Positions 1 to 64,000 of a DNA stretch of 64,000 nt are shown here, one piece after another. The stretch lies in contig JAPLFH010000046.1 of assembly GCA_026390815.1 (NCBI GenBank), forward strand, positions 124,001-188,000, written 5' to 3'. Each line of letters begins with the position of its first letter. The first letter of the stretch is position 1. The DNA comes from Ignavibacteriales bacterium. GTDB taxonomy: Bacteria; Bacteroidota; Ignavibacteria; Ignavibacteriales; SURF-24. The notes under the pieces are model-generated. The model saw only the letters and a list, made by a program, of their open reading frames with translations, was not told the DNA's origin and did not search any database. The position numbers and the translations under genes were made by a program.

Positions 1-2
1 AG

Positions 3-329
3 ACTAAGTACTTTGAACATTTAATATCTTATAGTAGTATGCCTAAAAATTTTATTGATACCAACGAATTTATAAGAGAATATATAGAAGAAAATGATCA
101 ACAAAATTATATAGATTATTTAAACCGAAATAATTTTTCCCAAGAGACTTTTGCCAAAGATATAGAATTAATAGAGAACCACTTACAAAGAATCATGATA
201 GATTTTGAGAACGATGTTCAAATAATTTCAAAGAAGGGCGACCTTGGGGATAAAGTCAAATTAAGTGATGAAGGGAATGGAATAACAAAAGCTGAAGTGA
301 TTTCAAAAATTAAAAGAGTTTCTTCATAA
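3..329 (+). CDS. Hypothetical protein upstream of RelA/SpoT protein, possibly 5'-truncated by window edge
   Basis: I do not recognise this protein. The frame is open back to the left edge with no stop, so it may be the C-terminal part of a longer protein. The first ATG in the window is at 39 and would give 96 residues, but it has no clear ribosome-binding site. The product is acidic and probably helical, with no signal peptide or membrane segment. It ends 5 bp before the RelA/SpoT-domain gene at 335, so the two are probably co-transcribed. Toxic small alarmone synthetases are often paired with a small neighbouring antitoxin, which makes a partner role possible, but nothing in the sequence itself shows it. 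Confidence 0.5.
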   Translation, partial: TKYFEHLISYSSMPKNFIDTNEFIREYIEENDQQNYIDYLNRNNFSQETFAKDIELIENHLQRIMIDFENDVQIISKKGDLGDKVKLSDEGNGITKAEVISKIKRVSS

Positions 330-334
330 CGATA

Positions 335-1321
335 ATGAAACATTATAATAAAATAGTTAAAGAAATTGTTGAGCGTTGGGAAAAAGACGAGCCAAAGTAT
401 ATAAAACTAGAATGTATTATATACGAATTCTTCAAAGAATCAATATTTGCATTAGAATTATATCCCACAATTTATAAAAGGGTAAAAGAGTTAATAAGTT
501 TGATTAAAACCGCATTGAAAAAGGAGAAAGAATATAATAGTATTAATGATAAACTTGGTCTTCGGGTAGTAGTTCATTTTAAGTCGGAATTGGAAATCAT
601 AAAAAAGTTAATAGAGTCTAATTTTATTGTCATAAATTATGAGAGGAAGTCTGACAAAATAAAATACGATCAACTTGACTATTTATCTGATCACTTTGAA
701 GTAAAAATTAATCCTACAATTCCTTACTTTAAACCTTTTAGTGAATACACCGAAATTATTTTTGAAATACAAGTTAGGACATTGTGCCAACACACTTGGG
801 CCGATATTGAGCATTCTTTGATTTATAAACAAGACGTTGATTTGGATGAAGCGTACAAGAGGAGGATTTTCAGATTGATATCTTTATTAGAGATATGTGA
901 TGATGAATTTGATTCTATAAATAATAGTATCGTTGAACTTCCAGAATATAGAATATTTTATTTACTCAAAACTCTAGAAGGAAAATATTATAAATATGCA
1001 AAACGTAGTTTTAATAAAGAGATTTCTATTGACATTCTTACTATTTTAATCAGACTTTATGATTCTAATGATATATCTGAATTAATAAGCAATCTAAAAA
1101 AGTATATTGATCAAAATGACGAAAGAATCATGCAAATCTTTAATGAAAGACAAAATCACCTGAAGACAAATATATTCTTTTCCCAACCTGAAATATTTTT
1201 TATATGGTTTTTAATTGATAAAAGACAATACGACTTAGTGAATTTATGGAAACAACATTTTGACATTGAGGATTTGAGAGAACTATCTATCTGGTGGGGT
1301 AAACCAATCAATATTGACTGA
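335..1321 (+). CDS. RelA/SpoT-domain protein (small alarmone synthetase-like)
   Basis: Residues ~45-165 match the RelA/SpoT nucleotidyltransferase domain. R49-K51 fits the ATP-binding RvK start, N71-R77 (NDKLGLR) the usual DxxGxR strand, D115-H120 (DYLSDH) the GYxSxH guanine-binding loop with the tyrosine kept, and E144-T149 (EIQVRT) the catalytic ExQxRT. HTWADIEH (153-160) follows as expected. There is no HD hydrolase, TGS or ACT domain. About 160 further residues are helical and unrecognised. Known relatives transfer pyrophosphate to GDP/GTP, and toxic ones act in phage defence or target tRNA. It follows a small ORF by 5 bp and lies beside a type I modification locus, so a defence or toxin role is a reasonable inference. 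Confidence 0.8.
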   Translation: MKHYNKIVKEIVERWEKDEPKYIKLECIIYEFFKESIFALELYPTIYKRVKELISLIKTALKKEKEYNSINDKLGLRVVVHFKSELEIIKKLIESNFIVINYERKSDKIKYDQLDYLSDHFEVKINPTIPYFKPFSEYTEIIFEIQVRTLCQHTWADIEHSLIYKQDVDLDEAYKRRIFRLISLLEICDDEFDSINNSIVELPEYRIFYLLKTLEGKYYKYAKRSFNKEISIDILTILIRLYDSNDISELISNLKKYIDQNDERIMQIFNERQNHLKTNIFFSQPEIFFIWFLIDKRQYDLVNLWKQHFDIEDLRELSIWWGKPINID

Positions 1322-1350
1322 AAATTACTAATGCAAAAATTGAAATTATT

Positions 1351-1437
1351 ATGTTAACCAATTCAACTAATCTCAAACAAAAAATAGATTCCCTTGGGGA
1401 TAAGTTCTGGTCGTGAGGTATTTCTAATCCACTTCGT
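1351..1437 (+). pseudogene. Remnant of an hsdM 5' end
   Basis: From the ATG at 1351 the sequence reads MLTNSTNLKQKIDSLGDKFW, a stop at 1414-1416, then GISNPL. This is clearly homologous to the first ~29 codons of the intact hsdM at 2276, with roughly 80% nucleotide identity by eye. It is cut off by the REP palindrome at 1444. The divergence is too high for a recent target duplication, so it looks like the relic of an older or different hsdM copy separated from its gene by the RAYT element. Confidence 0.8.
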
Positions 1438-1443
1438 CAAATT

Positions 1444-1470
1444 GTAGCTCGAAACGCTGTTTCGAGCAAC
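1444..1470 (+). repeat. REP palindrome with 5' GTAG (left flank of RAYT)
   Basis: GTAG is followed by a perfect 9-bp inverted repeat, GCTCGAAAC/GTTTCGAGC, around a 3-nt loop (1447-1467). A GTAG-type tetranucleotide 5' of a hairpin is the hallmark of REP sequences recognised by RAYT transposases. This copy is in plus orientation just before the RAYT gene. Confidence 0.8.
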
Positions 1471-1479
1471 TAAACAAAT

Positions 1480-2214
1480 ATGAAAAAATTTCAAACATAT
1501 TACCGCAGAAATCTTCCACACTACCAGCCAGCGGATTATTCGTTTTTTGTTACGTTTCGATTGACCAATTCATTACCGCTTCATATAATTAAAAAATTGA
1601 AAGTTGAGCAGGGAATAAAACTAAAACAAATATCAGCTATAAATGATAAAAAGGTAAAGTATCAAACGTATAAGGATTATCAAATAAATTATTTTGAAGA
1701 ATTTGATAGTTGGCTTGACAAGTATAAAGCCAGCCCAAAATGGTTAGGTATAAAAGAAGCGGCAGATATAGTAAAAGAAGCAATTCATTACCGTGATGAA
1801 AAAGATTATGAACTTATTGTCTATACAGTAATGCCTAATCATGTACATATAGTATTTACACCAATTGTAGTGCGAATAGCTGATTCGCTTATTGAAAAAA
1901 AAGAAAATATCTTAAAAGACAATCCGCCATTACCTTATGAGATTGATGGGTTTGGTCGAAACAGCGTTTCGACCTACATTGTTACTAAAATATTGCAGGA
2001 TTTAAAAAAGTTTACTGCAGTAAACTGCAATAAGCTGTTAAACCGCTCTGGTTCGTTTTGGCAGCATGAAAGCTATGACCATGTTGTGCGTGATGAAAAA
2101 GAGTTAAAACGAATCGTTGAATATGTTCTTAATAATCCTGTAAAAGCCGGATTGTGCGAAAAGTGGGAGGATTGGAAATATTCTTATTGCAATTTTAAAT
2201 TCTTGAGTACGTGA
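1480..2214 (+). CDS. REP-associated tyrosine transposase (RAYT, TnpA_REP, Y1_Tnp family)
   Basis: A single-domain HUH enzyme of 244 residues. The metal-binding motif is MPNHVHIVF with H121 and H123, and the C-terminal block FWQHESYDHVVR carries the expected catalytic tyrosine. The family nicks and joins single-stranded DNA at REP hairpins marked by GTAG. Matching REPs flank the gene in opposite orientation (1444 and 2243), and a further copy lies inside the gene at 1954-1977, read as RNSVSTY. That insert falls between the HUH and tyrosine motifs in what is normally a variable region, so the enzyme may still work. The ATG at 1480 follows the left REP by 9 bp. Confidence 0.9.
   Translation: MKKFQTYYRRNLPHYQPADYSFFVTFRLTNSLPLHIIKKLKVEQGIKLKQISAINDKKVKYQTYKDYQINYFEEFDSWLDKYKASPKWLGIKEAADIVKEAIHYRDEKDYELIVYTVMPNHVHIVFTPIVVRIADSLIEKKENILKDNPPLPYEIDGFGRNSVSTYIVTKILQDLKKFTAVNCNKLLNRSGSFWQHESYDHVVRDEKELKRIVEYVLNNPVKAGLCEKWEDWKYSYCNFKFLST
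1954..1977 (-). repeat. REP palindrome inside the RAYT coding sequence
   Basis: A perfect 9-bp inverted repeat, GGTCGAAAC/GTTTCGACC with loop AGC (1954-1974), is followed by CTAC (1974-1977), which is GTAG on the minus strand. It is in frame with the RAYT gene and encodes RNSVSTY. Confidence 0.8.
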
Positions 2215-2242
2215 TTAAATTTATTTTTACTTATTACTAATT

Positions 2243-2265
2243 GTCGAAACAGCGTTTCGACCTAC
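2243..2265 (-). repeat. REP palindrome (right flank of RAYT)
   Basis: GTCGAAAC/GTTTCGAC around AGC is followed by CTAC, giving a minus-strand GTAG. It lies between the RAYT stop and the hsdM start and is inverted relative to the copy at 1444, so the RAYT gene is bracketed by convergent GTAG-REPs. Confidence 0.8.
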
Positions 2266-2275
2266 TGGTTAAATT

Positions 2276-3796
2276 ATGCTAACAAACGGTAACAACCTTA
2301 AACAAAAAATAGATTCCCTCTGGGATAAGTTCTGGTCCGGTGGAATTTCTAATCCGCTTACGGCTATTGAACAAATGTCTTATCTAATCTTCCTTAAACG
2401 GCTTGAGGATATTGATAATTCAAATATAGCTTCAGCCAAAAGAAGGAATGAAAAATTCACTTCAGTATTTAAGGGAAATGAAAATTGCCGCTGGTCTTAT
2501 TGGTCGCAATTGCCCGGGGAGGAAATGCTTAGGCTTGTTAGAGATAAAGTTTTTGAATTCCTTCGTAATCTTGGCAGCGAGACAAGCTCTTTTACCCAGC
2601 ATATGCGCGATGCCTATTTCATTGTTCCCCGTGCGTCATTATTACAGGAAGCGGTAAACATAATCGACGATCTTCACATATCAGAACAGAATGTTGATGT
2701 GCAGGGTGATCTTTATGAATATCTGTTAGGGCAGCTTGCAACCGCTGGTAAGAACGGACAGTTTAGAACTCCACGGCATATAATTAGAATGATGGTTAAA
2801 CTTGTTGATCCGAAGATTGGTGACAGGATTTGCGATCCTGCTTGCGGTACATCAGGATTTTTGTTTAACTCTTATATGCATATACTTGAACAGAACACAA
2901 GCAAAGATGTTCTTGATTATGACGAAGAAGGTATTCCGCATCATTTAATCGGCGATAAGATTTCTGATAAGAAACTTTTTAAGTTTCTCAAAACTTACGC
3001 TCTTACCGGATATGATTTTGATTCTACGATGACTCGTATCGGTGCAATGAACTTAATGCTTCACGGAATTGATAATCCGAATATCCGTTACACTGATACA
3101 TTATCCAAAGCCTATAATGAAAAAGAATTGTATGATATAGTTCTTGCTAATCCTCCGTTTAAGGGATCGATTGATGAAACGGATGTTAATCCAAGATTTA
3201 AAACCAAAACCAAAAAGACAGAGCTTCTCTTTGTTGAATTAATTTGTGATTTGCTGGTAACGGGTGGTAGGGCTGCAGTAATTGTTCCCGATGGTGTTCT
3301 GTTTGGAACGAGTAATGCGCACATTGATGTCCGCAAAATACTGATTGATAAATGCAAGCTTGAAGGAATTATTTCAATGCCATCAGGTGTGTTTAAACCT
3401 TATGCTGGTGTATCAACAGCAGTTGTTGTTTTTCAGAAAGGTGGAATTACAGATAATGTTTGGTTCTACAATATGGAAGCGGATGGTTTTTCTCTTGATG
3501 ATAAGCGAAATAAAACTGACAAGAATGATATTCCGGATATTATTCAACATTGGAATGTTGGGCAATTCGCTGAATCGCATAATATTCGAAACAGCGTTTC
3601 GACCTACACAAAAGCAATACAGGTTAGTGTAAAAGATATTAGAGAAAACAAATACGATCTATCAATCTCCCGATACAAACCTATAGAGTATGAAGAAGTT
3701 GTATATGAAAAGTCAGATGTTTTAATGGATAAAGTATTAAATTTGGAAAAAGAAATAGCTGAAGATATTAAATCAATTAAAAAAATGTTATCCTGA
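2276..3796 (+). CDS. hsdM: Type I restriction-modification system DNA methyltransferase subunit M
   Basis: An adenine-N6 methyltransferase of 506 residues, the usual HsdM length. It has the N-terminal helical HsdM domain (~1-150), the SAM-binding motif DPACGTSGF at 187-195 and the catalytic motif NPPF at 292-295. With HsdS it would methylate a bipartite target. Residues ~437-444 (RNSVSTY) are encoded by an in-frame REP palindrome just before the conserved C-terminal segment, in a place that is probably a surface loop. The fic gene starts 3 bp after the stop and hsdS follows; no hsdR is present in this window. The start mirrors the remnant at 1351, which supports the ATG at 2276. Confidence 0.95.
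   Translation: MLTNGNNLKQKIDSLWDKFWSGGISNPLTAIEQMSYLIFLKRLEDIDNSNIASAKRRNEKFTSVFKGNENCRWSYWSQLPGEEMLRLVRDKVFEFLRNLGSETSSFTQHMRDAYFIVPRASLLQEAVNIIDDLHISEQNVDVQGDLYEYLLGQLATAGKNGQFRTPRHIIRMMVKLVDPKIGDRICDPACGTSGFLFNSYMHILEQNTSKDVLDYDEEGIPHHLIGDKISDKKLFKFLKTYALTGYDFDSTMTRIGAMNLMLHGIDNPNIRYTDTLSKAYNEKELYDIVLANPPFKGSIDETDVNPRFKTKTKKTELLFVELICDLLVTGGRAAVIVPDGVLFGTSNAHIDVRKILIDKCKLEGIISMPSGVFKPYAGVSTAVVVFQKGGITDNVWFYNMEADGFSLDDKRNKTDKNDIPDIIQHWNVGQFAESHNIRNSVSTYTKAIQVSVKDIRENKYDLSISRYKPIEYEEVVYEKSDVLMDKVLNLEKEIAEDIKSIKKMLS
3586..3607 (-). repeat. REP palindrome inside hsdM
   Basis: TCGAAAC/GTTTCGA around AGC is followed by CCTAC, matching 2243-2265 at nearly every base. It is in frame with hsdM and is translated as RNSVSTY, the same peptide as the REP inside the RAYT gene. 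Confidence 0.8.
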
Positions 3797-3799
3797 AGA

Positions 3800-4843
3800 A
3801 TGAAATCATTTCAAAACAATTATATCGAATCAATTCCAATTACACATAATGTTTTACAGACAATAAGATTGATTGGTGAATTTAAAGGTAAGCAGGACCT
3901 GTTCAAAGAACAGTCACCCCAGCTACTAGAAACATTAAAGCAGACTGCAATAATTCAAAGCATTGAATCATCAAACAGAATTGAAGGAATATCCGCACCG
4001 TTAGAAAGAATTAAAGCTATAGTTGCAGAAAAGACAACGCCTGCGAACAGATCAGAGCAGGAAATTGCTGGCTATAGAAATGTTCTTAATACAATTCATT
4101 CCAGTTATGAGCACATACCGATAACATCAAATATAGTTTTACAATTCCACAGAGATATTTATGCGCTATCTGCAATGCCGGGCGGTAACTGGAAAGCTAC
4201 TGAAAATGAAATTGCGGAAGTTTATCCTGACGGAAGTAAAGTTGTAAGATTCAAACCTGTATCAGCTTTTGAAACCCCATCTGCAATGGATACGCTTAAT
4301 ACTTTATATAAATCTGAAATGGATAGATCACAGCTTGAACCTTTATTAATTATTGCAACTTATGTTTTTGATTTTCTTTGTATTCATCCTTTTAATGATG
4401 GTAATGGCAGAATGTCTCGCTTACTTTCACTTTTGTTATTGTATAAATCCGGTTATGAAGTTGGAAGATTTATAAGTCTTGAAAAATTAATTGAAGATAA
4501 CAAAGAAAGCTATTATGATGCTCTTAATAAATCATCTCAAGGTTGGCACGAAGGCAAGCATAATTTACTTCCATGGTGGGAATATTTTCTTGGAATTTTA
4601 CTTAAAGCATACAGAGATTTTGAAAGTAGAGTTGGACTTATTTCATCTGCCCGTGGTGGTAAAACGGCGATTGTTCTTGATGTAATTAAAAATCTAAACG
4701 GTGAATTCACAGTTCAGGATCTTCTTGATAAATGTCCTACAATTAAAATTGACCTTATTAGGAAAGTATTACAAAAGGAAAGAGACAAAGGAAGAGTAGA
4801 TTGTTCCGGGCGGGGACCTGATGCAAAATGGAGAAAACTTTAG
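3800..4843 (+). CDS. Fic family protein (AMP-transferase type)
   Basis: The Fic core motif HPFNDGNGR runs from H196 to R204 with the catalytic histidine and the anion-binding loop intact. An N-terminal inhibitory helix motif (S/T)xxxE(G/N) is seen as SNRIEG at 58-63, which places the protein among auto-inhibited class II Fic enzymes. A C-terminal helix-turn-helix-like region (~275-347) is likely. Fic enzymes usually transfer AMP from ATP to a hydroxyl on a target protein. The gene sits 3 bp behind hsdM and before hsdS, a placement known from other type I loci; its target here is unknown. Confidence 0.9.
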   Translation: MKSFQNNYIESIPITHNVLQTIRLIGEFKGKQDLFKEQSPQLLETLKQTAIIQSIESSNRIEGISAPLERIKAIVAEKTTPANRSEQEIAGYRNVLNTIHSSYEHIPITSNIVLQFHRDIYALSAMPGGNWKATENEIAEVYPDGSKVVRFKPVSAFETPSAMDTLNTLYKSEMDRSQLEPLLIIATYVFDFLCIHPFNDGNGRMSRLLSLLLLYKSGYEVGRFISLEKLIEDNKESYYDALNKSSQGWHEGKHNLLPWWEYFLGILLKAYRDFESRVGLISSARGGKTAIVLDVIKNLNGEFTVQDLLDKCPTIKIDLIRKVLQKERDKGRVDCSGRGPDAKWRKL

Positions 4844-4864
4844 TTAATTAAGAACATTCTTAAT

Positions 4865-5028
4865 AATTAGGTATTGAAACGCAGTTCATTCCTATATGAT
4901 TGCGTTTATGGACTATTTTCAAAGTGTTTTCTTATAAGCTCAAATTGGATTTAATTAGGTATTATCTCAGTTAATTAGGTAATGAAAAGCAGTTATTACC
5001 TATATACGTTTGTTTTTAAGCAATTTTC
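4865..5028 (+). repeat. Pair of ~56-nt imperfect direct repeats between fic and hsdS
   Basis: Copy A (4865-4920) and copy B (4973-5028) align without gaps. Both start AATTAGGTA and end in ATTTTC, with shared GAAA, GCAGTT and CCTATAT blocks, and start 108 bp apart. A third short copy of AATTAGGTATT lies at 4953-4963. This is the only sizeable gap in the hsdM-fic-hsdS run. It could hold a promoter or operator for hsdS, but no function is shown. Confidence 0.6.
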
Positions 5029-5097
5029 GTACTATTCAACAAATATTATCATATATACATTAACGTTATCAAATAAGCAGGACGTGATTACATTTAT

Positions 5098-6267
5098 ATG
5101 AAAAAGAGCGAAAGCGGCTGGCAGGTTAAATATTTTGGGGAGGTTGCTTCTGTAAAGACAGGTTATCCATTCGATTCAAAGTTATTCAACGAAGTTGAGG
5201 GATTTCCAATAATTCGAATTAGAGATATTAAACGTGGAGCTACATCTACTTATTATAAAGGTGAAATTTTACAAGATTATCTAATCAAAAAAGGTGATTA
5301 TTTAATTGGGATGGATGGAGAATTTAATTTAGCTGAGTGGAAATCTGAAGAGGCCTTATTGAACCAGCGAGCTTGTAAAATTGTTTTTGATGATCAGTTA
5401 ATCAATCCTAAATATGGATTTTATTTTCTTCCTAAGAAACTAAAAGAAATCGAAGATTCTACTTCATTTGTGACTGTAAAACATATTTCGCATAAGCAAA
5501 TCCTTAAAATTCAAATCCCTCTCCCGCCACTTCCAATCCAAAAACAAATTGCTGAAATATTAGAACGAGCAGACAAAGCAAAACAAAAACGCAAAGAAGC
5601 AAACAAGCTAACAGATGAATTTCTGCAATCTGTATTTATAGAAATGTTTGGCGATCCAAATACTAATACAAATGGATGGGATACTGGGATTATTAATGAT
5701 GCACTTGAATATTCTGATTACGGAACTTCAAATAAATCAAATCACGAGAAGTTAGGTTATCCAGTTCTGGGAATGGCTAACATAACCTATGAAGGGCAAC
5801 TTGATTTAACAAAGCTGAGTTTTGTGGAATTGACAGATGATGAATTCAATAAATTAAAACTTGAACAAGGTGATATAATTTTCAATAGGACTAATTCAAC
5901 AGAGTTAGTTGGGAAAACGACTTATTGGAACAAAAACCTTGATGCTGTTCTTGCCTCATACTTAGTGAAATTAAGATTAAATAAAAAATTCAATCTTGTA
6001 GTATTTTCATTCTTATTAAATACCACACACTTCAAAACGATGTTTATCAGTAGATGTAAGAAAGCGGTTGGTCAGTCAAATATTAGTCCAACATTGCTTA
6101 AAGAGTTTCCGATATATTTTCCACCACTCTCACTCCAACAACAGTTTGCAGAGATAGTAAATAAAACAGAAGCATTAAAAGAAAAACAAAAGCAATCTAA
6201 GCAGGAATTGGAAAATCTTTTTCAAAGCTTAATGCAAAAAGCGTTTAAAGGGGAGCTGGTTATATAA
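5098..6267 (+). CDS. hsdS: Type I restriction-modification system specificity subunit S
   Basis: 389 residues with the two-repeat layout of HsdS. The first target-recognition domain (~1-140) is followed by the conserved helix region around IPLPPLPIQKQIAEILERAD. The second recognition domain (~195-330) is followed by a second conserved region with FPPLSLQQQFAEIV and a coiled-coil tail. Each recognition domain would read one half of a bipartite DNA site and position HsdM. It is preceded by a 254-bp gap with direct repeats, so it may have its own promoter. It is the last gene of the modification locus. Confidence 0.92.
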   Translation: MKKSESGWQVKYFGEVASVKTGYPFDSKLFNEVEGFPIIRIRDIKRGATSTYYKGEILQDYLIKKGDYLIGMDGEFNLAEWKSEEALLNQRACKIVFDDQLINPKYGFYFLPKKLKEIEDSTSFVTVKHISHKQILKIQIPLPPLPIQKQIAEILERADKAKQKRKEANKLTDEFLQSVFIEMFGDPNTNTNGWDTGIINDALEYSDYGTSNKSNHEKLGYPVLGMANITYEGQLDLTKLSFVELTDDEFNKLKLEQGDIIFNRTNSTELVGKTTYWNKNLDAVLASYLVKLRLNKKFNLVVFSFLLNTTHFKTMFISRCKKAVGQSNISPTLLKEFPIYFPPLSLQQQFAEIVNKTEALKEKQKQSKQELENLFQSLMQKAFKGELVI

Positions 6268-6395
6268 AGATTTGCAATTCTTCTATCCTTCCTAGCCAGC
6301 CAACGAAAATTATAAATAAAAAACAGTAGTTGATTAAAGCAGGATTTAAAGGAATTGTGAAATAAATTATTTACTAAGTTACCTTGCGCAAAAAT

Positions 6396-6416
6396 GTAGA
6401 ACGAAACCCTGTTTCG
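6396..6416 (+). repeat. Degenerate REP palindrome with 5' GTAG
   Basis: GTAG (6396-6399) is followed by CGAAAC/GTTTCG (6402-6407 and 6411-6416) around CCT. It resembles the RAYT-linked REPs but the outer stem is lost. Confidence 0.6.
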
Positions 6417-6453
6417 CTTTTTAAATGAATAATTTGAAGTGAATAGATTGAGC

Positions 6454-6491
6454 GATTCAGACTCGTCTGACAAGTCAGAGAATCGATCTAC
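6454..6491 (-). repeat. Second palindrome type with minus-strand GTAG
   Basis: The inner stem TCTGAC/GTCAGA (6466-6471 and 6474-6479) and outer arms GATTC/GAATC (6454-6458 and 6480-6484) form an asymmetric hairpin. CTAC at 6488-6491 supplies the GTAG tag on the minus strand. It may be a REP variant, in inverted orientation to the one at 6396. Confidence 0.45.
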
Positions 6492-6549
6492 AATTTTTTA
6501 TTTTGCGTAATGTGAATTACTAACTTTGGCAGGTTAGGTAAACTAATAA

Positions 6550-6840
6550 ACTAATCTGGAATATAAATCCTTTCCAACCGGTTTTTATATTAAAATAAAA
6601 GCTATACTTATTAACAAGAATGAGCTGTACATTCGGGAATATACTGATCTTTCTGAAAGAAATTATTCATATCATTTGTAGGATAAGAACGGAGAATTAT
6701 TAACCAGATGGGATAATGCTCCATATCATTCCGGATTGTTTAATTCACCACATCATAAACATTTCCCAAATAAAATAGAACCATCAGACGAGATAACTCT
6801 TCAGGATGTATTAAAAACCAGCTCTCAATTTTTGAAATAA
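6550..6840 (+). pseudogene. TumE/DUF6516-like toxin remnant
   Basis: The frame from 6550 to the stop at 6838 reads in part LYIREYTDLSERNYSYHL, then a TAG at 6679-6681, then DKNGELLTRWDNAPYH and PHHKHFPNK. This pattern (YSYHxQDKxG, RxDNAPHH, PHHKH) is what I recall of the TumE toxin family of TumE-TumA toxin-antitoxin systems. The internal stop and the absence of a start codon show decay. No intact antitoxin gene is visible beside it. The rest of the 6268-6982 gap holds the two palindromes above and nothing else I recognise. Confidence 0.65.
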
Positions 6841-6982
6841 TTTACAGTTTTTTTTATCTGACTGAAATCTTTCAATGTTTTAAGATGCACCACCCAATGA
6901 GTCCCACTTTTGAAGGAAGTACAAATCGGGATTTTTTTAAGTTGTCAGCATTCCTTCCTTAGGAAAGAGCTTTAGAGAGAGC

Positions 6983-7978
6983 TTATTTGATGTATCCCAA
7001 CGTAATTCCTTCTTCTCCAAAAGGTTTTGAAATCTCTTTTACTTTTGCAATGTTTTCTTTTTCAACAACTGCAATCAATCCAATTCCGAGATTAAAAACT
7101 TCTCGCATTTCTTCATCTGCTACGTTGCCGGTATGCTGTATAAGCTTAAAAGTTGGCTGCCATTCCCAGGCTTTCCAATCAATTTCTAACTCCAATCCTT
7201 TTGGAATTATTCGCTTCGTATTTCCTACAATTCCGCCGCCGGTTATATGAGAAAAACCTTTTATCTCAATATCTTCTTTCAACTTTGTAATAATAGGAAG
7301 ATATGATTTATGCACTTTTAAAAGTTCTTCACCAAGTGTTTGATTAAATCCTTCCGGTACATCAGTTAGCTTAAATTTTTCTAATAAAACTTTTCTTGCA
7401 AGAGAGTAGCCGTTAGTATGCAGTCCATTTGATTTAAAACCAATTAGCACATCACCATCTTTTATATTTCTTCCATCAATTATTTTGGATTTTTCCACAA
7501 CACCCACAATCGTCCCAGACATATCGTATTCATCCAAGGCATAAAAACCTGGCATCTCAGCAGTTTCACCACCAATTAAAGCACAACCATTTTGCCGGCA
7601 CGCCACAGAAAATCCTTCAATTATTTTTTCTGCAATATCAGGATATAGTTTACCGAAGGCGAGATAGTCCATAAAGTAAAGTGGCTTTGCTCCACAGACA
7701 GCGATATCATTTACACAGTGGTTCACTAAATCCTGCCCAACAGTATCGTGTTTGTTCATAGCAAAGGCAATTTTTAATTTTGTGCCAACACCATCTACAC
7801 TGGAAACAAGCACTGGTTCTTTATAATCAGATACAGGTAATTCATAAAAAGCACCAAAGTGACCTATATCCATCAATACGTTTTTGTTAAAAGTCGATTT
7901 AACGTGAGCTTTAATCCGGTTAACTGTTTCTTCCCCGGCTTTAATATCAACTCCGGCAGATTTGTAATTAGCTTCCAT
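6983..7978 (-). CDS. purM: Phosphoribosylformylglycinamidine cyclo-ligase
   Basis: PurM (AIR synthetase) closes the imidazole ring of FGAM with ATP to give AIR in purine synthesis. It has 331 residues, near the family's ~345. It starts with YKSAGVDIKAGEE, which is diagnostic, and contains the PVLVSSVDGVGTKLK block and the GGGIVGN glycine-rich segment. No other purine gene is adjacent. It faces the hsdS gene across the decayed 6.3-6.9 kb stretch and diverges from hrcA across 192 bp. Confidence 0.96.
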   Translation of the reverse strand: MEANYKSAGVDIKAGEETVNRIKAHVKSTFNKNVLMDIGHFGAFYELPVSDYKEPVLVSSVDGVGTKLKIAFAMNKHDTVGQDLVNHCVNDIAVCGAKPLYFMDYLAFGKLYPDIAEKIIEGFSVACRQNGCALIGGETAEMPGFYALDEYDMSGTIVGVVEKSKIIDGRNIKDGDVLIGFKSNGLHTNGYSLARKVLLEKFKLTDVPEGFNQTLGEELLKVHKSYLPIITKLKEDIEIKGFSHITGGGIVGNTKRIIPKGLELEIDWKAWEWQPTFKLIQHTGNVADEEMREVFNLGIGLIAVVEKENIAKVKEISKPFGEEGITLGYIK

Positions 7979-8095
7979 CTATCCTCAAAATTTTTTCTAT
8001 GTGAAAGTTAAAGATTATAGGCTCTAAATCAAAAATGATTAAACGGATTTGTGAATTTTTTTGTAGAAATAAGCGTTTTATAGTTAATTTACAGC

Positions 8096-8122
8096 TTAGC
8101 ACTCACTTATGATTAGTGCGAA
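8096..8122 (+). promoter_or_regulatory. CIRCE-like HrcA operator
   Basis: TTAGCACTC, nine bases, then TAGTGCGAA. The left arm is a perfect match to the CIRCE consensus TTAGCACTC-N9-GAGTGCTAA and the right arm matches 7 of 9. It lies 48 bp before hrcA, so HrcA probably represses its own operon. Confidence 0.85.
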
Positions 8123-8130
8123 AAATTTGA

Positions 8131-8138
8131 TATATTTG
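8131..8138 (+). promoter_or_regulatory. TAnnTTTG promoter-like -7 box of hrcA
   Basis: TATATTTG lies 9 bp after the CIRCE element and 32 bp before the hrcA ATG. It fits the Bacteroidota -7 consensus TAnnTTTG; a clear -33 box is not seen. Confidence 0.4.
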
Positions 8139-8170
8139 CAATGGATTTCATCAAAATAAAATAAATAATT

Positions 8171-9214
8171 ATGGAAATAGTCGAGCTAAATGATCGCGAA
8201 AAGACCATTTTGCGGAACATAATAAATCATTTTCTTCTAACAGCAAGCCCAGTTGGTTCCAGGAACTTAACCAGGAAATACAATCTTGGTTTTTCCCCAG
8301 CAACCATAAGAAATATTATGGCGGACCTTGAAGAAGATGGATTCCTCGATCATCCACATACTTCTGCAGGGCGAGTGCCAACTGATAAGGGTTATCGTTA
8401 TTACGTCAATTCTTTGATGGATCCTCCGTTTCTGGAAAATGATGAAAAAGAAATTATAAGACACGAATTAAAATCCTTTACTGACGAAACTGACGAACTC
8501 TTTAGAATAACTTCAACGCTGTTAAGTAATATTACAAATCAACTTGCTTGCGTAACTTATCCAAAAATTGATACCGGAATTTTAGAGAGACTTCAAATAG
8601 TTCAGCTTACTGCATCACGCATTCTGGTTGTGGTTGCTATAAAACTTGGTATGGTAAAAACTATTACTCTTGAATTGAAAGCGGAAATAAATCATAACCA
8701 CATTGCATTTGTTGAAAGACTTTTAAATGAAAGATTAGCTGGATTAACATTTACAGAAATCCGCAATACTTTTGTAGATAGATTTAAGGACGTTGCCGAA
8801 ACATATCGCCCTACAATCAGAGTTTTTGTAGACTCGGCTGAAAAGATATTTACAAATGTTAGCAGATCTGAAAAGGCAGTTATAACCGGAGCAAGAAATA
8901 TTCTTAAGCATCCAGAGTTTGTGGATCATGATCACTTCCAAAATATTATAGAATTGATTGAAGATAAAGATGTAATAATTCAATTCATTGATTCAAAAAT
9001 TTCGGATGACCATGTTATTGTAAAGATTGGTGGTGAAAATGAATCCCAATTGTTTACCGATTACAGCATGATCAGCAAAGAATACAAAGTTGGTGATGCT
9101 AAAGGTACGCTTGGTATAGTGGGTCCAAAACGTATGCAATACTCAAAAATAATTGCCATTGTAGAATTTGTAGCAGAATTTCTATCCGATTATTTGAGAA
9201 AGGGGAGTTCTTAA
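8171..9214 (+). CDS. hrcA: Heat-inducible transcription repressor HrcA
   Basis: 347 residues, the family length. The N-terminal winged helix (~1-75) carries SPVGSRNLTRKY and SPATIRNIMADLEEDGFL, followed by HTSAGRVPTDKGYRYYV, all characteristic. The rest is the GAF-like and insertion region. HrcA dimers bind CIRCE and repress chaperone genes, with GroEL tuning their activity. The CIRCE site just upstream shows autoregulation, and grpE and dnaJ follow on the same strand. Confidence 0.97.
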   Translation: MEIVELNDREKTILRNIINHFLLTASPVGSRNLTRKYNLGFSPATIRNIMADLEEDGFLDHPHTSAGRVPTDKGYRYYVNSLMDPPFLENDEKEIIRHELKSFTDETDELFRITSTLLSNITNQLACVTYPKIDTGILERLQIVQLTASRILVVVAIKLGMVKTITLELKAEINHNHIAFVERLLNERLAGLTFTEIRNTFVDRFKDVAETYRPTIRVFVDSAEKIFTNVSRSEKAVITGARNILKHPEFVDHDHFQNIIELIEDKDVIIQFIDSKISDDHVIVKIGGENESQLFTDYSMISKEYKVGDAKGTLGIVGPKRMQYSKIIAIVEFVAEFLSDYLRKGSS

Positions 9215-9256
9215 TAAATAGTTTATATAAATTAAAAACCTTATTGAGGAGAACCG

Positions 9257-9919
9257 ATGATAAAAGGCAAAAATGAAAATAGAGATAAAAACAAAGAAGA
9301 TGAAAATAAAATTAATATTGAGAGAACTAAAAAGGAAGACTCGACGCAATCTGATGAAAAAAATGAAAACAAGAATTTAGATGAGAAGCAGGAAGCGGAC
9401 TCAGAATTACAAAAATCAATTGAAGAAATTTACATTAAAGAATTAGAAGAATTGAAAAATAAAAACGAAACTCTGGAAAAGGAATTAGCAGGCTACAAAG
9501 ATAAAGTTCTTCGTAAAGCGGCTGAGTTTGAAAACTACAAACGCAGGACAGAAAGCGATCAGCTAAATTTAATAACTTACGCTGCAGAATCCTTCATCCT
9601 AAAAATCTTACCAGTTTATGATGATTTGGAACGCTCGCTTAAACATTTGGATGATGAAAATACTGTTGAAGCTGTTAAAGAGGGATTGAAAATGGTTTAT
9701 ACCAAATTTAGTAAATTACTGGATGAGCAAGGTGTAAAGAAAATTGATGCGAAAGGAAAACCATTTGATGTCAATTTTCATGAGGCATTGATGCAGAGAA
9801 CAGTGGAAGGTGTTGAACCTCATACCGTGTTGGAAGAAGTTGAAGCTGGTTATATGTACAAAGATAAAGTGATTCGGCATACAAAAGTAATTGTATCTGA
9901 TGATGGCACCGCATCATAA
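9257..9919 (+). CDS. grpE: Nucleotide exchange factor GrpE
   Basis: GrpE releases ADP from DnaK. In this 220-residue protein the first ~60 residues are highly charged and probably disordered. A long coiled coil follows (~60-110, ending AAEFENYKRRTESD), then the C-terminal beta domain with HEALMQ and EEVEAGYMYKDKVIRHTKV, which are typical. A good ribosome-binding site (GAGGAG) precedes the ATG. It lies 42 bp after hrcA and 70 bp before dnaJ; dnaK is not in the window. Confidence 0.95.
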   Translation: MIKGKNENRDKNKEDENKINIERTKKEDSTQSDEKNENKNLDEKQEADSELQKSIEEIYIKELEELKNKNETLEKELAGYKDKVLRKAAEFENYKRRTESDQLNLITYAAESFILKILPVYDDLERSLKHLDDENTVEAVKEGLKMVYTKFSKLLDEQGVKKIDAKGKPFDVNFHEALMQRTVEGVEPHTVLEEVEAGYMYKDKVIRHTKVIVSDDGTAS

Positions 9920-9989
9920 TTTATGAATTGTGAATAATGTACTTTGCATTTTTAAAAATTATTATTTTTTATGGAAGTAAAACACTGAG

Positions 9990-11111
9990 ATGGATAAAAG
10001 AGATTATTACGAGGTTTTAGGTGTTGGCAGAAATGCTACCCAGGAAGAAATTAAAAAAGCTTATCGGAAGCTTGCAATGGAATACCATCCTGACAGGAAT
10101 CCTGACAACAAAGAATCGGAAGAAAAATTTAAAGAAGCAGCCGAAGCTTATGAAGTTTTGAGCAACGATGAAAAAAAATCAAAGTATGATCGATTTGGTC
10201 ACAGCGGATTACGTGGTGGGCAAGATTTCCATGGATGGAATAATGTTAATGATATCTTCTCCCATTTTTCAGATGTTTTTGGTGGTGCTTTTGGTGGCAG
10301 CTCTATCTTTGATGATTTCTTTGGTTCTTCAGGCTCGCAGGGAAGGGGAAGAAAAAGAGGAACTGGAACACCTGGCTCTGATCTGAAAGTCTCATTAAAA
10401 TTAACAATGGAAGAAATTGCCGCCGGAACTACTAAAAAAATTAAAATTAAAAAATACTTGAAATGTGAGGAATGCAGCGGGACAGGTTCTAAAGGTGGCA
10501 GCTCTGTTAAAACTTGTCCGGTTTGCGGCGGGTCCGGTGAAGTAAGATCAGTAACACGTTCTGTCTTTGGTCAGTTTGTAAATATTTCAAGCTGTAATAA
10601 TTGCGATGGTGAAGGAACTGTTATTGATACACCGTGTAAAACCTGTTCTGGAGATGGAAGAACTTACGGTGAAACTACAATTAAGATAAGTGTTCCAGCC
10701 GGTGTTTCAGATGGAAGTTATATGACATTACGCAGTGAAGGTAATGTTGGCAAAAGGAATGGAACGCCAGGAAATATTATAGTTATTTTTGAGGAATTAC
10801 CCCACGAATTTTTTGTTCGTAATGGTGATGATATTATCTATGAGTTATTTTTAAGCTACCCGGAAATTGTACTTGGGACTGATGTTGAAATACCAACACT
10901 GAATGGAAAAGCAAAGTTAAAAATAGATGCAGGTACTCAACCAGGCAAATTTTTAAAGATGAGGGAAAAAGGAATTCAACATTTAAATAGGCACGGTGCA
11001 GGTGACCAGTTAGTAAGAGTTAATGTTCATGTTCCGAATAAAGTTAATTCCAAAGAAAAGGAATTGCTGAAAGAACTTTCTGAATTACCCAACATTAAAG
11101 TTCCGGTTTGA
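9990..11111 (+). CDS. dnaJ: Chaperone protein DnaJ
   Basis: A full-length type I Hsp40 of 373 residues. The J domain (1-70) has the HPD motif at 33-35, which stimulates DnaK ATPase. A Gly/Phe-rich linker (~72-130) follows, then four zinc-binding CxxCxGxG-like repeats starting at C159 ([32 protein letters not shown]) and the C-terminal substrate-binding beta domains. It is the last gene of the HrcA-controlled operon. Confidence 0.97.
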
Positions 11112-11185
11112 CGGAATAATAAAATTTGGGTTCTGTTTTATCCAGCATTTCTTTAAAACCTTAAACGGTAAATAAAAGTTTATTA

Positions 11186-11193
11186 TAAATTTG
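11186..11193 (+). promoter_or_regulatory. TAnnTTTG promoter-like box
   Basis: TAAATTTG, 11 bp before the ATG of the ComEA-like gene. It matches the Bacteroidota -7 consensus, but no -33 box is clear. Confidence 0.3.
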
Positions 11194-11204
11194 GTATATG
11201 GATA

Positions 11205-11702
11205 ATGCAGTTTAAAAAACTTGCCAACCGAATTGGATTTACTGAAACTGAATTTAAGGTATTAGCTTTTCTATCTTTGGTGTTTGTTGGTGGATTGCTG
11301 ATTAAATTTTACAATATTGATAAATCAGTTTATAAGAATTACGATTATACAAAAGCTGATAGTCTATTTCTGGCAAGTGATTCTTTAAAAGGAAATGAAG
11401 AAGAATCAAATGTTTCGATAGAAAAGAAAGATGAATATAAAAAAGAAGTGCTTGGTTTTGATGAGAGCAAACCCGCTAAGTATGAAAAAAAAGAATCCCT
11501 TTCTGAAAATAGTATAAATTTAAATACAGCTTCTAAAGATGAATTGATGAAACTTCCAGGTATAGGTGAAAAAACCGCCGTTAGAATTATTGAACAAAGA
11601 AATAAAACAGGGAGGTTTAGAAGTATTGAAGAATTGATGGAAGTGAAGGGAATTCAATCAACCAAACTTAATAAGATAAAAAATTACATTTACGTTAAAT
11701 AA
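11205..11702 (+). CDS. ComEA-like helix-hairpin-helix protein with membrane anchor
   Basis: 165 residues. One membrane segment is predicted at ~20-40 (LAFLSLVFVGGLLIKFYNI), then a charged linker, then a pair of helix-hairpin-helix motifs in the last ~60 residues (NLNTASKDELMKLPGIGEKT and IEELMEVKGIQSTKLNKI). This is the architecture of ComEA, the envelope DNA receptor of natural transformation, though many Bacteroidota have such proteins with no proven uptake role. A TAAATTTG box lies at 11186-11193. The PilM-like gene follows at 11798 after 95 bp. Confidence 0.8.
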   Translation: MQFKKLANRIGFTETEFKVLAFLSLVFVGGLLIKFYNIDKSVYKNYDYTKADSLFLASDSLKGNEEESNVSIEKKDEYKKEVLGFDESKPAKYEKKESLSENSINLNTASKDELMKLPGIGEKTAVRIIEQRNKTGRFRSIEELMEVKGIQSTKLNKIKNYIYVK

Positions 11703-11797
11703 CTGATTTAGGAAATCCACTTTAATGAAAAGAATAAATAAGTTATTAAAGTTTTACCCTTTAACTAATATTACAACATTAACCAATTGAAGCGCTA

Positions 11798-12709
11798 ATG
11801 AAAACCATTCAAAACCACACCGGTATTAATATTACAAATTCCAAACTTCAATTAGTTGAAGTTATTTATTCAGATGGTGAATTTATTCTTGAAAATGTTG
11901 ATGAAGAATATTTTCCTGAATTTCTTAACTTTGATGAAAAAAAAACAAAAGTAATTTCCATTTTACAAAATGCTTTAAATGAAATTACAATTCGCAATCC
12001 ACTTAAGAGTAAATATTTTTCCTTTTCGCTTCCCCACAATTTATTCAATGTTGTACAACTTCCTATTGAAAATGCACTGCTTGAAAATGATCTTGCCGAG
12101 AACATTAAGTGGGAGTTTTCTGTTCTCTATCCCCACTTAAACAACGATGATTTGGTAATTCAATATCTGAAGGTTAATAAAGAAAATGGATGGGCGATTA
12201 TCGCTGGTATTCTAAGAAAATATTTAGAGATATTAAATGATTTCTGTGATCAAAATAATGTCAAATTCCAATACCTGGATCATTCTCATTTTGCTTCCGA
12301 CAATTTGCTCAATTATGAATCTTCGATCAATAATGACAGTTTTAATCTAAGCCTTTACTTAACAAAAGATTTTATTTCCATCGACTTGATTAAGAATAAC
12401 TTGCCGGTTAAGTTTTATGTTTATCCGGTTAAAGCCACTTCAGAAATTATTCCTGAATTGAATCAATTTTTATTTTCAATCGGTTGGTCAAAGGATAATC
12501 AAAAACTGATTTCAAGAATTTATCTCGCAGGAGATTCTGTACCAGAGTCGTTGATTGTAAATCTGAAAGATATTTATGGTTTTGATATTTCCTTGCTGGA
12601 TCCATTTGATAAGATTAAACACGGTAAAGCACTCCAAAACAACAAGAATATTTTTACAAGGGCAAATTCATTTACATCGGCAGCCGGTTTAGCATTTAGG
12701 ATGATATAA
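11798..12709 (+). CDS. PilM-like (FtsA/actin-fold) protein
   Basis: 303 residues with no signal peptide. The start TGINITNSKLQLVEV resembles the phosphate-1 strand of PilM/FtsA-type actin-fold proteins, and the end (LLDPFDKI, then AAGLAFRMI) matches the PilM pattern of a final GLALR-like helix. PilM sits at the cytoplasmic face of type IV pilus and type II secretion machines and recruits PilN. No pilN/O/Q genes are beside it, so its partners must lie elsewhere. The family call rests on sequence ends rather than on strong motifs. Confidence 0.55.
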   Translation: MKTIQNHTGINITNSKLQLVEVIYSDGEFILENVDEEYFPEFLNFDEKKTKVISILQNALNEITIRNPLKSKYFSFSLPHNLFNVVQLPIENALLENDLAENIKWEFSVLYPHLNNDDLVIQYLKVNKENGWAIIAGILRKYLEILNDFCDQNNVKFQYLDHSHFASDNLLNYESSINNDSFNLSLYLTKDFISIDLIKNNLPVKFYVYPVKATSEIIPELNQFLFSIGWSKDNQKLISRIYLAGDSVPESLIVNLKDIYGFDISLLDPFDKIKHGKALQNNKNIFTRANSFTSAAGLAFRMI

Positions 12710-12779
12710 ACTTCTAATCAATTTGAATTATGGCGTCAACAATTAACCACCAATCTGCTTGTAAATCAATTTTTATTCT

Positions 12780-13328
12780 ATGAGAATTATTTCCGGCAAA
12801 TATGGTGGAAGAATTTTAAAAGTTCCAAGTACAAAATTTACTCGTCCAACTACGGACCGGGTAAGAGAAACATTATTCAATTTATTAAATAACAAGATTG
12901 ATTTTAATGGAATTGAAGTACTGGATATATATGCCGGGTCAGGTTCACTCGGATTAGAAAGTTTAAGCCGCGGAGCATCTCACGTGGATTTTATAGAAAA
13001 GAATTTTCCCGTTTACAAAGTACTTAAGCAAAATATTACTTCAATTTTTGTTGATGAATTTTGTAAAATATTTAAAATGAATGCGCTTGATTTTTCAAAG
13101 GCAACTAATCATAAAAAGTACAATTTAATATTTGCAGATCCGCCATTCTTTAAAAATGATATTCATGAAGTTATGAAAAATCTTTTAACTAAAGATTTTC
13201 TTTTGGATGATGGTTTGATCGTTGTTGAGCGTTCTATTCAAACAAAAGAAAAAGATGTTGAGAATTTTGGAATAGAACCATTTAAAAAAATTGGTGATAC
13301 TTTACTTTATCAATTTGAAAAGACATAA
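12780..13328 (+). CDS. rsmD: 16S rRNA (guanine(966)-N(2))-methyltransferase RsmD
   Basis: RsmD methylates G966 of 16S rRNA on assembled 30S particles. The N-terminus MRIISGKYGGRIL, TRPTTDRVRETLF (21-33), the SAM motif DIYAGSGSLGLE (49-60) and the catalytic ADPPF (119-123) are all present in 182 residues. coaD follows after 156 bp, a very common gene pairing. Confidence 0.95.
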   Translation: MRIISGKYGGRILKVPSTKFTRPTTDRVRETLFNLLNNKIDFNGIEVLDIYAGSGSLGLESLSRGASHVDFIEKNFPVYKVLKQNITSIFVDEFCKIFKMNALDFSKATNHKKYNLIFADPPFFKNDIHEVMKNLLTKDFLLDDGLIVVERSIQTKEKDVENFGIEPFKKIGDTLLYQFEKT

Positions 13329-13484
13329 TATTTTTAACTTAGATATTGTATCGAGTACTTTAAATAATTATTATTGTATCAGGAAAAATTCTTCGGAATC
13401 AGCTATTTGAAATATGATTTTAACTTTCATTATAAATGATAACTGACAACCGTACAACAATTTTTGTAATTATGAGAATACAAA

Positions 13485-13964
13485 ATGCGCAAAGTAATTT
13501 ACCCCGGTACCTTCGATCCGGTAACATTTGGTCACATTGATATTATCAAACGAGCAAGGGATTTGTTTGATGGTGTTATTGTTACTGTTGCTGTTAATCC
13601 AAATAAAACAGGCAACCTGTTTACTGTTGAACAACGAATTGATCTATTAAAGGAAAGTCTTAAAGAGTATGATAAAGTGTTAGTTGATTCGTGCAGCGGA
13701 TTAACAGTAGACCATGCAAGGAAAGTTGGGGCGATTGGGATAATAAGAGGTTTGCGTGCAGTTAGCGATTTTGAATTCGAGTTCCAGATGGCGCTGATGA
13801 ATAGAAAACTCGCCGGAGATATTGCAACAATCTTTCTTATGCCTCACGAAAAATATACTTATTTAAATTCATCTTTGATTAGGAATTTAGCCAGTTTAAA
13901 GAGCGATGTTAGCGATTTTGTACCGCCATGTGTTAGTGCTGCTTTAATAAATAAATTCGCTTGA
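13485..13964 (+). CDS. coaD: Phosphopantetheine adenylyltransferase
   Basis: CoaD joins 4'-phosphopantetheine with AMP from ATP, the fourth step of coenzyme A synthesis. It has 159 residues, the standard size. YPGTFDPVTFGHIDI at 6-20 holds the TxGH nucleotidyltransferase motif, RGLRAVSDFEFEFQM is the substrate-binding block, and SSLIRNLAS is the C-terminal phosphate-binding motif. The ATG at 13485 begins the conserved MRKVIYPGTF. Confidence 0.97.
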   Translation: MRKVIYPGTFDPVTFGHIDIIKRARDLFDGVIVTVAVNPNKTGNLFTVEQRIDLLKESLKEYDKVLVDSCSGLTVDHARKVGAIGIIRGLRAVSDFEFEFQMALMNRKLAGDIATIFLMPHEKYTYLNSSLIRNLASLKSDVSDFVPPCVSAALINKFA

Positions 13965-14409
13965 AAGAAGGTTAGATTGCTGAATTGCTGCTATTAACGT
14001 ATTAATGAAACTATTCAACCTGCAAACAATTTCTAACCATTTTACAAACGATTTAAGAACTATTTGAATAATGACATCTAAAATATAATTATGCAAAGTT
14101 CAAATTCAATTCCACTATTATTTTGCATTAAAGACATTTCCTAAAAGGATATTTGACTGTTATAAATTATTATTCACCGGAATTCATAATAATCCTCTGG
14201 AAAAATTAATAAAGAAAATTATTCTTGATAAATTTGTCCTTTGCCAATATATTATACACCGTTAGTTTTCTATAAAATATACGAAAAAGGTGTTGGCAGA
14301 TTTTGAGTTAAGTATTGTCATAAAATTGTTTATTAGTTCTAAATTTTTCAATTCAGGTATTATCTTTTTCGTCTTTGCATCAGAATTTAAAACAATAATA
14401 GGTAGATAG
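13965..14409. other. Intergenic gap with no recognised gene
   Basis: 445 bp of AT-rich sequence between coaD and the aminotransferase. I see no ORF of note, hairpin terminator or RNA gene. It presumably carries the promoter of the aminotransferase-pckA operon. Confidence 0.5.
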
Positions 14410-15627
14410 ATGAGTCTAAGTCAAATTGCAAGATCGCTAAAGGCATCACCCACTCTAAAACTTAATGAAAAAGCAGCTATACTTAGAGAAAAAGGTGATC
14501 CTGTTATCCATCTTGGCGGTGGCGAACCTAAAAGCCGTGCACCAATAGATGCACTGATGGCCGCTGTTAATAACCTTAATACCGGGGAAGTTAGATATAC
14601 TCCCGCAGATGGAATTCCGGCATTAAAAAAAGCAATTATTCGTTATACAGAAGAATATTACAACCGCAAAGTGAATCCGGAAAATGTGATTGCATCTGGT
14701 GGAGCAAAACAGGCAATAATGTGCGCGCTTCAGGCAATTCTAAATCCGCAGGAAGAAGTTGTATATCCAGCGCCATACTGGGTTAGCTATCCGGAAATGG
14801 CACGGTTGTGCGGAGCAATTGGTGTTGCAGCTTTTGCTGAAGATGGTACTTTTTATCCACGCATTCAGGACATTGAACAACGGGTTGGCAGTTATACAAG
14901 AGCGATAATCATTAATAGTCCTAATAATCCAAGCGGTGCAATGTACTCTGAGCAATTTATTTCTGATGTAGTTGATTATTGCGAGCGCAAAGATTTATAT
15001 TTAATTATGGATGACATTTACCATCGCTTGATTTTTGATGGTAAAAAACCAATTAACGTTTATAATTATGCAAAAGATTTATCGGAAAATTCCAAGATTA
15101 TTGTCATCAACGGAATTTCTAAAATGTATGCTATGACTGGCTTTAGAATCGGCTGGGCTGTTGGAAATAAAAAAGTTATCGAAGCGATGACAAATATCCA
15201 GGGACATCAAACATCTGGACCGTCAGTCGTTCTTCAACTAGCTGCGGTTGGCGCTTTGAATGGTATTCAATCAAGTGTGGAAAATTTAAGAGTTACTCTT
15301 GAAAATAATAGAAATGTATTATTAGATCAGCTGAATTCTTTTGAAGGTGTTAAGGTTACAAAACCTGATGGAACATTTTACTGTTTTGCTGATTTTAGCA
15401 ACTACAATAAAAGTTCAAACAAACTTTCAGAATACCTGATAGAAAAAGTTATGGTACTTACAGTTCCGGGTGCAGAGTTTGGAATGGAAGGTTACTTACG
15501 GATTAGTTTCTGTGGAACTATAAAAGATATTACTGATGGCATTGAAAGGATCAAGTGGGCATTAGATCCAAATTCACCAAATGAACTTTACATTGGCGAC
15601 AGAAAATTAGTGAGGGACTGGGCATGA
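14410..15627 (+). CDS. Pyridoxal phosphate-dependent aminotransferase, aspartate aminotransferase-like
   Basis: 405 residues of the class I/II aminotransferase fold. Seen are GGGEP near the N-terminus, NSPNNPSGAMY, and the cofactor lysine K238 in NGISKMYAMTGFRIGW. The closest well-known family is AspC-type aspartate:2-oxoglutarate aminotransferase, which yields oxaloacetate; the substrate cannot be fixed from sequence alone. Its stop overlaps the pckA start by 4 bp (ATGA), so the two are translationally coupled, which suggests oxaloacetate is passed to PEP carboxykinase. Confidence 0.85.
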   Translation: MSLSQIARSLKASPTLKLNEKAAILREKGDPVIHLGGGEPKSRAPIDALMAAVNNLNTGEVRYTPADGIPALKKAIIRYTEEYYNRKVNPENVIASGGAKQAIMCALQAILNPQEEVVYPAPYWVSYPEMARLCGAIGVAAFAEDGTFYPRIQDIEQRVGSYTRAIIINSPNNPSGAMYSEQFISDVVDYCERKDLYLIMDDIYHRLIFDGKKPINVYNYAKDLSENSKIIVINGISKMYAMTGFRIGWAVGNKKVIEAMTNIQGHQTSGPSVVLQLAAVGALNGIQSSVENLRVTLENNRNVLLDQLNSFEGVKVTKPDGTFYCFADFSNYNKSSNKLSEYLIEKVMVLTVPGAEFGMEGYLRISFCGTIKDITDGIERIKWALDPNSPNELYIGDRKLVRDWA

Positions 15628-17279
15628 GCAAATATTTAGACTTCAAAACCCCGGCAACTAAGGAAGCTATGGAATTAGCTCCTGATTTCAGACTTAAAAA
15701 TCAAGGATTAACATTCTTAGATAGAGTTTTCTGGAATCTTCCGGATTCTGCATTATATGAAGAAGCTGTTTTCCGTAACGAAGGTAAACTTGCAGCACAC
15801 GGACCTATTATAGTTAATACCGGCAAGCATACCGCACGCGCTGCGGCAGATAAGTTTGTTGTAAAAGAATCTTCCACCGAAGGAAAAATATGGTGGGGAA
15901 TTCATAACCGTCCTTATAGTTCAGAAAAATTCAACCAACTGTTTGGTCGTTTGCAATCTTGGGCGCAGGGAGAAGAACTTTTTGTTCAGGATTGTTATGC
16001 GGGTGCAGATCCGGAATATCGTTTGCCAATTAGAGTTATAACTGAAAAAGCATGGCACAGTTTATTTGCAAGAAATATGTTCATCACTACAAACGATAGA
16101 GACACATTAAAGAAATTTATCCCAGAGTTTACGGTTATTTCCGTTCCCAGCTTTAAGGTTGATCCCGTAATAGATGGCACAAGATCAGAAACTGCCATCA
16201 TCATTAACTTTGCTGAAAGAATGGCAATAATAGCTAACTCACTTTACGGCGGTGAAATCAAAAAATCAGTATTTACTGTGCTTAATTTTCTTCTAACATT
16301 TAATGATGTACTTCCTATGCACTGCTCGGCAAACGTTGGCAATAATGGAGATGCGGCAATTTTCTTTGGATTAAGTGGAACTGGCAAGACAACATTATCA
16401 GCCGATCCAAAAAGAAAATTAATTGGAGATGATGAACATGGCTGGAGCTCAAACGGTGTTTTTAATTTTGAAGCAGGATGTTATGCAAAAGTAATTCGCC
16501 TTTCCGCAGATGCCGAACCACAGATATTTGCATGCACAAAAAGATATGGGACAATATTAGAAAATGTTGTTTGGGATCCGGTAACACGCAACATTGATTT
16601 GAATGATGATACCATAACAGAAAATACTCGTGCGTCTTATCCATTGGAATTTATCCCTAACATTGTTCCGGAAAAGATGGTTAATACTCATCCTAAAAAT
16701 ATCATCTTTTTAACTTGCGACGCTTCAGGAGTAATGCCTCCGATTGCAAAATTAAATCCCGAGCAAGCACAATATCATTTTATAAGTGGATATACTTCCA
16801 AAATTGCCGGTACAGAAATAGGATTGGGAATTGAACCACAGATTACATTCAGCGCCTGTTTCGGTGCACCGTTTATGGTTCGTCATCCATATGAGTATGC
16901 AGAAATGTTAAAGCAAAGAATGCTAAAACACAAAGCACAATGCTGGCTTGTAAACACAGGTTGGGTTGGCGGCAGGTTTGGTATTGGAAAAAGAATTAGC
17001 ATTCGCCATACGCGCAATTTACTAAATGCAGCTCTTGAAGGATTGCTTGATAATGTTGAATACAGGAAGGACAAACTCTTTGGTTTTGAAGTTCCGATAA
17101 GTTGTCCCGATGTTCCGCAGGATGTGTTAGAACCATCCAATTCGTGGGGAAATAAGGAAGAGTATTGGAAAAAGTATGATGCACTTGCTGCCCGGTTTGT
17201 GGAAAATTTTAAACTGTTTAGTAAAGCCTGTTCGCAGGAAGTGATTAACGCTGGACCGAAAAGGCTTTCGAAAATATAA
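15624..17279 (+). CDS. pckA: Phosphoenolpyruvate carboxykinase (ATP)
   Basis: PckA converts oxaloacetate and ATP to phosphoenolpyruvate, CO2 and ADP in gluconeogenesis. Of 551 residues, the kinase P-loop GLSGTGKTTLS is at 249-259 and IGDDEHGWS follows. NTGWVGGRFGIGKRISI near the C-terminus and the early TGKHTARAAADKFVV block confirm the ATP-dependent family. It overlaps the upstream aminotransferase by 4 bp and is followed by a strong hairpin. Confidence 0.97.
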   Translation: MSKYLDFKTPATKEAMELAPDFRLKNQGLTFLDRVFWNLPDSALYEEAVFRNEGKLAAHGPIIVNTGKHTARAAADKFVVKESSTEGKIWWGIHNRPYSSEKFNQLFGRLQSWAQGEELFVQDCYAGADPEYRLPIRVITEKAWHSLFARNMFITTNDRDTLKKFIPEFTVISVPSFKVDPVIDGTRSETAIIINFAERMAIIANSLYGGEIKKSVFTVLNFLLTFNDVLPMHCSANVGNNGDAAIFFGLSGTGKTTLSADPKRKLIGDDEHGWSSNGVFNFEAGCYAKVIRLSADAEPQIFACTKRYGTILENVVWDPVTRNIDLNDDTITENTRASYPLEFIPNIVPEKMVNTHPKNIIFLTCDASGVMPPIAKLNPEQAQYHFISGYTSKIAGTEIGLGIEPQITFSACFGAPFMVRHPYEYAEMLKQRMLKHKAQCWLVNTGWVGGRFGIGKRISIRHTRNLLNAALEGLLDNVEYRKDKLFGFEVPISCPDVPQDVLEPSNSWGNKEEYWKKYDALAARFVENFKLFSKACSQEVINAGPKRLSKI

Positions 17280-17296
17280 TTTGTGACAAAATTTCT

Positions 17297-17331
17297 CTAA
17301 GAGAGATGACTTAATTAATCATCTCTCTTAG
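17297..17331 (+). terminator. Terminator-like hairpin after pckA
   Basis: A perfect 13-bp stem, CTAAGAGAGATGA/TCATCTCTCTTAG, around a 9-nt loop starts 18 bp after the pckA stop. The tail is only moderately T-rich. Confidence 0.7.
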
Positions 17332-17348
17332 TTATCATTCACTTTTCT

Positions 17349-17747
17349 ATGATCAACCTACAGTCTTCCAAATATCGTAATCTACAAAATTTGCAGCGTT
17401 GGCTTAACTATGAGTTATCCAGTTCAGTTCTCTTATTCTTATGGTGGTTCGGCAGTTTAGCTGGATTTTTAATGGTTGCTGCTGCAATAATCTTTACACC
17501 ATTTATGCTATTTGTTCTTTATAAGGAAAGAAAGTTTGGATGGATAACAACTTTTATTCTGATGATTAGTATCCCACTTTCATTAAACTTAATTACCGTT
17601 AAAGATCCCACATTTACTTTTATCAAAATGTTGTTGCCATTAGCTTCATTTTACTTTTATTGTTTCATTTTGCGTTTTTCTGTAAATGATTGGGTTAGTG
17701 AAGAAAGAGCAAGAAATTCTTGGAAAAATAAAATTGAACCAATTTAG
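17349..17747 (+). CDS. Hypothetical membrane protein
   Basis: I do not recognise a family. The 132-residue product has about three hydrophobic segments: ~30-52 (LFLWWFGSLAGFLMVAAAII), ~62-80 and ~90-110. It is followed by a small gene at 17803 and the SpoIIE-type phosphatase, all on one strand with 31-55 bp gaps, so a common transcript is likely. Confidence 0.7.
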   Translation: MINLQSSKYRNLQNLQRWLNYELSSSVLLFLWWFGSLAGFLMVAAAIIFTPFMLFVLYKERKFGWITTFILMISIPLSLNLITVKDPTFTFIKMLLPLASFYFYCFILRFSVNDWVSEERARNSWKNKIEPI

Positions 17748-17802
17748 CCTTTAAATCTTCAGGAACTCCTGTTTTAATTAAGAAATTACATCGACAAATA
17801 AA

Positions 17803-18141
17803 ATGAATTCAGAATTGCTTTACATAGACAAACTCATTTCAATTTCGAATGATGAAATTGTTCTTTTTAATTATTATTTCCCATCTGCTGCAAGTAAAAA
17901 GATTAGGTTTTCGGAAATCTTAAAAATCGAAACTCGTGAACTTACAATTGCAACTGGCAAGTGGAGAATTTGGGGAACTGGAGATTTTCGAACCTGGTTC
18001 CCACGTGATTATAAAAGATCAAAACGAGATAAGGTATTTTTTATTTTCTTAAAAACTAAATGGATAAGAATTGGATTTACAGTTGAGAATTCTGCGGAAG
18101 TAATTCGTATCTTTAAAGAAAAAAAATTATTGATTTTATAG
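17803..18141 (+). CDS. Hypothetical protein, possible PH-like domain
   Basis: 112 residues, no signal peptide. The alternating beta-strand pattern with a final helix (NSAEVIRIFKEKK) and the central KIRFSEILKIETRE recall small bacterial pleckstrin-homology-like domains, but this is a fold guess. It lies between a membrane protein and the SpoIIE-type phosphatase. Confidence 0.6.
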   Translation: MNSELLYIDKLISISNDEIVLFNYYFPSAASKKIRFSEILKIETRELTIATGKWRIWGTGDFRTWFPRDYKRSKRDKVFFIFLKTKWIRIGFTVENSAEVIRIFKEKKLLIL

Positions 18142-18172
18142 TGTCCGTTATTCAAAGTGAAGGGTGCAAATA

Positions 18173-19396
18173 ATGATTGAACCAAAAAATTTTTACCGAA
18201 AATTGGATTTTCTATTAAGCCGGATTGGAAGAGAGAAAAGCGGCAGAGATTTTCTCTTTAAGATTGTTAGAGATCTGGAAAATACATTCAGCAACGATTT
18301 GCGTATTGGTAATGGCAGGGTATACCAGGAAGACGAGGAAGAATATGTTTTAATTTATTCGCATTCAGATAAGAGCATTGTTAAAAATATTCCACAAACA
18401 TCCGAAGCGCTCCAGAATGTTTTGGAATTCAAGACGTTTATATTCAATGACCAGGCTCAAGGATTTGAATTAACGAATAAAAGTATGGATGAATATACAA
18501 TTCCTGCCGCCGTTGCAATTCATAATCCATCTTACCGCTGGATCATTGTATTCGATTTAAAGAGCGGATGGATAAGAGAAGAAATAGAATTTTGTCTTAA
18601 TGCAGTACGCACGGCATTAAATTCCAGACTTTATTCTGAGGCAATAAAAACCGAAATGGAACAAGCTGCTTACATTCAGCAAAGTTTGCTCCCATCAATT
18701 GTTCCAAAAATACCGGGCTACCAGGTTGCAGGCAGATCAATTCCCGCTGAATTAGTTGGCGGTGACCTGTACGATTTTTATGAATTTGATGGAGATGGTT
18801 TTGGCTTATGTGTTGGTGATGCAAGTGGACATGGATTACCAGCTGCCTTACTTGTTCGCGATGTTATAACCGGACTTCGTATGGGAATGGAGAGAGGAAT
18901 GAAAATGGTTTACACACTAAAAAAATTGAACAGAGTAATTTATAAAAGCGTTTATTCAACTCGGTTCATTTCTCTTTTTATGGCTGAATTTGAAAACAAC
19001 GGTAGTTTGGTTTATGCAAATGCCGGTCACCCGGCACCGATTCTTGTAAACGGAAATGATATTATTGAATTAGAATCTACCGGATTAATATTTGGTGCAT
19101 TACCAGAAATAAATTTAAGCAGTGCTTACGCAAAAATGAATCTCGGAAGTGTCTTGGTGCTTTTTAGCGACGGAATCTTTGAACGCCAGAACAAGAAGAA
19201 AGAATTTTTTGGAATGGAGCGGTTCAAAGAAATTATTCTAAAGAATAAAGAAAAAAATGCACAGGAAATTCTGGATACTTTATTTAGTATCGTAAACGAT
19301 TTTGGGAAAAAGAATAAATGGGAAGACGATGCAACAATTTTGGTTATTAAAAGATTAAAAATGAAACAAAACTTGTTGATAAAATTTAAAAAATAA
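18173..19396 (+). CDS. PP2C-type serine phosphatase (SpoIIE/RsbU family)
   Basis: I chose the ATG at 18173 because GAAGGG lies 8 bp upstream; a GTG at 18164 is an alternative. The protein has 407 residues. An N-terminal sensor-like region (~1-160) precedes a helical linker with QQSLLPSIVPKIPGYQVAG. The phosphatase domain follows, with metal-binding aspartates in VGGDLYDFY, GDASGHG, FSDG and WEDDATILVI. Such enzymes dephosphorylate anti-sigma-factor antagonists in partner-switching pathways. No anti-sigma factor or STAS protein is adjacent, so the target is unknown. Confidence 0.9.
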   Translation: MIEPKNFYRKLDFLLSRIGREKSGRDFLFKIVRDLENTFSNDLRIGNGRVYQEDEEEYVLIYSHSDKSIVKNIPQTSEALQNVLEFKTFIFNDQAQGFELTNKSMDEYTIPAAVAIHNPSYRWIIVFDLKSGWIREEIEFCLNAVRTALNSRLYSEAIKTEMEQAAYIQQSLLPSIVPKIPGYQVAGRSIPAELVGGDLYDFYEFDGDGFGLCVGDASGHGLPAALLVRDVITGLRMGMERGMKMVYTLKKLNRVIYKSVYSTRFISLFMAEFENNGSLVYANAGHPAPILVNGNDIIELESTGLIFGALPEINLSSAYAKMNLGSVLVLFSDGIFERQNKKKEFFGMERFKEIILKNKEKNAQEILDTLFSIVNDFGKKNKWEDDATILVIKRLKMKQNLLIKFKK

Positions 19397-19449
19397 ATTT
19401 TTCAAATCTTTTTAAACTTGTTCCGCAAAACTTAATAAAGGAAGAAAAA

Positions 19450-21795
19450 TTGATTGCTGATAGGATTAATAATATTGGTGTTTCACCAACAATGAAAATT
19501 GCAGCCAGAGCAAAGATGATGTTGGCTGAGGGAATAGATATAGTTGATCTGAGTGTTGGTGAACCTGATTTTCCAACGCCGGATAATATAAAGGAGGCTG
19601 CTAAGAAAGCTATTGATATCAATTATACAAAGTACACGTTAAATTCCGGTAGCGTAGAGCTAAGAAAAGCGATTGCAACAAAATTAAAAAATGATAACAA
19701 TCTGAATTATGATATAAGCGAAATAATTGTTTCTAACGGTGCAAAACAAGCAATTTACAATGCAATTCTTTCTATTGTTGATGAAGGTGATGAAGTTATT
19801 ATACCGGCTCCATATTATGTTTCGTATCCGGAAATGGTTAATCTTGCAAAAGGAGTACCCATATTTGTAGATACCAAGGAAGAAAATGGATTCAAATTAA
19901 CACCGGAAGAATTGAATAATGCAATTTCTGCCAATACTAAAGTTTTTATCCTTTGTAATCCATCTAATCCAACTGGCGCTGCATATACAGAAAAGGAATT
20001 AAGAGTACTTGTTGAAGTTATTGAAGATAAAGAAATATTTGTTCTAACCGATGAGATTTATGAAAAGTTAGTTTATGATGATTTTAAGTTTGTAAGTTTT
20101 GCTTCTTTAAGTGAAAAGATAAAAGAAAAAACCATAGTTATAAACGGGGTTTCAAAAGCCTATTCTATGACCGGATGGAGAATTGGTTATGCTGCTGGTC
20201 CTAAAGAAATAATTGAAGGATGCGGAAAAATACAAAGCCACAGCACTTCCGGCGCTTCATCAATTTCTCAATATGCAAGCACAGCTGCATTGCTTGGCAC
20301 TTATAAAGAAACTGATAAGATGGTTAAGGAATTCAAGAAACGTAGAGATTATGTTCTTAGCCGGTTGCATCAAATACCAAATGTTTCCTGCCATACACCA
20401 GAAGGAGCATTTTATGTTTTTCCAAATATCTCTGCTTATTTTGGAATGGAATACAAGGATACTTATATAAGAAATTCTTACGGACTTGCATACTTTATTT
20501 TGAAAGAAGCAAATGTTGCAGTTGTACCTGGTGAAGCTTTTGGAGCCGATAATTACATAAGGATTTCATATTCTACTTCAATTGAAAATTTGGTTAAAGG
20601 TATGGATAGAATTTCTGAAGCATTAAGTAAATTAGAAAAACCAGCAAGACATAAAGTATTTGAACTTAGTAATACAACCACACATATAAAAAATCCTATT
20701 GAATTAGAATCTTCCATTTCAGTGGAAAGCAGAAATGTTCTTGTTAATGAAGCCGAAGTTCATTTGAAATATGATAATTATTTTGAATGGAATGCAAACA
20801 TTAACAATGTGGTTGTGCAGCTTCGTACAAATGTTCCTCATCTTTACGATTTTTGGATAGAAAACTGGTACCCCGCACAACTAAAACCTGAAGTAAAACC
20901 TGATGGAATTATTTACGCTGTTTATGGAGTAATTGGCAGAGAGCCACATGCATTCTATAATTCAGAAACAAATACCGGAATTCTTTTTAACACTGATAAT
21001 TATGGATCGTTAAGGAGCCTGGCATTTGGACTTGTGGCAGATATTGCAGCAAAACTTTTTAATAGAAATTCTATCCGTGGAATGTCTGCGGATTATGTTG
21101 GCTCCGGCTTTGTTCTAATCGGACCAAAAGGAACTAAGAAAACGGAAATATTTTATGGGTTGCTAAAAAATGAAAACGTTGCGCTTCATTCAAGCGACCT
21201 ATTCTTTATAAATAATGAAAGCGAAAAATTGGTTGCAGAAAATCCTGAAAGAAAAATTTATGTTCCAACTTATACAGCTTCGGTTCTACCATTGCTTTCT
21301 AATTTATTCGATCTTAGCAAGTGTGAAAATGTAATTTCTAAAAATTCCGAATGCGAAACGCGCGAATGCCAGCTTACAGAAGAATGTGGAATGGACAGGG
21401 GGAATCCTTATTGCTTTAAGGCATCTCGGGAATCTTATGCAATGTTAGATCCATACTGGATTGGCGGGATGTTTAAGCATCTGAAGAAAATAAATATTGA
21501 TTACATTTTTATAATGAAGAACGATCATAAAGCGATACAGATTGAACAACTAACACCTTCAACGGCTGTTCAATTTTTAGTTTCAGGATTTACAACCAGT
21601 AGTTTGACCCCACACCAGAACAAATCACTTCCATTTTATAATGTACATTTTATAATGAATACACCAGAAAAAATAGAAGAACAGAAAAGAATTTATGAGA
21701 ATATTTTTTCTAAAGCTAAATGTTTTGCACTGAACTGTGAGAAGGGAAGTGTTGAGGAAATTCAGAATTTAATTTTGGAAACGATTAAAAATTAA
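19450..21795 (+). CDS. Aspartate aminotransferase fused to a C-terminal P-loop-like (PEPCK/HPr-kinase-like) domain
   Basis: The start is a TTG at 19450, supported by AAGGAAG just upstream and by the conserved N-terminus. Residues 1-~395 are a complete class I aminotransferase: DLSVGEPDFPTP, NPSNPTGAAY, cofactor lysine K236 in NGVSKAYSMTGWRIGY, and a C-terminal YIRISYS. Residues ~398-781 are a second domain with a P-loop-like GPKGTKKT (558-565), a cysteine group (C625, C635, C640, C646, C655) and SRESYAMLDPYWIGG. This half resembles the kinase fold of HPr kinase/PEP carboxykinase, but that assignment is tentative. The aminotransferase-pckA pair lies just upstream. Confidence 0.8.
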   Translation: MIADRINNIGVSPTMKIAARAKMMLAEGIDIVDLSVGEPDFPTPDNIKEAAKKAIDINYTKYTLNSGSVELRKAIATKLKNDNNLNYDISEIIVSNGAKQAIYNAILSIVDEGDEVIIPAPYYVSYPEMVNLAKGVPIFVDTKEENGFKLTPEELNNAISANTKVFILCNPSNPTGAAYTEKELRVLVEVIEDKEIFVLTDEIYEKLVYDDFKFVSFASLSEKIKEKTIVINGVSKAYSMTGWRIGYAAGPKEIIEGCGKIQSHSTSGASSISQYASTAALLGTYKETDKMVKEFKKRRDYVLSRLHQIPNVSCHTPEGAFYVFPNISAYFGMEYKDTYIRNSYGLAYFILKEANVAVVPGEAFGADNYIRISYSTSIENLVKGMDRISEALSKLEKPARHKVFELSNTTTHIKNPIELESSISVESRNVLVNEAEVHLKYDNYFEWNANINNVVVQLRTNVPHLYDFWIENWYPAQLKPEVKPDGIIYAVYGVIGREPHAFYNSETNTGILFNTDNYGSLRSLAFGLVADIAAKLFNRNSIRGMSADYVGSGFVLIGPKGTKKTEIFYGLLKNENVALHSSDLFFINNESEKLVAENPERKIYVPTYTASVLPLLSNLFDLSKCENVISKNSECETRECQLTEECGMDRGNPYCFKASRESYAMLDPYWIGGMFKHLKKINIDYIFIMKNDHKAIQIEQLTPSTAVQFLVSGFTTSSLTPHQNKSLPFYNVHFIMNTPEKIEEQKRIYENIFSKAKCFALNCEKGSVEEIQNLILETIKN

Positions 21796-21801
21796 TTGGA
21801 T

Positions 21802-22683
21802 CTAATTTGGAGAAATATATAATCGCAGTGCTTTAAAAATCTTTTCAACTGGCATTGTTTTACCAGTCCATAATTCAAATGATTTTGCACCTTGGTTAAC
21901 GAACATCGTTAAACCATCAACCGGAGTTGCGCCGGCAGCCTCTGCAAGCATTAATAATTTTGTTTTAAGTGGTGTATAAACCATATCAAAAACAATTTGC
22001 CCTTTATTAAACGATTCAAAATTACTTATAACAGAATCATTAACATTCGGATTCATTCCAACTGAAGTAGAATTTATTATCAACTGGGAATTTTTTAATA
22101 CGTCATCAACAGGAATTTTGAATAAGCCAAAAGTTTTAATGTACTTATAAAGCATTTTAGTGCTAAAAAAATCTTTTAATTGTTCAGCTCTTTCTTCATT
22201 CCTATTTATCAAATTAATTTTAGATGGTTTGAAGTTTCTGATTAAAGCGTAAACAGCACTTCTTGCCGCGCCACCGCTGCCAAGTATACTTATTTCTCCA
22301 TTTGTAATTTTATCTTTTAATGGAAGAAGAGTTTCCATTATTCCATGTACATCTGTGTTGTACGCTGTAAGGTTTCCGCTTTCGTTTACTATTGTGTTTG
22401 CAGCGCCAATTACGCCTACTTCTTCAGAATAATTCTTTACCAGGGGAATTATACTTTCCTTATGTGGCAGAGTGATATTCATGCCTTTAATTCCAAGTGC
22501 AACCATTCCTCTAATTGCAGTTTTTAAGTTGATTGGAGGAACATCAAAAGGAAGATAAATGTAATTTAGATTGAGCAATTCAAAAGCAATGTTATGCATA
22601 AATGGGGAAAATGAATGCTTTACTGGATGCCCAATTATGCCAGTAATTTGTGTGTCAATATTAAATTTGTCGTGTATATTCAT
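21802..22683 (-). CDS. aroE: Shikimate dehydrogenase
   Basis: AroE reduces 3-dehydroshikimate with NADPH in aromatic amino-acid synthesis. The 293 residues begin with the shikimate-binding HPVKHSFSPFMHN, then NITLPHKES with the catalytic lysine, YNTDVHG with the catalytic aspartate, and the NADP-binding ILGSGGAARSAVYAL. It is downstream of the TPR gene by 17 bp on the same strand and ends 6 bp from the convergent fusion gene. aroK and aroB are near 47 kb. Confidence 0.95.
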   Translation of the reverse strand: MNIHDKFNIDTQITGIIGHPVKHSFSPFMHNIAFELLNLNYIYLPFDVPPINLKTAIRGMVALGIKGMNITLPHKESIIPLVKNYSEEVGVIGAANTIVNESGNLTAYNTDVHGIMETLLPLKDKITNGEISILGSGGAARSAVYALIRNFKPSKINLINRNEERAEQLKDFFSTKMLYKYIKTFGLFKIPVDDVLKNSQLIINSTSVGMNPNVNDSVISNFESFNKGQIVFDMVYTPLKTKLLMLAEAAGATPVDGLTMFVNQGAKSFELWTGKTMPVEKIFKALRLYISPN

Positions 22684-22700
22684 AAAGGAAAATGTTGTTT

Positions 22701-24128
22701 CTAAATTTCGTCTAATAATTTTTTAAACAGCTTTGAAGTTTTGATTTCTGGATATTCTCTCGCAAACTCGTTCTTAATATTTGGATCGAGCATAAACGCG
22801 GTTTTTAAACAAGAAATTGCTTCATTAGTTTGAAGAAGAATAAAACAAACTTTTGCTTTACCGTAATGGGAATTTGCATCCGATGGATTTAATTTTATGC
22901 AAGTGCTGAATGCTTCTTTGCTCTCTAACCAGGAACTCAGTTCTAATTGTGTTTCAGCAAGCTTGTACCATATTTCAAAATTTGCCGGTTCAATTTCCAC
23001 AGCTTTCTTATACGATTCCACTGATTCTTTCATATTGCCAAGCGCATATTCCAGATCGGCTTTAGCGTAATATGCTTCTGCTGAATCTTTGGTAAGTGAT
23101 ATTGCTTTGTTAAAATCCTTTAAGGCTAATTGATATTTACCAACAGCATCATAACAATAACCACGTGCAAGAAAGGCTTCGTAATACTCATCTTCCAGTT
23201 TGATAGCTGTGCTGTAATTTTTTATTGCATTAATCAGATCATCCAAGTCTTCATAAACCTGCCCGATGTTAAAATATATTGCTTCATCATTCTGGTCTAA
23301 ATCAATAGCGCACTTAAAAGCTGCAAGAGCCTGATCTAATTTACCAAGATTTGCGAGTGCAATTCCTTTGTTAAATAATGCATTGGCAAAATCATCTTTA
23401 ATGGCAAGTGAAAGATCGAAACTATTAATTGCCTTTTCAAATTTTCCATCGCGGATTAAAACTATTCCCCGGTTATACCATCCGGATGCGCTGTACGGTT
23501 CTATTTCAAGATATTTATCGTATGCAATAATTGCTCTTTCAAAGTCATCTAAATTCTCATAACAATACCCAAGTTCATAATACGCTTCGCTAAACTGATT
23601 ATCAATTTCGGCTGCTTTTGTTAAAAACTTAATTGCCTCTTCATATTCTGCATCCCTTTCGTGGATTGCTCCAAGATTAAAATAAACCTCTTCGTTCTGC
23701 GGATCTATATCCAAAGCAGTTTTTAAAGTATTTATTGCATCTTCAATAAGGTCTAAATTATCTTCTGCGTGGGCTTTGCTCAATAATGTTTCTACATCAT
23801 AGGGATTTAATGAAAGAGCTGTATTGAAACATTTATATGCTTCTTCAAATTTAAGCAGGTTGTTGTAGAAACTTCCTTTCAACTGCCAGAGATCGGAATT
23901 GTAAGGAGAAACCTCTAAAAGTGTAATTGTAAAAAACAATCCATCCTGGTTAAAATCGCTTTCCATACATTGATGAATAAGATCTTCAATACTATCCAGG
24001 TTAGAATATACTTCTCCCCTGGAGATAATTTTCTTATACTCTTCAATCTTTGCTTTTAATTGTTTTTCTTCAGGAAGAAAATCCTCATCTCCGAAATAAT
24101 CTTCGGGATAATCCATTAATGTCTCCAA
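22701..24128 (-). CDS. Tetratricopeptide repeat protein
   Basis: 475 residues made almost wholly of about ten consecutive TPR units after a ~60-residue acidic start. Typical units read AYYELGYCYENLDDFERAI and ALFNKGIALANLGKLDQAL. There is no signal peptide or enzyme domain, so it is probably a cytoplasmic scaffold for protein-protein contacts. aroE follows by 17 bp, though a functional link to shikimate synthesis is not implied. Confidence 0.9.
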   Translation of the reverse strand: METLMDYPEDYFGDEDFLPEEKQLKAKIEEYKKIISRGEVYSNLDSIEDLIHQCMESDFNQDGLFFTITLLEVSPYNSDLWQLKGSFYNNLLKFEEAYKCFNTALSLNPYDVETLLSKAHAEDNLDLIEDAINTLKTALDIDPQNEEVYFNLGAIHERDAEYEEAIKFLTKAAEIDNQFSEAYYELGYCYENLDDFERAIIAYDKYLEIEPYSASGWYNRGIVLIRDGKFEKAINSFDLSLAIKDDFANALFNKGIALANLGKLDQALAAFKCAIDLDQNDEAIYFNIGQVYEDLDDLINAIKNYSTAIKLEDEYYEAFLARGYCYDAVGKYQLALKDFNKAISLTKDSAEAYYAKADLEYALGNMKESVESYKKAVEIEPANFEIWYKLAETQLELSSWLESKEAFSTCIKLNPSDANSHYGKAKVCFILLQTNEAISCLKTAFMLDPNIKNEFAREYPEIKTSKLFKKLLDEI

Positions 24129-24231
24129 TAATTTCTAATTTGAATGTATTACTCAATTGAAAGAAAATCAAGTTTAATTTTTTTATGTAGCGGTCAGTTA
24201 TCAATTATATTACTTCGATCCAAGCAATTAA

Positions 24232-24308
24232 GAATCGGGGAATCGGGGAATCGGGGAACCGGCGATTACCGTTTCCCCGATTCTCCCAATCACCGATTCT
24301 GTTTTTTT
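24232..24308. repeat. Long hairpin built on a GAATCGGG repeat
   Basis: Three tandem AATCGGGG units (24233-24256) are followed by a short loop and a complementary arm ending ACCGATTCT (24300), then seven Ts. The stem is about 28 bp with a few mismatches. It lies between the starts of the TPR gene and the end of sucC. It could end sucC transcription, but its size suggests a dispersed repeat element. Confidence 0.6.
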
Positions 24309-24343
24309 ACCTTCTTAATTAAGACACAAGACCTAACGGACAA

Positions 24344-25504
24344 CTAATTCAGCACTGCGGTAACCTTTTCTGCTGCATCTTTAAGACTTTTTGCAACTTC
24401 AAAGTTTAACCCCGAAGTAGCCAGCAATTCGCGGGCTTCTATTGCATTGGTACCTTCAAGCCGAACAACGATTGGCATGGTAATCTGAACTTCTTTTACC
24501 GCATCAATTACACCCTGGGCTACACGATCGCACCGCACAATTCCGCCAAATATATTAATGAGGATTGCTTTTACATTTGGGTCTGAAAGAATGATTTTAA
24601 ATCCATTTGATACCGTTTCCTTATTAGCACTTCCGCCAACATCAAGAAAGTTTGCCGGCTCACCACCTGCAAGTTTAATAATGTCCATTGTTGCCATCGC
24701 AAGTCCTGCACCGTTAACCATACAGCCAACGTTGCCATCAAGTTTAATGTAGTTAAGATTGTATTTGGAAGCTTCAATTTCCAATGGATCTTCTTCATCC
24801 AGGTCTCGCATAGCTACAAGTTCCGGATGTCGATAGAGCGCATTGTCATCGAAATTCATTTTAGCATCAAGTGCAATCACTTCTCCAGCTTTTGTAACTA
24901 CTAAAGGATTTATCTCCGCCAGCGATGCATCAGTTGCTTCATAAGCTTTGTAAAGTGCCATTAAAAACTTTACAGCATTTTTATTTTGGTTTTCTGTTAA
25001 TCCAAGTCCAAAAGCAAGATTTCTTGCCTGATAAACCTGCAATCCCACTTCAGGTTCAATTGTTTCTTTCAAAATCTTTTCTGGATTTTCAGCAGCAACT
25101 TTTTCAATTTCTACTCCGCCTTCTGTGGAAACCATCAACACATTTTTAGATTTAGCACGATCTAAAGTAATTCCAACATAAAGTTCGCGGTCGATGTCTA
25201 TTCCTTGTTCAATTAAAAGACGTTTAACTGTTTTACCTTCGGGACCAGTTTGGTGAGTTATTAAATTCATTCCCAATATCTGGCTCGCCAATTCTTTTAC
25301 TTCATCGATACTTCTTGCAAGCTTAACACCGCCGCCTTTACCGCGTCCGCCGGCGTGAATCTGCGCCTTAACTACCCAGATGCTTCCACCAATTTCCTGC
25401 GCTGCCTGCACTGCTTCTTCTATTGAAAAAGCTACTTTTCCGGTTGGAACTGGCACATTAAATTTTCTTAAAATTTCTTTTGCCTGATATTCGTGAATTT
25501 TCAT
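24344..25504 (-). CDS. sucC: Succinate-CoA ligase (ADP-forming) subunit beta
   Basis: SucC pairs with SucD to interconvert succinyl-CoA and succinate with nucleotide phosphorylation in the TCA cycle. I set the start at 25504 ([12 protein letters not shown]), which is the family N-terminus and has AAGGAAA upstream; the longer reading adds an unlikely 18 residues. The 386-residue product has an ATP-grasp domain with [12 protein letters not shown] and the C-terminal [15 protein letters not shown]. sucD is not adjacent. Confidence 0.96.
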
Positions 25505-25614
25505 ATATGTTTTCCTTGCTGATTTTCGGTAGAAATGAATTACAAAATTATTCCACACCTAAAGTTATTATTTTTTGATGTAATATTAAAATAGGAAAGA
25601 AGAATTACCAAAAG

Positions 25615-25641
25615 AAAATGCCAGAAGAAATCTGGCATTTT
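25615..25641 (-). terminator. Terminator hairpin after the propeller lipoprotein gene
   Basis: A perfect 11-bp stem, AAAATGCCAGA/TCTGGCATTTT, with a 5-nt loop. T-rich sequence follows on the minus strand (TTTTCTTTT), so it probably ends the transcript of the gene at 25783-27003. Confidence 0.75.
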
Positions 25642-25667
25642 GGTATAAAGAATTTTTTTAAGAAAAT

Positions 25668-25769
25668 TTACTTTATCACTAACATTTTCTTAGTTGAAAC
25701 AAAATTACTTGTTCTAAGTTGATAGAAATATATTCCGCATGAAAAGTGACTGAAATGAATTCTATTCCA
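25668..25769 (-). pseudogene. T9SS C-terminal sorting-domain remnant
   Basis: Read on the minus strand from 25769, the sequence encodes HFSCGIYFYQLRTSNFVST then KKMLVIK and a stop. This is the last ~33 residues of the T9SS type A sorting domain, as in SGIYFYRLQTDNYIETRKL of the gene ending at 52104. It has no start, lacks the NYPNPFNP half, and lies after and out of frame with the propeller lipoprotein gene. Confidence 0.75.
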
Positions 25770-25782
25770 GAAACTTTTCTTA

Positions 25783-27003
25783 TTATTTTATTGAATGAAT
25801 GTATTTATCGTGTGTCGGGATAATTATCTTATTATTTATTATCGCAGGTGATGAACTAGAAGATTCACCTATAATGTTTTTCATTGACCAAATAATATCA
25901 CCATCACTATTAATTTTATTTAAATCAAAATTACCGTGGTGGGCATAATCTTTAGCAAAATAAATGTAGTTATCTTTATCGCATATTAATGCAAGTGCAG
26001 AAGATGCCATAAGATTTTTCTTCCATCGTATTTTTCCAGTATAATCAATAGAGTATAATGTATCCGAGCCAAAATAAATGTTACCTTTATGATCCATCGT
26101 TGGCTCTGGATGTGATGGTAACATAGGCTCACCACTAAATTTATAAAATTGATTATGCTGAATAAACCATCTGATTTTTCCTGAGGTATTGATAGAAAAA
26201 AATGCCGGGTTTCCAGAAATAGTATTTATATCACTAGTCGTTAAATAAATATTTCCATCATTATCTATCAAAGGTGCAGCACCTCCAGTATTCATTTCAC
26301 CAAATGACCATTTAACCATTTTGGTAAATAAATCAATTGCAATGATACCAGTATTTGTTCCCGATACATATAACGTTCCTCCATCAGGTGAAATAGATGT
26401 GGGAGTTCCGCTAACAAATCTATAATCAATTAAGCTCCATTTCAAATTACCATCTTTTCCTAAAGCATATAATTTATTACCAGAATCTATAAAATATAAT
26501 GTCCCATCTTTCCCAATATTTAATCCGTCATTATCGATAGTATTATCTGCCGCAAACTTCCATTTAATTTTACCTGTTGGTTCGATGCCATAAACATAAG
26601 GTGGGTAGATAATATAAATTGTTCCATCGTTTGATATAACGGGTGTTGTTAACGTTTGATGTCCCAATTCTAATTTCCATTTGATTTTACCATTGAAACT
26701 AATTGCTCTTAGAAAACGAGTATCGGAAATATAAATAGTGGAATCGATTCCAACTGCGCTCCCACTGTGTAAATCCAAGCTGTCTAGGGTCCACTCGATA
26801 ACTCCTGACAATGCGCCCACTTGATCGCCTCTTCCTGTCGATTGAGGATCGTGATGGTTCATTGGCCAGGGAGAATCTGCAAGGCTGGGCCAGGGAATAT
26901 CCTGCTGGTATCCTGGCGGTAACTCCTGCGGTTTAGTTCCTTCGTCTTTACAACCAATAAGTGAGAAGAGAAAAGTAATAAGTAAAAGAAATAACTTTTT
27001 CAT
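25783..27003 (-). CDS. PQQ-like beta-propeller lipoprotein
   Basis: I place the start at 27003, giving MKKLFLLLITFLFSLIGC, a lipoprotein signal with lipobox cysteine C18; an upstream in-frame start at 27054 would add 17 residues. The mature part is a seven-or-eight-bladed propeller, with repeated units such as NGKIKWKLELG, TGKIKWKFAADN and DGNLKWSLID and interleaved GTIY/GTLYF strands, as in outer-membrane PQQ-like proteins. It is probably surface or periplasmic; no ligand can be named. A frame-shifted T9SS sorting-domain remnant follows the stop. Confidence 0.8.
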   Translation of the reverse strand: MKKLFLLLITFLFSLIGCKDEGTKPQELPPGYQQDIPWPSLADSPWPMNHHDPQSTGRGDQVGALSGVIEWTLDSLDLHSGSAVGIDSTIYISDTRFLRAISFNGKIKWKLELGHQTLTTPVISNDGTIYIIYPPYVYGIEPTGKIKWKFAADNTIDNDGLNIGKDGTLYFIDSGNKLYALGKDGNLKWSLIDYRFVSGTPTSISPDGGTLYVSGTNTGIIAIDLFTKMVKWSFGEMNTGGAAPLIDNDGNIYLTTSDINTISGNPAFFSINTSGKIRWFIQHNQFYKFSGEPMLPSHPEPTMDHKGNIYFGSDTLYSIDYTGKIRWKKNLMASSALALICDKDNYIYFAKDYAHHGNFDLNKINSDGDIIWSMKNIIGESSSSSPAIINNKIIIPTHDKYIHSIK

Positions 27004-27084
27004 TTTTGTACGCATTAAATTCAAAAGCAAGATAAAAATTTTAAAAGATAACACAGGACAACTTGAAATCTTCTTAAAAAAATC

Positions 27085-27122
27085 CTCTCCCTTGGGGAGA
27101 GCCTGCCTGGCCGACAGGCAGG
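27085..27122. repeat. Two adjacent hairpins (CTCTCCC and CCTGCCTG arms)
   Basis: CTCTCCC/GGGAGAG (27085-27101) is followed at once by CCTGCCTG/CAGGCAGG with a 5-nt loop (27102-27122). They lie between the dehydrogenase stop and the lipoprotein start. The GC-rich block stands out from its AT-rich surroundings and could be a terminator or a dispersed repeat. Confidence 0.65.
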
Positions 27123-27137
27123 TATTTAGGAGTAGGC

Positions 27138-28688
27138 TTATATTTTTTCGCTTATAGCTTTTGCCTGCTGGAAGAGAAGCAAATAATCTCTTCCGCCGGC
27201 TTTACTGTCGGTTCCGCTCATATTAAATCCACCAAATGGATTTCCGCCAACCAATGCTCCTGTACATTTTCTGTTTAAGTATAAGTTGCCAACAAAGAAT
27301 TCCTTCTTTGCTCTTTCTAATTTTGTTCTGTTCTTTGTATAAATAGCTCCCGTTAAACCGTAGTTTGTATTGTTTGCAATTTTTAATGCGTCATCAAAGT
27401 TTTTTACTTTAATTACTGCAAGCACAGGACCGAAAATTTCTTCCTGGGAAATTCTTGCCATTGGATCAACATCAACAATAACCGTAGGTTTAATGTAGTA
27501 TCCGTTTCCTTCAACCTTTTCACCACCGCATAAAAGTTTGCCTTCCTGTTTACCTATTTCAATGTACTTTAAAATTGTTCTTTCAGCGGAGGCGCCAATC
27601 ACGGGACCAGCAGGATAATTATCTTTAGCAGGACCAACTTTAATTTTATCAACTTCTTCTTTCAGCTTTACAATAAATTTATCATATACTTTTGCATCAA
27701 CAATTACTCTGGAACAGGCTGAGCATTTTTGCCCTTGGAAACCATATGCTGAAGCAACAACACCGCTAACTGCGTTATCAAGATTCTTAACTTCACTATC
27801 AACAATAATGCTGTCCTTACCACCCATTTCAGCCACAACTCGTTTCAACCATTTTTGTCCTGGCTGAACTTCTGCTGCCAATTTATTTATATGAATTCCA
27901 ACTTCCATTGAACCAGTAAAGGAAATGAAACGTGTAAGCGGATGAGCAACCAAAGTATCTCCAACTTCAGCACCAGAGCCTGGCATAAAGTTAAGAACTC
28001 CACCAGGTAATCCAGCTTGTTTCATTATTTCAAAAAATAATTGTCCCATCATCGGCGTATCGCTTGATGGTTTGAGAACAATAGTATTTCCTGTAACAAT
28101 AGCGGCTGATGACATTCCAACTAAAATAGCAAATGGAAAATTCCAGGGAGGAACAACTACGCCAACTCCAAGCGGTAAATAAACCAATTCATTCTTTTCA
28201 CCTTTAATTGGAGTGATTGGTTGTTTAGCGGCATAGCGGAGCATTTCTCTTGCGTAAAATTCCATAAAGTCGATTGCTTCTGCTGTATCTGCATCAGCTT
28301 CAATAAAATTTTTGCCAGCTTCAATAATCATCCAGGCATTAATTTCAAATCTTCTTTTCTTAGCTATTTGCGCAGCCTTCATTAAAATTTCAACTCTCTT
28401 TTCGGCTGGAACATATTTCCATTGTTCAAATTTCTTTGCGGCTTCTTTAACAGCAAAATCAGCAAGTTCTTTTGTACCTTTATAAAAATTAGCAACAACT
28501 TCATCTTTGTTAGAAGGATTAAATGAAGTAAGAGTTTGCTCGGTTATTATCTTCTTTCCGCCAATAACGATTTCATAAGTCTTGCCTAATTTTTTCTGGA
28601 CAAGTTTAAGTGCATCAATTTGTTTCTTGTAAATTTTGGGATCGCCAAAGTTACAGATTGGTTCGTTTTTGAATGGTGTCAATTTCAT
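27138..28688 (-). CDS. L-glutamate gamma-semialdehyde (delta-1-pyrroline-5-carboxylate) dehydrogenase
   Basis: This NAD-dependent aldehyde dehydrogenase oxidises glutamate semialdehyde to glutamate in proline degradation. The 516-residue length and the RocA/PutA-like N-terminus (FKNEPICNFG) favour this substrate. Seen are VVPPWNFPFAI, the base in VAEMGGKDSIIV, the catalytic cysteine in GFQGQKCSACSR, and the late EEIFGPVLAV. No proline dehydrogenase gene is nearby. Confidence 0.9.
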   Translation of the reverse strand: MKLTPFKNEPICNFGDPKIYKKQIDALKLVQKKLGKTYEIVIGGKKIITEQTLTSFNPSNKDEVVANFYKGTKELADFAVKEAAKKFEQWKYVPAEKRVEILMKAAQIAKKRRFEINAWMIIEAGKNFIEADADTAEAIDFMEFYAREMLRYAAKQPITPIKGEKNELVYLPLGVGVVVPPWNFPFAILVGMSSAAIVTGNTIVLKPSSDTPMMGQLFFEIMKQAGLPGGVLNFMPGSGAEVGDTLVAHPLTRFISFTGSMEVGIHINKLAAEVQPGQKWLKRVVAEMGGKDSIIVDSEVKNLDNAVSGVVASAYGFQGQKCSACSRVIVDAKVYDKFIVKLKEEVDKIKVGPAKDNYPAGPVIGASAERTILKYIEIGKQEGKLLCGGEKVEGNGYYIKPTVIVDVDPMARISQEEIFGPVLAVIKVKNFDDALKIANNTNYGLTGAIYTKNRTKLERAKKEFFVGNLYLNRKCTGALVGGNPFGGFNMSGTDSKAGGRDYLLLFQQAKAISEKI

Positions 28689-28953
28689 TTTTTAGTCTCC
28701 AATATTTCTTTTTTGCTGGATTAAAATTGTTTAAAATTAGCTCATTTGGTATTGATTAGCAATTTGAAAAAGATGATGGAAATAATTTATCCGAGCGGAG
28801 TTTTTATGAAAACAAAATGGAAGTGAAAAAGAGGTTTCGTATAAAGTAAAAACGTCAGAGGTTAAACGAAAGAAGTTGAACGAGAGATGTTAATTCCTAA
28901 ATAACTATCCTAATCTCAAATCTATCGGCTCACATTTCTAATTTTATTAGACA

Positions 28954-29640
28954 TTACTTTTTCTTTTCAATAAAAAAAGAATCGGAAATTCCTTTGTTAA
29001 CTTTATAGTCAGAATACGTAATTAGCACCATTCCTTTTTCTTTAGTTTTAGGAGAATCTTTTTTTTCTACTTCAATTTTCTTTTGGCGGGGATCCTGGAA
29101 GTTTGACTTTGGCAGCTCAAAGTAAAACTTAATTGTGCTTGGTAACGGATATGAAATATTCTCGTCGTACTTCAATTCAATCTGGCTTGTACCACCGCGC
29201 TTACCTACAGATTCAACTTTCCTAACAAGATTTTTTTGATTATCGATCCATAACTTTGAAAGAACTACATCCGAACTATCCGTATTGGGAATAACTTTAA
29301 CAACAGCTACATCTTTCCCATCCAACTTTTCATATCCAACAAAAAGCGCACTGTAGTTTTGGTTCAACAACCCGGTAGGCGAAAAGTTATATGCTCTTCT
29401 TGGCAGCATAGCAAATTCCTTTGAATCCATTTTAACTTTATTGGGCTGCTTAAAATAAATTGTTGCTTTCATATCAGGGACTTTTATAAAATCAACATCA
29501 ACTTTAATATTGGCAGTAACCGAGTAATCTTTAACTCGATTGAAATTTTCTTTTACCTTGTTTAAAATTGCATTGGGATCTTTGGTTTGGGAATAAAGAC
29601 TTGCAGTTAAAATGAAGGTGAATAGAATTATTTTTTTCAT
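28954..29640 (-). CDS. LolA-like periplasmic outer-membrane lipoprotein carrier family protein
   Basis: 228 residues with a signal peptide (~1-18, ending ASLYSQ). The mature part has the LolA/LolB-like half-barrel pattern: DPNAILNKVKENFNRVKDY at the start, beta strands with IYFKQPNKVKMDSKEF, and VRKVESVGKRGGTSQIELKY. LolA carries lipoproteins across the periplasm, but many such proteins in Bacteroidota have other lipid-related tasks. It is third in a tight run with an ABC ATPase and permease (4-bp gap), so it probably works with that exporter. Confidence 0.75.
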   Translation of the reverse strand: MKKIILFTFILTASLYSQTKDPNAILNKVKENFNRVKDYSVTANIKVDVDFIKVPDMKATIYFKQPNKVKMDSKEFAMLPRRAYNFSPTGLLNQNYSALFVGYEKLDGKDVAVVKVIPNTDSSDVVLSKLWIDNQKNLVRKVESVGKRGGTSQIELKYDENISYPLPSTIKFYFELPKSNFQDPRQKKIEVEKKDSPKTKEKGMVLITYSDYKVNKGISDSFFIEKKK

Positions 29641-29644
29641 AATA

Positions 29645-30481
29645 TCAACTCAAAATATCTTTTCTTAAAAATATGAATAACGTAATTAAATAAAATCCTA
29701 AAACATGTCCGCCTAACACCAGGGAATCTTTTATCAATGCTTGCTTATCAATTGGATCATCAAAAAAAGATAACCAACCAGCCATATAATTGGTAAACAG
29801 GTATGGTTTTATTGATGTAAAAATATCAACTTGAATTACAGAAATAATCATAAAGACAATCAGAACCGCCATGGTTGCCACAATTGGACCGATAGCATTT
29901 TCAACTAAAGAGGAAAATAAAAATGCGAGTGAAACTACCACAGTCATGCTTAAAACACCAAAGCCATATGCAGCAAAGAAGCGCCACAGCACATCATTCT
30001 GAGAAAGGACGATTATCTGTCCCTTAAAAACGAAAAGTACGCCTGTCCCAAAAAATAAAACACCAAGTCCAAGACTAGTAACAGCTAACCACAGAAGTAA
30101 TAAAATTGTTGTAACTATTCCTGCCAGAAATTTTGAAGTAACAATCTGAAACCTGGAAACCGGACGAGTGATTAACATTCGGTAAGTGCCGCTGGTTGCT
30201 TCACCGGCAAGCAGATCGCCACCAACTAAGACAATTAAAAATGGAATATGAACAAACAAACTTTGAAGAACTATGTACCCAATAAAATATCCGTTTAAAA
30301 TGTTGCCCGAAAAAACAAAATTTTCTGTTATGTTTCTTGGAGCAAAATTTGAACCGCTCTGCTGTGCAAGATAAAACGAAAGATGAATTAAAGGAACAAG
30401 AACACCAATAGCAATAAATCCAATATAGGTTCGCCACTTTCTAAAAATTTTATATAGCTCGATAGATATCAATTGAAACAT
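29645..30481 (-). CDS. ABC-2 type transporter permease
   Basis: The ATG at 30481 is preferred over a GTG 3 bp upstream. The 278-residue protein has about six membrane segments, including YIGFIAIGVLVPLIHLSFYL near the N-terminus and a C-terminal VLGFYLITLFIFL. The GGDLLAGEATSGTYRMLI segment and TRPVSRFQIVTSKFLAG are typical of ABC-2 permeases such as those of the NatB/Gld type. It begins 2 bp after the stop of its ATPase gene. Confidence 0.9.
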   Translation of the reverse strand: MFQLISIELYKIFRKWRTYIGFIAIGVLVPLIHLSFYLAQQSGSNFAPRNITENFVFSGNILNGYFIGYIVLQSLFVHIPFLIVLVGGDLLAGEATSGTYRMLITRPVSRFQIVTSKFLAGIVTTILLLLWLAVTSLGLGVLFFGTGVLFVFKGQIIVLSQNDVLWRFFAAYGFGVLSMTVVVSLAFLFSSLVENAIGPIVATMAVLIVFMIISVIQVDIFTSIKPYLFTNYMAGWLSFFDDPIDKQALIKDSLVLGGHVLGFYLITLFIFLRKDILS

Positions 30482-30483
30482 CA

Positions 30484-31431
30484 CTAATTTCCTTCGGTTA
30501 TTGTTAGAAAGTATTCTTCAAGCGATCTAATGGGTACAACTGCATTTACTAAAATGTTATTTTGAACCAGGTATTTATTGAGTTCAGGAATTTCATCTTT
30601 TATTACATTGAAGAACATTGCTGATTCTGTATTTGAGTATAATTTTTCTTTCCACCCCGAGTTATTAATAAGTTTCATAGTTTCTTCTATGCTATCAACT
30701 TCAATCTTTACTTTTAAATTTCCTGAGTTAAGAATATCCTGAACATTCCCTTCTACAATAGTTGATCCTTTATTTATAATTATCATTCTGTTTGCAATCA
30801 GTTCAACTTCGGAAAGTATATGCGATGAAAGAAAAACCGTTTTTCCTCTATCTTTGCTCAGGTGGATGATCAGATCTCGGATTTCTTTCATACCTTGTGG
30901 ATCGAGTCCAGTTGTTGGTTCATCAAGAATTATTAAGTCAGGATCGTGCAGAAGCGCCTGGGCTAATCCAAGTCTTTGTTTCATTCCATGCGAAAACGTT
31001 TTTACTTTGCTTTTAAATCTTTTTTCTAAGCCAACCAACTCTAACAATTCCATTATTTTTTTTGAGGTTGTATCTGCGCCGGAAATTTTTCCAAGAATCT
31101 CAAGATTTTTGTAAGCGGAAAGATAAAGGTAGAAATCAGGTTTTTCAACAATAGCACCTATCCTGCGTAAAATTTCCTTTCGTTTTTCTTTTAATTTTTT
31201 ATCAAAAATTTTAATTTGTCCGGCAGTTGGTCGAATCAATGTAAGCAGCATTCTTATAGTTGTGCTTTTACCAGCACCATTTGGACCAAGAAAACCAAAT
31301 ACATCACCCTTAAATACATTTAGGTTAAGATTATCTACAGCTCTTACTTCCTTGAACTGCTTGGTAAGCCCGTTTACTTCAATCACTTTTTCTTGATTCA
31401 ACATTTCCTCAAACTTTTTTGAAACATACAC
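30484..31431 (-). CDS. ABC transporter ATP-binding protein
   Basis: 315 residues. Walker [10 protein letters not shown] is at 49-57, the signature reads [15 protein letters not shown], and Walker B is [13 protein letters not shown], followed by the H-loop in [11 protein letters not shown]-terminal ~80-residue extension is typical of ATPases paired with ABC-2 permeases. The start could instead be the ATG at 31404, where GAGG lies very close. It is first in the ATPase-permease-LolA-like run; the cargo is unknown. Confidence 0.93.
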
Positions 31432-31580
31432 AAAAGTTGTACGTCAAAATAAAAAAAAATTATTTAATATTAAGAAATTTTCACCGATAAAAATTTGCTG
31501 TTTACCGATTTAGACTATTTAAAATTATGTTTAGTTCATATTATTACATCTCAAATTCAAGATAATTTACCAGGAGAGAA

Positions 31581-33926
31581 ATGACGAAACTGTTTTTGAT
31601 GATAATTTTGGTTCTTTCATTTACTTTTCAAGCGAATGCTCAGACAGAAAATCATGGTACTTTGAGCGGATATGTATATGATTCCTCAAATGGAGAAGGA
31701 CTAATAGGAGCCAGCGTATATTTAAAGGATTTGAATGTTGGTGCAACTACAAACCTTAGCGGTTATTTTGTAATTCCAAATACTCCAACCGGAAATCAAA
31801 CTCTTGTTATAAGCTATATTGGATACAAAACTCAATTGAAAAATTTATTTGTAAGTATAGATGAAAATGAAATTCTTAAGTTCAAACTTGATCCGAGTGC
31901 TGTTCAAACAAAGGAAGTTGTCATCACCGGTGATTCTATCAGAACAATTGAAAAGCTGTTTGTAAAACCAATTTCTAAAATTGAATTGAATGCTAAACAG
32001 ATAAACAGCATACCAAGAGTAATTGAAGCAGATCTTTTGCGATCACTTCAAACATTGCCGGGCATACAACCTCTCTCAGATTTTTCATCTGCTTTGTATG
32101 TTAGAGGCGGAACACCAGATCAAAATCTTTACCAGATTGACGGAACAGATGTTTATAATCCAGAGCATGCATTCGGTTTATTCTCAACTTTTAATACTAA
32201 TGCAATTAAAAAAATTGAATTATCTAAAGGCGGTTTCAACGCAGAGTATGGTGGAAGGCTTTCTTCAATTCTTAGTGTAACAAACCTGGATGGAAACAGG
32301 AATAATATTCAGGGCGATGTTTCAATCAGTTTATTATCCGGCGCAACTACACTGCAAGCACCGCTGGGAAATTTTGGCTCTATCTCTGGATCATTCAGAA
32401 GAACTTATCTGGATCAAACACTTGCAAAATTTATTGATGAGATTCCTCCATATTATTTTTATGATGGAAATATAAAAACATTTTTGGACCTGGGTGAAAA
32501 AGATAAGCTTGTTTTGAGTTTTTATGGCGGAAAGGATAACCTTGATTATAAATTCGATACTAAAGCAAGCGAATCTTTAGGTTTTCATTATGATTGGGGA
32601 AATACAACCGGCAGTATAAACTGGAAGCGAATTATCACTCCAAAATTATTTGCCAATTTCTGGATAACCGCAAGTCGGTTTACATCATTATTTACTTATG
32701 ATGAAGCCAACTTAGAGGAATACAATAAGATTAGTGATTATTCTGTTAAGGGAAATATGGAATACTACTATTCCAAACACTTTATTATAAAGTTTGGTTT
32801 TGAAGAGAAAAATTTACACGGAGTACTGTATGAGAACTTTCAAGGTGGAAAGGTAGATGCAAACAAGTACAGGAATCATTATACAGGATATGTTACCACA
32901 AACTGGCGCCCAAGTGATAATTTTGATATTGAAGGTGGCTTAAGGTACGATTATTTTAGAACTGATAAACATTATCAAAATCTTGATCCAAGATTCGCAA
33001 TCAAGTACCGATTAACAGAAACTTCCAACCTAAAATTTTCATCAGGAATTTATCATCAATATTTAAATCGGGTTCCGCGCATGTTCTTTGCAAGTCTCTG
33101 GACTTCAGCAGATCAATACACTTCCGGTTCCAAATCTTATCATTTCATTTTGGGATACCAGAAAGAAATAAACCAGATTTACGAACTTGAAGTTGAGGCT
33201 TACTATAAAAAGTATAAAGATATTTATTCCTTTAACCAAACAATGCTTACAGAAATTTCTGCTGATTATTATACCGGCGATAATTTGCCAGTTTATACAG
33301 AAACCAAAGGAATGTTTAACAGAGGCGATGGTGAATCCTATGGAATAGAGGTTTTACTTAGAAAGGATTATGGGGCTATAACAGGTTGGCTCGGTTATTC
33401 GCTTGCAAAAACGAAATATATTTTTGATGATTTGAACCATGGAAAATCTTTCTCCCCAAGGCACGATAGAACGTCAACTGTTAATGTTGTAGCAAACGTA
33501 GATATAAAACAATTCTTTGATGAACTGAAAGGAATATCCGGAGTTGAAAGAACATCTAACTGGCTGCTGGGAATTAATTTTATCTATGCAACCGGGCAAC
33601 CAATGACAATACCAACTTCTGCATATGCAGTTAACAAACTTCCTGATTGGAATGATAATTCAAATGGGCTGTCACTTTATCCTTCTGAGTTAAATACTTT
33701 GCGTCTTCCACCTTACATCAGGATGGATATAATTGTTACTTATGAAAAACACTATAATGGTTGGACGCTTGCACCATATCTGCAGATCTTTAATGTTGGA
33801 AATAGAAAAAATGTATGGTTCATCAATTACGATAATGAAATAAAAGATAATATTTTCACTCAGAAAATAGAAACGATTAATATGTTCCCGATGCTGCCAA
33901 GCATCGGAGTTAATATTAAATTCTAA
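31581..33926 (+). CDS. TonB-dependent outer-membrane receptor with carboxypeptidase-regulatory-like domain
   Basis: 781 residues. A signal peptide (1-20, ending FQANA) is followed by a CarboxypepD_reg-like beta-sandwich (~26-110, GTLSGYVYDSSNGEGLIGAS), a plug domain (~125-235, SALYVRGGTPDQNLYQIDG) and a large beta barrel to the C-terminus. A ribosome-binding site (AGGAGAG) precedes the ATG. Such receptors import large or scarce ligands with TonB energy. A DUF4249 lipoprotein and a small outer-membrane protein follow within 30 bp each, a known pairing; the ligand is not predictable. Confidence 0.93.
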   Translation: MTKLFLMIILVLSFTFQANAQTENHGTLSGYVYDSSNGEGLIGASVYLKDLNVGATTNLSGYFVIPNTPTGNQTLVISYIGYKTQLKNLFVSIDENEILKFKLDPSAVQTKEVVITGDSIRTIEKLFVKPISKIELNAKQINSIPRVIEADLLRSLQTLPGIQPLSDFSSALYVRGGTPDQNLYQIDGTDVYNPEHAFGLFSTFNTNAIKKIELSKGGFNAEYGGRLSSILSVTNLDGNRNNIQGDVSISLLSGATTLQAPLGNFGSISGSFRRTYLDQTLAKFIDEIPPYYFYDGNIKTFLDLGEKDKLVLSFYGGKDNLDYKFDTKASESLGFHYDWGNTTGSINWKRIITPKLFANFWITASRFTSLFTYDEANLEEYNKISDYSVKGNMEYYYSKHFIIKFGFEEKNLHGVLYENFQGGKVDANKYRNHYTGYVTTNWRPSDNFDIEGGLRYDYFRTDKHYQNLDPRFAIKYRLTETSNLKFSSGIYHQYLNRVPRMFFASLWTSADQYTSGSKSYHFILGYQKEINQIYELEVEAYYKKYKDIYSFNQTMLTEISADYYTGDNLPVYTETKGMFNRGDGESYGIEVLLRKDYGAITGWLGYSLAKTKYIFDDLNHGKSFSPRHDRTSTVNVVANVDIKQFFDELKGISGVERTSNWLLGINFIYATGQPMTIPTSAYAVNKLPDWNDNSNGLSLYPSELNTLRLPPYIRMDIIVTYEKHYNGWTLAPYLQIFNVGNRKNVWFINYDNEIKDNIFTQKIETINMFPMLPSIGVNIKF

Positions 33927-33953
33927 TCTACCAAGAATTAAATGAGAAGTTAA

Positions 33954-34874
33954 ATGAAAATTTTGAAAAGTATAAATATTGAATGGAAAATACTGGTTAT
34001 GATATTAACAACCTTTTTCTTTTCCGCCTGCGGTGAAGGTACTGTTGATTTAACCCAATCTAAGTATGAACCAAAAATAGTTGTTGAAGGTTATCTTTAC
34101 CCTGGACATCAAATTGGAGACATAAGGATTTCGAGAAATATGCCTCTTAACAAACAAGTGGATTTTGAAACAATTGTGTTAAAAGACGCAATTGTAAAAA
34201 TAAGCGATCTATCTGACGGACACGAGTACATATTAAAGTATGAACCAAGTTACTTCACCTTTTTTGTCCCGGTGTATACACCGGTAGAATATGGTAAAAG
34301 TTATAAGCTGGAAGTCTGGGCAACAATTGATGGAAAAAATCTGTATGCAAGCTCTACTACAAAGGTTCCTGAGAAAGGATTAAAGATAGTTGACAATCCG
34401 GAAAGTTCATTATCTTACAGAGAAAAAGATACTGAAGGAAATTTAAAAAAATATAATATTAGTTTTACACTTTCATATGGTGCTGAATTTTACGCACTGT
34501 CTGTGTGTGCGAATTTATCTATACTCAGTTTAAATAATTTCATTTATGAAAATCCTTATTTTAAACCTGATACAAATGACATAAAGGATAATTTCAGTCG
34601 ATACACAAATTCATCATATACGTTGCAGAATTTTAATCCCTATGCTGAAAAACTGAATATAGATATTGAGTGGACTTCAATATGGTTTTATGGTAAATAC
34701 CGGGCAATTGTTTATGCAGGAGATAAGAATTTTAAAGATTTCTTTCTTACTCAGGACAATGTTCAGGAAATGGATGGTAATTTCCACGAACCAAAACTAC
34801 ATATCGATGGTGATGGAATAGGAGTTTTTGGTTCTGCTGTTGCTGACACAGTTTATTTTACAATAACTAAATAA
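33954..34874 (+). CDS. DUF4249-type lipoprotein
   Basis: 306 residues with a lipoprotein signal ending FFFSACGEG (lipobox cysteine C26). The following QSKYEPKIVVEGYLYPG and the strand with VKISDLSDGHEY match the DUF4249 family, which is found next to TonB receptors in Bacteroidota and is thought to sit at the outer membrane as an accessory or surface lipoprotein. It lies 27 bp after the receptor gene. Confidence 0.85.
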   Translation: MKILKSINIEWKILVMILTTFFFSACGEGTVDLTQSKYEPKIVVEGYLYPGHQIGDIRISRNMPLNKQVDFETIVLKDAIVKISDLSDGHEYILKYEPSYFTFFVPVYTPVEYGKSYKLEVWATIDGKNLYASSTTKVPEKGLKIVDNPESSLSYREKDTEGNLKKYNISFTLSYGAEFYALSVCANLSILSLNNFIYENPYFKPDTNDIKDNFSRYTNSSYTLQNFNPYAEKLNIDIEWTSIWFYGKYRAIVYAGDKNFKDFFLTQDNVQEMDGNFHEPKLHIDGDGIGVFGSAVADTVYFTITK

Positions 34875-34900
34875 ATAAAAACTAATTAAGAGGTGCTGTA

Positions 34901-35524
34901 ATGAAAAAACTATTTGTAATTATATTTTTAATCGGGTTAGCTTCTGTTGTACATCCACAGGAGGAAACATTATTGAACGGTGAATTAGAACATGGTGGAT
35001 ATATTGCTCCAAGCGTTAGATTTACCAACCTGAATAATGAATTTGCTGCGCTTGCCGGTGGTTATATTGGATGGGTTGTTAATCATCAGTATGTACTTGG
35101 TGCTGGAGGCTTTGGACTTACAAATAAAATTAAAGTAAGTGAAGTCGCGCAGAATACATATAACAGAGGTCCGCAACTTTACATGAACTTTGCATATGGT
35201 GGTGGTTATTTGGAATATGTTTGGAGACCAAATGATCTGGTTCATTTATCAGCCTCTGCATTAATTGGTGGAGGCGAATTAAAATATGTTGAAAAAGTTC
35301 ATCGAGATGATTGGGAATTTGACCGCGAAGATGATATGGTTGCAAGTGATGCTTTCTTTGTAGTTGAGCCCACTATTAATGCTGAAATGAATGTTACTTC
35401 ATTCTTTAGAATTGATGCCGGTGTTTCTTACAGAATGATTACCGGTCTAAATCTTATTGGAATTAAAAATTCTGATTTGAGCGGCGTTTCTGCAAATTTA
35501 TCATTTAAGTTCGGACGTTTCTAA
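34901..35524 (+). CDS. Hypothetical outer-membrane beta-barrel protein
   Basis: 207 residues with a signal peptide (~1-19) and alternating amphipathic strands ending in the aromatic terminal strand VSANLSFKFGRF, as in outer-membrane barrels inserted by BamA. No named family is recognised. It is third in the TonB receptor/DUF4249 operon (26-bp gap), so it probably serves the same system. Confidence 0.75.
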   Translation: MKKLFVIIFLIGLASVVHPQEETLLNGELEHGGYIAPSVRFTNLNNEFAALAGGYIGWVVNHQYVLGAGGFGLTNKIKVSEVAQNTYNRGPQLYMNFAYGGGYLEYVWRPNDLVHLSASALIGGGELKYVEKVHRDDWEFDREDDMVASDAFFVVEPTINAEMNVTSFFRIDAGVSYRMITGLNLIGIKNSDLSGVSANLSFKFGRF

Positions 35525-35534
35525 AATATAATTT

Positions 35535-35597
35535 TGTATTTCTCCGTGCTTACTTTTAGCCAATGCATTAAAAGAAAAAGTAACGCGGAGAAATACA
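35535..35597. terminator. Bidirectional terminator-like inverted repeat
   Basis: The arm TGTATTTCTCCGTGCTTAC (35535-35553) pairs with GTAACGCGGAGAAATACA (35580-35597) with one small bulge, around a ~26-nt loop. It lies between two convergent genes (stop at 35524 and stop at 35605) and could serve both. Confidence 0.65.
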
Positions 35598-35604
35598 ATG
35601 AAAT

Positions 35605-38505
35605 TTAATTGTAAGAAATTGCTCTAACTACTGCATCATGAATTTTAGGGCGGAATTTACTGATTCTTAAATTGTTCCTTGTTGGATAAACCCGGTTAGT
35701 TAAAAGAACAACAAACAAATCTTTTTCTTTATCCACCCACACAGAAGTTCCTGTAAATCCGGTATGCCCGAATGAATTCAATGAGAATAAATTTCCCGCA
35801 GATGTACCCGGACTTGATTTTGTATCCCACCCTAATCCTCTGGAGCTTTGATCTGTTTGCTTTGTTGTCCATGAATTTTCAGTTGAAGGTATTATAATTT
35901 GCAAGGTATCATATTTGCCTTTCTGAAGCATCATTTGAAGAAAGATTGCAAGATCACCAGCAGTAGAAAACAAGCCGGCATGCCCGGCAACTCCACCAAG
36001 TAAATAGGCGGTTTCATCGTGTACTTTTCCCTGGAGTGTAGTCATTCTCCAGTAATTATCAATCTCAGTTGGAACACATCTATTGATTAATTCCACAGGA
36101 GGATTATATAAAGTATTTTTCATTTGGAGCGGATTAAAAACTCTTTCTTTCAAAAATGTATCCAGAGTTGTTCCACTAACTTTTTCAATAATTTTCTGAA
36201 GCGTAATCATTCCTAAATCACTGTAAAGATATTTGGAGCCAATTGGATAGGAGAGTTCCGTATTCATAATTGAATGAATAACTTCATCAGCATTCTTACA
36301 GGTTTTATAAAAAGGTTTCCATTCTGGTAAGCCGGAATTGTGCAGAAGTAAATTTCTTACAGTAATTGTTTCTTTCCCATTGTTCCCAAATTGGGGAAGA
36401 TAATCAGCAACTTTTTTATCAAGTTGTAATTTCCCTTCATCAAATAAAATCATTGCGGCAGTTGTTGTTCCAATAACTTTCGAGACAGAAGCAAGATCGA
36501 AAATTGCATCAGTTGTCATTTTTCCGGATGAAGAGTCGTAAGTGAATTTTCCAAACGCTTCTTTATAAATTATTTTTCCATTATGACCGACACATAAAAC
36601 ACCACCTGGAAAAACTGAATCCTTTAAAGCTGTTTTCATTAACGAGTCCAGTTCATCAAAATTATATCCTGATTCTTCTTCTTTATTAATGCTAATTAGA
36701 ACATTACTTTTAAGTTGTAAACCATCTCCGATTTTATAGCTTGTATTAGGAATGGAAATTGGAAGTTTTCCAGTGATGTTTATTTTACCAACGATTGCTT
36801 TAATCATGGCTTTTTGAGAGACAAGCGGATCGCCATAACTGCACAAATAAGTTGGAACTTCTTGCATTTCAGAAAGAATGTATGGGTTGCCAAGACTCAT
36901 AAAAACAATTGGTTTATTTAGCTTGTTCAATTTGCTGATAAATTTGATTTGGTTTTCCGGCAGCCCAAATGAATTAGAAGCCGCTCTTACTTTTGAAAAT
37001 ATGGGGACTAAAATCAGATCAGCTTTTTTCGCACTAATTAGTGCATCATTAAAATCTTCCTCATCATTACTTCTGCCAAAGGCAAAATCGGTTAAACCTG
37101 GAAAAATTTCCCTTGTTAATTCTGGAAAGGAATATTGAGGAGAATAATATTGATCGCTTAAAACAATGCAAACTGGATTTACATATCTTGATGGCAAGAC
37201 AGGAATTATTTTATTCTCATCTTTAACAAGTGTAATTGATTTATCAGCTATATCCTGCGCAAGCCGAAGATGAGATTTTTTATTTAGAATTCTTGTAACT
37301 TCATCAGGATTTATTATTTTGCTTTTATCAATTTTCAGCCAGGTTTTAGCAGCAAGAATTTTTTTTACACTGTAGTCAATTCGTTCTTCTCCTATTTCTC
37401 CATTTTCAACTGCTTTATAAATAGCTTTGATCGATTCTTCTTCGTTTGGAGGGAAGAGGATGCAATCATTACCGGCTTTAATTGCTAAGACAGTTGCACG
37501 ACCGTTATCGAAATTTTTTGTCAATCCTTTCATGTTCATTGCGTCGGTAACAACAAGACCGGTAAATCCAAATTGCTTCTTTAATAATTTTGTAACAATA
37601 TTTTTTGATAAAGTTGCGGGAATTCCGGCAATCGGTTCGTAAGCTGGAACTTCAAGATGCCCAATCATTACAGATTTAACACCAGCATTAATAGCCTTCT
37701 GGAATGGAACCAAATCATCTTCTTCAAATTCTTTCTTGGTATGATTAAGAAAAGGTAAATCTTTATGCGAGTCTACGTTTGTTGCTCCGTGTCCGGGAAA
37801 ATGTTTTACAGTTGTTAAAACATTTTCATCTTTGCTTCCTTTAATAAAAGCAAGAGCGTGGTTTGTTGTAAGATTTTTGTCTTCTGAAAATGCCCGTATG
37901 TTTATAATCGGATTATTAGCGTTGTCATTCAAATCCACCATTGGAGCATAATTTTGATAAACTCCAATTGATTTTGCCTCCTGAGCAACAATTCTTCCCA
38001 TCCAGTAAGTAAGGTTTGTATCATTAGCGGCGGCTACCGCCATATTATACGGAAACTCGATTGCTTCCTTTAGGCGCATTCCCAAACCGCGTTCAAAATC
38101 AGAAGCAACCAGCAAAGGAATATCGCTTAACTCCTGAAGTTTGTTGGTTAGAAAAACCTGGTTTAAAATATCGCCTTCAAAAAATATAAGTCCGCCAACT
38201 TTTAAATCTTTAACAAGGTGAACAAGTCGGCGGAATTGTTTTGAGTCTTCATTCATAAAATCAGCTTGAACCCACGGAAAAACCAATTGAGCGCTTTTAT
38301 CCATTAAAGACATTTTCCCAACTGTCTTTTCAATTAAAGCAATTTCCTTAGTTGATAGTTTGAACGCAACGTAAGGATCAGGATTTTGTGGAAAAAAGTT
38401 TTCAGTCTTTTTATTTAACTCGAAGTCGGAAGACTCGCTCTGGCAAAAACTTCCACTGGATAAAATTAGAAAAATGAATAATATTTTTAGACAGCTTTGG
38501 ATCAT
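35605..38505 (-). CDS. Glycoside hydrolase family 3 (NagZ-like) fused to a beta-lactamase-fold serine hydrolase
   Basis: I chose the ATG at 38505, 1 bp after the MFS stop; an in-frame TTG at 38529 would overlap it. The 966 residues begin with a signal peptide (to ~SGSFCQ). A GH3 domain (~40-370) carries KHFPGHGATNVDSHKDLP and VTDAMNMKG, the NagZ signature for beta-N-acetylglucosaminidases. A GH3 C-terminal domain follows, then a class C beta-lactamase/transpeptidase-fold domain (~590-960) with SVSK (SxxK), YSDLG (YxN-like) and HTG. The fusion is known in Bacteroidota. With the AmpG-like permease and sugar kinase it points to peptidoglycan recycling. Confidence 0.92.
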   Translation of the reverse strand: MIQSCLKILFIFLILSSGSFCQSESSDFELNKKTENFFPQNPDPYVAFKLSTKEIALIEKTVGKMSLMDKSAQLVFPWVQADFMNEDSKQFRRLVHLVKDLKVGGLIFFEGDILNQVFLTNKLQELSDIPLLVASDFERGLGMRLKEAIEFPYNMAVAAANDTNLTYWMGRIVAQEAKSIGVYQNYAPMVDLNDNANNPIINIRAFSEDKNLTTNHALAFIKGSKDENVLTTVKHFPGHGATNVDSHKDLPFLNHTKKEFEEDDLVPFQKAINAGVKSVMIGHLEVPAYEPIAGIPATLSKNIVTKLLKKQFGFTGLVVTDAMNMKGLTKNFDNGRATVLAIKAGNDCILFPPNEEESIKAIYKAVENGEIGEERIDYSVKKILAAKTWLKIDKSKIINPDEVTRILNKKSHLRLAQDIADKSITLVKDENKIIPVLPSRYVNPVCIVLSDQYYSPQYSFPELTREIFPGLTDFAFGRSNDEEDFNDALISAKKADLILVPIFSKVRAASNSFGLPENQIKFISKLNKLNKPIVFMSLGNPYILSEMQEVPTYLCSYGDPLVSQKAMIKAIVGKINITGKLPISIPNTSYKIGDGLQLKSNVLISINKEEESGYNFDELDSLMKTALKDSVFPGGVLCVGHNGKIIYKEAFGKFTYDSSSGKMTTDAIFDLASVSKVIGTTTAAMILFDEGKLQLDKKVADYLPQFGNNGKETITVRNLLLHNSGLPEWKPFYKTCKNADEVIHSIMNTELSYPIGSKYLYSDLGMITLQKIIEKVSGTTLDTFLKERVFNPLQMKNTLYNPPVELINRCVPTEIDNYWRMTTLQGKVHDETAYLLGGVAGHAGLFSTAGDLAIFLQMMLQKGKYDTLQIIIPSTENSWTTKQTDQSSRGLGWDTKSSPGTSAGNLFSLNSFGHTGFTGTSVWVDKEKDLFVVLLTNRVYPTRNNLRISKFRPKIHDAVVRAISYN

Positions 38506-38506
38506 G

Positions 38507-39784
38507 TTATTTCTTTTCGTCTTCTTCAAGCGGAATAAAAAATAAAGTAATTATTCCAGGAATTCCAAGTAACAAAGTCATAATAAAAAAGCTCTGATAG
38601 CCAAGAAGCTGTTGTAAAAAGCCAGCAACAAATCCGGGGAGCATCATTCCAGCCGCCATAAGTCCGGTGGATATTGCGTAGTGCGCAGTTTTATATTCGC
38701 TTTTGTTAGCAAGGTACATTAAAAAAACCATGTAAGCTGTAAAACCAAAACCATAAGAGAATTGTTCAAAGGCAACGAAAGGTGCTGCAAAAAATCCTAC
38801 TGGTTTTATGAATGACATAGTTACATAAACAAACATAGGTAACTGGATAATAATTGCCATAGGCCAAAGACATTTTTTTAAACCGTATTTTTTAATTATC
38901 AAACCACCAACAATTCCACCTGCAAGCAAACAACCAATACCGATCGTACCATAAACAATTCCAACTTGCTCTAAGGTTAAACCTAATCCGCCTACTTCCG
39001 GTTTATCTAAAAAGAAAGGGGATGCCAGCTTTATTAAGAAAGCCTCACCAAAGCGATAAAGAAATATGAACGCCAGGATAACACCAATTTTTTTCTGTTT
39101 AAAGTAAGTAGCAAAAACATCCGCAAATGCACCCTTTGCTTTTGGTGCAGGTGCATCAATAACCGGATATGGTAAAATGAATTTATGATAAACAAAAAGT
39201 ATAATGTAAATAACTGCCGCTAAACTAAAAGCGAATGTCCAACTAATTATAATATTTCCCCGGTCCGATGGATCTGATGTTCTGGATAATAAAAATCCTG
39301 CAAGCCAAACTAAAAACCCCTGACCAAAGATCATTGATAGCCGGTAGAATGTTGATCTTATACCAACAAAACCAGCCTGATTTTCTTTGTTAAGGGATAA
39401 CAAGTAAAAACCATCCGCGGCAATATCGTGAGTTGCAGAAACAAACGCGCCAATAAAAAAAGCTGCAAGGGAAAGATAAAAGAAAAATGAAAAGTGAAGC
39501 GAAAAAGCAATCGAAGCTAAACAAAACGTCATTGCAAGTTGAGTGAAAACAATCCAATTCCTTTTTGTTGAATTTGTATCGACTATTGGACCCCAGAACA
39601 TTTTGATAACCCAAGGAAGATAAAGTAAACTTGTCCATGCAGCAATTGTTGCGTTATCAATTCCCATCTTTTTGTAAAGAATTACGGAAACTGCATTTAT
39701 TAATATATAAGGCGTTCCTTCTGCAAAATAAAGAGTAGGAATAAAGGACCAGGGATTACGAGTTGTAACTTTTTCATTAGCCAT
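38507..39784 (-). CDS. MFS transporter, AmpG-like muropeptide permease
   Basis: 425 residues with about 12 membrane segments. The N-terminal FAEGTPYILINAVSVILYKK and SLLYLPWVIKMFWGPIVDT are typical of AmpG-type major-facilitator permeases, which import anhydro-muropeptides across the inner membrane. The NagZ/beta-lactamase fusion begins 1 bp after its stop, so the two are co-translated. The sugar kinase gene lies 90 bp upstream on the same strand. Confidence 0.88.
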   Translation of the reverse strand: MANEKVTTRNPWSFIPTLYFAEGTPYILINAVSVILYKKMGIDNATIAAWTSLLYLPWVIKMFWGPIVDTNSTKRNWIVFTQLAMTFCLASIAFSLHFSFFFYLSLAAFFIGAFVSATHDIAADGFYLLSLNKENQAGFVGIRSTFYRLSMIFGQGFLVWLAGFLLSRTSDPSDRGNIIISWTFAFSLAAVIYIILFVYHKFILPYPVIDAPAPKAKGAFADVFATYFKQKKIGVILAFIFLYRFGEAFLIKLASPFFLDKPEVGGLGLTLEQVGIVYGTIGIGCLLAGGIVGGLIIKKYGLKKCLWPMAIIIQLPMFVYVTMSFIKPVGFFAAPFVAFEQFSYGFGFTAYMVFLMYLANKSEYKTAHYAISTGLMAAGMMLPGFVAGFLQQLLGYQSFFIMTLLLGIPGIITLFFIPLEEDEKK

Positions 39785-39874
39785 AAATTTTCTCCAGGTA
39801 GAATTTCATAAAATATATTTTGATAGTTCTTAAGATATTAAGATTGATGGGAAAATAGATTTTCATATTAAAAT

Positions 39875-40789
39875 TTAAACCCGACCTTTTGCCATAAATA
39901 TTGCTCCCATTGTAGGAGGGAAGTCTGGTGCTTTAATTAAAATGTTCGGAATGAGTTTTTCAACTTTAGTTTTAAACAATTTTGAAAAGTAATTATCAGT
40001 AGTTATTATTCCACCAATTAACGAGAGTTTAAATTCTGCCAAATTTAATTTCTTTATCATTGCCAGAATATGTAAAACTAATTCGTGACTTTCTTCATCT
40101 AAAATATTAGTACAAATTTCATCACCTTTTTCGGCAGCTTCAATAACCAATGGCGCTGCGGATGCTATATCAAAATTATTCTTGTAGATTTCTATAATAA
40201 GTGATTCCGGAGAATCAACTTTGAATTTTTCTGCAAACAAGTGTGTAAGAAGTGTTGTATGACCTCTTCCATCAAAATGCTTTGCCATAAAGGATAAACC
40301 TTTTCTGCCAATGTTGTATCCGCTGCCCTGATCTCCGATGTATCTTCCGAATCCACCAACACGATGGATTTTTCCTTCCGAATCTTTACCGAACATAATT
40401 GAACCTGTACCTGCAATTAAAATGCTTCCAGGTTTTCCGGAAAATGCACCTTCCAGTGCAATACGTGCATCACTATCAACGTAAAAGTTAAGATGTATTC
40501 CTTTTGAATTAGCAAAATCATTAAATGCCTTTTCAAGTTTTTCTGCATCAATTCTTCTTCCAGCACCGGTTGTACCTAAAACGATTGAGAGAAAATCTTT
40601 GTAATCAGCATTTAGCTTATTCTTGCATTCATTAATTAAACTAAGGAGCATTTCAGAAACTTTTTCAGTCCCAATTATTAAAAAATTAGACGGTCCGCCG
40701 GTGCATTTGTACAGGATATTTCCTTCAAGATCAGTTGCAATACAAGCAGTTTTAGTTCCTCCACCATCCATACCGATTAGATATTTCAT
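39875..40789 (-). CDS. N-acetylglucosamine kinase-like protein (BadF/BadG/BcrA/BcrD ATPase family)
   Basis: 304 residues of the ASKHA actin-like kinase fold. The phosphate-1 loop is GMDGGGTKT (5-13), the adenosine/phosphate-2 region is ILIAGTGSIMFG, and GGFGRYIGDQGSGYNIG follows. The best match is the GlcNAc/MurNAc kinase branch of the BadF family. It is upstream of the AmpG-like permease and the NagZ-like hydrolase, consistent with phosphorylating sugars released from muropeptides. Confidence 0.87.
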   Translation of the reverse strand: MKYLIGMDGGGTKTACIATDLEGNILYKCTGGPSNFLIIGTEKVSEMLLSLINECKNKLNADYKDFLSIVLGTTGAGRRIDAEKLEKAFNDFANSKGIHLNFYVDSDARIALEGAFSGKPGSILIAGTGSIMFGKDSEGKIHRVGGFGRYIGDQGSGYNIGRKGLSFMAKHFDGRGHTTLLTHLFAEKFKVDSPESLIIEIYKNNFDIASAAPLVIEAAEKGDEICTNILDEESHELVLHILAMIKKLNLAEFKLSLIGGIITTDNYFSKLFKTKVEKLIPNILIKAPDFPPTMGAIFMAKGRV

Positions 40790-40860
40790 TAAGCATCTCT
40801 TTATTAGTTGTTAATAGCTTCCGCAAAATATAAAAATTTGTCGGAAGTTAAAAATAAAAA

Positions 40861-40882
40861 AGCCACCAAAGCAGTGGTGGCT
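40861..40882 (-). terminator. Rho-independent terminator after the symporter gene
   Basis: On the minus strand AGCCACCACTGCTTTGGTGGCT forms a 7-bp GC-rich stem followed by TTTTTTATTTTT, a classic terminator about 95 bp after the symporter stop. Confidence 0.85.
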
Positions 40883-40975
40883 ATAAAATTAAATTTGATT
40901 TTTACTTGAATGATAAAAATAGTTCGAATTCGGTAGTCTTGATTCTGAGCTTTATTTAAGAACCAAGAAACCAGT

Positions 40976-43075
40976 TTACATTTCTTTCTCGGCAGTTAGG
41001 ATTTTTCCTTCCACAAAAATACCGTGTTCCAGGTTATCTTTTGTTATGTATACAATTCCATCTTCATTATGTGGTTTACCATATTTGGAGTGAACTGATT
41101 TTAATCCACCTAACCATTTTCGTTTATCGGAAATGTAAACAAGATCATTTTCTTCTGCAGCCATTCTTTTCATATCAGCAACAGAAAAGTTAATACTACC
41201 ATCATCTACATCTTTTAATTTCCAATGCATCTTAATAACTTCACCTTCACGTTCATTAACTTTACTTCCTTTGAACATTTCCTTAGCTAAAGCGATAGAA
41301 GAGATTGTTAAACCACGAGTTTTTTCTTTTTGATCGTATGGAATGTAATATGCGCTTGCAATTGCTACAAGAATCGTTAATAAAATTGAAGATGCAAATA
41401 GAAAATACAAATGACCAACATTAAAGAAAACCAATAAAAGTAAAACTACTATTAACGAAATTAATGAAATCATAATTGGTTTACTGTTACCAAAGGATTT
41501 TATTTTATTTGATACACTAATAAATTGTTTATCCAGGAGAGTTACTATTATGCCAATGCTCATTAACACAATTAAATTGTATAGTGCATTAATATAAATG
41601 TATGGTGGTTTTTTGGGCAGAGGCATTGTGCCTTGTGCAAATGCTCCTTGTAAAACTAATGGGTAGTAAGTTCCAAGAATCATCAAAACAACGCCGCCTA
41701 CCAATGTGGAGGTTAAACCAATTGCACTAAATCTATTCCAGAATACACCAAAGAACATTGCCACTACAAGTGGTGGAGTTATTGTTGATTGAAAATACGA
41801 ATGTGCCTCATAAATTGTTGGGAAGAAATTAAAAGGTATAACCGCTATTGCTCCAAGTATAGTAAAAACAACGGTTGCAAGTCTTGCATTAAAAAGATTT
41901 CTTTTTTCAGTTTCTTTATAAGTCAGATCTTTCTTTTTCAACCAGAGTCTTACTGGTTTATCAACATCATTAATCCAAATGGCGGCAGTTGCGTTTAATA
42001 ATGTACTCACTGTAGACATTAATGCCGCCGCAAGAGCTGCTATAACAAATCCAAAAACACCGGGTCTGGAGATTATGCTGGAAACTACAACAAAAATAGA
42101 ATCCGGTGAAGTTGTTGCCGGAATTAAAGAAGGAAATTTTATTGATAATGCTTTACCAATCCAACCAGCATTCCCAACAACAATTGCAGATAGCGGTAGC
42201 ATAAACAGAGTATTGAATGTGGCAGCTTTTCTTCCTTCATTTACATTTTTGGTAGCCATAAACCTCATTAGAATTCCCATATTCATAAAAAGGAACATAA
42301 TGGATTCTGCGATTCCATCCTGCCAAAAAACACCTACAAAATTAAAATCAGGTGGATTGTTAAAGTTTGCTAATGGTAATTTCCAACTCGTTGGTAATAA
42401 ATTCCAGAATTCACCCCATCCACCAAGATATGCTATGCCTAATCCAAAAACTAAAAATCCAGCAAATAAAAGCATTATACCTTGAACAAGATCTGTAAAA
42501 ATAACAGCTGTTTGTCCACCGAATGTAATGTATGTACCTGTTATTATTGCAGTAACAAAAACAATTCCCATTATTGTTATCTGAAAGGTCATCCCGAATA
42601 ATTCAAAACTTTGAGGCAGCATTGGTTGAAGAGCTTTAGCCATTGTCAGAAATCCAACTCCAACATAACCGACTAAGTATAATAATTGTAAAACTGTAAC
42701 TAAGAATCTAGCAAAAGGACTGAATCGTCTTTCAAAATATTCCGGAATTGAGCGAATTTTAGAATAGATTAAAATAGGCAGCCAGCCAAAAACAAAAAAT
42801 GGTACAAAGAACCAATCGTTCATGTAAGACATTGTTGAAGAAAAACCGTGCTCCCAACCTTTGGCGGAGTACTTAATAAAACTGTGACTGCTAACTCCAG
42901 TTGCAACAATTGACATAGCAATAATCCACCAGGTAAATCTTCTTCCACCAAAAAAGAAATCATTGGTATCTCTGTTATATTTGCTGAAATATGTGCCAAA
43001 TAATAAGATGCCTACAAAGTAGATAGCCATAACTATCCAATCTAAACTAGTTCCTAAGCTATGAAATACATGCAT
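40976..43075 (-). CDS. Sodium:solute symporter family transporter
   Basis: I set the start at 43075, 7 bp after the stop of the small upstream gene; a longer reading would overlap it. The 699-residue protein has ~13 membrane segments with the SSS pattern: FFFGGRRFTWWIIAMSIVATG, the SHSFIKYSAKGWEHG segment and FGGQTAVIFTDLVQG. After the membrane part, ~90 residues form a cytoplasmic tail. Its position next to sugar kinase and recycling genes suggests an amino-sugar or sugar substrate, by inference only. Confidence 0.9.
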   Translation of the reverse strand: MHVFHSLGTSLDWIVMAIYFVGILLFGTYFSKYNRDTNDFFFGGRRFTWWIIAMSIVATGVSSHSFIKYSAKGWEHGFSSTMSYMNDWFFVPFFVFGWLPILIYSKIRSIPEYFERRFSPFARFLVTVLQLLYLVGYVGVGFLTMAKALQPMLPQSFELFGMTFQITIMGIVFVTAIITGTYITFGGQTAVIFTDLVQGIMLLFAGFLVFGLGIAYLGGWGEFWNLLPTSWKLPLANFNNPPDFNFVGVFWQDGIAESIMFLFMNMGILMRFMATKNVNEGRKAATFNTLFMLPLSAIVVGNAGWIGKALSIKFPSLIPATTSPDSIFVVVSSIISRPGVFGFVIAALAAALMSTVSTLLNATAAIWINDVDKPVRLWLKKKDLTYKETEKRNLFNARLATVVFTILGAIAVIPFNFFPTIYEAHSYFQSTITPPLVVAMFFGVFWNRFSAIGLTSTLVGGVVLMILGTYYPLVLQGAFAQGTMPLPKKPPYIYINALYNLIVLMSIGIIVTLLDKQFISVSNKIKSFGNSKPIMISLISLIVVLLLLVFFNVGHLYFLFASSILLTILVAIASAYYIPYDQKEKTRGLTISSIALAKEMFKGSKVNEREGEVIKMHWKLKDVDDGSINFSVADMKRMAAEENDLVYISDKRKWLGGLKSVHSKYGKPHNEDGIVYITKDNLEHGIFVEGKILTAEKEM

Positions 43076-43082
43076 ATTTTTC

Positions 43083-43295
43083 TCACCAGTATAATGCTGC
43101 GTAAATAAAAATGAAATGAATAAACATAAAATAGAAGTATCCAAAAAACAGAACTTTAAGCCAAAAGCGATGTTCTTTTTTCTTAAGGTTCATTGCCCCA
43201 GCTCTTTTTGTAACAATTAATCCTATTACAAAACAAATTCCTCCAATACTATACAAGTAAATGAAAGGAAGCCAAGAATTTGCAAAAGTGATCAT
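43083..43295 (-). CDS. Small two-helix membrane protein upstream of the symporter
   Basis: 70 residues with hydrophobic segments at ~8-27 (PFIYLYSIGGICFVIGLIVT) and ~47-68, separated by a positively charged loop (AGAMNLKKKEHRFWLK). I recognise no family. The symporter start lies 7 bp downstream, so translation is coupled and the protein may be a small accessory subunit. It is too short and hydrophobic for a function to be read from it. Confidence 0.75.
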   Translation of the reverse strand: MITFANSWLPFIYLYSIGGICFVIGLIVTKRAGAMNLKKKEHRFWLKVLFFGYFYFMFIHFIFIYAALYW

Positions 43296-43531
43296 AACAA
43301 TTATCTAATTAGTTTAAAAATAAATTGGGACAAAGTTATGTAAGCCATTATTTATTTGCAAATAAATAATGAGTCTGACTTAAAAATTGGATTTAAGCAA
43401 AGTCTTTCCCACGCAGGTCTTCCTTTGCATTTTATTGATCATTTATATCATGTATTAACAATTGAATCGGAAATAATTCAACAATTTTTCTTTAAGTAGT
43501 GCAATGGTGTATAAATAAAAGTGAAGCTAAA

Positions 43532-44104
43532 TCAATTTAAAAATAAAGTTTGTAGTTTGGTTATAAAAACAGATAAGAAAGCGTGATCCGAACTTTTAAA
43601 ATTTGGATCCACCTTTCGCATTATTACCAATCCCCAACTTTGATAAACCAGGAATGTGGCAATGGAAATATTTGTTGTTTTTTTATTAAAACTTGATTTC
43701 AGGAAATCAAGGATCAGGTCAGATTCCTTTTGAAAAAGACTTTTTTGTATTTCAATATCTTTTTCCAGTGCTTGATCTTTAAAGAAATGATTAATTAATT
43801 CAAATATCAGTGGATATTTTTCTGATATATTTTCTTTTACTCGGAAATAATTAAAAATGCGTTCTGGCAATTCAATTCCATCCTTAAAAAGATTTTCCCT
43901 TAAATCCTCAATTAGCTTATCGATTTCACCTGTAATCACATCGTAAAAAATCGCTTCTTTAGACAGGAAATAATGATAAACTGTTGCCTTCCCAATTCTA
44001 AGATCCCTGGCAATTTCTTCAATTGTTGTTTTAGTAAGTCCATGCCGGGCAAACCGTTTTTGGGCTGTCTTTAAAATTTGATCTCTTCTTGGGTTATTTT
44101 TCAT
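43532..44104 (-). CDS. TetR family transcriptional regulator
   Basis: 190 residues. The N-terminal TetR DNA-binding domain (~6-52) has RRDQILKTAQKRFARHGL, then IEEIARDLRIGKATVYHYF, and the rest is an all-helical ligand/dimer domain. It diverges from the PpiD-like gene across 143 bp, so it may control itself or that gene. The ligand cannot be predicted. Confidence 0.92.
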   Translation of the reverse strand: MKNNPRRDQILKTAQKRFARHGLTKTTIEEIARDLRIGKATVYHYFLSKEAIFYDVITGEIDKLIEDLRENLFKDGIELPERIFNYFRVKENISEKYPLIFELINHFFKDQALEKDIEIQKSLFQKESDLILDFLKSSFNKKTTNISIATFLVYQSWGLVIMRKVDPNFKSSDHAFLSVFITKLQTLFLN

Positions 44105-44215
44105 TTGGTAAACCAGGTTAATTAACGAATGGAAAGATACAAAAATTATGAAAGAAAAAATTATTGCATTTCAACCAGTATGTGCCTAAATTTACACCTC
44201 TTTTATAAATGCGTA

Positions 44216-44223
44216 TAAATTTG
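44216..44223 (+). promoter_or_regulatory. TAnnTTTG promoter-like box
   Basis: TAAATTTG lies 24 bp before the PpiD-like gene and is followed by the ribosome-binding site AGGAGG. It fits the Bacteroidota -7 consensus. Confidence 0.35.
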
Positions 44224-44247
44224 AATTAGCAGGAGGCAAGGTAAATT

Positions 44248-46338
44248 ATGGCTATGATGGCCAAGATGAGGAGTTTAGCACCAGCTTTTATTATTGCAGT
44301 TGGCGGAATTTTTGTGCTCTTTATGGTTATTTCCGATTCAAGTGTATTACAGATATTTGGACAACGTTCAAACGATGTTGGATCTGTAAATGGAGAAAAA
44401 ATATCATATCAACAATTTTCTGCTTTATTAGAACAGGCAAAACAAAGACAAAAATCGCAAACAGGTAAAGATGTTGATGAAGAAAATTCAGATTCATTTA
44501 ACGACCAGGTTTGGGATGCACTTGTTACTCAAGAACTTATTAAAAAACAAATAAAGAATTTTCATATAACTGTTACAGACCAGGAAATTAATGATGTTAT
44601 TTTTGGTACTAATCCACCTGATTTCTTAAAAAGGCAGTTTACAGATTCATTAGGCAGATTTAACCGCCAATTATATGAATCCACACTATTACAGCAGAAG
44701 AAAGAAGTTCTATTAGCTGTTGAAGAACAAGTTCGTCAAATGAAACTTCAGGAGAAATTGCAAAGTTACTTATTTGCAAGCATCACAGTTAGTGAAGGCG
44801 AAATTAGAAGAAAATTTATTGATCAAAATACTAAAATGAGCGGTGATTATGTTTTAGTTGATGTTAATTTAATTCCTGATGGTGACGTAAAAGTAACTCA
44901 GGAAGACTTGAAGAAATACTATGAAAAAAACATCGATAAATACAAAATTGAACATCAAAGAAAATTAAAATATGTTCTCTTCTCAAAACTTCCTTCAAGG
45001 GAAGATTCAGCTTCAATTAAAAATAACCTTGCTGCAATAGTTACGAAAGCGAAAGGTGATACAGCTTCATTCAAGTCTTATGTAGATATTTATTCTGAAC
45101 AACCTTATAAAAAAGACACGGTAAAACAAAATCAATTGCCTCCGGATGGTGGTGATTTATTTACAAATGCAAACAAAGGCGATTTAATTGGTCCACTTAT
45201 AACTAATGAAGGTTATGTTATATTTAAGTTGATAGATAAAGTTGCAGCTAAACAAACTACAGTTAAAGCATCTCACATTCTTATTCCACTTGGCGGGGAT
45301 GATAAAAAAGCTCAAGCTGATGCAATGGATGTGTACAATAAGTTAATTGCCGGGGCTGATTTCGCTCAACTTGCCAGAGAAAAATCCTCAGATTTCGGAA
45401 GCGGTAAAAAGGGAGGCGACGTAGGTTGGTTTGGTAAAGGACAGATGGTTAAGGAATTTGAAGATGCTTGCTTTAATGGAAACATTGGAGTTATACAAAA
45501 ACCAGTAAAAACTTCGTATGGTTATCATATAATTAAAGTAACTGGAAAAGCAAACACCGATTATGTCGTTGAAAAGATCGTTAATAAAATTAAAGCATCT
45601 GGTACAACAGTAGAAAATTCTTACAGCTCAGCAACTGATTTTGCTTATCTTGCTGGTAAAAGTGATTTTGATTCTGAAGTTAAACTGATGAATTACAAAG
45701 TGCAAGAGACTGCTCCATTCAAAGATGATGCTACTTACATTCCCGGTTTGGGAGCTAATAAAAGTTTAGTTGAATGGGCTTTTAAAAAAGATTTAAATGA
45801 TATCAGCGAAGTTTTCAAAGTTCCAAACGGATATATCATAGCAAAAATTTCTGAAATTACTAAAGCTGGAGTTAAGAAATTTGAAGAAGTAGAAAAATCG
45901 CTTGTTCCATTATCCACAAGAGAAATGAAATTTAATAAAGCAAAAACAATTGCTGAAAAGATTTATAGCCAGGTAAAGAGTGGTGCTATTCAATTGAATA
46001 ATGCAATTTCTTCATACAGTAGCGCACATTATGATACTACTGGTAATTTTACACCATCCCAAAGCATTACAAACGTTGGAAGAGATTTTACTTTTAACAG
46101 TAAAGCATTGGAAATTCCACTCGGTAAAATTTCAGAACCAGTTAAAGGTCAACGTGGATACTATCTATTAAGAATTACTAAGCGAACCTCGTTTGATGAA
46201 GCAGCATTTAAAATGCAGAGAAATACTTTGCGGGATAATACAATGCAGGAAAAGAAATCTTATTTCTTTAACCAGTGGTTAACACAATTAAAGAAAGAAT
46301 CTGATATTGTAGATAACAGAAGGTTATTCTTTAGATAA
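44248..46338 (+). CDS. Peptidylprolyl isomerase, PpiD/SurA-like periplasmic foldase
   Basis: 696 residues. One N-terminal membrane anchor (~11-28, LAPAFIIAVGGIFVLFMV) is followed by a SurA_N-like chaperone region with VNGEKISYQQFSALLEQ, then a parvulin rotamase domain (~345-430: KASHILIPLG, ADFAQLAREKSSD, GGDVGWFGKGQM and YGYHIIKV). A second rotamase-like region lies near the C-terminus. PpiD acts at the periplasmic face of the inner membrane on newly exported proteins. A good AGGAGG site precedes the ATG and a strong terminator follows. Confidence 0.9.
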   Translation: MAMMAKMRSLAPAFIIAVGGIFVLFMVISDSSVLQIFGQRSNDVGSVNGEKISYQQFSALLEQAKQRQKSQTGKDVDEENSDSFNDQVWDALVTQELIKKQIKNFHITVTDQEINDVIFGTNPPDFLKRQFTDSLGRFNRQLYESTLLQQKKEVLLAVEEQVRQMKLQEKLQSYLFASITVSEGEIRRKFIDQNTKMSGDYVLVDVNLIPDGDVKVTQEDLKKYYEKNIDKYKIEHQRKLKYVLFSKLPSREDSASIKNNLAAIVTKAKGDTASFKSYVDIYSEQPYKKDTVKQNQLPPDGGDLFTNANKGDLIGPLITNEGYVIFKLIDKVAAKQTTVKASHILIPLGGDDKKAQADAMDVYNKLIAGADFAQLAREKSSDFGSGKKGGDVGWFGKGQMVKEFEDACFNGNIGVIQKPVKTSYGYHIIKVTGKANTDYVVEKIVNKIKASGTTVENSYSSATDFAYLAGKSDFDSEVKLMNYKVQETAPFKDDATYIPGLGANKSLVEWAFKKDLNDISEVFKVPNGYIIAKISEITKAGVKKFEEVEKSLVPLSTREMKFNKAKTIAEKIYSQVKSGAIQLNNAISSYSSAHYDTTGNFTPSQSITNVGRDFTFNSKALEIPLGKISEPVKGQRGYYLLRITKRTSFDEAAFKMQRNTLRDNTMQEKKSYFFNQWLTQLKKESDIVDNRRLFFR

Positions 46339-46357
46339 AATATATAGATTATCATTT

Positions 46358-46387
46358 AAAGCCGTGACCGAAAATCACGGCTTTTTT
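46358..46387 (+). terminator. Rho-independent terminator after the PpiD-like gene
   Basis: AAAGCCGTGA/TCACGGCTTT around CCGAAAA, followed by a run of T, starts 20 bp after the stop at 46338. Confidence 0.9.
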
Positions 46388-46453
46388 ATTTTAGTTTTGA
46401 ACTTTCATTTGGAAAAAACTATTTTATAGTGTAGGATTGATAAATTTTGATAT

Positions 46454-47170
46454 ATGAAAATAAATCTTTCAATATTTTTAATAATTGTATTATTGCCATT
46501 AGGTACCCTCAAGGCGCAATTTTCCTATGAGCTATTTAATATTAGTCTAAATGGAAATTACACTACAAGCGCTAAAATTTATTTAAATCCCAATTCTTCG
46601 GACATTGATTTGAAAAATCGTTCTAATCCAGTTGAGGATATTTTAAGTCCATCAATTGATTTACGATATGCTTTTACTGAGGAAATCTACTTTGGATTAG
46701 AAATAGAATATCTTAAAAAAGTTGGGACACAAGTTCTAACAGTTTTAGGAACTGGTGGAACAAAATCAATTTCTATAGAAGATGGATTTAAAGTAATTCC
46801 CATAGAATTATCTCTCTATTATCTTCTTCCTTTTTCTTCAGAAAAATTTAAGTTCTTGATAGGTGGAGGTGCTGCATATTATTATGGATCTCATATTAGA
46901 AAATTTGGGGATGAGGAAATATCAAATGTTAAAAGAGATTTCGCCTATGGTATACAGGTGAGTGCAACAGCTGATTATTTTGTGCTAAATTTCTTATCTA
47001 TCCGTACCGAAATGAAATTTAGAGATCCTGAATTTGAAATTACAAGCAAGTACAATAAATCAACTGTGAATTATAAAGGTGAAACTATCAGGATTTATCA
47101 AGAAAAATTTGATTCAAAAATAAATATTGATGGAGTAACCTTTATTTTAGGACTGGCTTTTCACTTTTAA
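46454..47170 (+). CDS. Hypothetical outer-membrane beta-barrel protein
   Basis: 238 residues with a signal peptide (~1-21, ending TLKAQ). The mature part is a series of amphipathic strands (YFGLEIEYLKKVG, FLIGGGAAYYYGS, LSIRTEMKFRD) ending in the terminal strand TFILGLAFHF with a final phenylalanine, typical of OmpA/OmpW-type small barrels. No named family. aroK starts 12 bp after its stop, so it is probably co-transcribed with the aro genes. Confidence 0.75.
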   Translation: MKINLSIFLIIVLLPLGTLKAQFSYELFNISLNGNYTTSAKIYLNPNSSDIDLKNRSNPVEDILSPSIDLRYAFTEEIYFGLEIEYLKKVGTQVLTVLGTGGTKSISIEDGFKVIPIELSLYYLLPFSSEKFKFLIGGGAAYYYGSHIRKFGDEEISNVKRDFAYGIQVSATADYFVLNFLSIRTEMKFRDPEFEITSKYNKSTVNYKGETIRIYQEKFDSKINIDGVTFILGLAFHF

Positions 47171-47182
47171 TTTTATGTTAAT

Positions 47183-47731
47183 ATGAGCATCAAGATTGTT
47201 TATCTAAATGGATTTATGGCTTCTGGAAAAAGTACAATTGGGCCAATCCTTGCCAATACGCTTGGCTGGGATTTTTATGATCTCGATAAATTAATTGAAG
47301 ATGAAGTTGGAAAACCAGTCGTTCAAATTTTTGAAGATGACGGAGAAAAATTTTTCCGGGATAAAGAAACGGAAATCCTTACAAAATTATCAGTGCAAGA
47401 AAATGTCATTATTTCACTTGGTGGAGGAACTTCAGTTCATAACAACAACCTGGAAATAATTAAAAGAACTGGAAAAGTAATTTATTTGAAAGCTTCACCA
47501 GAGGCGTTATACAAAAGATTGAGATTTAAAAGAGATAGACCACTTATTAACAGAGAAGTTGTTGTTGAATCTAAAAATAAGCTTCGATTAAAAATTTCTC
47601 AGCTTCTGCAGCAGAGAGAACCTTTTTATGAACAAGCCGATTATATAATCGACACGGAAATTTTTCAAATTGGTTATACCGTAGACAAAATTGCCAAAAT
47701 AATTTACAAGAGTATTAATGAAAAAAATTGA
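47183..47731 (+). CDS. aroK: Shikimate kinase
   Basis: AroK phosphorylates shikimate at O3 with ATP. The P-loop is GFMASGKST (10-18), DLDKLIEDEVGKPVVQIF carries the shikimate-binding aspartates, and SLGGGTSV and KRDRPL form the substrate and lid regions. The 182 residues are normal. Its last 14 bp overlap the start of aroB, so the two are coupled. Confidence 0.95.
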   Translation: MSIKIVYLNGFMASGKSTIGPILANTLGWDFYDLDKLIEDEVGKPVVQIFEDDGEKFFRDKETEILTKLSVQENVIISLGGGTSVHNNNLEIIKRTGKVIYLKASPEALYKRLRFKRDRPLINREVVVESKNKLRLKISQLLQQREPFYEQADYIIDTEIFQIGYTVDKIAKIIYKSINEKN

Positions 47732-48812
47732 TGTTAAGTTAAAGACAAATCCTTATTCGATTTTTGTTGGTAAAAATATTTTATCTGGAATTCTTAAAAA
47801 ACATGATTGGAAAAGCGTTTCTAAAATTCTCATAATAACAGATTCGAACATTGCTGCTCTTTATACTGAGAAAATTAAAAAAATCTTTCAGGTTGTTCCC
47901 AAAGAGAAAATGATGTTCGTAATTAAAGCCGGGGAAGAATCCAAATCTTCTAAAACTCTTTCAGAAATTTATTCATTCCTAATACAGAATAATTATGGAA
48001 GAGATTCATTTATTGTTGCACTTGGTGGTGGAGTGGTAGGTGATATTTCAGGTTATGCTGCGGCAACTTATATGCGCGGTATTTCTTATTGCCAGGTTCC
48101 TACTACTTTATTAGCTGCGGTTGATAGTTCGGTTGGAGGTAAAACAGGTGTAAATTTTCTAAAAACAAAAAATATAGTGGGCGCATTCTACCAACCCAAA
48201 TTTGTTGTAGCTGATTTAGATTTTTTAACTACATTACCGGCGGAAGAGTGGACATGTGGATTAGGTGAAGTTTTAAAATATTGTTTTTTATCTGATTCCA
48301 ATTCAATTAATTACTTCCAGAAAAATCTTGAAAAAATTTTGAATAATGATTTAATGTTAATTGAAAAAATTATTATCGATTCTGTTAAAATTAAATCCGC
48401 AGTAGTTACACAGGATGAAAAAGAATTGGGACTCCGACAAATTCTTAACCTTGGTCATACATTTGCTCATGGATTTGAAAGTCTGCTCAAGTACAAAATT
48501 AAGCATGGAGAAGCTGTAATTGCAGGAATTGGTTGTTCAATAATTCTATCTTATAAAATTGGGATTCTAAGCAAAGAAAAGTTTTTGAATTTTGTTAATT
48601 TGATTAAAATGTTTGAAGCTAAAATAAATTTAAAGAAATTAAACAAAAACAAATTGTACGATGCGATGTTAAAGGACAAGAAAAATAAATTGGGAAAGAT
48701 AAAATTTGTTCTTCTTAAAGATATTGGACAGGTATTAATTGGTGTAGAAGCCGATAAACAGCAAGTTATGGATACTTTTAATGATTACACCTATTACTTT
48801 GAAAACAAATAA
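47718..48812 (+). CDS. aroB: 3-Dehydroquinate synthase
   Basis: AroB forms 3-dehydroquinate from DAHP with NAD and a divalent metal. Typical blocks are KAGEESKSS, the NAD-binding VALGGGVVGDISGYAAATYMRG, VPTTLLAAVDSSVGGKTGVN, and the metal ligands in GLGEVLKY and NLGHTFAHGFE (first histidine group) and KHGEAV. 364 residues is the family length. It overlaps aroK by 14 bp. Confidence 0.96.
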   Translation: MKKIDVKLKTNPYSIFVGKNILSGILKKHDWKSVSKILIITDSNIAALYTEKIKKIFQVVPKEKMMFVIKAGEESKSSKTLSEIYSFLIQNNYGRDSFIVALGGGVVGDISGYAAATYMRGISYCQVPTTLLAAVDSSVGGKTGVNFLKTKNIVGAFYQPKFVVADLDFLTTLPAEEWTCGLGEVLKYCFLSDSNSINYFQKNLEKILNNDLMLIEKIIIDSVKIKSAVVTQDEKELGLRQILNLGHTFAHGFESLLKYKIKHGEAVIAGIGCSIILSYKIGILSKEKFLNFVNLIKMFEAKINLKKLNKNKLYDAMLKDKKNKLGKIKFVLLKDIGQVLIGVEADKQQVMDTFNDYTYYFENK

Positions 48813-48851
48813 GCAATTTTTAATAATTTTGTTGATATAAAAGTAGCTGGA

Positions 48852-49256
48852 TCATTCAACATTCATTTTTTGATAAGCATTATAAAATTTAGCACAAAAA
48901 TTCCGTACTCTCTTACTTTCATCAAATTTTGCTGCTTGCTTTACCATAAAAACTCCCCTTGGATTTCCAATTTTTATTAGTGATAAAGCAGCCTGGATAC
49001 GGGCACTTTCTTCGCTTTCTGAATGTAACATTTTAACTAATGGTAAAACTGCTCTTTCTGTTTTGTATTCGCCCAAATAATAGGCAGAGCTAATCCGTAA
49101 ACCAAGATTGTCAGAACTTACTCCTTCTAACAAATTATCTTCGATAGCTTCAATATTTGTATTTACTTTAGCTTTTTTTGGATTTTCGGCATAAACCGAA
49201 GCACTAAAAATTAAAGTGCTTAATAAGATCAAGAAAATTAAAAAACGTGTCTTCAT
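48852..49256 (-). CDS. Small exported HEAT-repeat protein
   Basis: The ATG at 49256 is preferred because AAAGGG lies just upstream; the in-frame TTG at 49271 is the alternative. The signal peptide MKTRFLIFLILLSTLIFSAS-VYA is followed by two or three HEAT-like helix pairs (LGLRISSAYYLGEYKTERAV, ARIQAALSLIKIGNPRGV). 134 residues. Probably a periplasmic protein-binding helper; no specific role can be named. It is convergent with aroB. Confidence 0.75.
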   Translation of the reverse strand: MKTRFLIFLILLSTLIFSASVYAENPKKAKVNTNIEAIEDNLLEGVSSDNLGLRISSAYYLGEYKTERAVLPLVKMLHSESEESARIQAALSLIKIGNPRGVFMVKQAAKFDESKRVRNFCAKFYNAYQKMNVE

Positions 49257-49710
49257 TTTTGTCCCTTTCAATGTAAAACTTTTTTCTTTTCAATACTTAT
49301 GACGATTACTTATTCAAATAAGTTGCTACATAATCATGTGGTTTTTATAAATTATGGTTGAAAAATTATGAGTTTAATTTGGTACTCGATTTGAAATGAT
49401 AGTTGTCTTTAGGAATTATTATCAGCATTTATTAGTGGAGCTTTTATTTCGTTAAACTTATACTAATTTCCATAGGTTTAAGCAAGAAATATTTTATATA
49501 ATTTATGCTTTAAATTTCTCTTTTCTTAAATCCCATTATAATGTATTTTTCTCAAGTCGATAATAACGGGTAAGCGGCTTATAAAACAAAAGCCTGGATT
49601 TGCTTGGTAAAATTATTATAGAACAGTTGCACTTGTAAGGAAGATTATTCATATCAATAAAAATTAAAAATTTTAAAATGAAGTTCACCAATAAAATATT
49701 TAGGAGATTT
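49257..49710. other. Intergenic gap with no recognised gene
   Basis: About 450 bp between divergent genes (the HEAT protein on minus, the GHL10-type hydrolase on plus). It must hold both promoters. I see no ORF, hairpin or RNA gene in it. Confidence 0.5.
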
Positions 49711-52104
49711 ATGACCAGAAAATTAATCTATCTGTTTTTCATTCTAATCAGTATAAATTTATTTTCACAATCGCCGTTACGTAAAAGTGAAATGAGAGGA
49801 GTATGGGTTGCATCTTTGGGAATTGATTGGCCTAAAACCCAGGGAACAAGCTCTTCTGCTATTCAGGCTCAAAAGAATGAATTAGTTGCTCTTTTCAATT
49901 CTCACAAAAGTTATGGAATGAACGCAATCTTTTTTCACGTTCGCCCAATGTGCGATGCAGTTTATAATAGTAAAATTGAACCATGGTCTGCCTATTTAAC
50001 GGGCGATCAGGGTGTAGCACCATCAGATCCAAATTACGATCCTTTAAAGCTTGCAATTGAAGAAGCGCATAAACGTGGAATGGAACTTCATGCGTGGTTA
50101 AATCCATACAGAGCGGAATCATCCGGCGGTAGTGCTGTTTCAGCAAATCATGTTATTAATAAACATCCGGAATGGATTATTAAATGCAACGGGTCAGAAT
50201 ACCGATTTTTAAATCCAGGTTTACCGGAAGTGCGCAACTACGTTGTAAATGTAATTATGGATATCGTAAGGCGATATGATGTGGATGGAATTCACTTTGA
50301 TGATTATTTTTATCCTTATACGGATTACGGTTCCTTTAATGATAACGCCACTTTTCAACTTTATCCAAACGGTTTTACTGATAAAGCTAACTGGAGAGAG
50401 AACAACGTTAACCTTTTACTTACAATGATAAATGATAGTATTAAAGCTGTTAAACCCTGGATTAAATTTGGCATTAGTCCTTCTGGAAATCCCGGTGTTA
50501 ATAGTTCTATTTTTTGCGATCCGGTAGTATGGTTAAAAGGTGATTATGTTGATGAAAATGGTGTACAACAAACTGGTCCGCCATATATCGATTATATTCT
50601 TCCACAGCTTTATTGGGTAAAATATAATGGCAATCTTAGCTATTGGTCAGGAACTTCTTTTCTAAATGGTAGACATCTTTACATTGGTGAACCAGCTTAC
50701 CGGTATACAACAACTGATTTTTCTGTAAATGAATTAGGATGGGAAATTACAACAAACCGAAATACTCCAACCGTAAATGGTTGCGTATATTTCAGTTCCA
50801 AGAGTGTTACTAGTAATTTAGCTGGCTGCAACGATTCCTTGAAATATAATTATTATATTCATCCTTCATCAATTCCTAAAATGGATTGGCTGCCTGGTGG
50901 CAACACTAAACCAAATGCACCATCAAATTTAAGATTTGAAAAAAATGCTTCAAGCAATAAGTACGAACTTCATTGGGACAAATCTTTACCTGCTTCCGAC
51001 GGTGACACTGCATTTGCATATTTAATTTACCGGTTTAACATTACTCCTGTTGCCGTTGATGACGCTGCAAATATTTTTGGATATACTGGTACCGGAGAAA
51101 ATTATCTCCCATCCGCAGAAGCAAAATATTCTGTTACAAAAGGAAATTATTACGTGGTAACAGCAATTGACAGGTATGGAAATGAAAGCGATGCAAGTGC
51201 GTATGTACTTTTTTATTCGGCTGATTTAATTCCTGGTAAACCAGAATTAATTTCTCCGGCAAACGGGGATGCAAGCCAGCCTGCTACTGCAAACTTAAAA
51301 TGGGGCGGGGTAACAAATGCAGAAAGGTATCAAATTCAAGTTTCCAAGGACCCTAGTTTTAATACTATTAATTATAATCTTTTTGAATATAAATCTTTAT
51401 CTATTCTTTTTAATCAAGTAAGACCAGGCAATAAATATTATTGGCGGGTGAAAGCTTTTGGGGTTGTAGGAGAAAGTGAATTTTCTGATGTCTTCAATTT
51501 TAGTTCTGGGATTCCTTTACCACCCACACTAATTGAACCGGAACATGCAAATACACAGGTTGTTGTAACACCAACATTTAAGTGGCACAAATCCAGCAAT
51601 ACAACATCTTATCATTTAAAACTTTCAACTTCTGTTCAATTTAGTAATGGTACATTTATAATTGATAAAGTTGTTAATGACACTTTCTATACTATTACAA
51701 CTCAACTTGCCACACTTAAAAATTATTACTGGCGCGTGAGTTCAAAAAATTCTGTTGGTGAAGGAGATTGGTCTGCACAATTTGGATTTAGAACAAGATC
51801 TACTGTTGATGTCCGGGATGAAAACGGAATTCCGATTACTACTAAACTAAATCAAAATTATCCCAATCCTTTTAATCCTTCTACAGTTATTAGTTATCAA
51901 CTATCTGGTAAAAGTAATGTATCGTTAAAGATTTTTGATGTACTGGGAAATGAAGTAATAACTTTAATAGAGCAGGAACAATCTGGAGGATTTTATAATT
52001 ATCCATTGTCAATTTCTAATTATCAATTACCAAGCGGAATTTACTTTTACAGACTTCAGACCGATAATTACATTGAGACAAGGAAACTAATAATCCTAAA
52101 ATAA
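49711..52104 (+). CDS. Secreted GHL10-type glycosyl hydrolase-like protein with T9SS sorting domain (copy 1)
   Basis: The ATG at 49711 follows AGGAG closely and gives a clean signal peptide (MTRKLIYLFFILISINLFSQ); an upstream ATG at 49678 is less likely. The 797-residue protein has a GHL10/DUF187 TIM-barrel domain (~30-370) with MRGVWVASLGIDWPKT, ELHAWLNPYRAE and DGIHFDDYFYPY, whose acidic residues are candidate catalytic groups. Two fibronectin-III-like domains follow (~410-700), then the T9SS sorting domain with NYPNPFNPSTVISY and SGIYFYRLQT. Related enzymes are thought to act on cell-wall or polysaccharide glycans. A paralogue follows 30 bp downstream. Confidence 0.92.
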   Translation: MTRKLIYLFFILISINLFSQSPLRKSEMRGVWVASLGIDWPKTQGTSSSAIQAQKNELVALFNSHKSYGMNAIFFHVRPMCDAVYNSKIEPWSAYLTGDQGVAPSDPNYDPLKLAIEEAHKRGMELHAWLNPYRAESSGGSAVSANHVINKHPEWIIKCNGSEYRFLNPGLPEVRNYVVNVIMDIVRRYDVDGIHFDDYFYPYTDYGSFNDNATFQLYPNGFTDKANWRENNVNLLLTMINDSIKAVKPWIKFGISPSGNPGVNSSIFCDPVVWLKGDYVDENGVQQTGPPYIDYILPQLYWVKYNGNLSYWSGTSFLNGRHLYIGEPAYRYTTTDFSVNELGWEITTNRNTPTVNGCVYFSSKSVTSNLAGCNDSLKYNYYIHPSSIPKMDWLPGGNTKPNAPSNLRFEKNASSNKYELHWDKSLPASDGDTAFAYLIYRFNITPVAVDDAANIFGYTGTGENYLPSAEAKYSVTKGNYYVVTAIDRYGNESDASAYVLFYSADLIPGKPELISPANGDASQPATANLKWGGVTNAERYQIQVSKDPSFNTINYNLFEYKSLSILFNQVRPGNKYYWRVKAFGVVGESEFSDVFNFSSGIPLPPTLIEPEHANTQVVVTPTFKWHKSSNTTSYHLKLSTSVQFSNGTFIIDKVVNDTFYTITTQLATLKNYYWRVSSKNSVGEGDWSAQFGFRTRSTVDVRDENGIPITTKLNQNYPNPFNPSTVISYQLSGKSNVSLKIFDVLGNEVITLIEQEQSGGFYNYPLSISNYQLPSGIYFYRLQTDNYIETRKLIILK

Positions 52105-52134
52105 ATTTACGCTAAAAATTAAATTGAGTTCAGA

Positions 52135-54507
52135 ATGAAAAAATTCTTGTTACTGTTAGTTATGATTTCAAGTATTCAAATGCTTTATGCACAATCCAAT
52201 CCTCCCAAAAGAGAAATGCGTGGAGTATGGGTTGCTTCATTAGGAATCGATTGGCCAAGTTCAGTAGGAACAAGTTTATCAACTATCCAGGCACAAAAGC
52301 AAAGCATAAGCGATCTCTTCGAAAATCATAAAAAATTAAATATGAATGCAATTTTTTTTCACATTCGACCCCATTGCGATGCAGTTTATAAAAGCAGCAT
52401 TGAGCCCTGGTCTCAATATTTAACAGGAACACAAGGAGTAGCTCCAGTGGATCCTGATTATGATCCGCTAACAGTTGCAATTGAAGAAGCCCATAAACGC
52501 GGTATGGAATTACATGCCTGGCTAAATCCTTATAGAGCTTTGCTTAGTAGTGGAAATATTAGTTCGGTTTCTGCACAACATGTAATTAAAAAACATCCGG
52601 AATGGATTATTAAATGCAGTGGAAGTGAGTATAGGTTTTTGGATCCAGGCAATCCACGTGTAAGAGATTACCTTATTACCGTTATAATGGATATTGTTAG
52701 AAGGTATGATTTAGATGGAATTCACTTTGATGATTATTTCTATCCTTATTCTGATTATGGTACTTTTAATGATGATGCTTCGTATAGTAAATATAAATAT
52801 GGTTTTACAAGTAAAACTTCCTGGAGAAAAAACAATGTAAATCTTCTTTTGAAGATGATTAATGATAGTATAAAAGCTGTAAAACCATATCTTAAATTTG
52901 GAATTAGTCCATCCGGTAATCCTTCCGTTAATACAGGAATTTATTGCGATCCATCTGCCTGGTTAAAAGGTACTTATACAGATACTCTTGGTGTAGCTCA
53001 TACTGATGGACCTTACATTGATTATATTCTTCCTCAATTGTATTGGGTTAGATATAATAATCAGCTCCCAAATTGGAGCACTACTTCTTTTCTTAATAAT
53101 CGCCATCTTTATATAGGTCACGCTGCTTACAGATATTCAGAATCTAGTTTTCCAAAAGATGAATTAACCTGGGAAATTAATAAGAACAGATCTACTGCAA
53201 CAATAAATGGTAGCGTTTACTATAATTCCAGCAGCGTAATTGGGAACAATGCAGGATGTGCTGACACACTTAGAAATAATTTTTACAGGTTTCCAGCATT
53301 AATTCCTACCATGAATTGGAAAGATACTCTTCCTCCGAACCAACCAAGAAATATTCGTTTCGGAAGATTACCGGGTACCGGCGTAGATGCACTTCAATGG
53401 GATAGTCCATATCAGGCAAATGATGGTGATAGTGCTTTTCAATTTATTATTTATAGAATTAATTCTTCGGCAATATATCCTGAGGATATAAACAAAGCAG
53501 GTAACATTGTTTATATGACTGATTCAAAAAATTATATTCCAATTATTTCTGATGCCGGGAATTATTATTTTGTAACAGCAACTGATAGAAACTGGAACGA
53601 GGGTTCACCAACAATTGCAATAGAAATTCAACAACCCAATTCTCCATTATTAAAATTTCCACAAAACAAAGAGAACAACCAGCGCGATACTGTAATTTTA
53701 AAATGGGACTATTCACCTTTTTCCGGAAGCTACCAATTGCAGGTTTCAACTGATTCATTGTTTTCTACTTTTCTTGTAAACAAGTCTGGAATTAAAGACA
53801 CTTTTTATGTAGTTACTAGTTTATCGGGACAGCAGAAATATTTTTGGAAAGTAAAATCAATAAATGCTGTAGGAACAAGTGAATATTCTTCAACATTTAA
53901 TTTTATTACTGGATTCCCAACTATTCCATTTCAACAATCGCCTTCAAAATCTTCACTTAATATTAATATTAATCCAACTTTTATTTGGAACAAAGAATAC
54001 TTTGCACAAAATTATGGATTTCAACTTGCTACAGCTATAACAATTACTCCTCAATCATTGGTAGTTGATACAATGGGTGTGATTGATACAACTATCAGCA
54101 TTAAAAATTTAACATTAAATAAAAATTATTTTTGGCGAATTAAAGCAGCAAATCAATTTGGAATTAGTGCATGGTCACCAATCTGGGGTTTCAAAACACA
54201 ATCAACAGTTGGTGTAGTGGAAGAAAATGGATTACCAAAAGAATTTAAGCTGATGCAGAATTATCCAAATCCATTTAATCCAATTACCATCATCAATTAT
54301 CATACTTCGGCAGTTAGCAAAGTAACACTAAAAATATTTGATATTTTGGGAAATGAATTAGGGACATTAGTGAACGAAGAAAAACCAGCGGGGTATTATA
54401 GTTACCAGTTTTCAGCTACTAATTTACAATTATCAAGCGGAGTTTATTTTTACACTTTGAAGGCTGGAGATTTTGTACAAACACGTAAGATGGTAGTTCT
54501 TAAATAA
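52135..54507 (+). CDS. Secreted GHL10-type glycosyl hydrolase-like protein with T9SS sorting domain (copy 2)
   Basis: A 790-residue paralogue of the preceding gene with the same layout. It has a signal peptide (to MLYAQ), the GHL10 barrel with MRGVWVASLGIDWPSS, ELHAWLNPYRAL and DGIHFDDYFYPY, fibronectin-III-like repeats with YFWKVKSINAVGTSEYS, and a T9SS domain with NYPNPFNPITIINY and SGVYFYTLKAGDFVQTRKM. The catalytic half is much closer to copy 1 than the linker half, so the pair arose by duplication with faster change in the repeats. A strong terminator ends the unit. Confidence 0.92.
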   Translation: MKKFLLLLVMISSIQMLYAQSNPPKREMRGVWVASLGIDWPSSVGTSLSTIQAQKQSISDLFENHKKLNMNAIFFHIRPHCDAVYKSSIEPWSQYLTGTQGVAPVDPDYDPLTVAIEEAHKRGMELHAWLNPYRALLSSGNISSVSAQHVIKKHPEWIIKCSGSEYRFLDPGNPRVRDYLITVIMDIVRRYDLDGIHFDDYFYPYSDYGTFNDDASYSKYKYGFTSKTSWRKNNVNLLLKMINDSIKAVKPYLKFGISPSGNPSVNTGIYCDPSAWLKGTYTDTLGVAHTDGPYIDYILPQLYWVRYNNQLPNWSTTSFLNNRHLYIGHAAYRYSESSFPKDELTWEINKNRSTATINGSVYYNSSSVIGNNAGCADTLRNNFYRFPALIPTMNWKDTLPPNQPRNIRFGRLPGTGVDALQWDSPYQANDGDSAFQFIIYRINSSAIYPEDINKAGNIVYMTDSKNYIPIISDAGNYYFVTATDRNWNEGSPTIAIEIQQPNSPLLKFPQNKENNQRDTVILKWDYSPFSGSYQLQVSTDSLFSTFLVNKSGIKDTFYVVTSLSGQQKYFWKVKSINAVGTSEYSSTFNFITGFPTIPFQQSPSKSSLNININPTFIWNKEYFAQNYGFQLATAITITPQSLVVDTMGVIDTTISIKNLTLNKNYFWRIKAANQFGISAWSPIWGFKTQSTVGVVEENGLPKEFKLMQNYPNPFNPITIINYHTSAVSKVTLKIFDILGNELGTLVNEEKPAGYYSYQFSATNLQLSSGVYFYTLKAGDFVQTRKMVVLK

Positions 54508-54530
54508 AATTTGAGATTGAATTCAGAACT

Positions 54531-54564
54531 GGATTTTCCAATGTACAATTACATTGGAAAATCC
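54531..54564 (+). terminator. Strong hairpin terminator after the hydrolase pair
   Basis: A perfect 15-bp stem, GGATTTTCCAATGTA/TACATTGGAAAATCC, with a 4-nt loop begins 23 bp after the stop at 54507 and is followed by TTTCTTT. Confidence 0.85.
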
Positions 54565-54636
54565 TTTCTTTAAAAATTATTCTCTTTGCGGCTGATTCTA
54601 AGAGATAGTTAGTTATGCAGCAATAATTTGTTTTTA

Positions 54637-55182
54637 TTATTCGTTTTCCTTTCTGTTTGATGCTCCAAAAATATGCAATTCAAAATCTTTTAATAATTCT
54701 TTTGCCTCTTCTACTCTACTCTCAAGTACGTAAAATCTTGCTGGTTGAATTAATGGGCTGGTGCTTAGAAAGTTTTCTCCATAAACAAAATAATCTATTT
54801 TAGCATCATCAAGAATAGATTTAATTACTGCCACATCACCTTGGTTGAGTGATGATAATAAAAAATGCGAATAATCCTTTGGCTTAATTATTTTTGGCGG
54901 ATCAAATTCAAAATCGAGAAAGGATTCACATTCCGGACAGTGAAATTTCCTTGAATTTCTTTCGTCATCAGATAATTCTAATGAATTTGAACAATTTGGA
55001 CAAATAATTTCTACTGGTAATAATTCGGCAGCTAATTCATTTTTTAATTTTTCCTGACATTCAGGTTTTTTGCAATAATAAAATTCCTTTCCTTCATCCA
55101 TGCATAATTCACAATAAAATTTACCACAACTATGGCAAATAGAAACCGATTTATTCTGTGGGTGATTATTACAATTTTCCAT
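54637..55182 (-). CDS. Zinc-finger protein with DUF2007-like C-terminus
   Basis: 181 residues, no signal peptide. Residues ~1-40 form a B-box-like zinc finger (CNNHPQNKSVSICHSCGKFYC...CMDEGK, with further cysteines to C60), followed by a zinc ribbon (ICPNCSNSLEL...FHCPECESFL). The C-terminal ~80 residues (VAVIKSILDDAKIDYFVYGE, SPLIQPARFYVLESRVEEAK) match the DUF2007 putative signal-transduction domain. The role is unknown. Confidence 0.82.
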   Translation of the reverse strand: MENCNNHPQNKSVSICHSCGKFYCELCMDEGKEFYYCKKPECQEKLKNELAAELLPVEIICPNCSNSLELSDDERNSRKFHCPECESFLDFEFDPPKIIKPKDYSHFLLSSLNQGDVAVIKSILDDAKIDYFVYGENFLSTSPLIQPARFYVLESRVEEAKELLKDFELHIFGASNRKENE

Positions 55183-55442
55183 TAGTCCTCCAATGAATTC
55201 TTAACTCTGTTTACTGAAAATAAGTTTCAGATAACTAAATTTCTATATAGCTGATTTAATAACTTTTGGATTCACACCTGATCTACAACCAATCAGAGTT
55301 AATACAAATGAAAGAAAAGTACAAAGTTTCAGATTTCAATCTCCATAAATTTACTATCATTTTGTTATACATTGCAGATTATTTAATTTACTTCCCAATC
55401 AAAATTGTTTATTGATTTTTTAACAGATGAGGTATAATTCAA

Positions 55443-55967
55443 ATGAATAAAATTCTTTTGCTTGGCGATTCAATAACGGAAGGATTCAAAACTTCGGACT
55501 TACTTTCCGATTTCGATATCATTAATAAAGGCGTATCTGCCGATAGTACAACAGAACTTATTGATAGATTGAATAATCATTTAGTTGATGGGAAATTCGA
55601 TTTAGTTTTCTTACTGATTGGAACAAATGATATTGCCAGAAATAGAAAAGATGAAGTTATTCTTAAAAACATTTCCAAAATTATAAAGGAAGTAAAAAAT
55701 TATTGTTCTGCTAACGGAATTTTCACAACTTCAATTTTACCCACTTTAAATATGGACAACAGACCGAATGAAAGAATTTTTCATTTAAACAAAAAACTGG
55801 AAACTCTTAGCAAGGAATTAAATGTTAATTATGTGAACCTTCACAAGTTTTTTATTGATTCAGAAGGTTCATTAAAAAAGGATTTTACAGAAGATGGACT
55901 TCATGTGAATGATACAACTTATTTAGAATGGGCAAGCATTTTAAGAAATATTCTGATTCAAAAATAA
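55443..55967 (+). CDS. SGNH/GDSL-family hydrolase
   Basis: 174 residues, no signal peptide. The catalytic serine block is GDSIT (S10), the second block GTND is at 60-63, and the third, DGLHVND, gives D151 and H154 of the triad. This family includes lysophospholipases and acetyl-ester hydrolases; substrate unknown. It stands alone on the plus strand. Confidence 0.92.
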   Translation: MNKILLLGDSITEGFKTSDLLSDFDIINKGVSADSTTELIDRLNNHLVDGKFDLVFLLIGTNDIARNRKDEVILKNISKIIKEVKNYCSANGIFTTSILPTLNMDNRPNERIFHLNKKLETLSKELNVNYVNLHKFFIDSEGSLKKDFTEDGLHVNDTTYLEWASILRNILIQK

Positions 55968-56285
55968 TTGTGCTCGTTTTTACTTTGAAAGCTACGAAAA
56001 GTGAAGTTCATGATCATACTCTTGATCATGATCAAAACTAAGATCAAGACGAAGAGCAAGATCCCAATCCAAATCAAGACCAGGAGTGAGATTAACGCTA
56101 GATTATTCTTGGGAACGAGTTAGCAAAAAAAGTGTAGCCCTCCTGCACCGCCGCTGTATAAATTAGTAAACAACCTCACTTTACTTTCTTATCTGGTGCT
56201 CTAAAATTGCCTTAAATTACTGGCATTGTGTTTGATTAAATCTTAACTGAAATGAATCTTGAAAAAAGTTATAGTGAGGTCTAAA
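55968..56285. repeat. Intergenic gap with a hairpin and a GATCAAGA-rich tract
   Basis: The perfect 8-bp stem CATGATCA/TGATCATG with a 6-nt loop is at 56009-56030. It is followed by a purine-rich stretch to ~56090 in which AGATCAAGAC, AGAGCAAGATC and AATCAAGACC recur imperfectly. No ORF or RNA gene is recognised. It looks like the start of a degenerate tandem repeat. Confidence 0.5.
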
Positions 56286-57113
56286 ATGAAAACATTAGTT
56301 AAATATTTATTAGTCTTAACCATCTCCATCTTATATTTTGGATGCACAAAAGAAGATATTCTTCATTATGATAGTACACCTCCAAATCCTCCATCAAATA
56401 TTTATACTGTTACCGGTGATAACCGGGTTGATATTTTTTGGGATAATAGCACAGATAGGGATTTAGCTGGCTACAATGTTTATTACAGCGATGACAATTA
56501 CAAATTTACATTGCTTGGCTCAACTGAAAATGATTATTATGTTGATTATGATGCTCCAAATGGTCAAAAAGTTTATTATGCAATTACATCATATGATTTT
56601 AACGGTAACGAAAGCGATTTGAGTAAAGATTTAGTTTACGATACACCACGTCCTGAAGGATTTAACCAGACAATTTTTGATTATCTGCAATTCCCGAATA
56701 ACAGCGGATACGATTTTTCTACTTTTTCTGTTCTGCCTTATGATGATCAAAATTCTGATTTCTTTTTCGAAAATTATAATGGCACTTTTTACCTTGATGT
56801 ATATAAGGATTCAGATATACAGGATATGGGAAAAACGAATGACATTTATGATATAACTATTGCGCCTGCTTCAGGCTGGTCTTCTACCAAGGATGCAATT
56901 GCTGAAGTGGGACATACGTATGTTATTTGGACGTGGGACAATCATTTTGCCAAAGTTAGAATTAAAAACATAACCAGTGAAAGAATTGTATTTGATTGGG
57001 CATATCAAACTATGGAAGGCAATATTGAACTTAAACGAGCAGTTCCGCCAGAACACAGAAATCCTTTGGATAAGGAAGAGTTCAAAAATAGAATTGAAAA
57101 GAGAAGTCACTAA
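56286..57113 (+). CDS. Fibronectin type III domain lipoprotein
   Basis: The ATG at 56286 has GAGG 7 bp upstream; an in-frame TTG at 56259 is less likely. The signal ends at the lipobox LYFGCTKED (C20). One fibronectin-III domain (~33-115) contains VDIFWDNSTDRDLAGYNVYY and YYAITSYDFNGNESDLS. The remaining ~160 residues, with many aromatic residues, are unrecognised. 275 residues in all; probably anchored at the outer membrane or surface. Confidence 0.82.
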   Translation: MKTLVKYLLVLTISILYFGCTKEDILHYDSTPPNPPSNIYTVTGDNRVDIFWDNSTDRDLAGYNVYYSDDNYKFTLLGSTENDYYVDYDAPNGQKVYYAITSYDFNGNESDLSKDLVYDTPRPEGFNQTIFDYLQFPNNSGYDFSTFSVLPYDDQNSDFFFENYNGTFYLDVYKDSDIQDMGKTNDIYDITIAPASGWSSTKDAIAEVGHTYVIWTWDNHFAKVRIKNITSERIVFDWAYQTMEGNIELKRAVPPEHRNPLDKEEFKNRIEKRSH

Positions 57114-57195
57114 AATTATTTCAGAAATCAATCATAAATAAAAAACATACTAAAGTGAGAGTTGAAACCTAAAAATGATATAATAATGTACTGAG

Positions 57196-57223
57196 AAAGC
57201 ATACTTTTATAGTATGCTTTTTC
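57196..57223 (+). terminator. Terminator hairpin after the fibronectin lipoprotein gene
   Basis: A perfect 10-bp stem, AAAGCATACT/AGTATGCTTT, with loop TTTAT, followed by TTC. Confidence 0.75.
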
Positions 57224-57231
57224 TATATTTG
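57224..57231 (+). promoter_or_regulatory. TAnnTTTG promoter-like box
   Basis: TATATTTG directly follows the terminator hairpin and lies 44 bp before the DUF4783-like gene. It is identical to the box at 8131 before hrcA. Confidence 0.4.
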
Positions 57232-57275
57232 TATGAAAGTTTAAACACTTTGTTAACTTTTGGAAAACCTAAAGA

Positions 57276-57716
57276 ATGTTAAGAATACTAACAATCCTTG
57301 TCGTATTAGCTTGTTTTGTTGTAACACATCCACAAGGAAAGCACCATAAATTTGATCCGGAGAAGTACGAAGGAGAATCCCCTAAAAGTATTTTAGTTAA
57401 AGTGGAAGAGGGTTTTAATGGAGGTGATGTAGAAAAATTTGCTAAGTATTTCAGTTCCCAAACCTACGCAAGTTTATCAAATGGGGTATCGGGTTATTAT
57501 AGCCCTAATCAATTCTTTTATATTCTTCAGAATTATTTCAGTATTTACAAACCAATAGGATTTCGCTTTATAGTTATGAATGATAAAGGAGAGAATCCTT
57601 ACGCCTCTGGTCTCTATAAGTTTGAAGCAAAGGGAATACGCGGCAATGCACAGGTTTTTATATCATTAAAAATTATTAGCAACATTTGGAAGATATCCCA
57701 GATTACAATTAACTGA
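57276..57716 (+). CDS. DUF4783-like secreted protein
   Basis: 146 residues with a short signal peptide (~1-19). The mature part, GDVEKFAKYFSSQTYASLSN and YYSPNQFFYILQNYFSIYKP, fits the DUF4783 family, small NTF2-like exported proteins of Bacteroidota of unknown function. Its stop overlaps the ATG of the histidine kinase by 1 bp, so it is translationally coupled to it and may provide a periplasmic signal. Confidence 0.75.
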   Translation: MLRILTILVVLACFVVTHPQGKHHKFDPEKYEGESPKSILVKVEEGFNGGDVEKFAKYFSSQTYASLSNGVSGYYSPNQFFYILQNYFSIYKPIGFRFIVMNDKGENPYASGLYKFEAKGIRGNAQVFISLKIISNIWKISQITIN

Positions 57717-60700
57717 TGTTTGGTAAAATTAAAAATATTTTTAAAGGCAGAAATAAATTTTTTGTTCTATTTTTTTTTACGATTCTTTTCGTTATTGGTA
57801 TTGGAATCATTTCCCCTGTTTTGCTGGATAATAAAAGAAAAAACTGGGAGAATGATCTAAAAGAAAGCATATCAAATATTGAATCGTCCGCAACAAACCT
57901 GCTTAATGAAAAGCAAAAAAACCTGGTTAGAAAATCCCGCACGTTAAAAAATGAAATAAGAATATTTTTAGATAACAAAAAAAATTATAGTTCAATAATT
58001 GAAAAGATCAATTCGGAAAAGTATTCCGAATATTCCGTTGAAGTTATAAACAAGAATGAAAAATTAATTGCCTGGACAAGTAATGTCGCAATACCGGTAG
58101 AAGATTTTTTTCCTTTAAGTTTTGCCCCAACAGAAGTTTTTTTTTACAGATCTAACTTAACAACATTTTTATCATCGATTGATACAATTCGAATTAACTA
58201 CGAGTTGTTCTACTTTGCAATTAGTCAGCAGGTCGAAAAGCATTTTGAAATTCAAAACAAATTTTATGAAAAAATAAATTTATCAGAATTCCTGGCAAAA
58301 AAATTTCAAACTGAAGCCGAAGTTAATTATTCACAGTTTGCAAAAGTTTCCAAAGACGGCAGGAAAATTTCTTTCGAAATAAGAAATAACAAAAACTATA
58401 AAATTGGAGTTGTTACTTTTAACAAACCATCATTGGATTCAAGAATCAATTCATTTAATGAGGATATTACTGATATTCAATCCATTGCTGCTATTGCAGG
58501 TTTCATTTTTTTAATGCTTGGATTCCTAAAAGATTATAAAAAAATAAAAAGCGGAGTACTAAGAATTTTATTGTTATCAGGAGTCTTAGTTCTTTTCCGA
58601 TACTTACTATACGAGTTAAGTATTCCATCTAAATTTCTTGATAGCCCATTAACCAACTCATCATACTTTGCGTCCGCGTTTGGAAGCGGAATTGTAAAAT
58701 CACCTCTGGAGCTTTTCATTACAATCATTTTCTTACTGATTGTGTGTTTTAGCATGTTCAATTTTTTCTGGAGTTATTTTAATTCTAACAGGATTAGAAA
58801 AAAAGGAAATATTCTAACCTTCCCTGTAATTCTTTTTACATCCACGGTTCTTTTTCTCGTTTCACTTAGAGGACTTGGTGCTTCATTAAAAAGTGTAATT
58901 TTCGATTCATCGCTTAGATATTTTAGAGAAACCGGATTGCTTCCAAATCTTCCGGCTGGTTTGATGCAATTAAATGTTCTTTTAATCGGGCTTTCTTCTT
59001 TTCTAATTTCTGTTTCAATAATTCTTTTAATTTTTGTTTTCTTTCCATTTGATAAAAATGATTACAGAAAAATTAAATATGCAATCGCTGCTATTTTTGT
59101 TTTTTTCCAAGGTGCCGGATATTTTTACGATTACATTCAAAGTGAGCCGCAGGGGACGGACTTAATCAGAGTTTTATTCATCTCCTTCGCATTTATTCTT
59201 TCATACAAAATATTTTTTGAAGAAAGAAAAAATCCATTTAACTATGCGTATGCAGCTCTGGCAGCTTCAATTATTACGGTTAGCCTTCTTAATTTTTATA
59301 ATGCCAAACTGGAACAGGAATCCCTAAAGACAACAGCTTATGAATTAACGAGAACTAATGATAGCTGGCTTGAGTTTTTGGTTACACAAACATTAATTAA
59401 TTCATCCTTAAAAGATGAAACTTACAGGGCGCTTAAAGATCAACTTACTAATTATGAAGCCGCAGCTTTTATAATATGGAGCCATAGTTTATTACAGCGG
59501 GAAAAATTAAATTCATCTGTGGCACTGCTTAATAAAAGAAAAGAATTATTGGGCAGCTTTGGAATCGAGCTGGATGAGAAATATCGAATCAATCCAGGCG
59601 TACTTAAATATGATGACGATGGATTGCAAGTATTTGATAATTATAGACCATATCAATTAGCTGGTAAAATTATTTCTGGCATTTTGCCAATAAAGGAAGA
59701 TGATATTTTGCTCGGTTATGTTGTTGTTTCAATTTTATTTGATGAAACAAATTATGGAAGGGTTGATTATCCCAAAGTACTTTCACCGGATTTTAATTCT
59801 TTAAATTCCACAGTAGATTTTGAAAAATTAAAAATATTCGATTTCAAAAATGGTAAGTTGGAAAATGTTTATGGAGAACTAACGCCACCTGATGAAATTA
59901 CTTGGGCAATAGTTAACGCCGATTTTACTAATTCCGAAGCATGGCTTAAACTTAAAATTAGCAGCGATGAATATATTGCTTACTTATTAAAATTTACCCG
60001 CGATAAAAATGAACGAATTATTGTTGTTTTGCTTAAAGAAAAAAACCTTTCCTGGAGTTTATATAATTTCCTAAAAGTATTTTTCATACACATCATATTT
60101 ATTGTTGGTTTTCTTGCTATTATTTTTGCGCAACAACTTTACCGGGCAAAAAATATAAAGTTTACTTTCAGATTACAATTGTTGGGTGCATTTCTCTTAA
60201 TTTCTCTTTTACCATTACTCTTGCTTGCATTTTATAACAGAAGCCTTTCTGAACAAAAGAATAGTGAAGCAACAATAATGAATTTAAAGGAAAAGGCATT
60301 AAATGTTGAAAGATATCTTACGGAAAATGCTGCAAATTCATCTATAAAGAATTTGAATTTAGTTTTTAATAAAGCTTCCCAAGAACTAAATATTGATTAT
60401 TCTTTATATTCAGAAGAAAGAGTTAAGTATAGTTCCAGACCTGAGTACTATGGTTCTGGCTTAATACCGGAATATATTAATCCAACGATTTATGCTAAAT
60501 TCAACTACCAGGGATACAAAGAATATTTAGAAAATGAAGAAATAGAGAAATACAGTTACAATTCGTTTTATAAAAAATTAAAAGTAAATAATTCCAATTA
60601 TGTACTTAAAGTTGATGATGTCTTCAATAAAGTATCACTGCCAATTACCGGAGAAGAGTTTGATGTGTTCCTTTTTGGAAGTTACTCGGTTGCAATAATT

Positions 60701-61561
60701 CTAATTATACTATTCAGCACTTTTCTGGCAAACAGAATTTCTTCACCAATAAGAAAATTAACTAAAGCAACTGCCTCTGTTGCTGAAGGCGATTTAAGTC
60801 TTGAGGTTGATAGTTTTCATATTGGTGAGGTTGGTGACCTTGTAACTGGATTCAATTTGATGATACAGCAATTGAAGAAAAGCCAAACTGAACTGGCTGA
60901 AATGGAAAGAGAAAATGCGTGGAAAGAAATGGCACGGCAGGTAGCACACGAAATTAAAAATCCACTTACGCCGATGAAACTGGCTATGCAGCAATTGGTT
61001 ATTGCTTATAAAGATCGTTCAAACAAATTCGATTCTATTTTCGATAAGGTTTCTAAAACAATTATTGGTCAGATCGAAACTCTAAGCAGTATTGCATCAG
61101 AGTTTAGCAGTTTTGCAAGGATGCCCAAATTAAGATTAGAAAAATTTAATGCACTACAAAGTATTGAAGAAGCGGTAAATCTTTTTCTTGACGAAAAAAT
61201 TGAAATTGTAATTATTAAAAGCGAAGTAGAATTTCAGGTTGAAGCAGATAAAGATCAGCTTAAGAGAACTATTATTAATTTAGTAAGAAATTCCATCCAG
61301 GCAAAAGCAAGTAAAATTGAAATTGAACTTACTAAGGATGAAAATTATATTTCAATAAAATTAAAAGATAATGGTAAAGGAATTCAACCGGAGGTTTTAT
61401 CCAGAGTATTCGATCCTAATTTTACAACCAAGGAAAAGGGAATGGGAATTGGACTAAAATTAGCCAAGAAATTCCTGGAAGGAGTAAATGGAAAGATAAG
61501 TATTGTAGAATCATCTCCGGCAGGTACGGTTATCTTAATTCAAATTCCGCATGCGATTTGA
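57716..61561 (+). CDS. Multi-pass sensor histidine kinase, NtrY-like
   Basis: A very large kinase of 1281 residues. A membrane segment near the N-terminus (~13-35) precedes a periplasmic region (~40-250), then a cluster of about eight membrane helices (~250-530), a second extracytoplasmic region (~535-765), further helices, and a last membrane segment before a HAMP domain (~1010-1060). The H-box is AHEIKNPLTPMK with phospho-acceptor H1078, followed by the N-box NLVRNSIQA and the G-boxes DNGKGI and GMGIGLKLA. Such kinases phosphorylate NtrX-like regulators. No response regulator lies beside it, so the pathway is not known. Confidence 0.88.
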   Translation: MFGKIKNIFKGRNKFFVLFFFTILFVIGIGIISPVLLDNKRKNWENDLKESISNIESSATNLLNEKQKNLVRKSRTLKNEIRIFLDNKKNYSSIIEKINSEKYSEYSVEVINKNEKLIAWTSNVAIPVEDFFPLSFAPTEVFFYRSNLTTFLSSIDTIRINYELFYFAISQQVEKHFEIQNKFYEKINLSEFLAKKFQTEAEVNYSQFAKVSKDGRKISFEIRNNKNYKIGVVTFNKPSLDSRINSFNEDITDIQSIAAIAGFIFLMLGFLKDYKKIKSGVLRILLLSGVLVLFRYLLYELSIPSKFLDSPLTNSSYFASAFGSGIVKSPLELFITIIFLLIVCFSMFNFFWSYFNSNRIRKKGNILTFPVILFTSTVLFLVSLRGLGASLKSVIFDSSLRYFRETGLLPNLPAGLMQLNVLLIGLSSFLISVSIILLIFVFFPFDKNDYRKIKYAIAAIFVFFQGAGYFYDYIQSEPQGTDLIRVLFISFAFILSYKIFFEERKNPFNYAYAALAASIITVSLLNFYNAKLEQESLKTTAYELTRTNDSWLEFLVTQTLINSSLKDETYRALKDQLTNYEAAAFIIWSHSLLQREKLNSSVALLNKRKELLGSFGIELDEKYRINPGVLKYDDDGLQVFDNYRPYQLAGKIISGILPIKEDDILLGYVVVSILFDETNYGRVDYPKVLSPDFNSLNSTVDFEKLKIFDFKNGKLENVYGELTPPDEITWAIVNADFTNSEAWLKLKISSDEYIAYLLKFTRDKNERIIVVLLKEKNLSWSLYNFLKVFFIHIIFIVGFLAIIFAQQLYRAKNIKFTFRLQLLGAFLLISLLPLLLLAFYNRSLSEQKNSEATIMNLKEKALNVERYLTENAANSSIKNLNLVFNKASQELNIDYSLYSEERVKYSSRPEYYGSGLIPEYINPTIYAKFNYQGYKEYLENEEIEKYSYNSFYKKLKVNNSNYVLKVDDVFNKVSLPITGEEFDVFLFGSYSVAIILIILFSTFLANRISSPIRKLTKATASVAEGDLSLEVDSFHIGEVGDLVTGFNLMIQQLKKSQTELAEMERENAWKEMARQVAHEIKNPLTPMKLAMQQLVIAYKDRSNKFDSIFDKVSKTIIGQIETLSSIASEFSSFARMPKLRLEKFNALQSIEEAVNLFLDEKIEIVIIKSEVEFQVEADKDQLKRTIINLVRNSIQAKASKIEIELTKDENYISIKLKDNGKGIQPEVLSRVFDPNFTTKEKGMGIGLKLAKKFLEGVNGKISIVESSPAGTVILIQIPHAI

Positions 61562-61648
61562 TGAAATATCGCAAATAGGATTGCTAAATAAGAAAACTAT
61601 GAGCAAGTTAATTTCATAATCCCAATTAAAAATTAATTTATTATACAG

Positions 61649-64000
61649 ATGAGTGAATTAACTCCGTATCAGAAAGCGGCACTAAATTATAAGGAACATA
61701 TTTCCTTAACTGCCAACGCAGGTTCTGGAAAAACATTTGTTCTTTCCAAGCGTTATGTTGAAATTGCTCTGAATGAAGATGTTTCTCTGCGTAATCTGGT
61801 GGCAATCACTTTTACAGAAAAAGCCGCTGCTGAACTTTATAAAAAAATATCTGATGAAATAGAATTACGACTTGCAACCACAACAAATCCTCTTGAGAAA
61901 AGAAAGCTTGAAAAGCTTCGCAGACAATTAGTATCAGCAAATATTTCTACTATTCATTCTTTCTGTATAGATATTCTTAAAGAGTTTCCTGCCGAAGCAC
62001 AAATTGATGCAAACTTTACACCGATAGATAAGACGCTCTCCGATGAATTGATTCAGCTTAGTGTAGAAGAAATAATAAAAACCAGTTTGAAAGAATCTGA
62101 AAAAAATAAGAATCTTAAATACCTCATTCGTGTTTTTGCTTCAAAAAATATTTTCGCAAAAGAACTAACATCTTTAATTGAAAAACGAAAGAATGTTTTA
62201 TCCATTGCAGAAAAAATCTATTCCAAATCTGAACAGGAAATAGCTGAAAATTTTCATCAGACTTTTGAAAAGTTTGTTTATCCAATTGTTAATCAGAATT
62301 TAGAAAAAATTATTTCTTTCATTGAAGCAATAAATAATGAGGTTCTCTCCCAAAACCCCAAAAATGAATATGTTTTAGCAATTAGAGATTTGATCAGCAG
62401 GATTAGCCAAACTGTTGAATTAACTACCCAATTAATCTTGTTAGGAAAAGTTAGACCATCCCTTTTTACTGAAAAAGGATTAGTTCGCCTACAAGGTTAT
62501 TTAAAAAAGAATAGAGATGAATTCACCGATAAAATCTTTGAAGTCCAAAATTACTTTTCAGAAATCAAAGATTTTTTAATTTCAGAAGATCATAAAGAAA
62601 TTGAATTGGAGTTGGCTAAGTTTGGTAAACTTCTTCTGGAATATTTTAATGAAACACTTGCCAGTTACAATCAGAAGAAAAGACAAAATGGCTACCTGGA
62701 CTTTGAAGATATCTTGCTTTTAACAAAGGAGATATTAGTAAAAGAAGAAGTACGGCACGTACTAAGTGAGAAGTATAAATTTGTAATGGTTGATGAATAT
62801 CAGGATACCAATGAAATTCAGTACGAAATCTTTATGCCGATATTGGATCATTTAAGAAGTGGAAACCTGTTTGTTGTTGGCGACGAAAAACAAAGTATAT
62901 ATATGTTCCGCGATGCTGAAATGGAAATATTTAACAGGACAAAAAAAGAAATTGAACAAGCTGGTTCTGAAAATAATCTTTTAATTCTTCCACACAGTTT
63001 CCGAATGGCTCCGGATATTTGCCTTTTTACAAATTACGTGTTCACCCGGTTATTTGCCGATCCAAATCTTTTATTTAATGAAGTTAGATACGACGAATTG
63101 GTATGTGCCAGAGTTGATGATGCTAAAGGTAAGATTGAGTTTTTACTTGCCGATGTTCAGAATGCTAAGCTTACAGAAGCTGAGTTAGTTGCAAGGAAAA
63201 TTATTCATTTGGTTAAAGATGATAAACCCGAAAACAAAATTGGATTTAACGATATAACCATCCTTTGCCGTAGAAGAAAATCTTTTGTAGAATTGGAAAA
63301 GGCTTTAACTAAATATAAAATCCCATACAACATAGTTGGTGGAAGAGGATTCTATCAGCAGCAAATTATTTATGATATTTACAATTATCTATCTTTTCTT
63401 TTAAATAAGGAAGATGATGCCGCACTTATCGGAATTCTTCGTTCTCCTTTTTTTTCTATTTCCGATTCAGAGATTTTTGATATTTCGCGGGAAAAAGGAA
63501 ACACTTACTGGGAAAAATTAAAATCATATTCTCTACAAGTTGATTCGATGTTGCAGATTCAAAATATTTTACAAAGCAATATTGAATTAGCACATACGAT
63601 TAATATCCCAAAACTCTTACGGAAGCTGCTTCTTGAAAGCGGTTATTCCGCTGTTATTTCATCTAAAACAGATCGTATTCAAGAACTCGCAAATCTTGAA
63701 AAACTTATAAATGTTGCACAAAATTTTTCAAATCAGGAGTTTAGAACTTTATATGACTTGGTTAATTTTTTATCTGAGTCGATTGAAACAGTTGTTGATG
63801 AAGGTGATGCAGTTCCAACTGCGACGGATAATTCTATAAAGATAATGACGCTGCACCAGGCGAAGGGGCTTGAGTTTAATAACGTGTTTTTATTTAACGC
63901 ACACGAAAAAGGACGCTCCTCTTCTGTAAAAGCGAAAACTATTCAAATCAATAAAAATCTTGGAATTCTAACCAGTGTTCCTTCAAAAGGAAATTATTTT
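61649..64000 (+). CDS. UvrD/AddA-type helicase-nuclease, 5' part, runs off the window
   Basis: The frame opens at the ATG at 61649 and stays open for 784 codons to the edge. Helicase motif I is NAGSGKT (A24-T29), Ia is AITFTEKAAAEL, the Walker B is MVDEYQDTNEIQ (D382, E383), then VVGDEKQSIYMFRDAE, and a motif V-like MTLHQAKGLEFNNVFLF near the end. The order and the AISTIHSFC-like block match AddA/RecB superfamily I helicases, which act in double-strand-break repair with AddB. The C-terminal nuclease part would lie to the right. Confidence 0.88.
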   Translation, partial: MSELTPYQKAALNYKEHISLTANAGSGKTFVLSKRYVEIALNEDVSLRNLVAITFTEKAAAELYKKISDEIELRLATTTNPLEKRKLEKLRRQLVSANISTIHSFCIDILKEFPAEAQIDANFTPIDKTLSDELIQLSVEEIIKTSLKESEKNKNLKYLIRVFASKNIFAKELTSLIEKRKNVLSIAEKIYSKSEQEIAENFHQTFEKFVYPIVNQNLEKIISFIEAINNEVLSQNPKNEYVLAIRDLISRISQTVELTTQLILLGKVRPSLFTEKGLVRLQGYLKKNRDEFTDKIFEVQNYFSEIKDFLISEDHKEIELELAKFGKLLLEYFNETLASYNQKKRQNGYLDFEDILLLTKEILVKEEVRHVLSEKYKFVMVDEYQDTNEIQYEIFMPILDHLRSGNLFVVGDEKQSIYMFRDAEMEIFNRTKKEIEQAGSENNLLILPHSFRMAPDICLFTNYVFTRLFADPNLLFNEVRYDELVCARVDDAKGKIEFLLADVQNAKLTEAELVARKIIHLVKDDKPENKIGFNDITILCRRRKSFVELEKALTKYKIPYNIVGGRGFYQQQIIYDIYNYLSFLLNKEDDAALIGILRSPFFSISDSEIFDISREKGNTYWEKLKSYSLQVDSMLQIQNILQSNIELAHTINIPKLLRKLLLESGYSAVISSKTDRIQELANLEKLINVAQNFSNQEFRTLYDLVNFLSESIETVVDEGDAVPTATDNSIKIMTLHQAKGLEFNNVFLFNAHEKGRSSSVKAKTIQINKNLGILTSVPSKGNYF

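Follow-up and report, generated by a model that had tools for sequence, protein, structure and literature searches.

Two families of nucleotide-dependent enzymes and one of aminotransferases are the closest described relatives of the gene analysed here. ATP-dependent phosphoenolpyruvate carboxykinase (PEPCK; PF01293), represented by E. coli PckA (1aq2) and the T. thermophilus enzyme (1j3b), and HPr kinase/phosphorylase (HprK; PF07475, TIGR00679) are assigned to a single family of kinases (PMC1079889). The third group is that of the class-I aspartate/prephenate aminotransferases (6f77, 1j32, 5wmh), and the solved aminotransferases listed among our matches (370-475 residues) have no PEPCK-fold extension. 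In contrast, a gene in a 64,000-nucleotide stretch of an Ignavibacteriales bacterium genome (contig JAPLFH010000046.1, hereafter the window) encodes a full, motif-intact aminotransferase of this class fused to a domain of PEPCK fold. Both parts come from known families; no description of the fusion, of its operon or of its spread was found in the open-access literature searched.

The fused gene and its two domains

The fusion is encoded by a single uninterrupted frame of 781 residues on the forward strand (19450-21795), which starts with TTG preceded by the ribosome-binding site AAGGAAG (19438..19444, +), and the start position is kept among the homologues, whose N-termini read M[IL]ADRI or similar. 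The aspartate aminotransferase (AspAT) domain (residues 1-395; 19450..20634, +) matches the full-length aminotransferase profile PF00155 over residues 30-388 with 260.7 bits (cut-off 19.7; E=3e-77), and its catalytic motifs are intact: the PLP lysine motif SKAYSMTGWR (SKAYSM at 235), NPSNPTG, DEIYEK and YIRISY are all there. Its closest solved structures are the aspartate aminotransferases 6f77, 6f35 and 1j32 and the bifunctional aspartate/prephenate aminotransferase 5wmh. The original prediction of a complete aminotransferase fused to a second domain therefore stands, as the frame is continuous and the same fusion recurs in other genomes (see below). The linker that follows (residues 396-436; 20635..20757, +) is the least conserved part of the protein, being 61% identical to its counterpart in the homologous fusion L006, compared with 73% and 70% for the aminotransferase and C-terminal domains on either side, and its first part is of low confidence in the AlphaFold2 model of the C-terminal domain (pLDDT <50 for model residues 1-22).

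The C-terminal domain (residues ~414-781; 20689..21792, +) belongs to the PEPCK/HprK superfamily and has the ATP-PEPCK fold. Single-sequence searches of residues 398-781 against PDB and Pfam returned nothing meaningful (the best match was ABCB10, E 0.49), the PF01293 profile had no match in the window fusion or in the L009 fusion, and the PEPCK subfamily model NF006821 gave weak matches (E 0.06-0.11) in two fusion homologues only. The AlphaFold2 model of the domain, built from seven sequences (pLDDT 76, pTM 0.77), matched ATP-PEPCK best in a Foldseek search of the PDB, over its whole length and at ~14% identity (E 1.5e-16, TMq 0.69), and all 50 listed matches were PEPCKs. Profile comparison by hhalign agreed, aligning the domain with 24 PEPCKs from relatives over 271 columns (93.8%, E 1.7e-7), while the alignment with HprK covered the P-loop stretch only (63 columns; 90.6%, E 1.3e-6). 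TIGR00679 also matched the fusion homologues L009 (8.8e-6) and L010 (5.7e-6), whereas PF07475 had no match in the window fusion and scored 18.0 bits in L009, below the cut-off of 33.3. Because HprK and PEPCK share one kinase family, the two signals fit one superfamily, and the kinship with HPr kinase/PEP carboxykinase that had been proposed tentatively for this half of the protein is upheld. The domain shares with ATP-PEPCK the whole-domain fold, the position of the P-loop, the ENV motif and the order of the strands that follow, but it has ~370 residues instead of ~530, carries a Cys-rich loop insert and is fused to an aminotransferase. Its likeness to HprK is local, extending from the P-loop to the kinase-2 stretch, and lies below the curated cut-offs. 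A separate true HprK is encoded in every genome tested, and the idea that the domain serves as the genome's only HprK was accordingly rejected.

The correspondences between its residues and those of PEPCK were taken from profile alignment rather than from superposed structures. The PEPCK P-loop GLSGTGKT aligns with GPKGTKKT in the window fusion (residues 558-565; 21121..21144, +), in which the Walker Lys and the Thr are kept and the second Gly has become Lys, so that the sequence departs both from the kinase-1a motif G-x-S-G-T-G-K-T and from the HprK Walker A motif GxSGxGKS. Across the fusion homologues the Lys and the Thr/Ser are conserved; at the position of the second Gly most members from the class have K, N or R, and only the Gemmatimonadota, Zixiibacteriota and KSB1 copies have G, an APKGTGKS-type loop being confined to L009-L011. 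Conservation of this motif, on which the original prediction had staked its assignment, thus holds for the Lys and Thr/Ser and fails for the second Gly. Among the PEPCK metal ligands Lys213, His232 and Asp269, the PEPCK stretch YGGEIKK is replaced by YGSLRS, and therefore the equivalent of Lys213, a Mn ligand, is not Lys; the position of His232 is taken by Asn540 (21067..21069, +), which is Asn in the window and L006 and His in the 17 other full-length fused homologues compared. The third ligand seems to be retained, since the invariant Asp583 of the motif HSSD (residues 580-583; 21187..21198, +) is, from an alignment of 20 members and from the HprK alignment, likely the kinase-2 Asp (PEPCK Asp269, HprK DD). 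No equivalent of Arg65 was found in the domain. The ENV motif common to PEPCK and this domain appears as CENV, and the Cys-rich loop after it (Cys 625/635/640/646/655; 21322..21414, +, including CENV) supplants the PEPCK segment that bears Arg333; model residues 245-263, over this loop, have pLDDT <50. In 20 sequences, three of the Cys positions show a conservation of at least 90% and a fourth is Cys or His, so the group of five is only partly kept, with Cys640 often His and Cys655 often Ser. Further downstream lies DPYWIGG (667-673; 21448..21468, +), whose core DPYW.GG is invariant in the family; the P-loop, the five Cys and this motif all lie at the residues predicted for them. Because the domain is without most PEPCK catalytic residues, carboxykinase activity appears unlikely and the domain is probably not a working PEPCK, though it may still bind nucleotide; the suggestion that the same two activities occur here in fused as well as in separate form thus loses its footing.

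Neighbourhood, spread and descent of the fusion

Scanning genome contigs with a protein pattern brought up six relatives, which come from metagenome-assembled genomes (MAGs) labelled Ignavibacteriales (70% identity), Calditrichaceae, Ectothiorhodospiraceae, Gemmatimonadota, Zixiibacteriota and KSB1. Furthermore, the C-terminal domain is present in 17 of 245 genomes of the window's class, always in a fused frame of ~774-801 residues apart from one fragmented genome, in which two contig ends cut the frame. Given this recurrence in 17 of the 245 genomes and six MAGs of related or other lineages, at about 773-787 residues with some copies truncated at contig ends, the fusion is neither a chance event nor an assembly joint, and it represents an old family recurring across several bacterial phyla. 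The C-terminal domain was never seen without the aminotransferase domain, either in the class sample or in the contig scan. The other genomes of the window's order within the class sample do not have it, and in a phylum-wide sample the fusion was found in the window only. The contigs L008 and L037 are apparently one and the same, titled as an Ectothiorhodospiraceae MAG yet placed in the window's class; because of this identity the Ectothiorhodospiraceae label is doubtful and probably wrong.

Outside the window lineage the usual gene order is a flotillin-like (SPFH) gene, the fusion and a divergent PEPCK. In each of the 18 distinct fused loci whose upstream side is available (the window/L006 pair excluded), an SPFH gene precedes the fusion, and the divergent PEPCK gene lies 3-147 bp downstream on the same strand in 15 of the 17 loci that have both; in L009 and L011 it is close by but on the other strand, and in the L010 genome it is located on a separate contig. 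Examples of this ~614-residue PEPCK are found at L009:5079-6920(-), L007:1364-3202 and L030:9318-11159. It matches NF006821 over the full length (1.9e-87), although its 294 bits fall below the cut-off of 369 and it is longer (610-620 residues). In what we take to be the E. coli numbering, transferred with the help of an alignment, it keeps the equivalents of Arg65, Lys212, Lys213, His232, the P-loop, Asp268-269 and Arg333, invariant in 15 sequences. Its AlphaFold2 model, from four sequences, reached a pLDDT of 33. From these residues, the divergent PEPCK may be the functional PEPCK of lineages without canonical pckA.

The distribution of the two PEPCK types, which were separated by score (~70-95 bits versus several hundred), fits the same picture. 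The divergent type occurs in 15 of the 17 fusion genomes and in 2 of the 228 others (Fisher p 5e-20), and canonical pckA in 2 of the 17 and 146 of the 228 (p 3e-5), in tests that ignore relatedness and with fusion genomes mostly from one family (f51). Ordinary pckA is nearly always missing where the divergent PEPCK occurs; within family f58, genus g174 has the fusion and the divergent PEPCK, while genus g179 has pckA and neither of those. None of the fusion genomes tested has a GTP-PEPCK. All but one of the fusion genomes in the class sample encode a complete PEPCK, and in G342, the sole fusion genome without either PEPCK, the fusion sits at a contig end.

The window lineage has a different neighbourhood. 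Both the window genome and the L006 genome have canonical pckA and no divergent PEPCK, and they have no SPFH gene, only partial matches of ~25% being found. In the window, a separate aspartate aminotransferase gene, aat1 (14410..15627, +; PF00155 5.7e-66), overlaps canonical pckA (15624..17279, +; PF01293 1.2e-209, NF006820 8.7e-236) by 4 bp; the overlap had been predicted correctly, and the fusion, from which the pair had been placed 1.8-5 kb upstream, starts 2.2 kb after pckA. This pair is kept in nine other genomes read, L006 included. Several genomes of the order have the pair (L104, L143, L145, L146, L149, L151 and L152), in which AspAT and PEPCK are genetically coupled a second time. A SpoIIE/PP2C-type phosphatase gene (18164..19396, +; PF07228 5.5e-41) ends 53 bp upstream of the fusion; a phosphatase of this type directly 5' of the fusion is seen in the window lineage only (L006:7485-8675), at the place that the SPFH gene has in other lineages. 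Downstream, a shikimate-dehydrogenase-like gene, aroE (21802..22683, -), recognised by reading the sequence, serves as a synteny marker of the locus.

At the corresponding position, between aat1-pckA and aroE-TPR-sucC, other members of the order have an unfused aminotransferase (AAT2) akin to the N-terminal half of the fusion (mostly 55-60% identity). In G346 an unfused aminotransferase (L142:7883-9070), which has a longer branch, lies directly before a divergent PEPCK (5810-7543) without the C-terminal domain and without an SPFH gene, which suggests joint loss of the two. The tree of the aminotransferase domain is compatible with one gain of the C-terminal domain followed by losses, as a single clade of all fused aminotransferases is not rejected (p-AU 0.586); an alternative tree that joins the window pair to unfused Ignavibacteriales as sister group (support 84/56) is just as acceptable, and thus vertical descent and transfer are both compatible with the data. 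Between the window and L006 the dN is 0.23 for the C-terminal domain and 0.19 for the aminotransferase; synonymous sites are saturated or nearly so. The domain is therefore nearly as conserved as its partner, which weakens the view of it as a decaying relic, and by this comparison it is under purifying selection in the window lineage despite the loss of its usual partner.

Possible roles of the PEPCK-fold domain

As an account of these observations we lean, with somewhat less than even confidence, towards the fusion being an AspAT that carries a trimmed, largely non-catalytic module derived from PEPCK, which docks or senses nucleotide and couples the AspAT to a real PEPCK. The aminotransferase domain would turn aspartate into oxaloacetate, and the PEPCK-fold domain, with the P-loop Lys/Thr and kinase-2 Asp retained and the carboxykinase residues lost, would in most lineages couple it to the neighbouring divergent PEPCK and probably also link it to a flotillin scaffold. 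The window lineage would have lost both the flotillin gene and the divergent PEPCK, leaving the ordinary aat-pckA pair next to a fusion that is still conserved. Docking or regulation, channelling of oxaloacetate and the membrane link are what we infer, while the fusion, its fold, the lost residues, the neighbourhood and the co-occurrence are observed. Against this reading, the window lineage has lost the partner PEPCK and yet retains the domain, and the conserved P-loop Lys/Thr and Asp583 would be compatible with real kinase activity. In addition, the domain is dispensable for the pairing of AAT2 with the divergent PEPCK, because G346 keeps the pair without it. That the flotillin-type scaffold, the AspAT with its degenerate PEPCK adaptor and the pckA-replacing PEPCK form a conserved assembly in several phyla, in which the pseudo-PEPCK pairs with the active one and oxaloacetate is handed over at a membrane microdomain, is an extension that we consider distinctly unlikely as a whole.

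The main rival is that the domain is an active HPr-kinase-type kinase, acting on a protein or a small metabolite, which controls or extends the aminotransferase step and is paired in the window with the upstream PP2C phosphatase. The HprK-like P-loop region, the conserved Walker Lys, Thr/Ser and Asp583, His540 outside the window and L006, and the phosphatase gene upstream in these two all agree with such a kinase; the restriction of the likeness to the P-loop stretch, the loss of the second Gly in most members and of the His in the window, and the separate true HprK make it somewhat unlikely overall, with its best case in the L009-L011 type, where the P-loop glycine is retained. The well conserved Cys, in a loop that occupies the place of an active-site segment, could alternatively bind Zn or an Fe-S cluster and make the domain a metal or redox sensor regulating the aminotransferase, but one of the Cys is often Ser and the L008 homologue is without three of them while otherwise conserved, and we find this reading very doubtful. 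A true bifunctional AspAT-PEPCK, converting aspartate to PEP in one polypeptide, would be in keeping with the PEPCK fold of the whole domain and with the aat-pckA coupling in the same genome; it is highly improbable in view of the missing Lys213, Arg333 and Arg65 equivalents, the Asn at the His232 position in the window and the complete PEPCK gene that nearly all fusion genomes of the class encode anyway.

On the docking or nucleotide-sensing reading, the family would be a concrete example of a domain of enzyme origin put to new use as an adaptor or regulator. The fusion brings together two steps that follow each other in gluconeogenesis from aspartate, and it leads to a divergent PEPCK that seemingly stands in for pckA in its lineages. 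Its recognition should also aid the annotation of genes that family models would call just 'aminotransferase' or 'PEPCK'.
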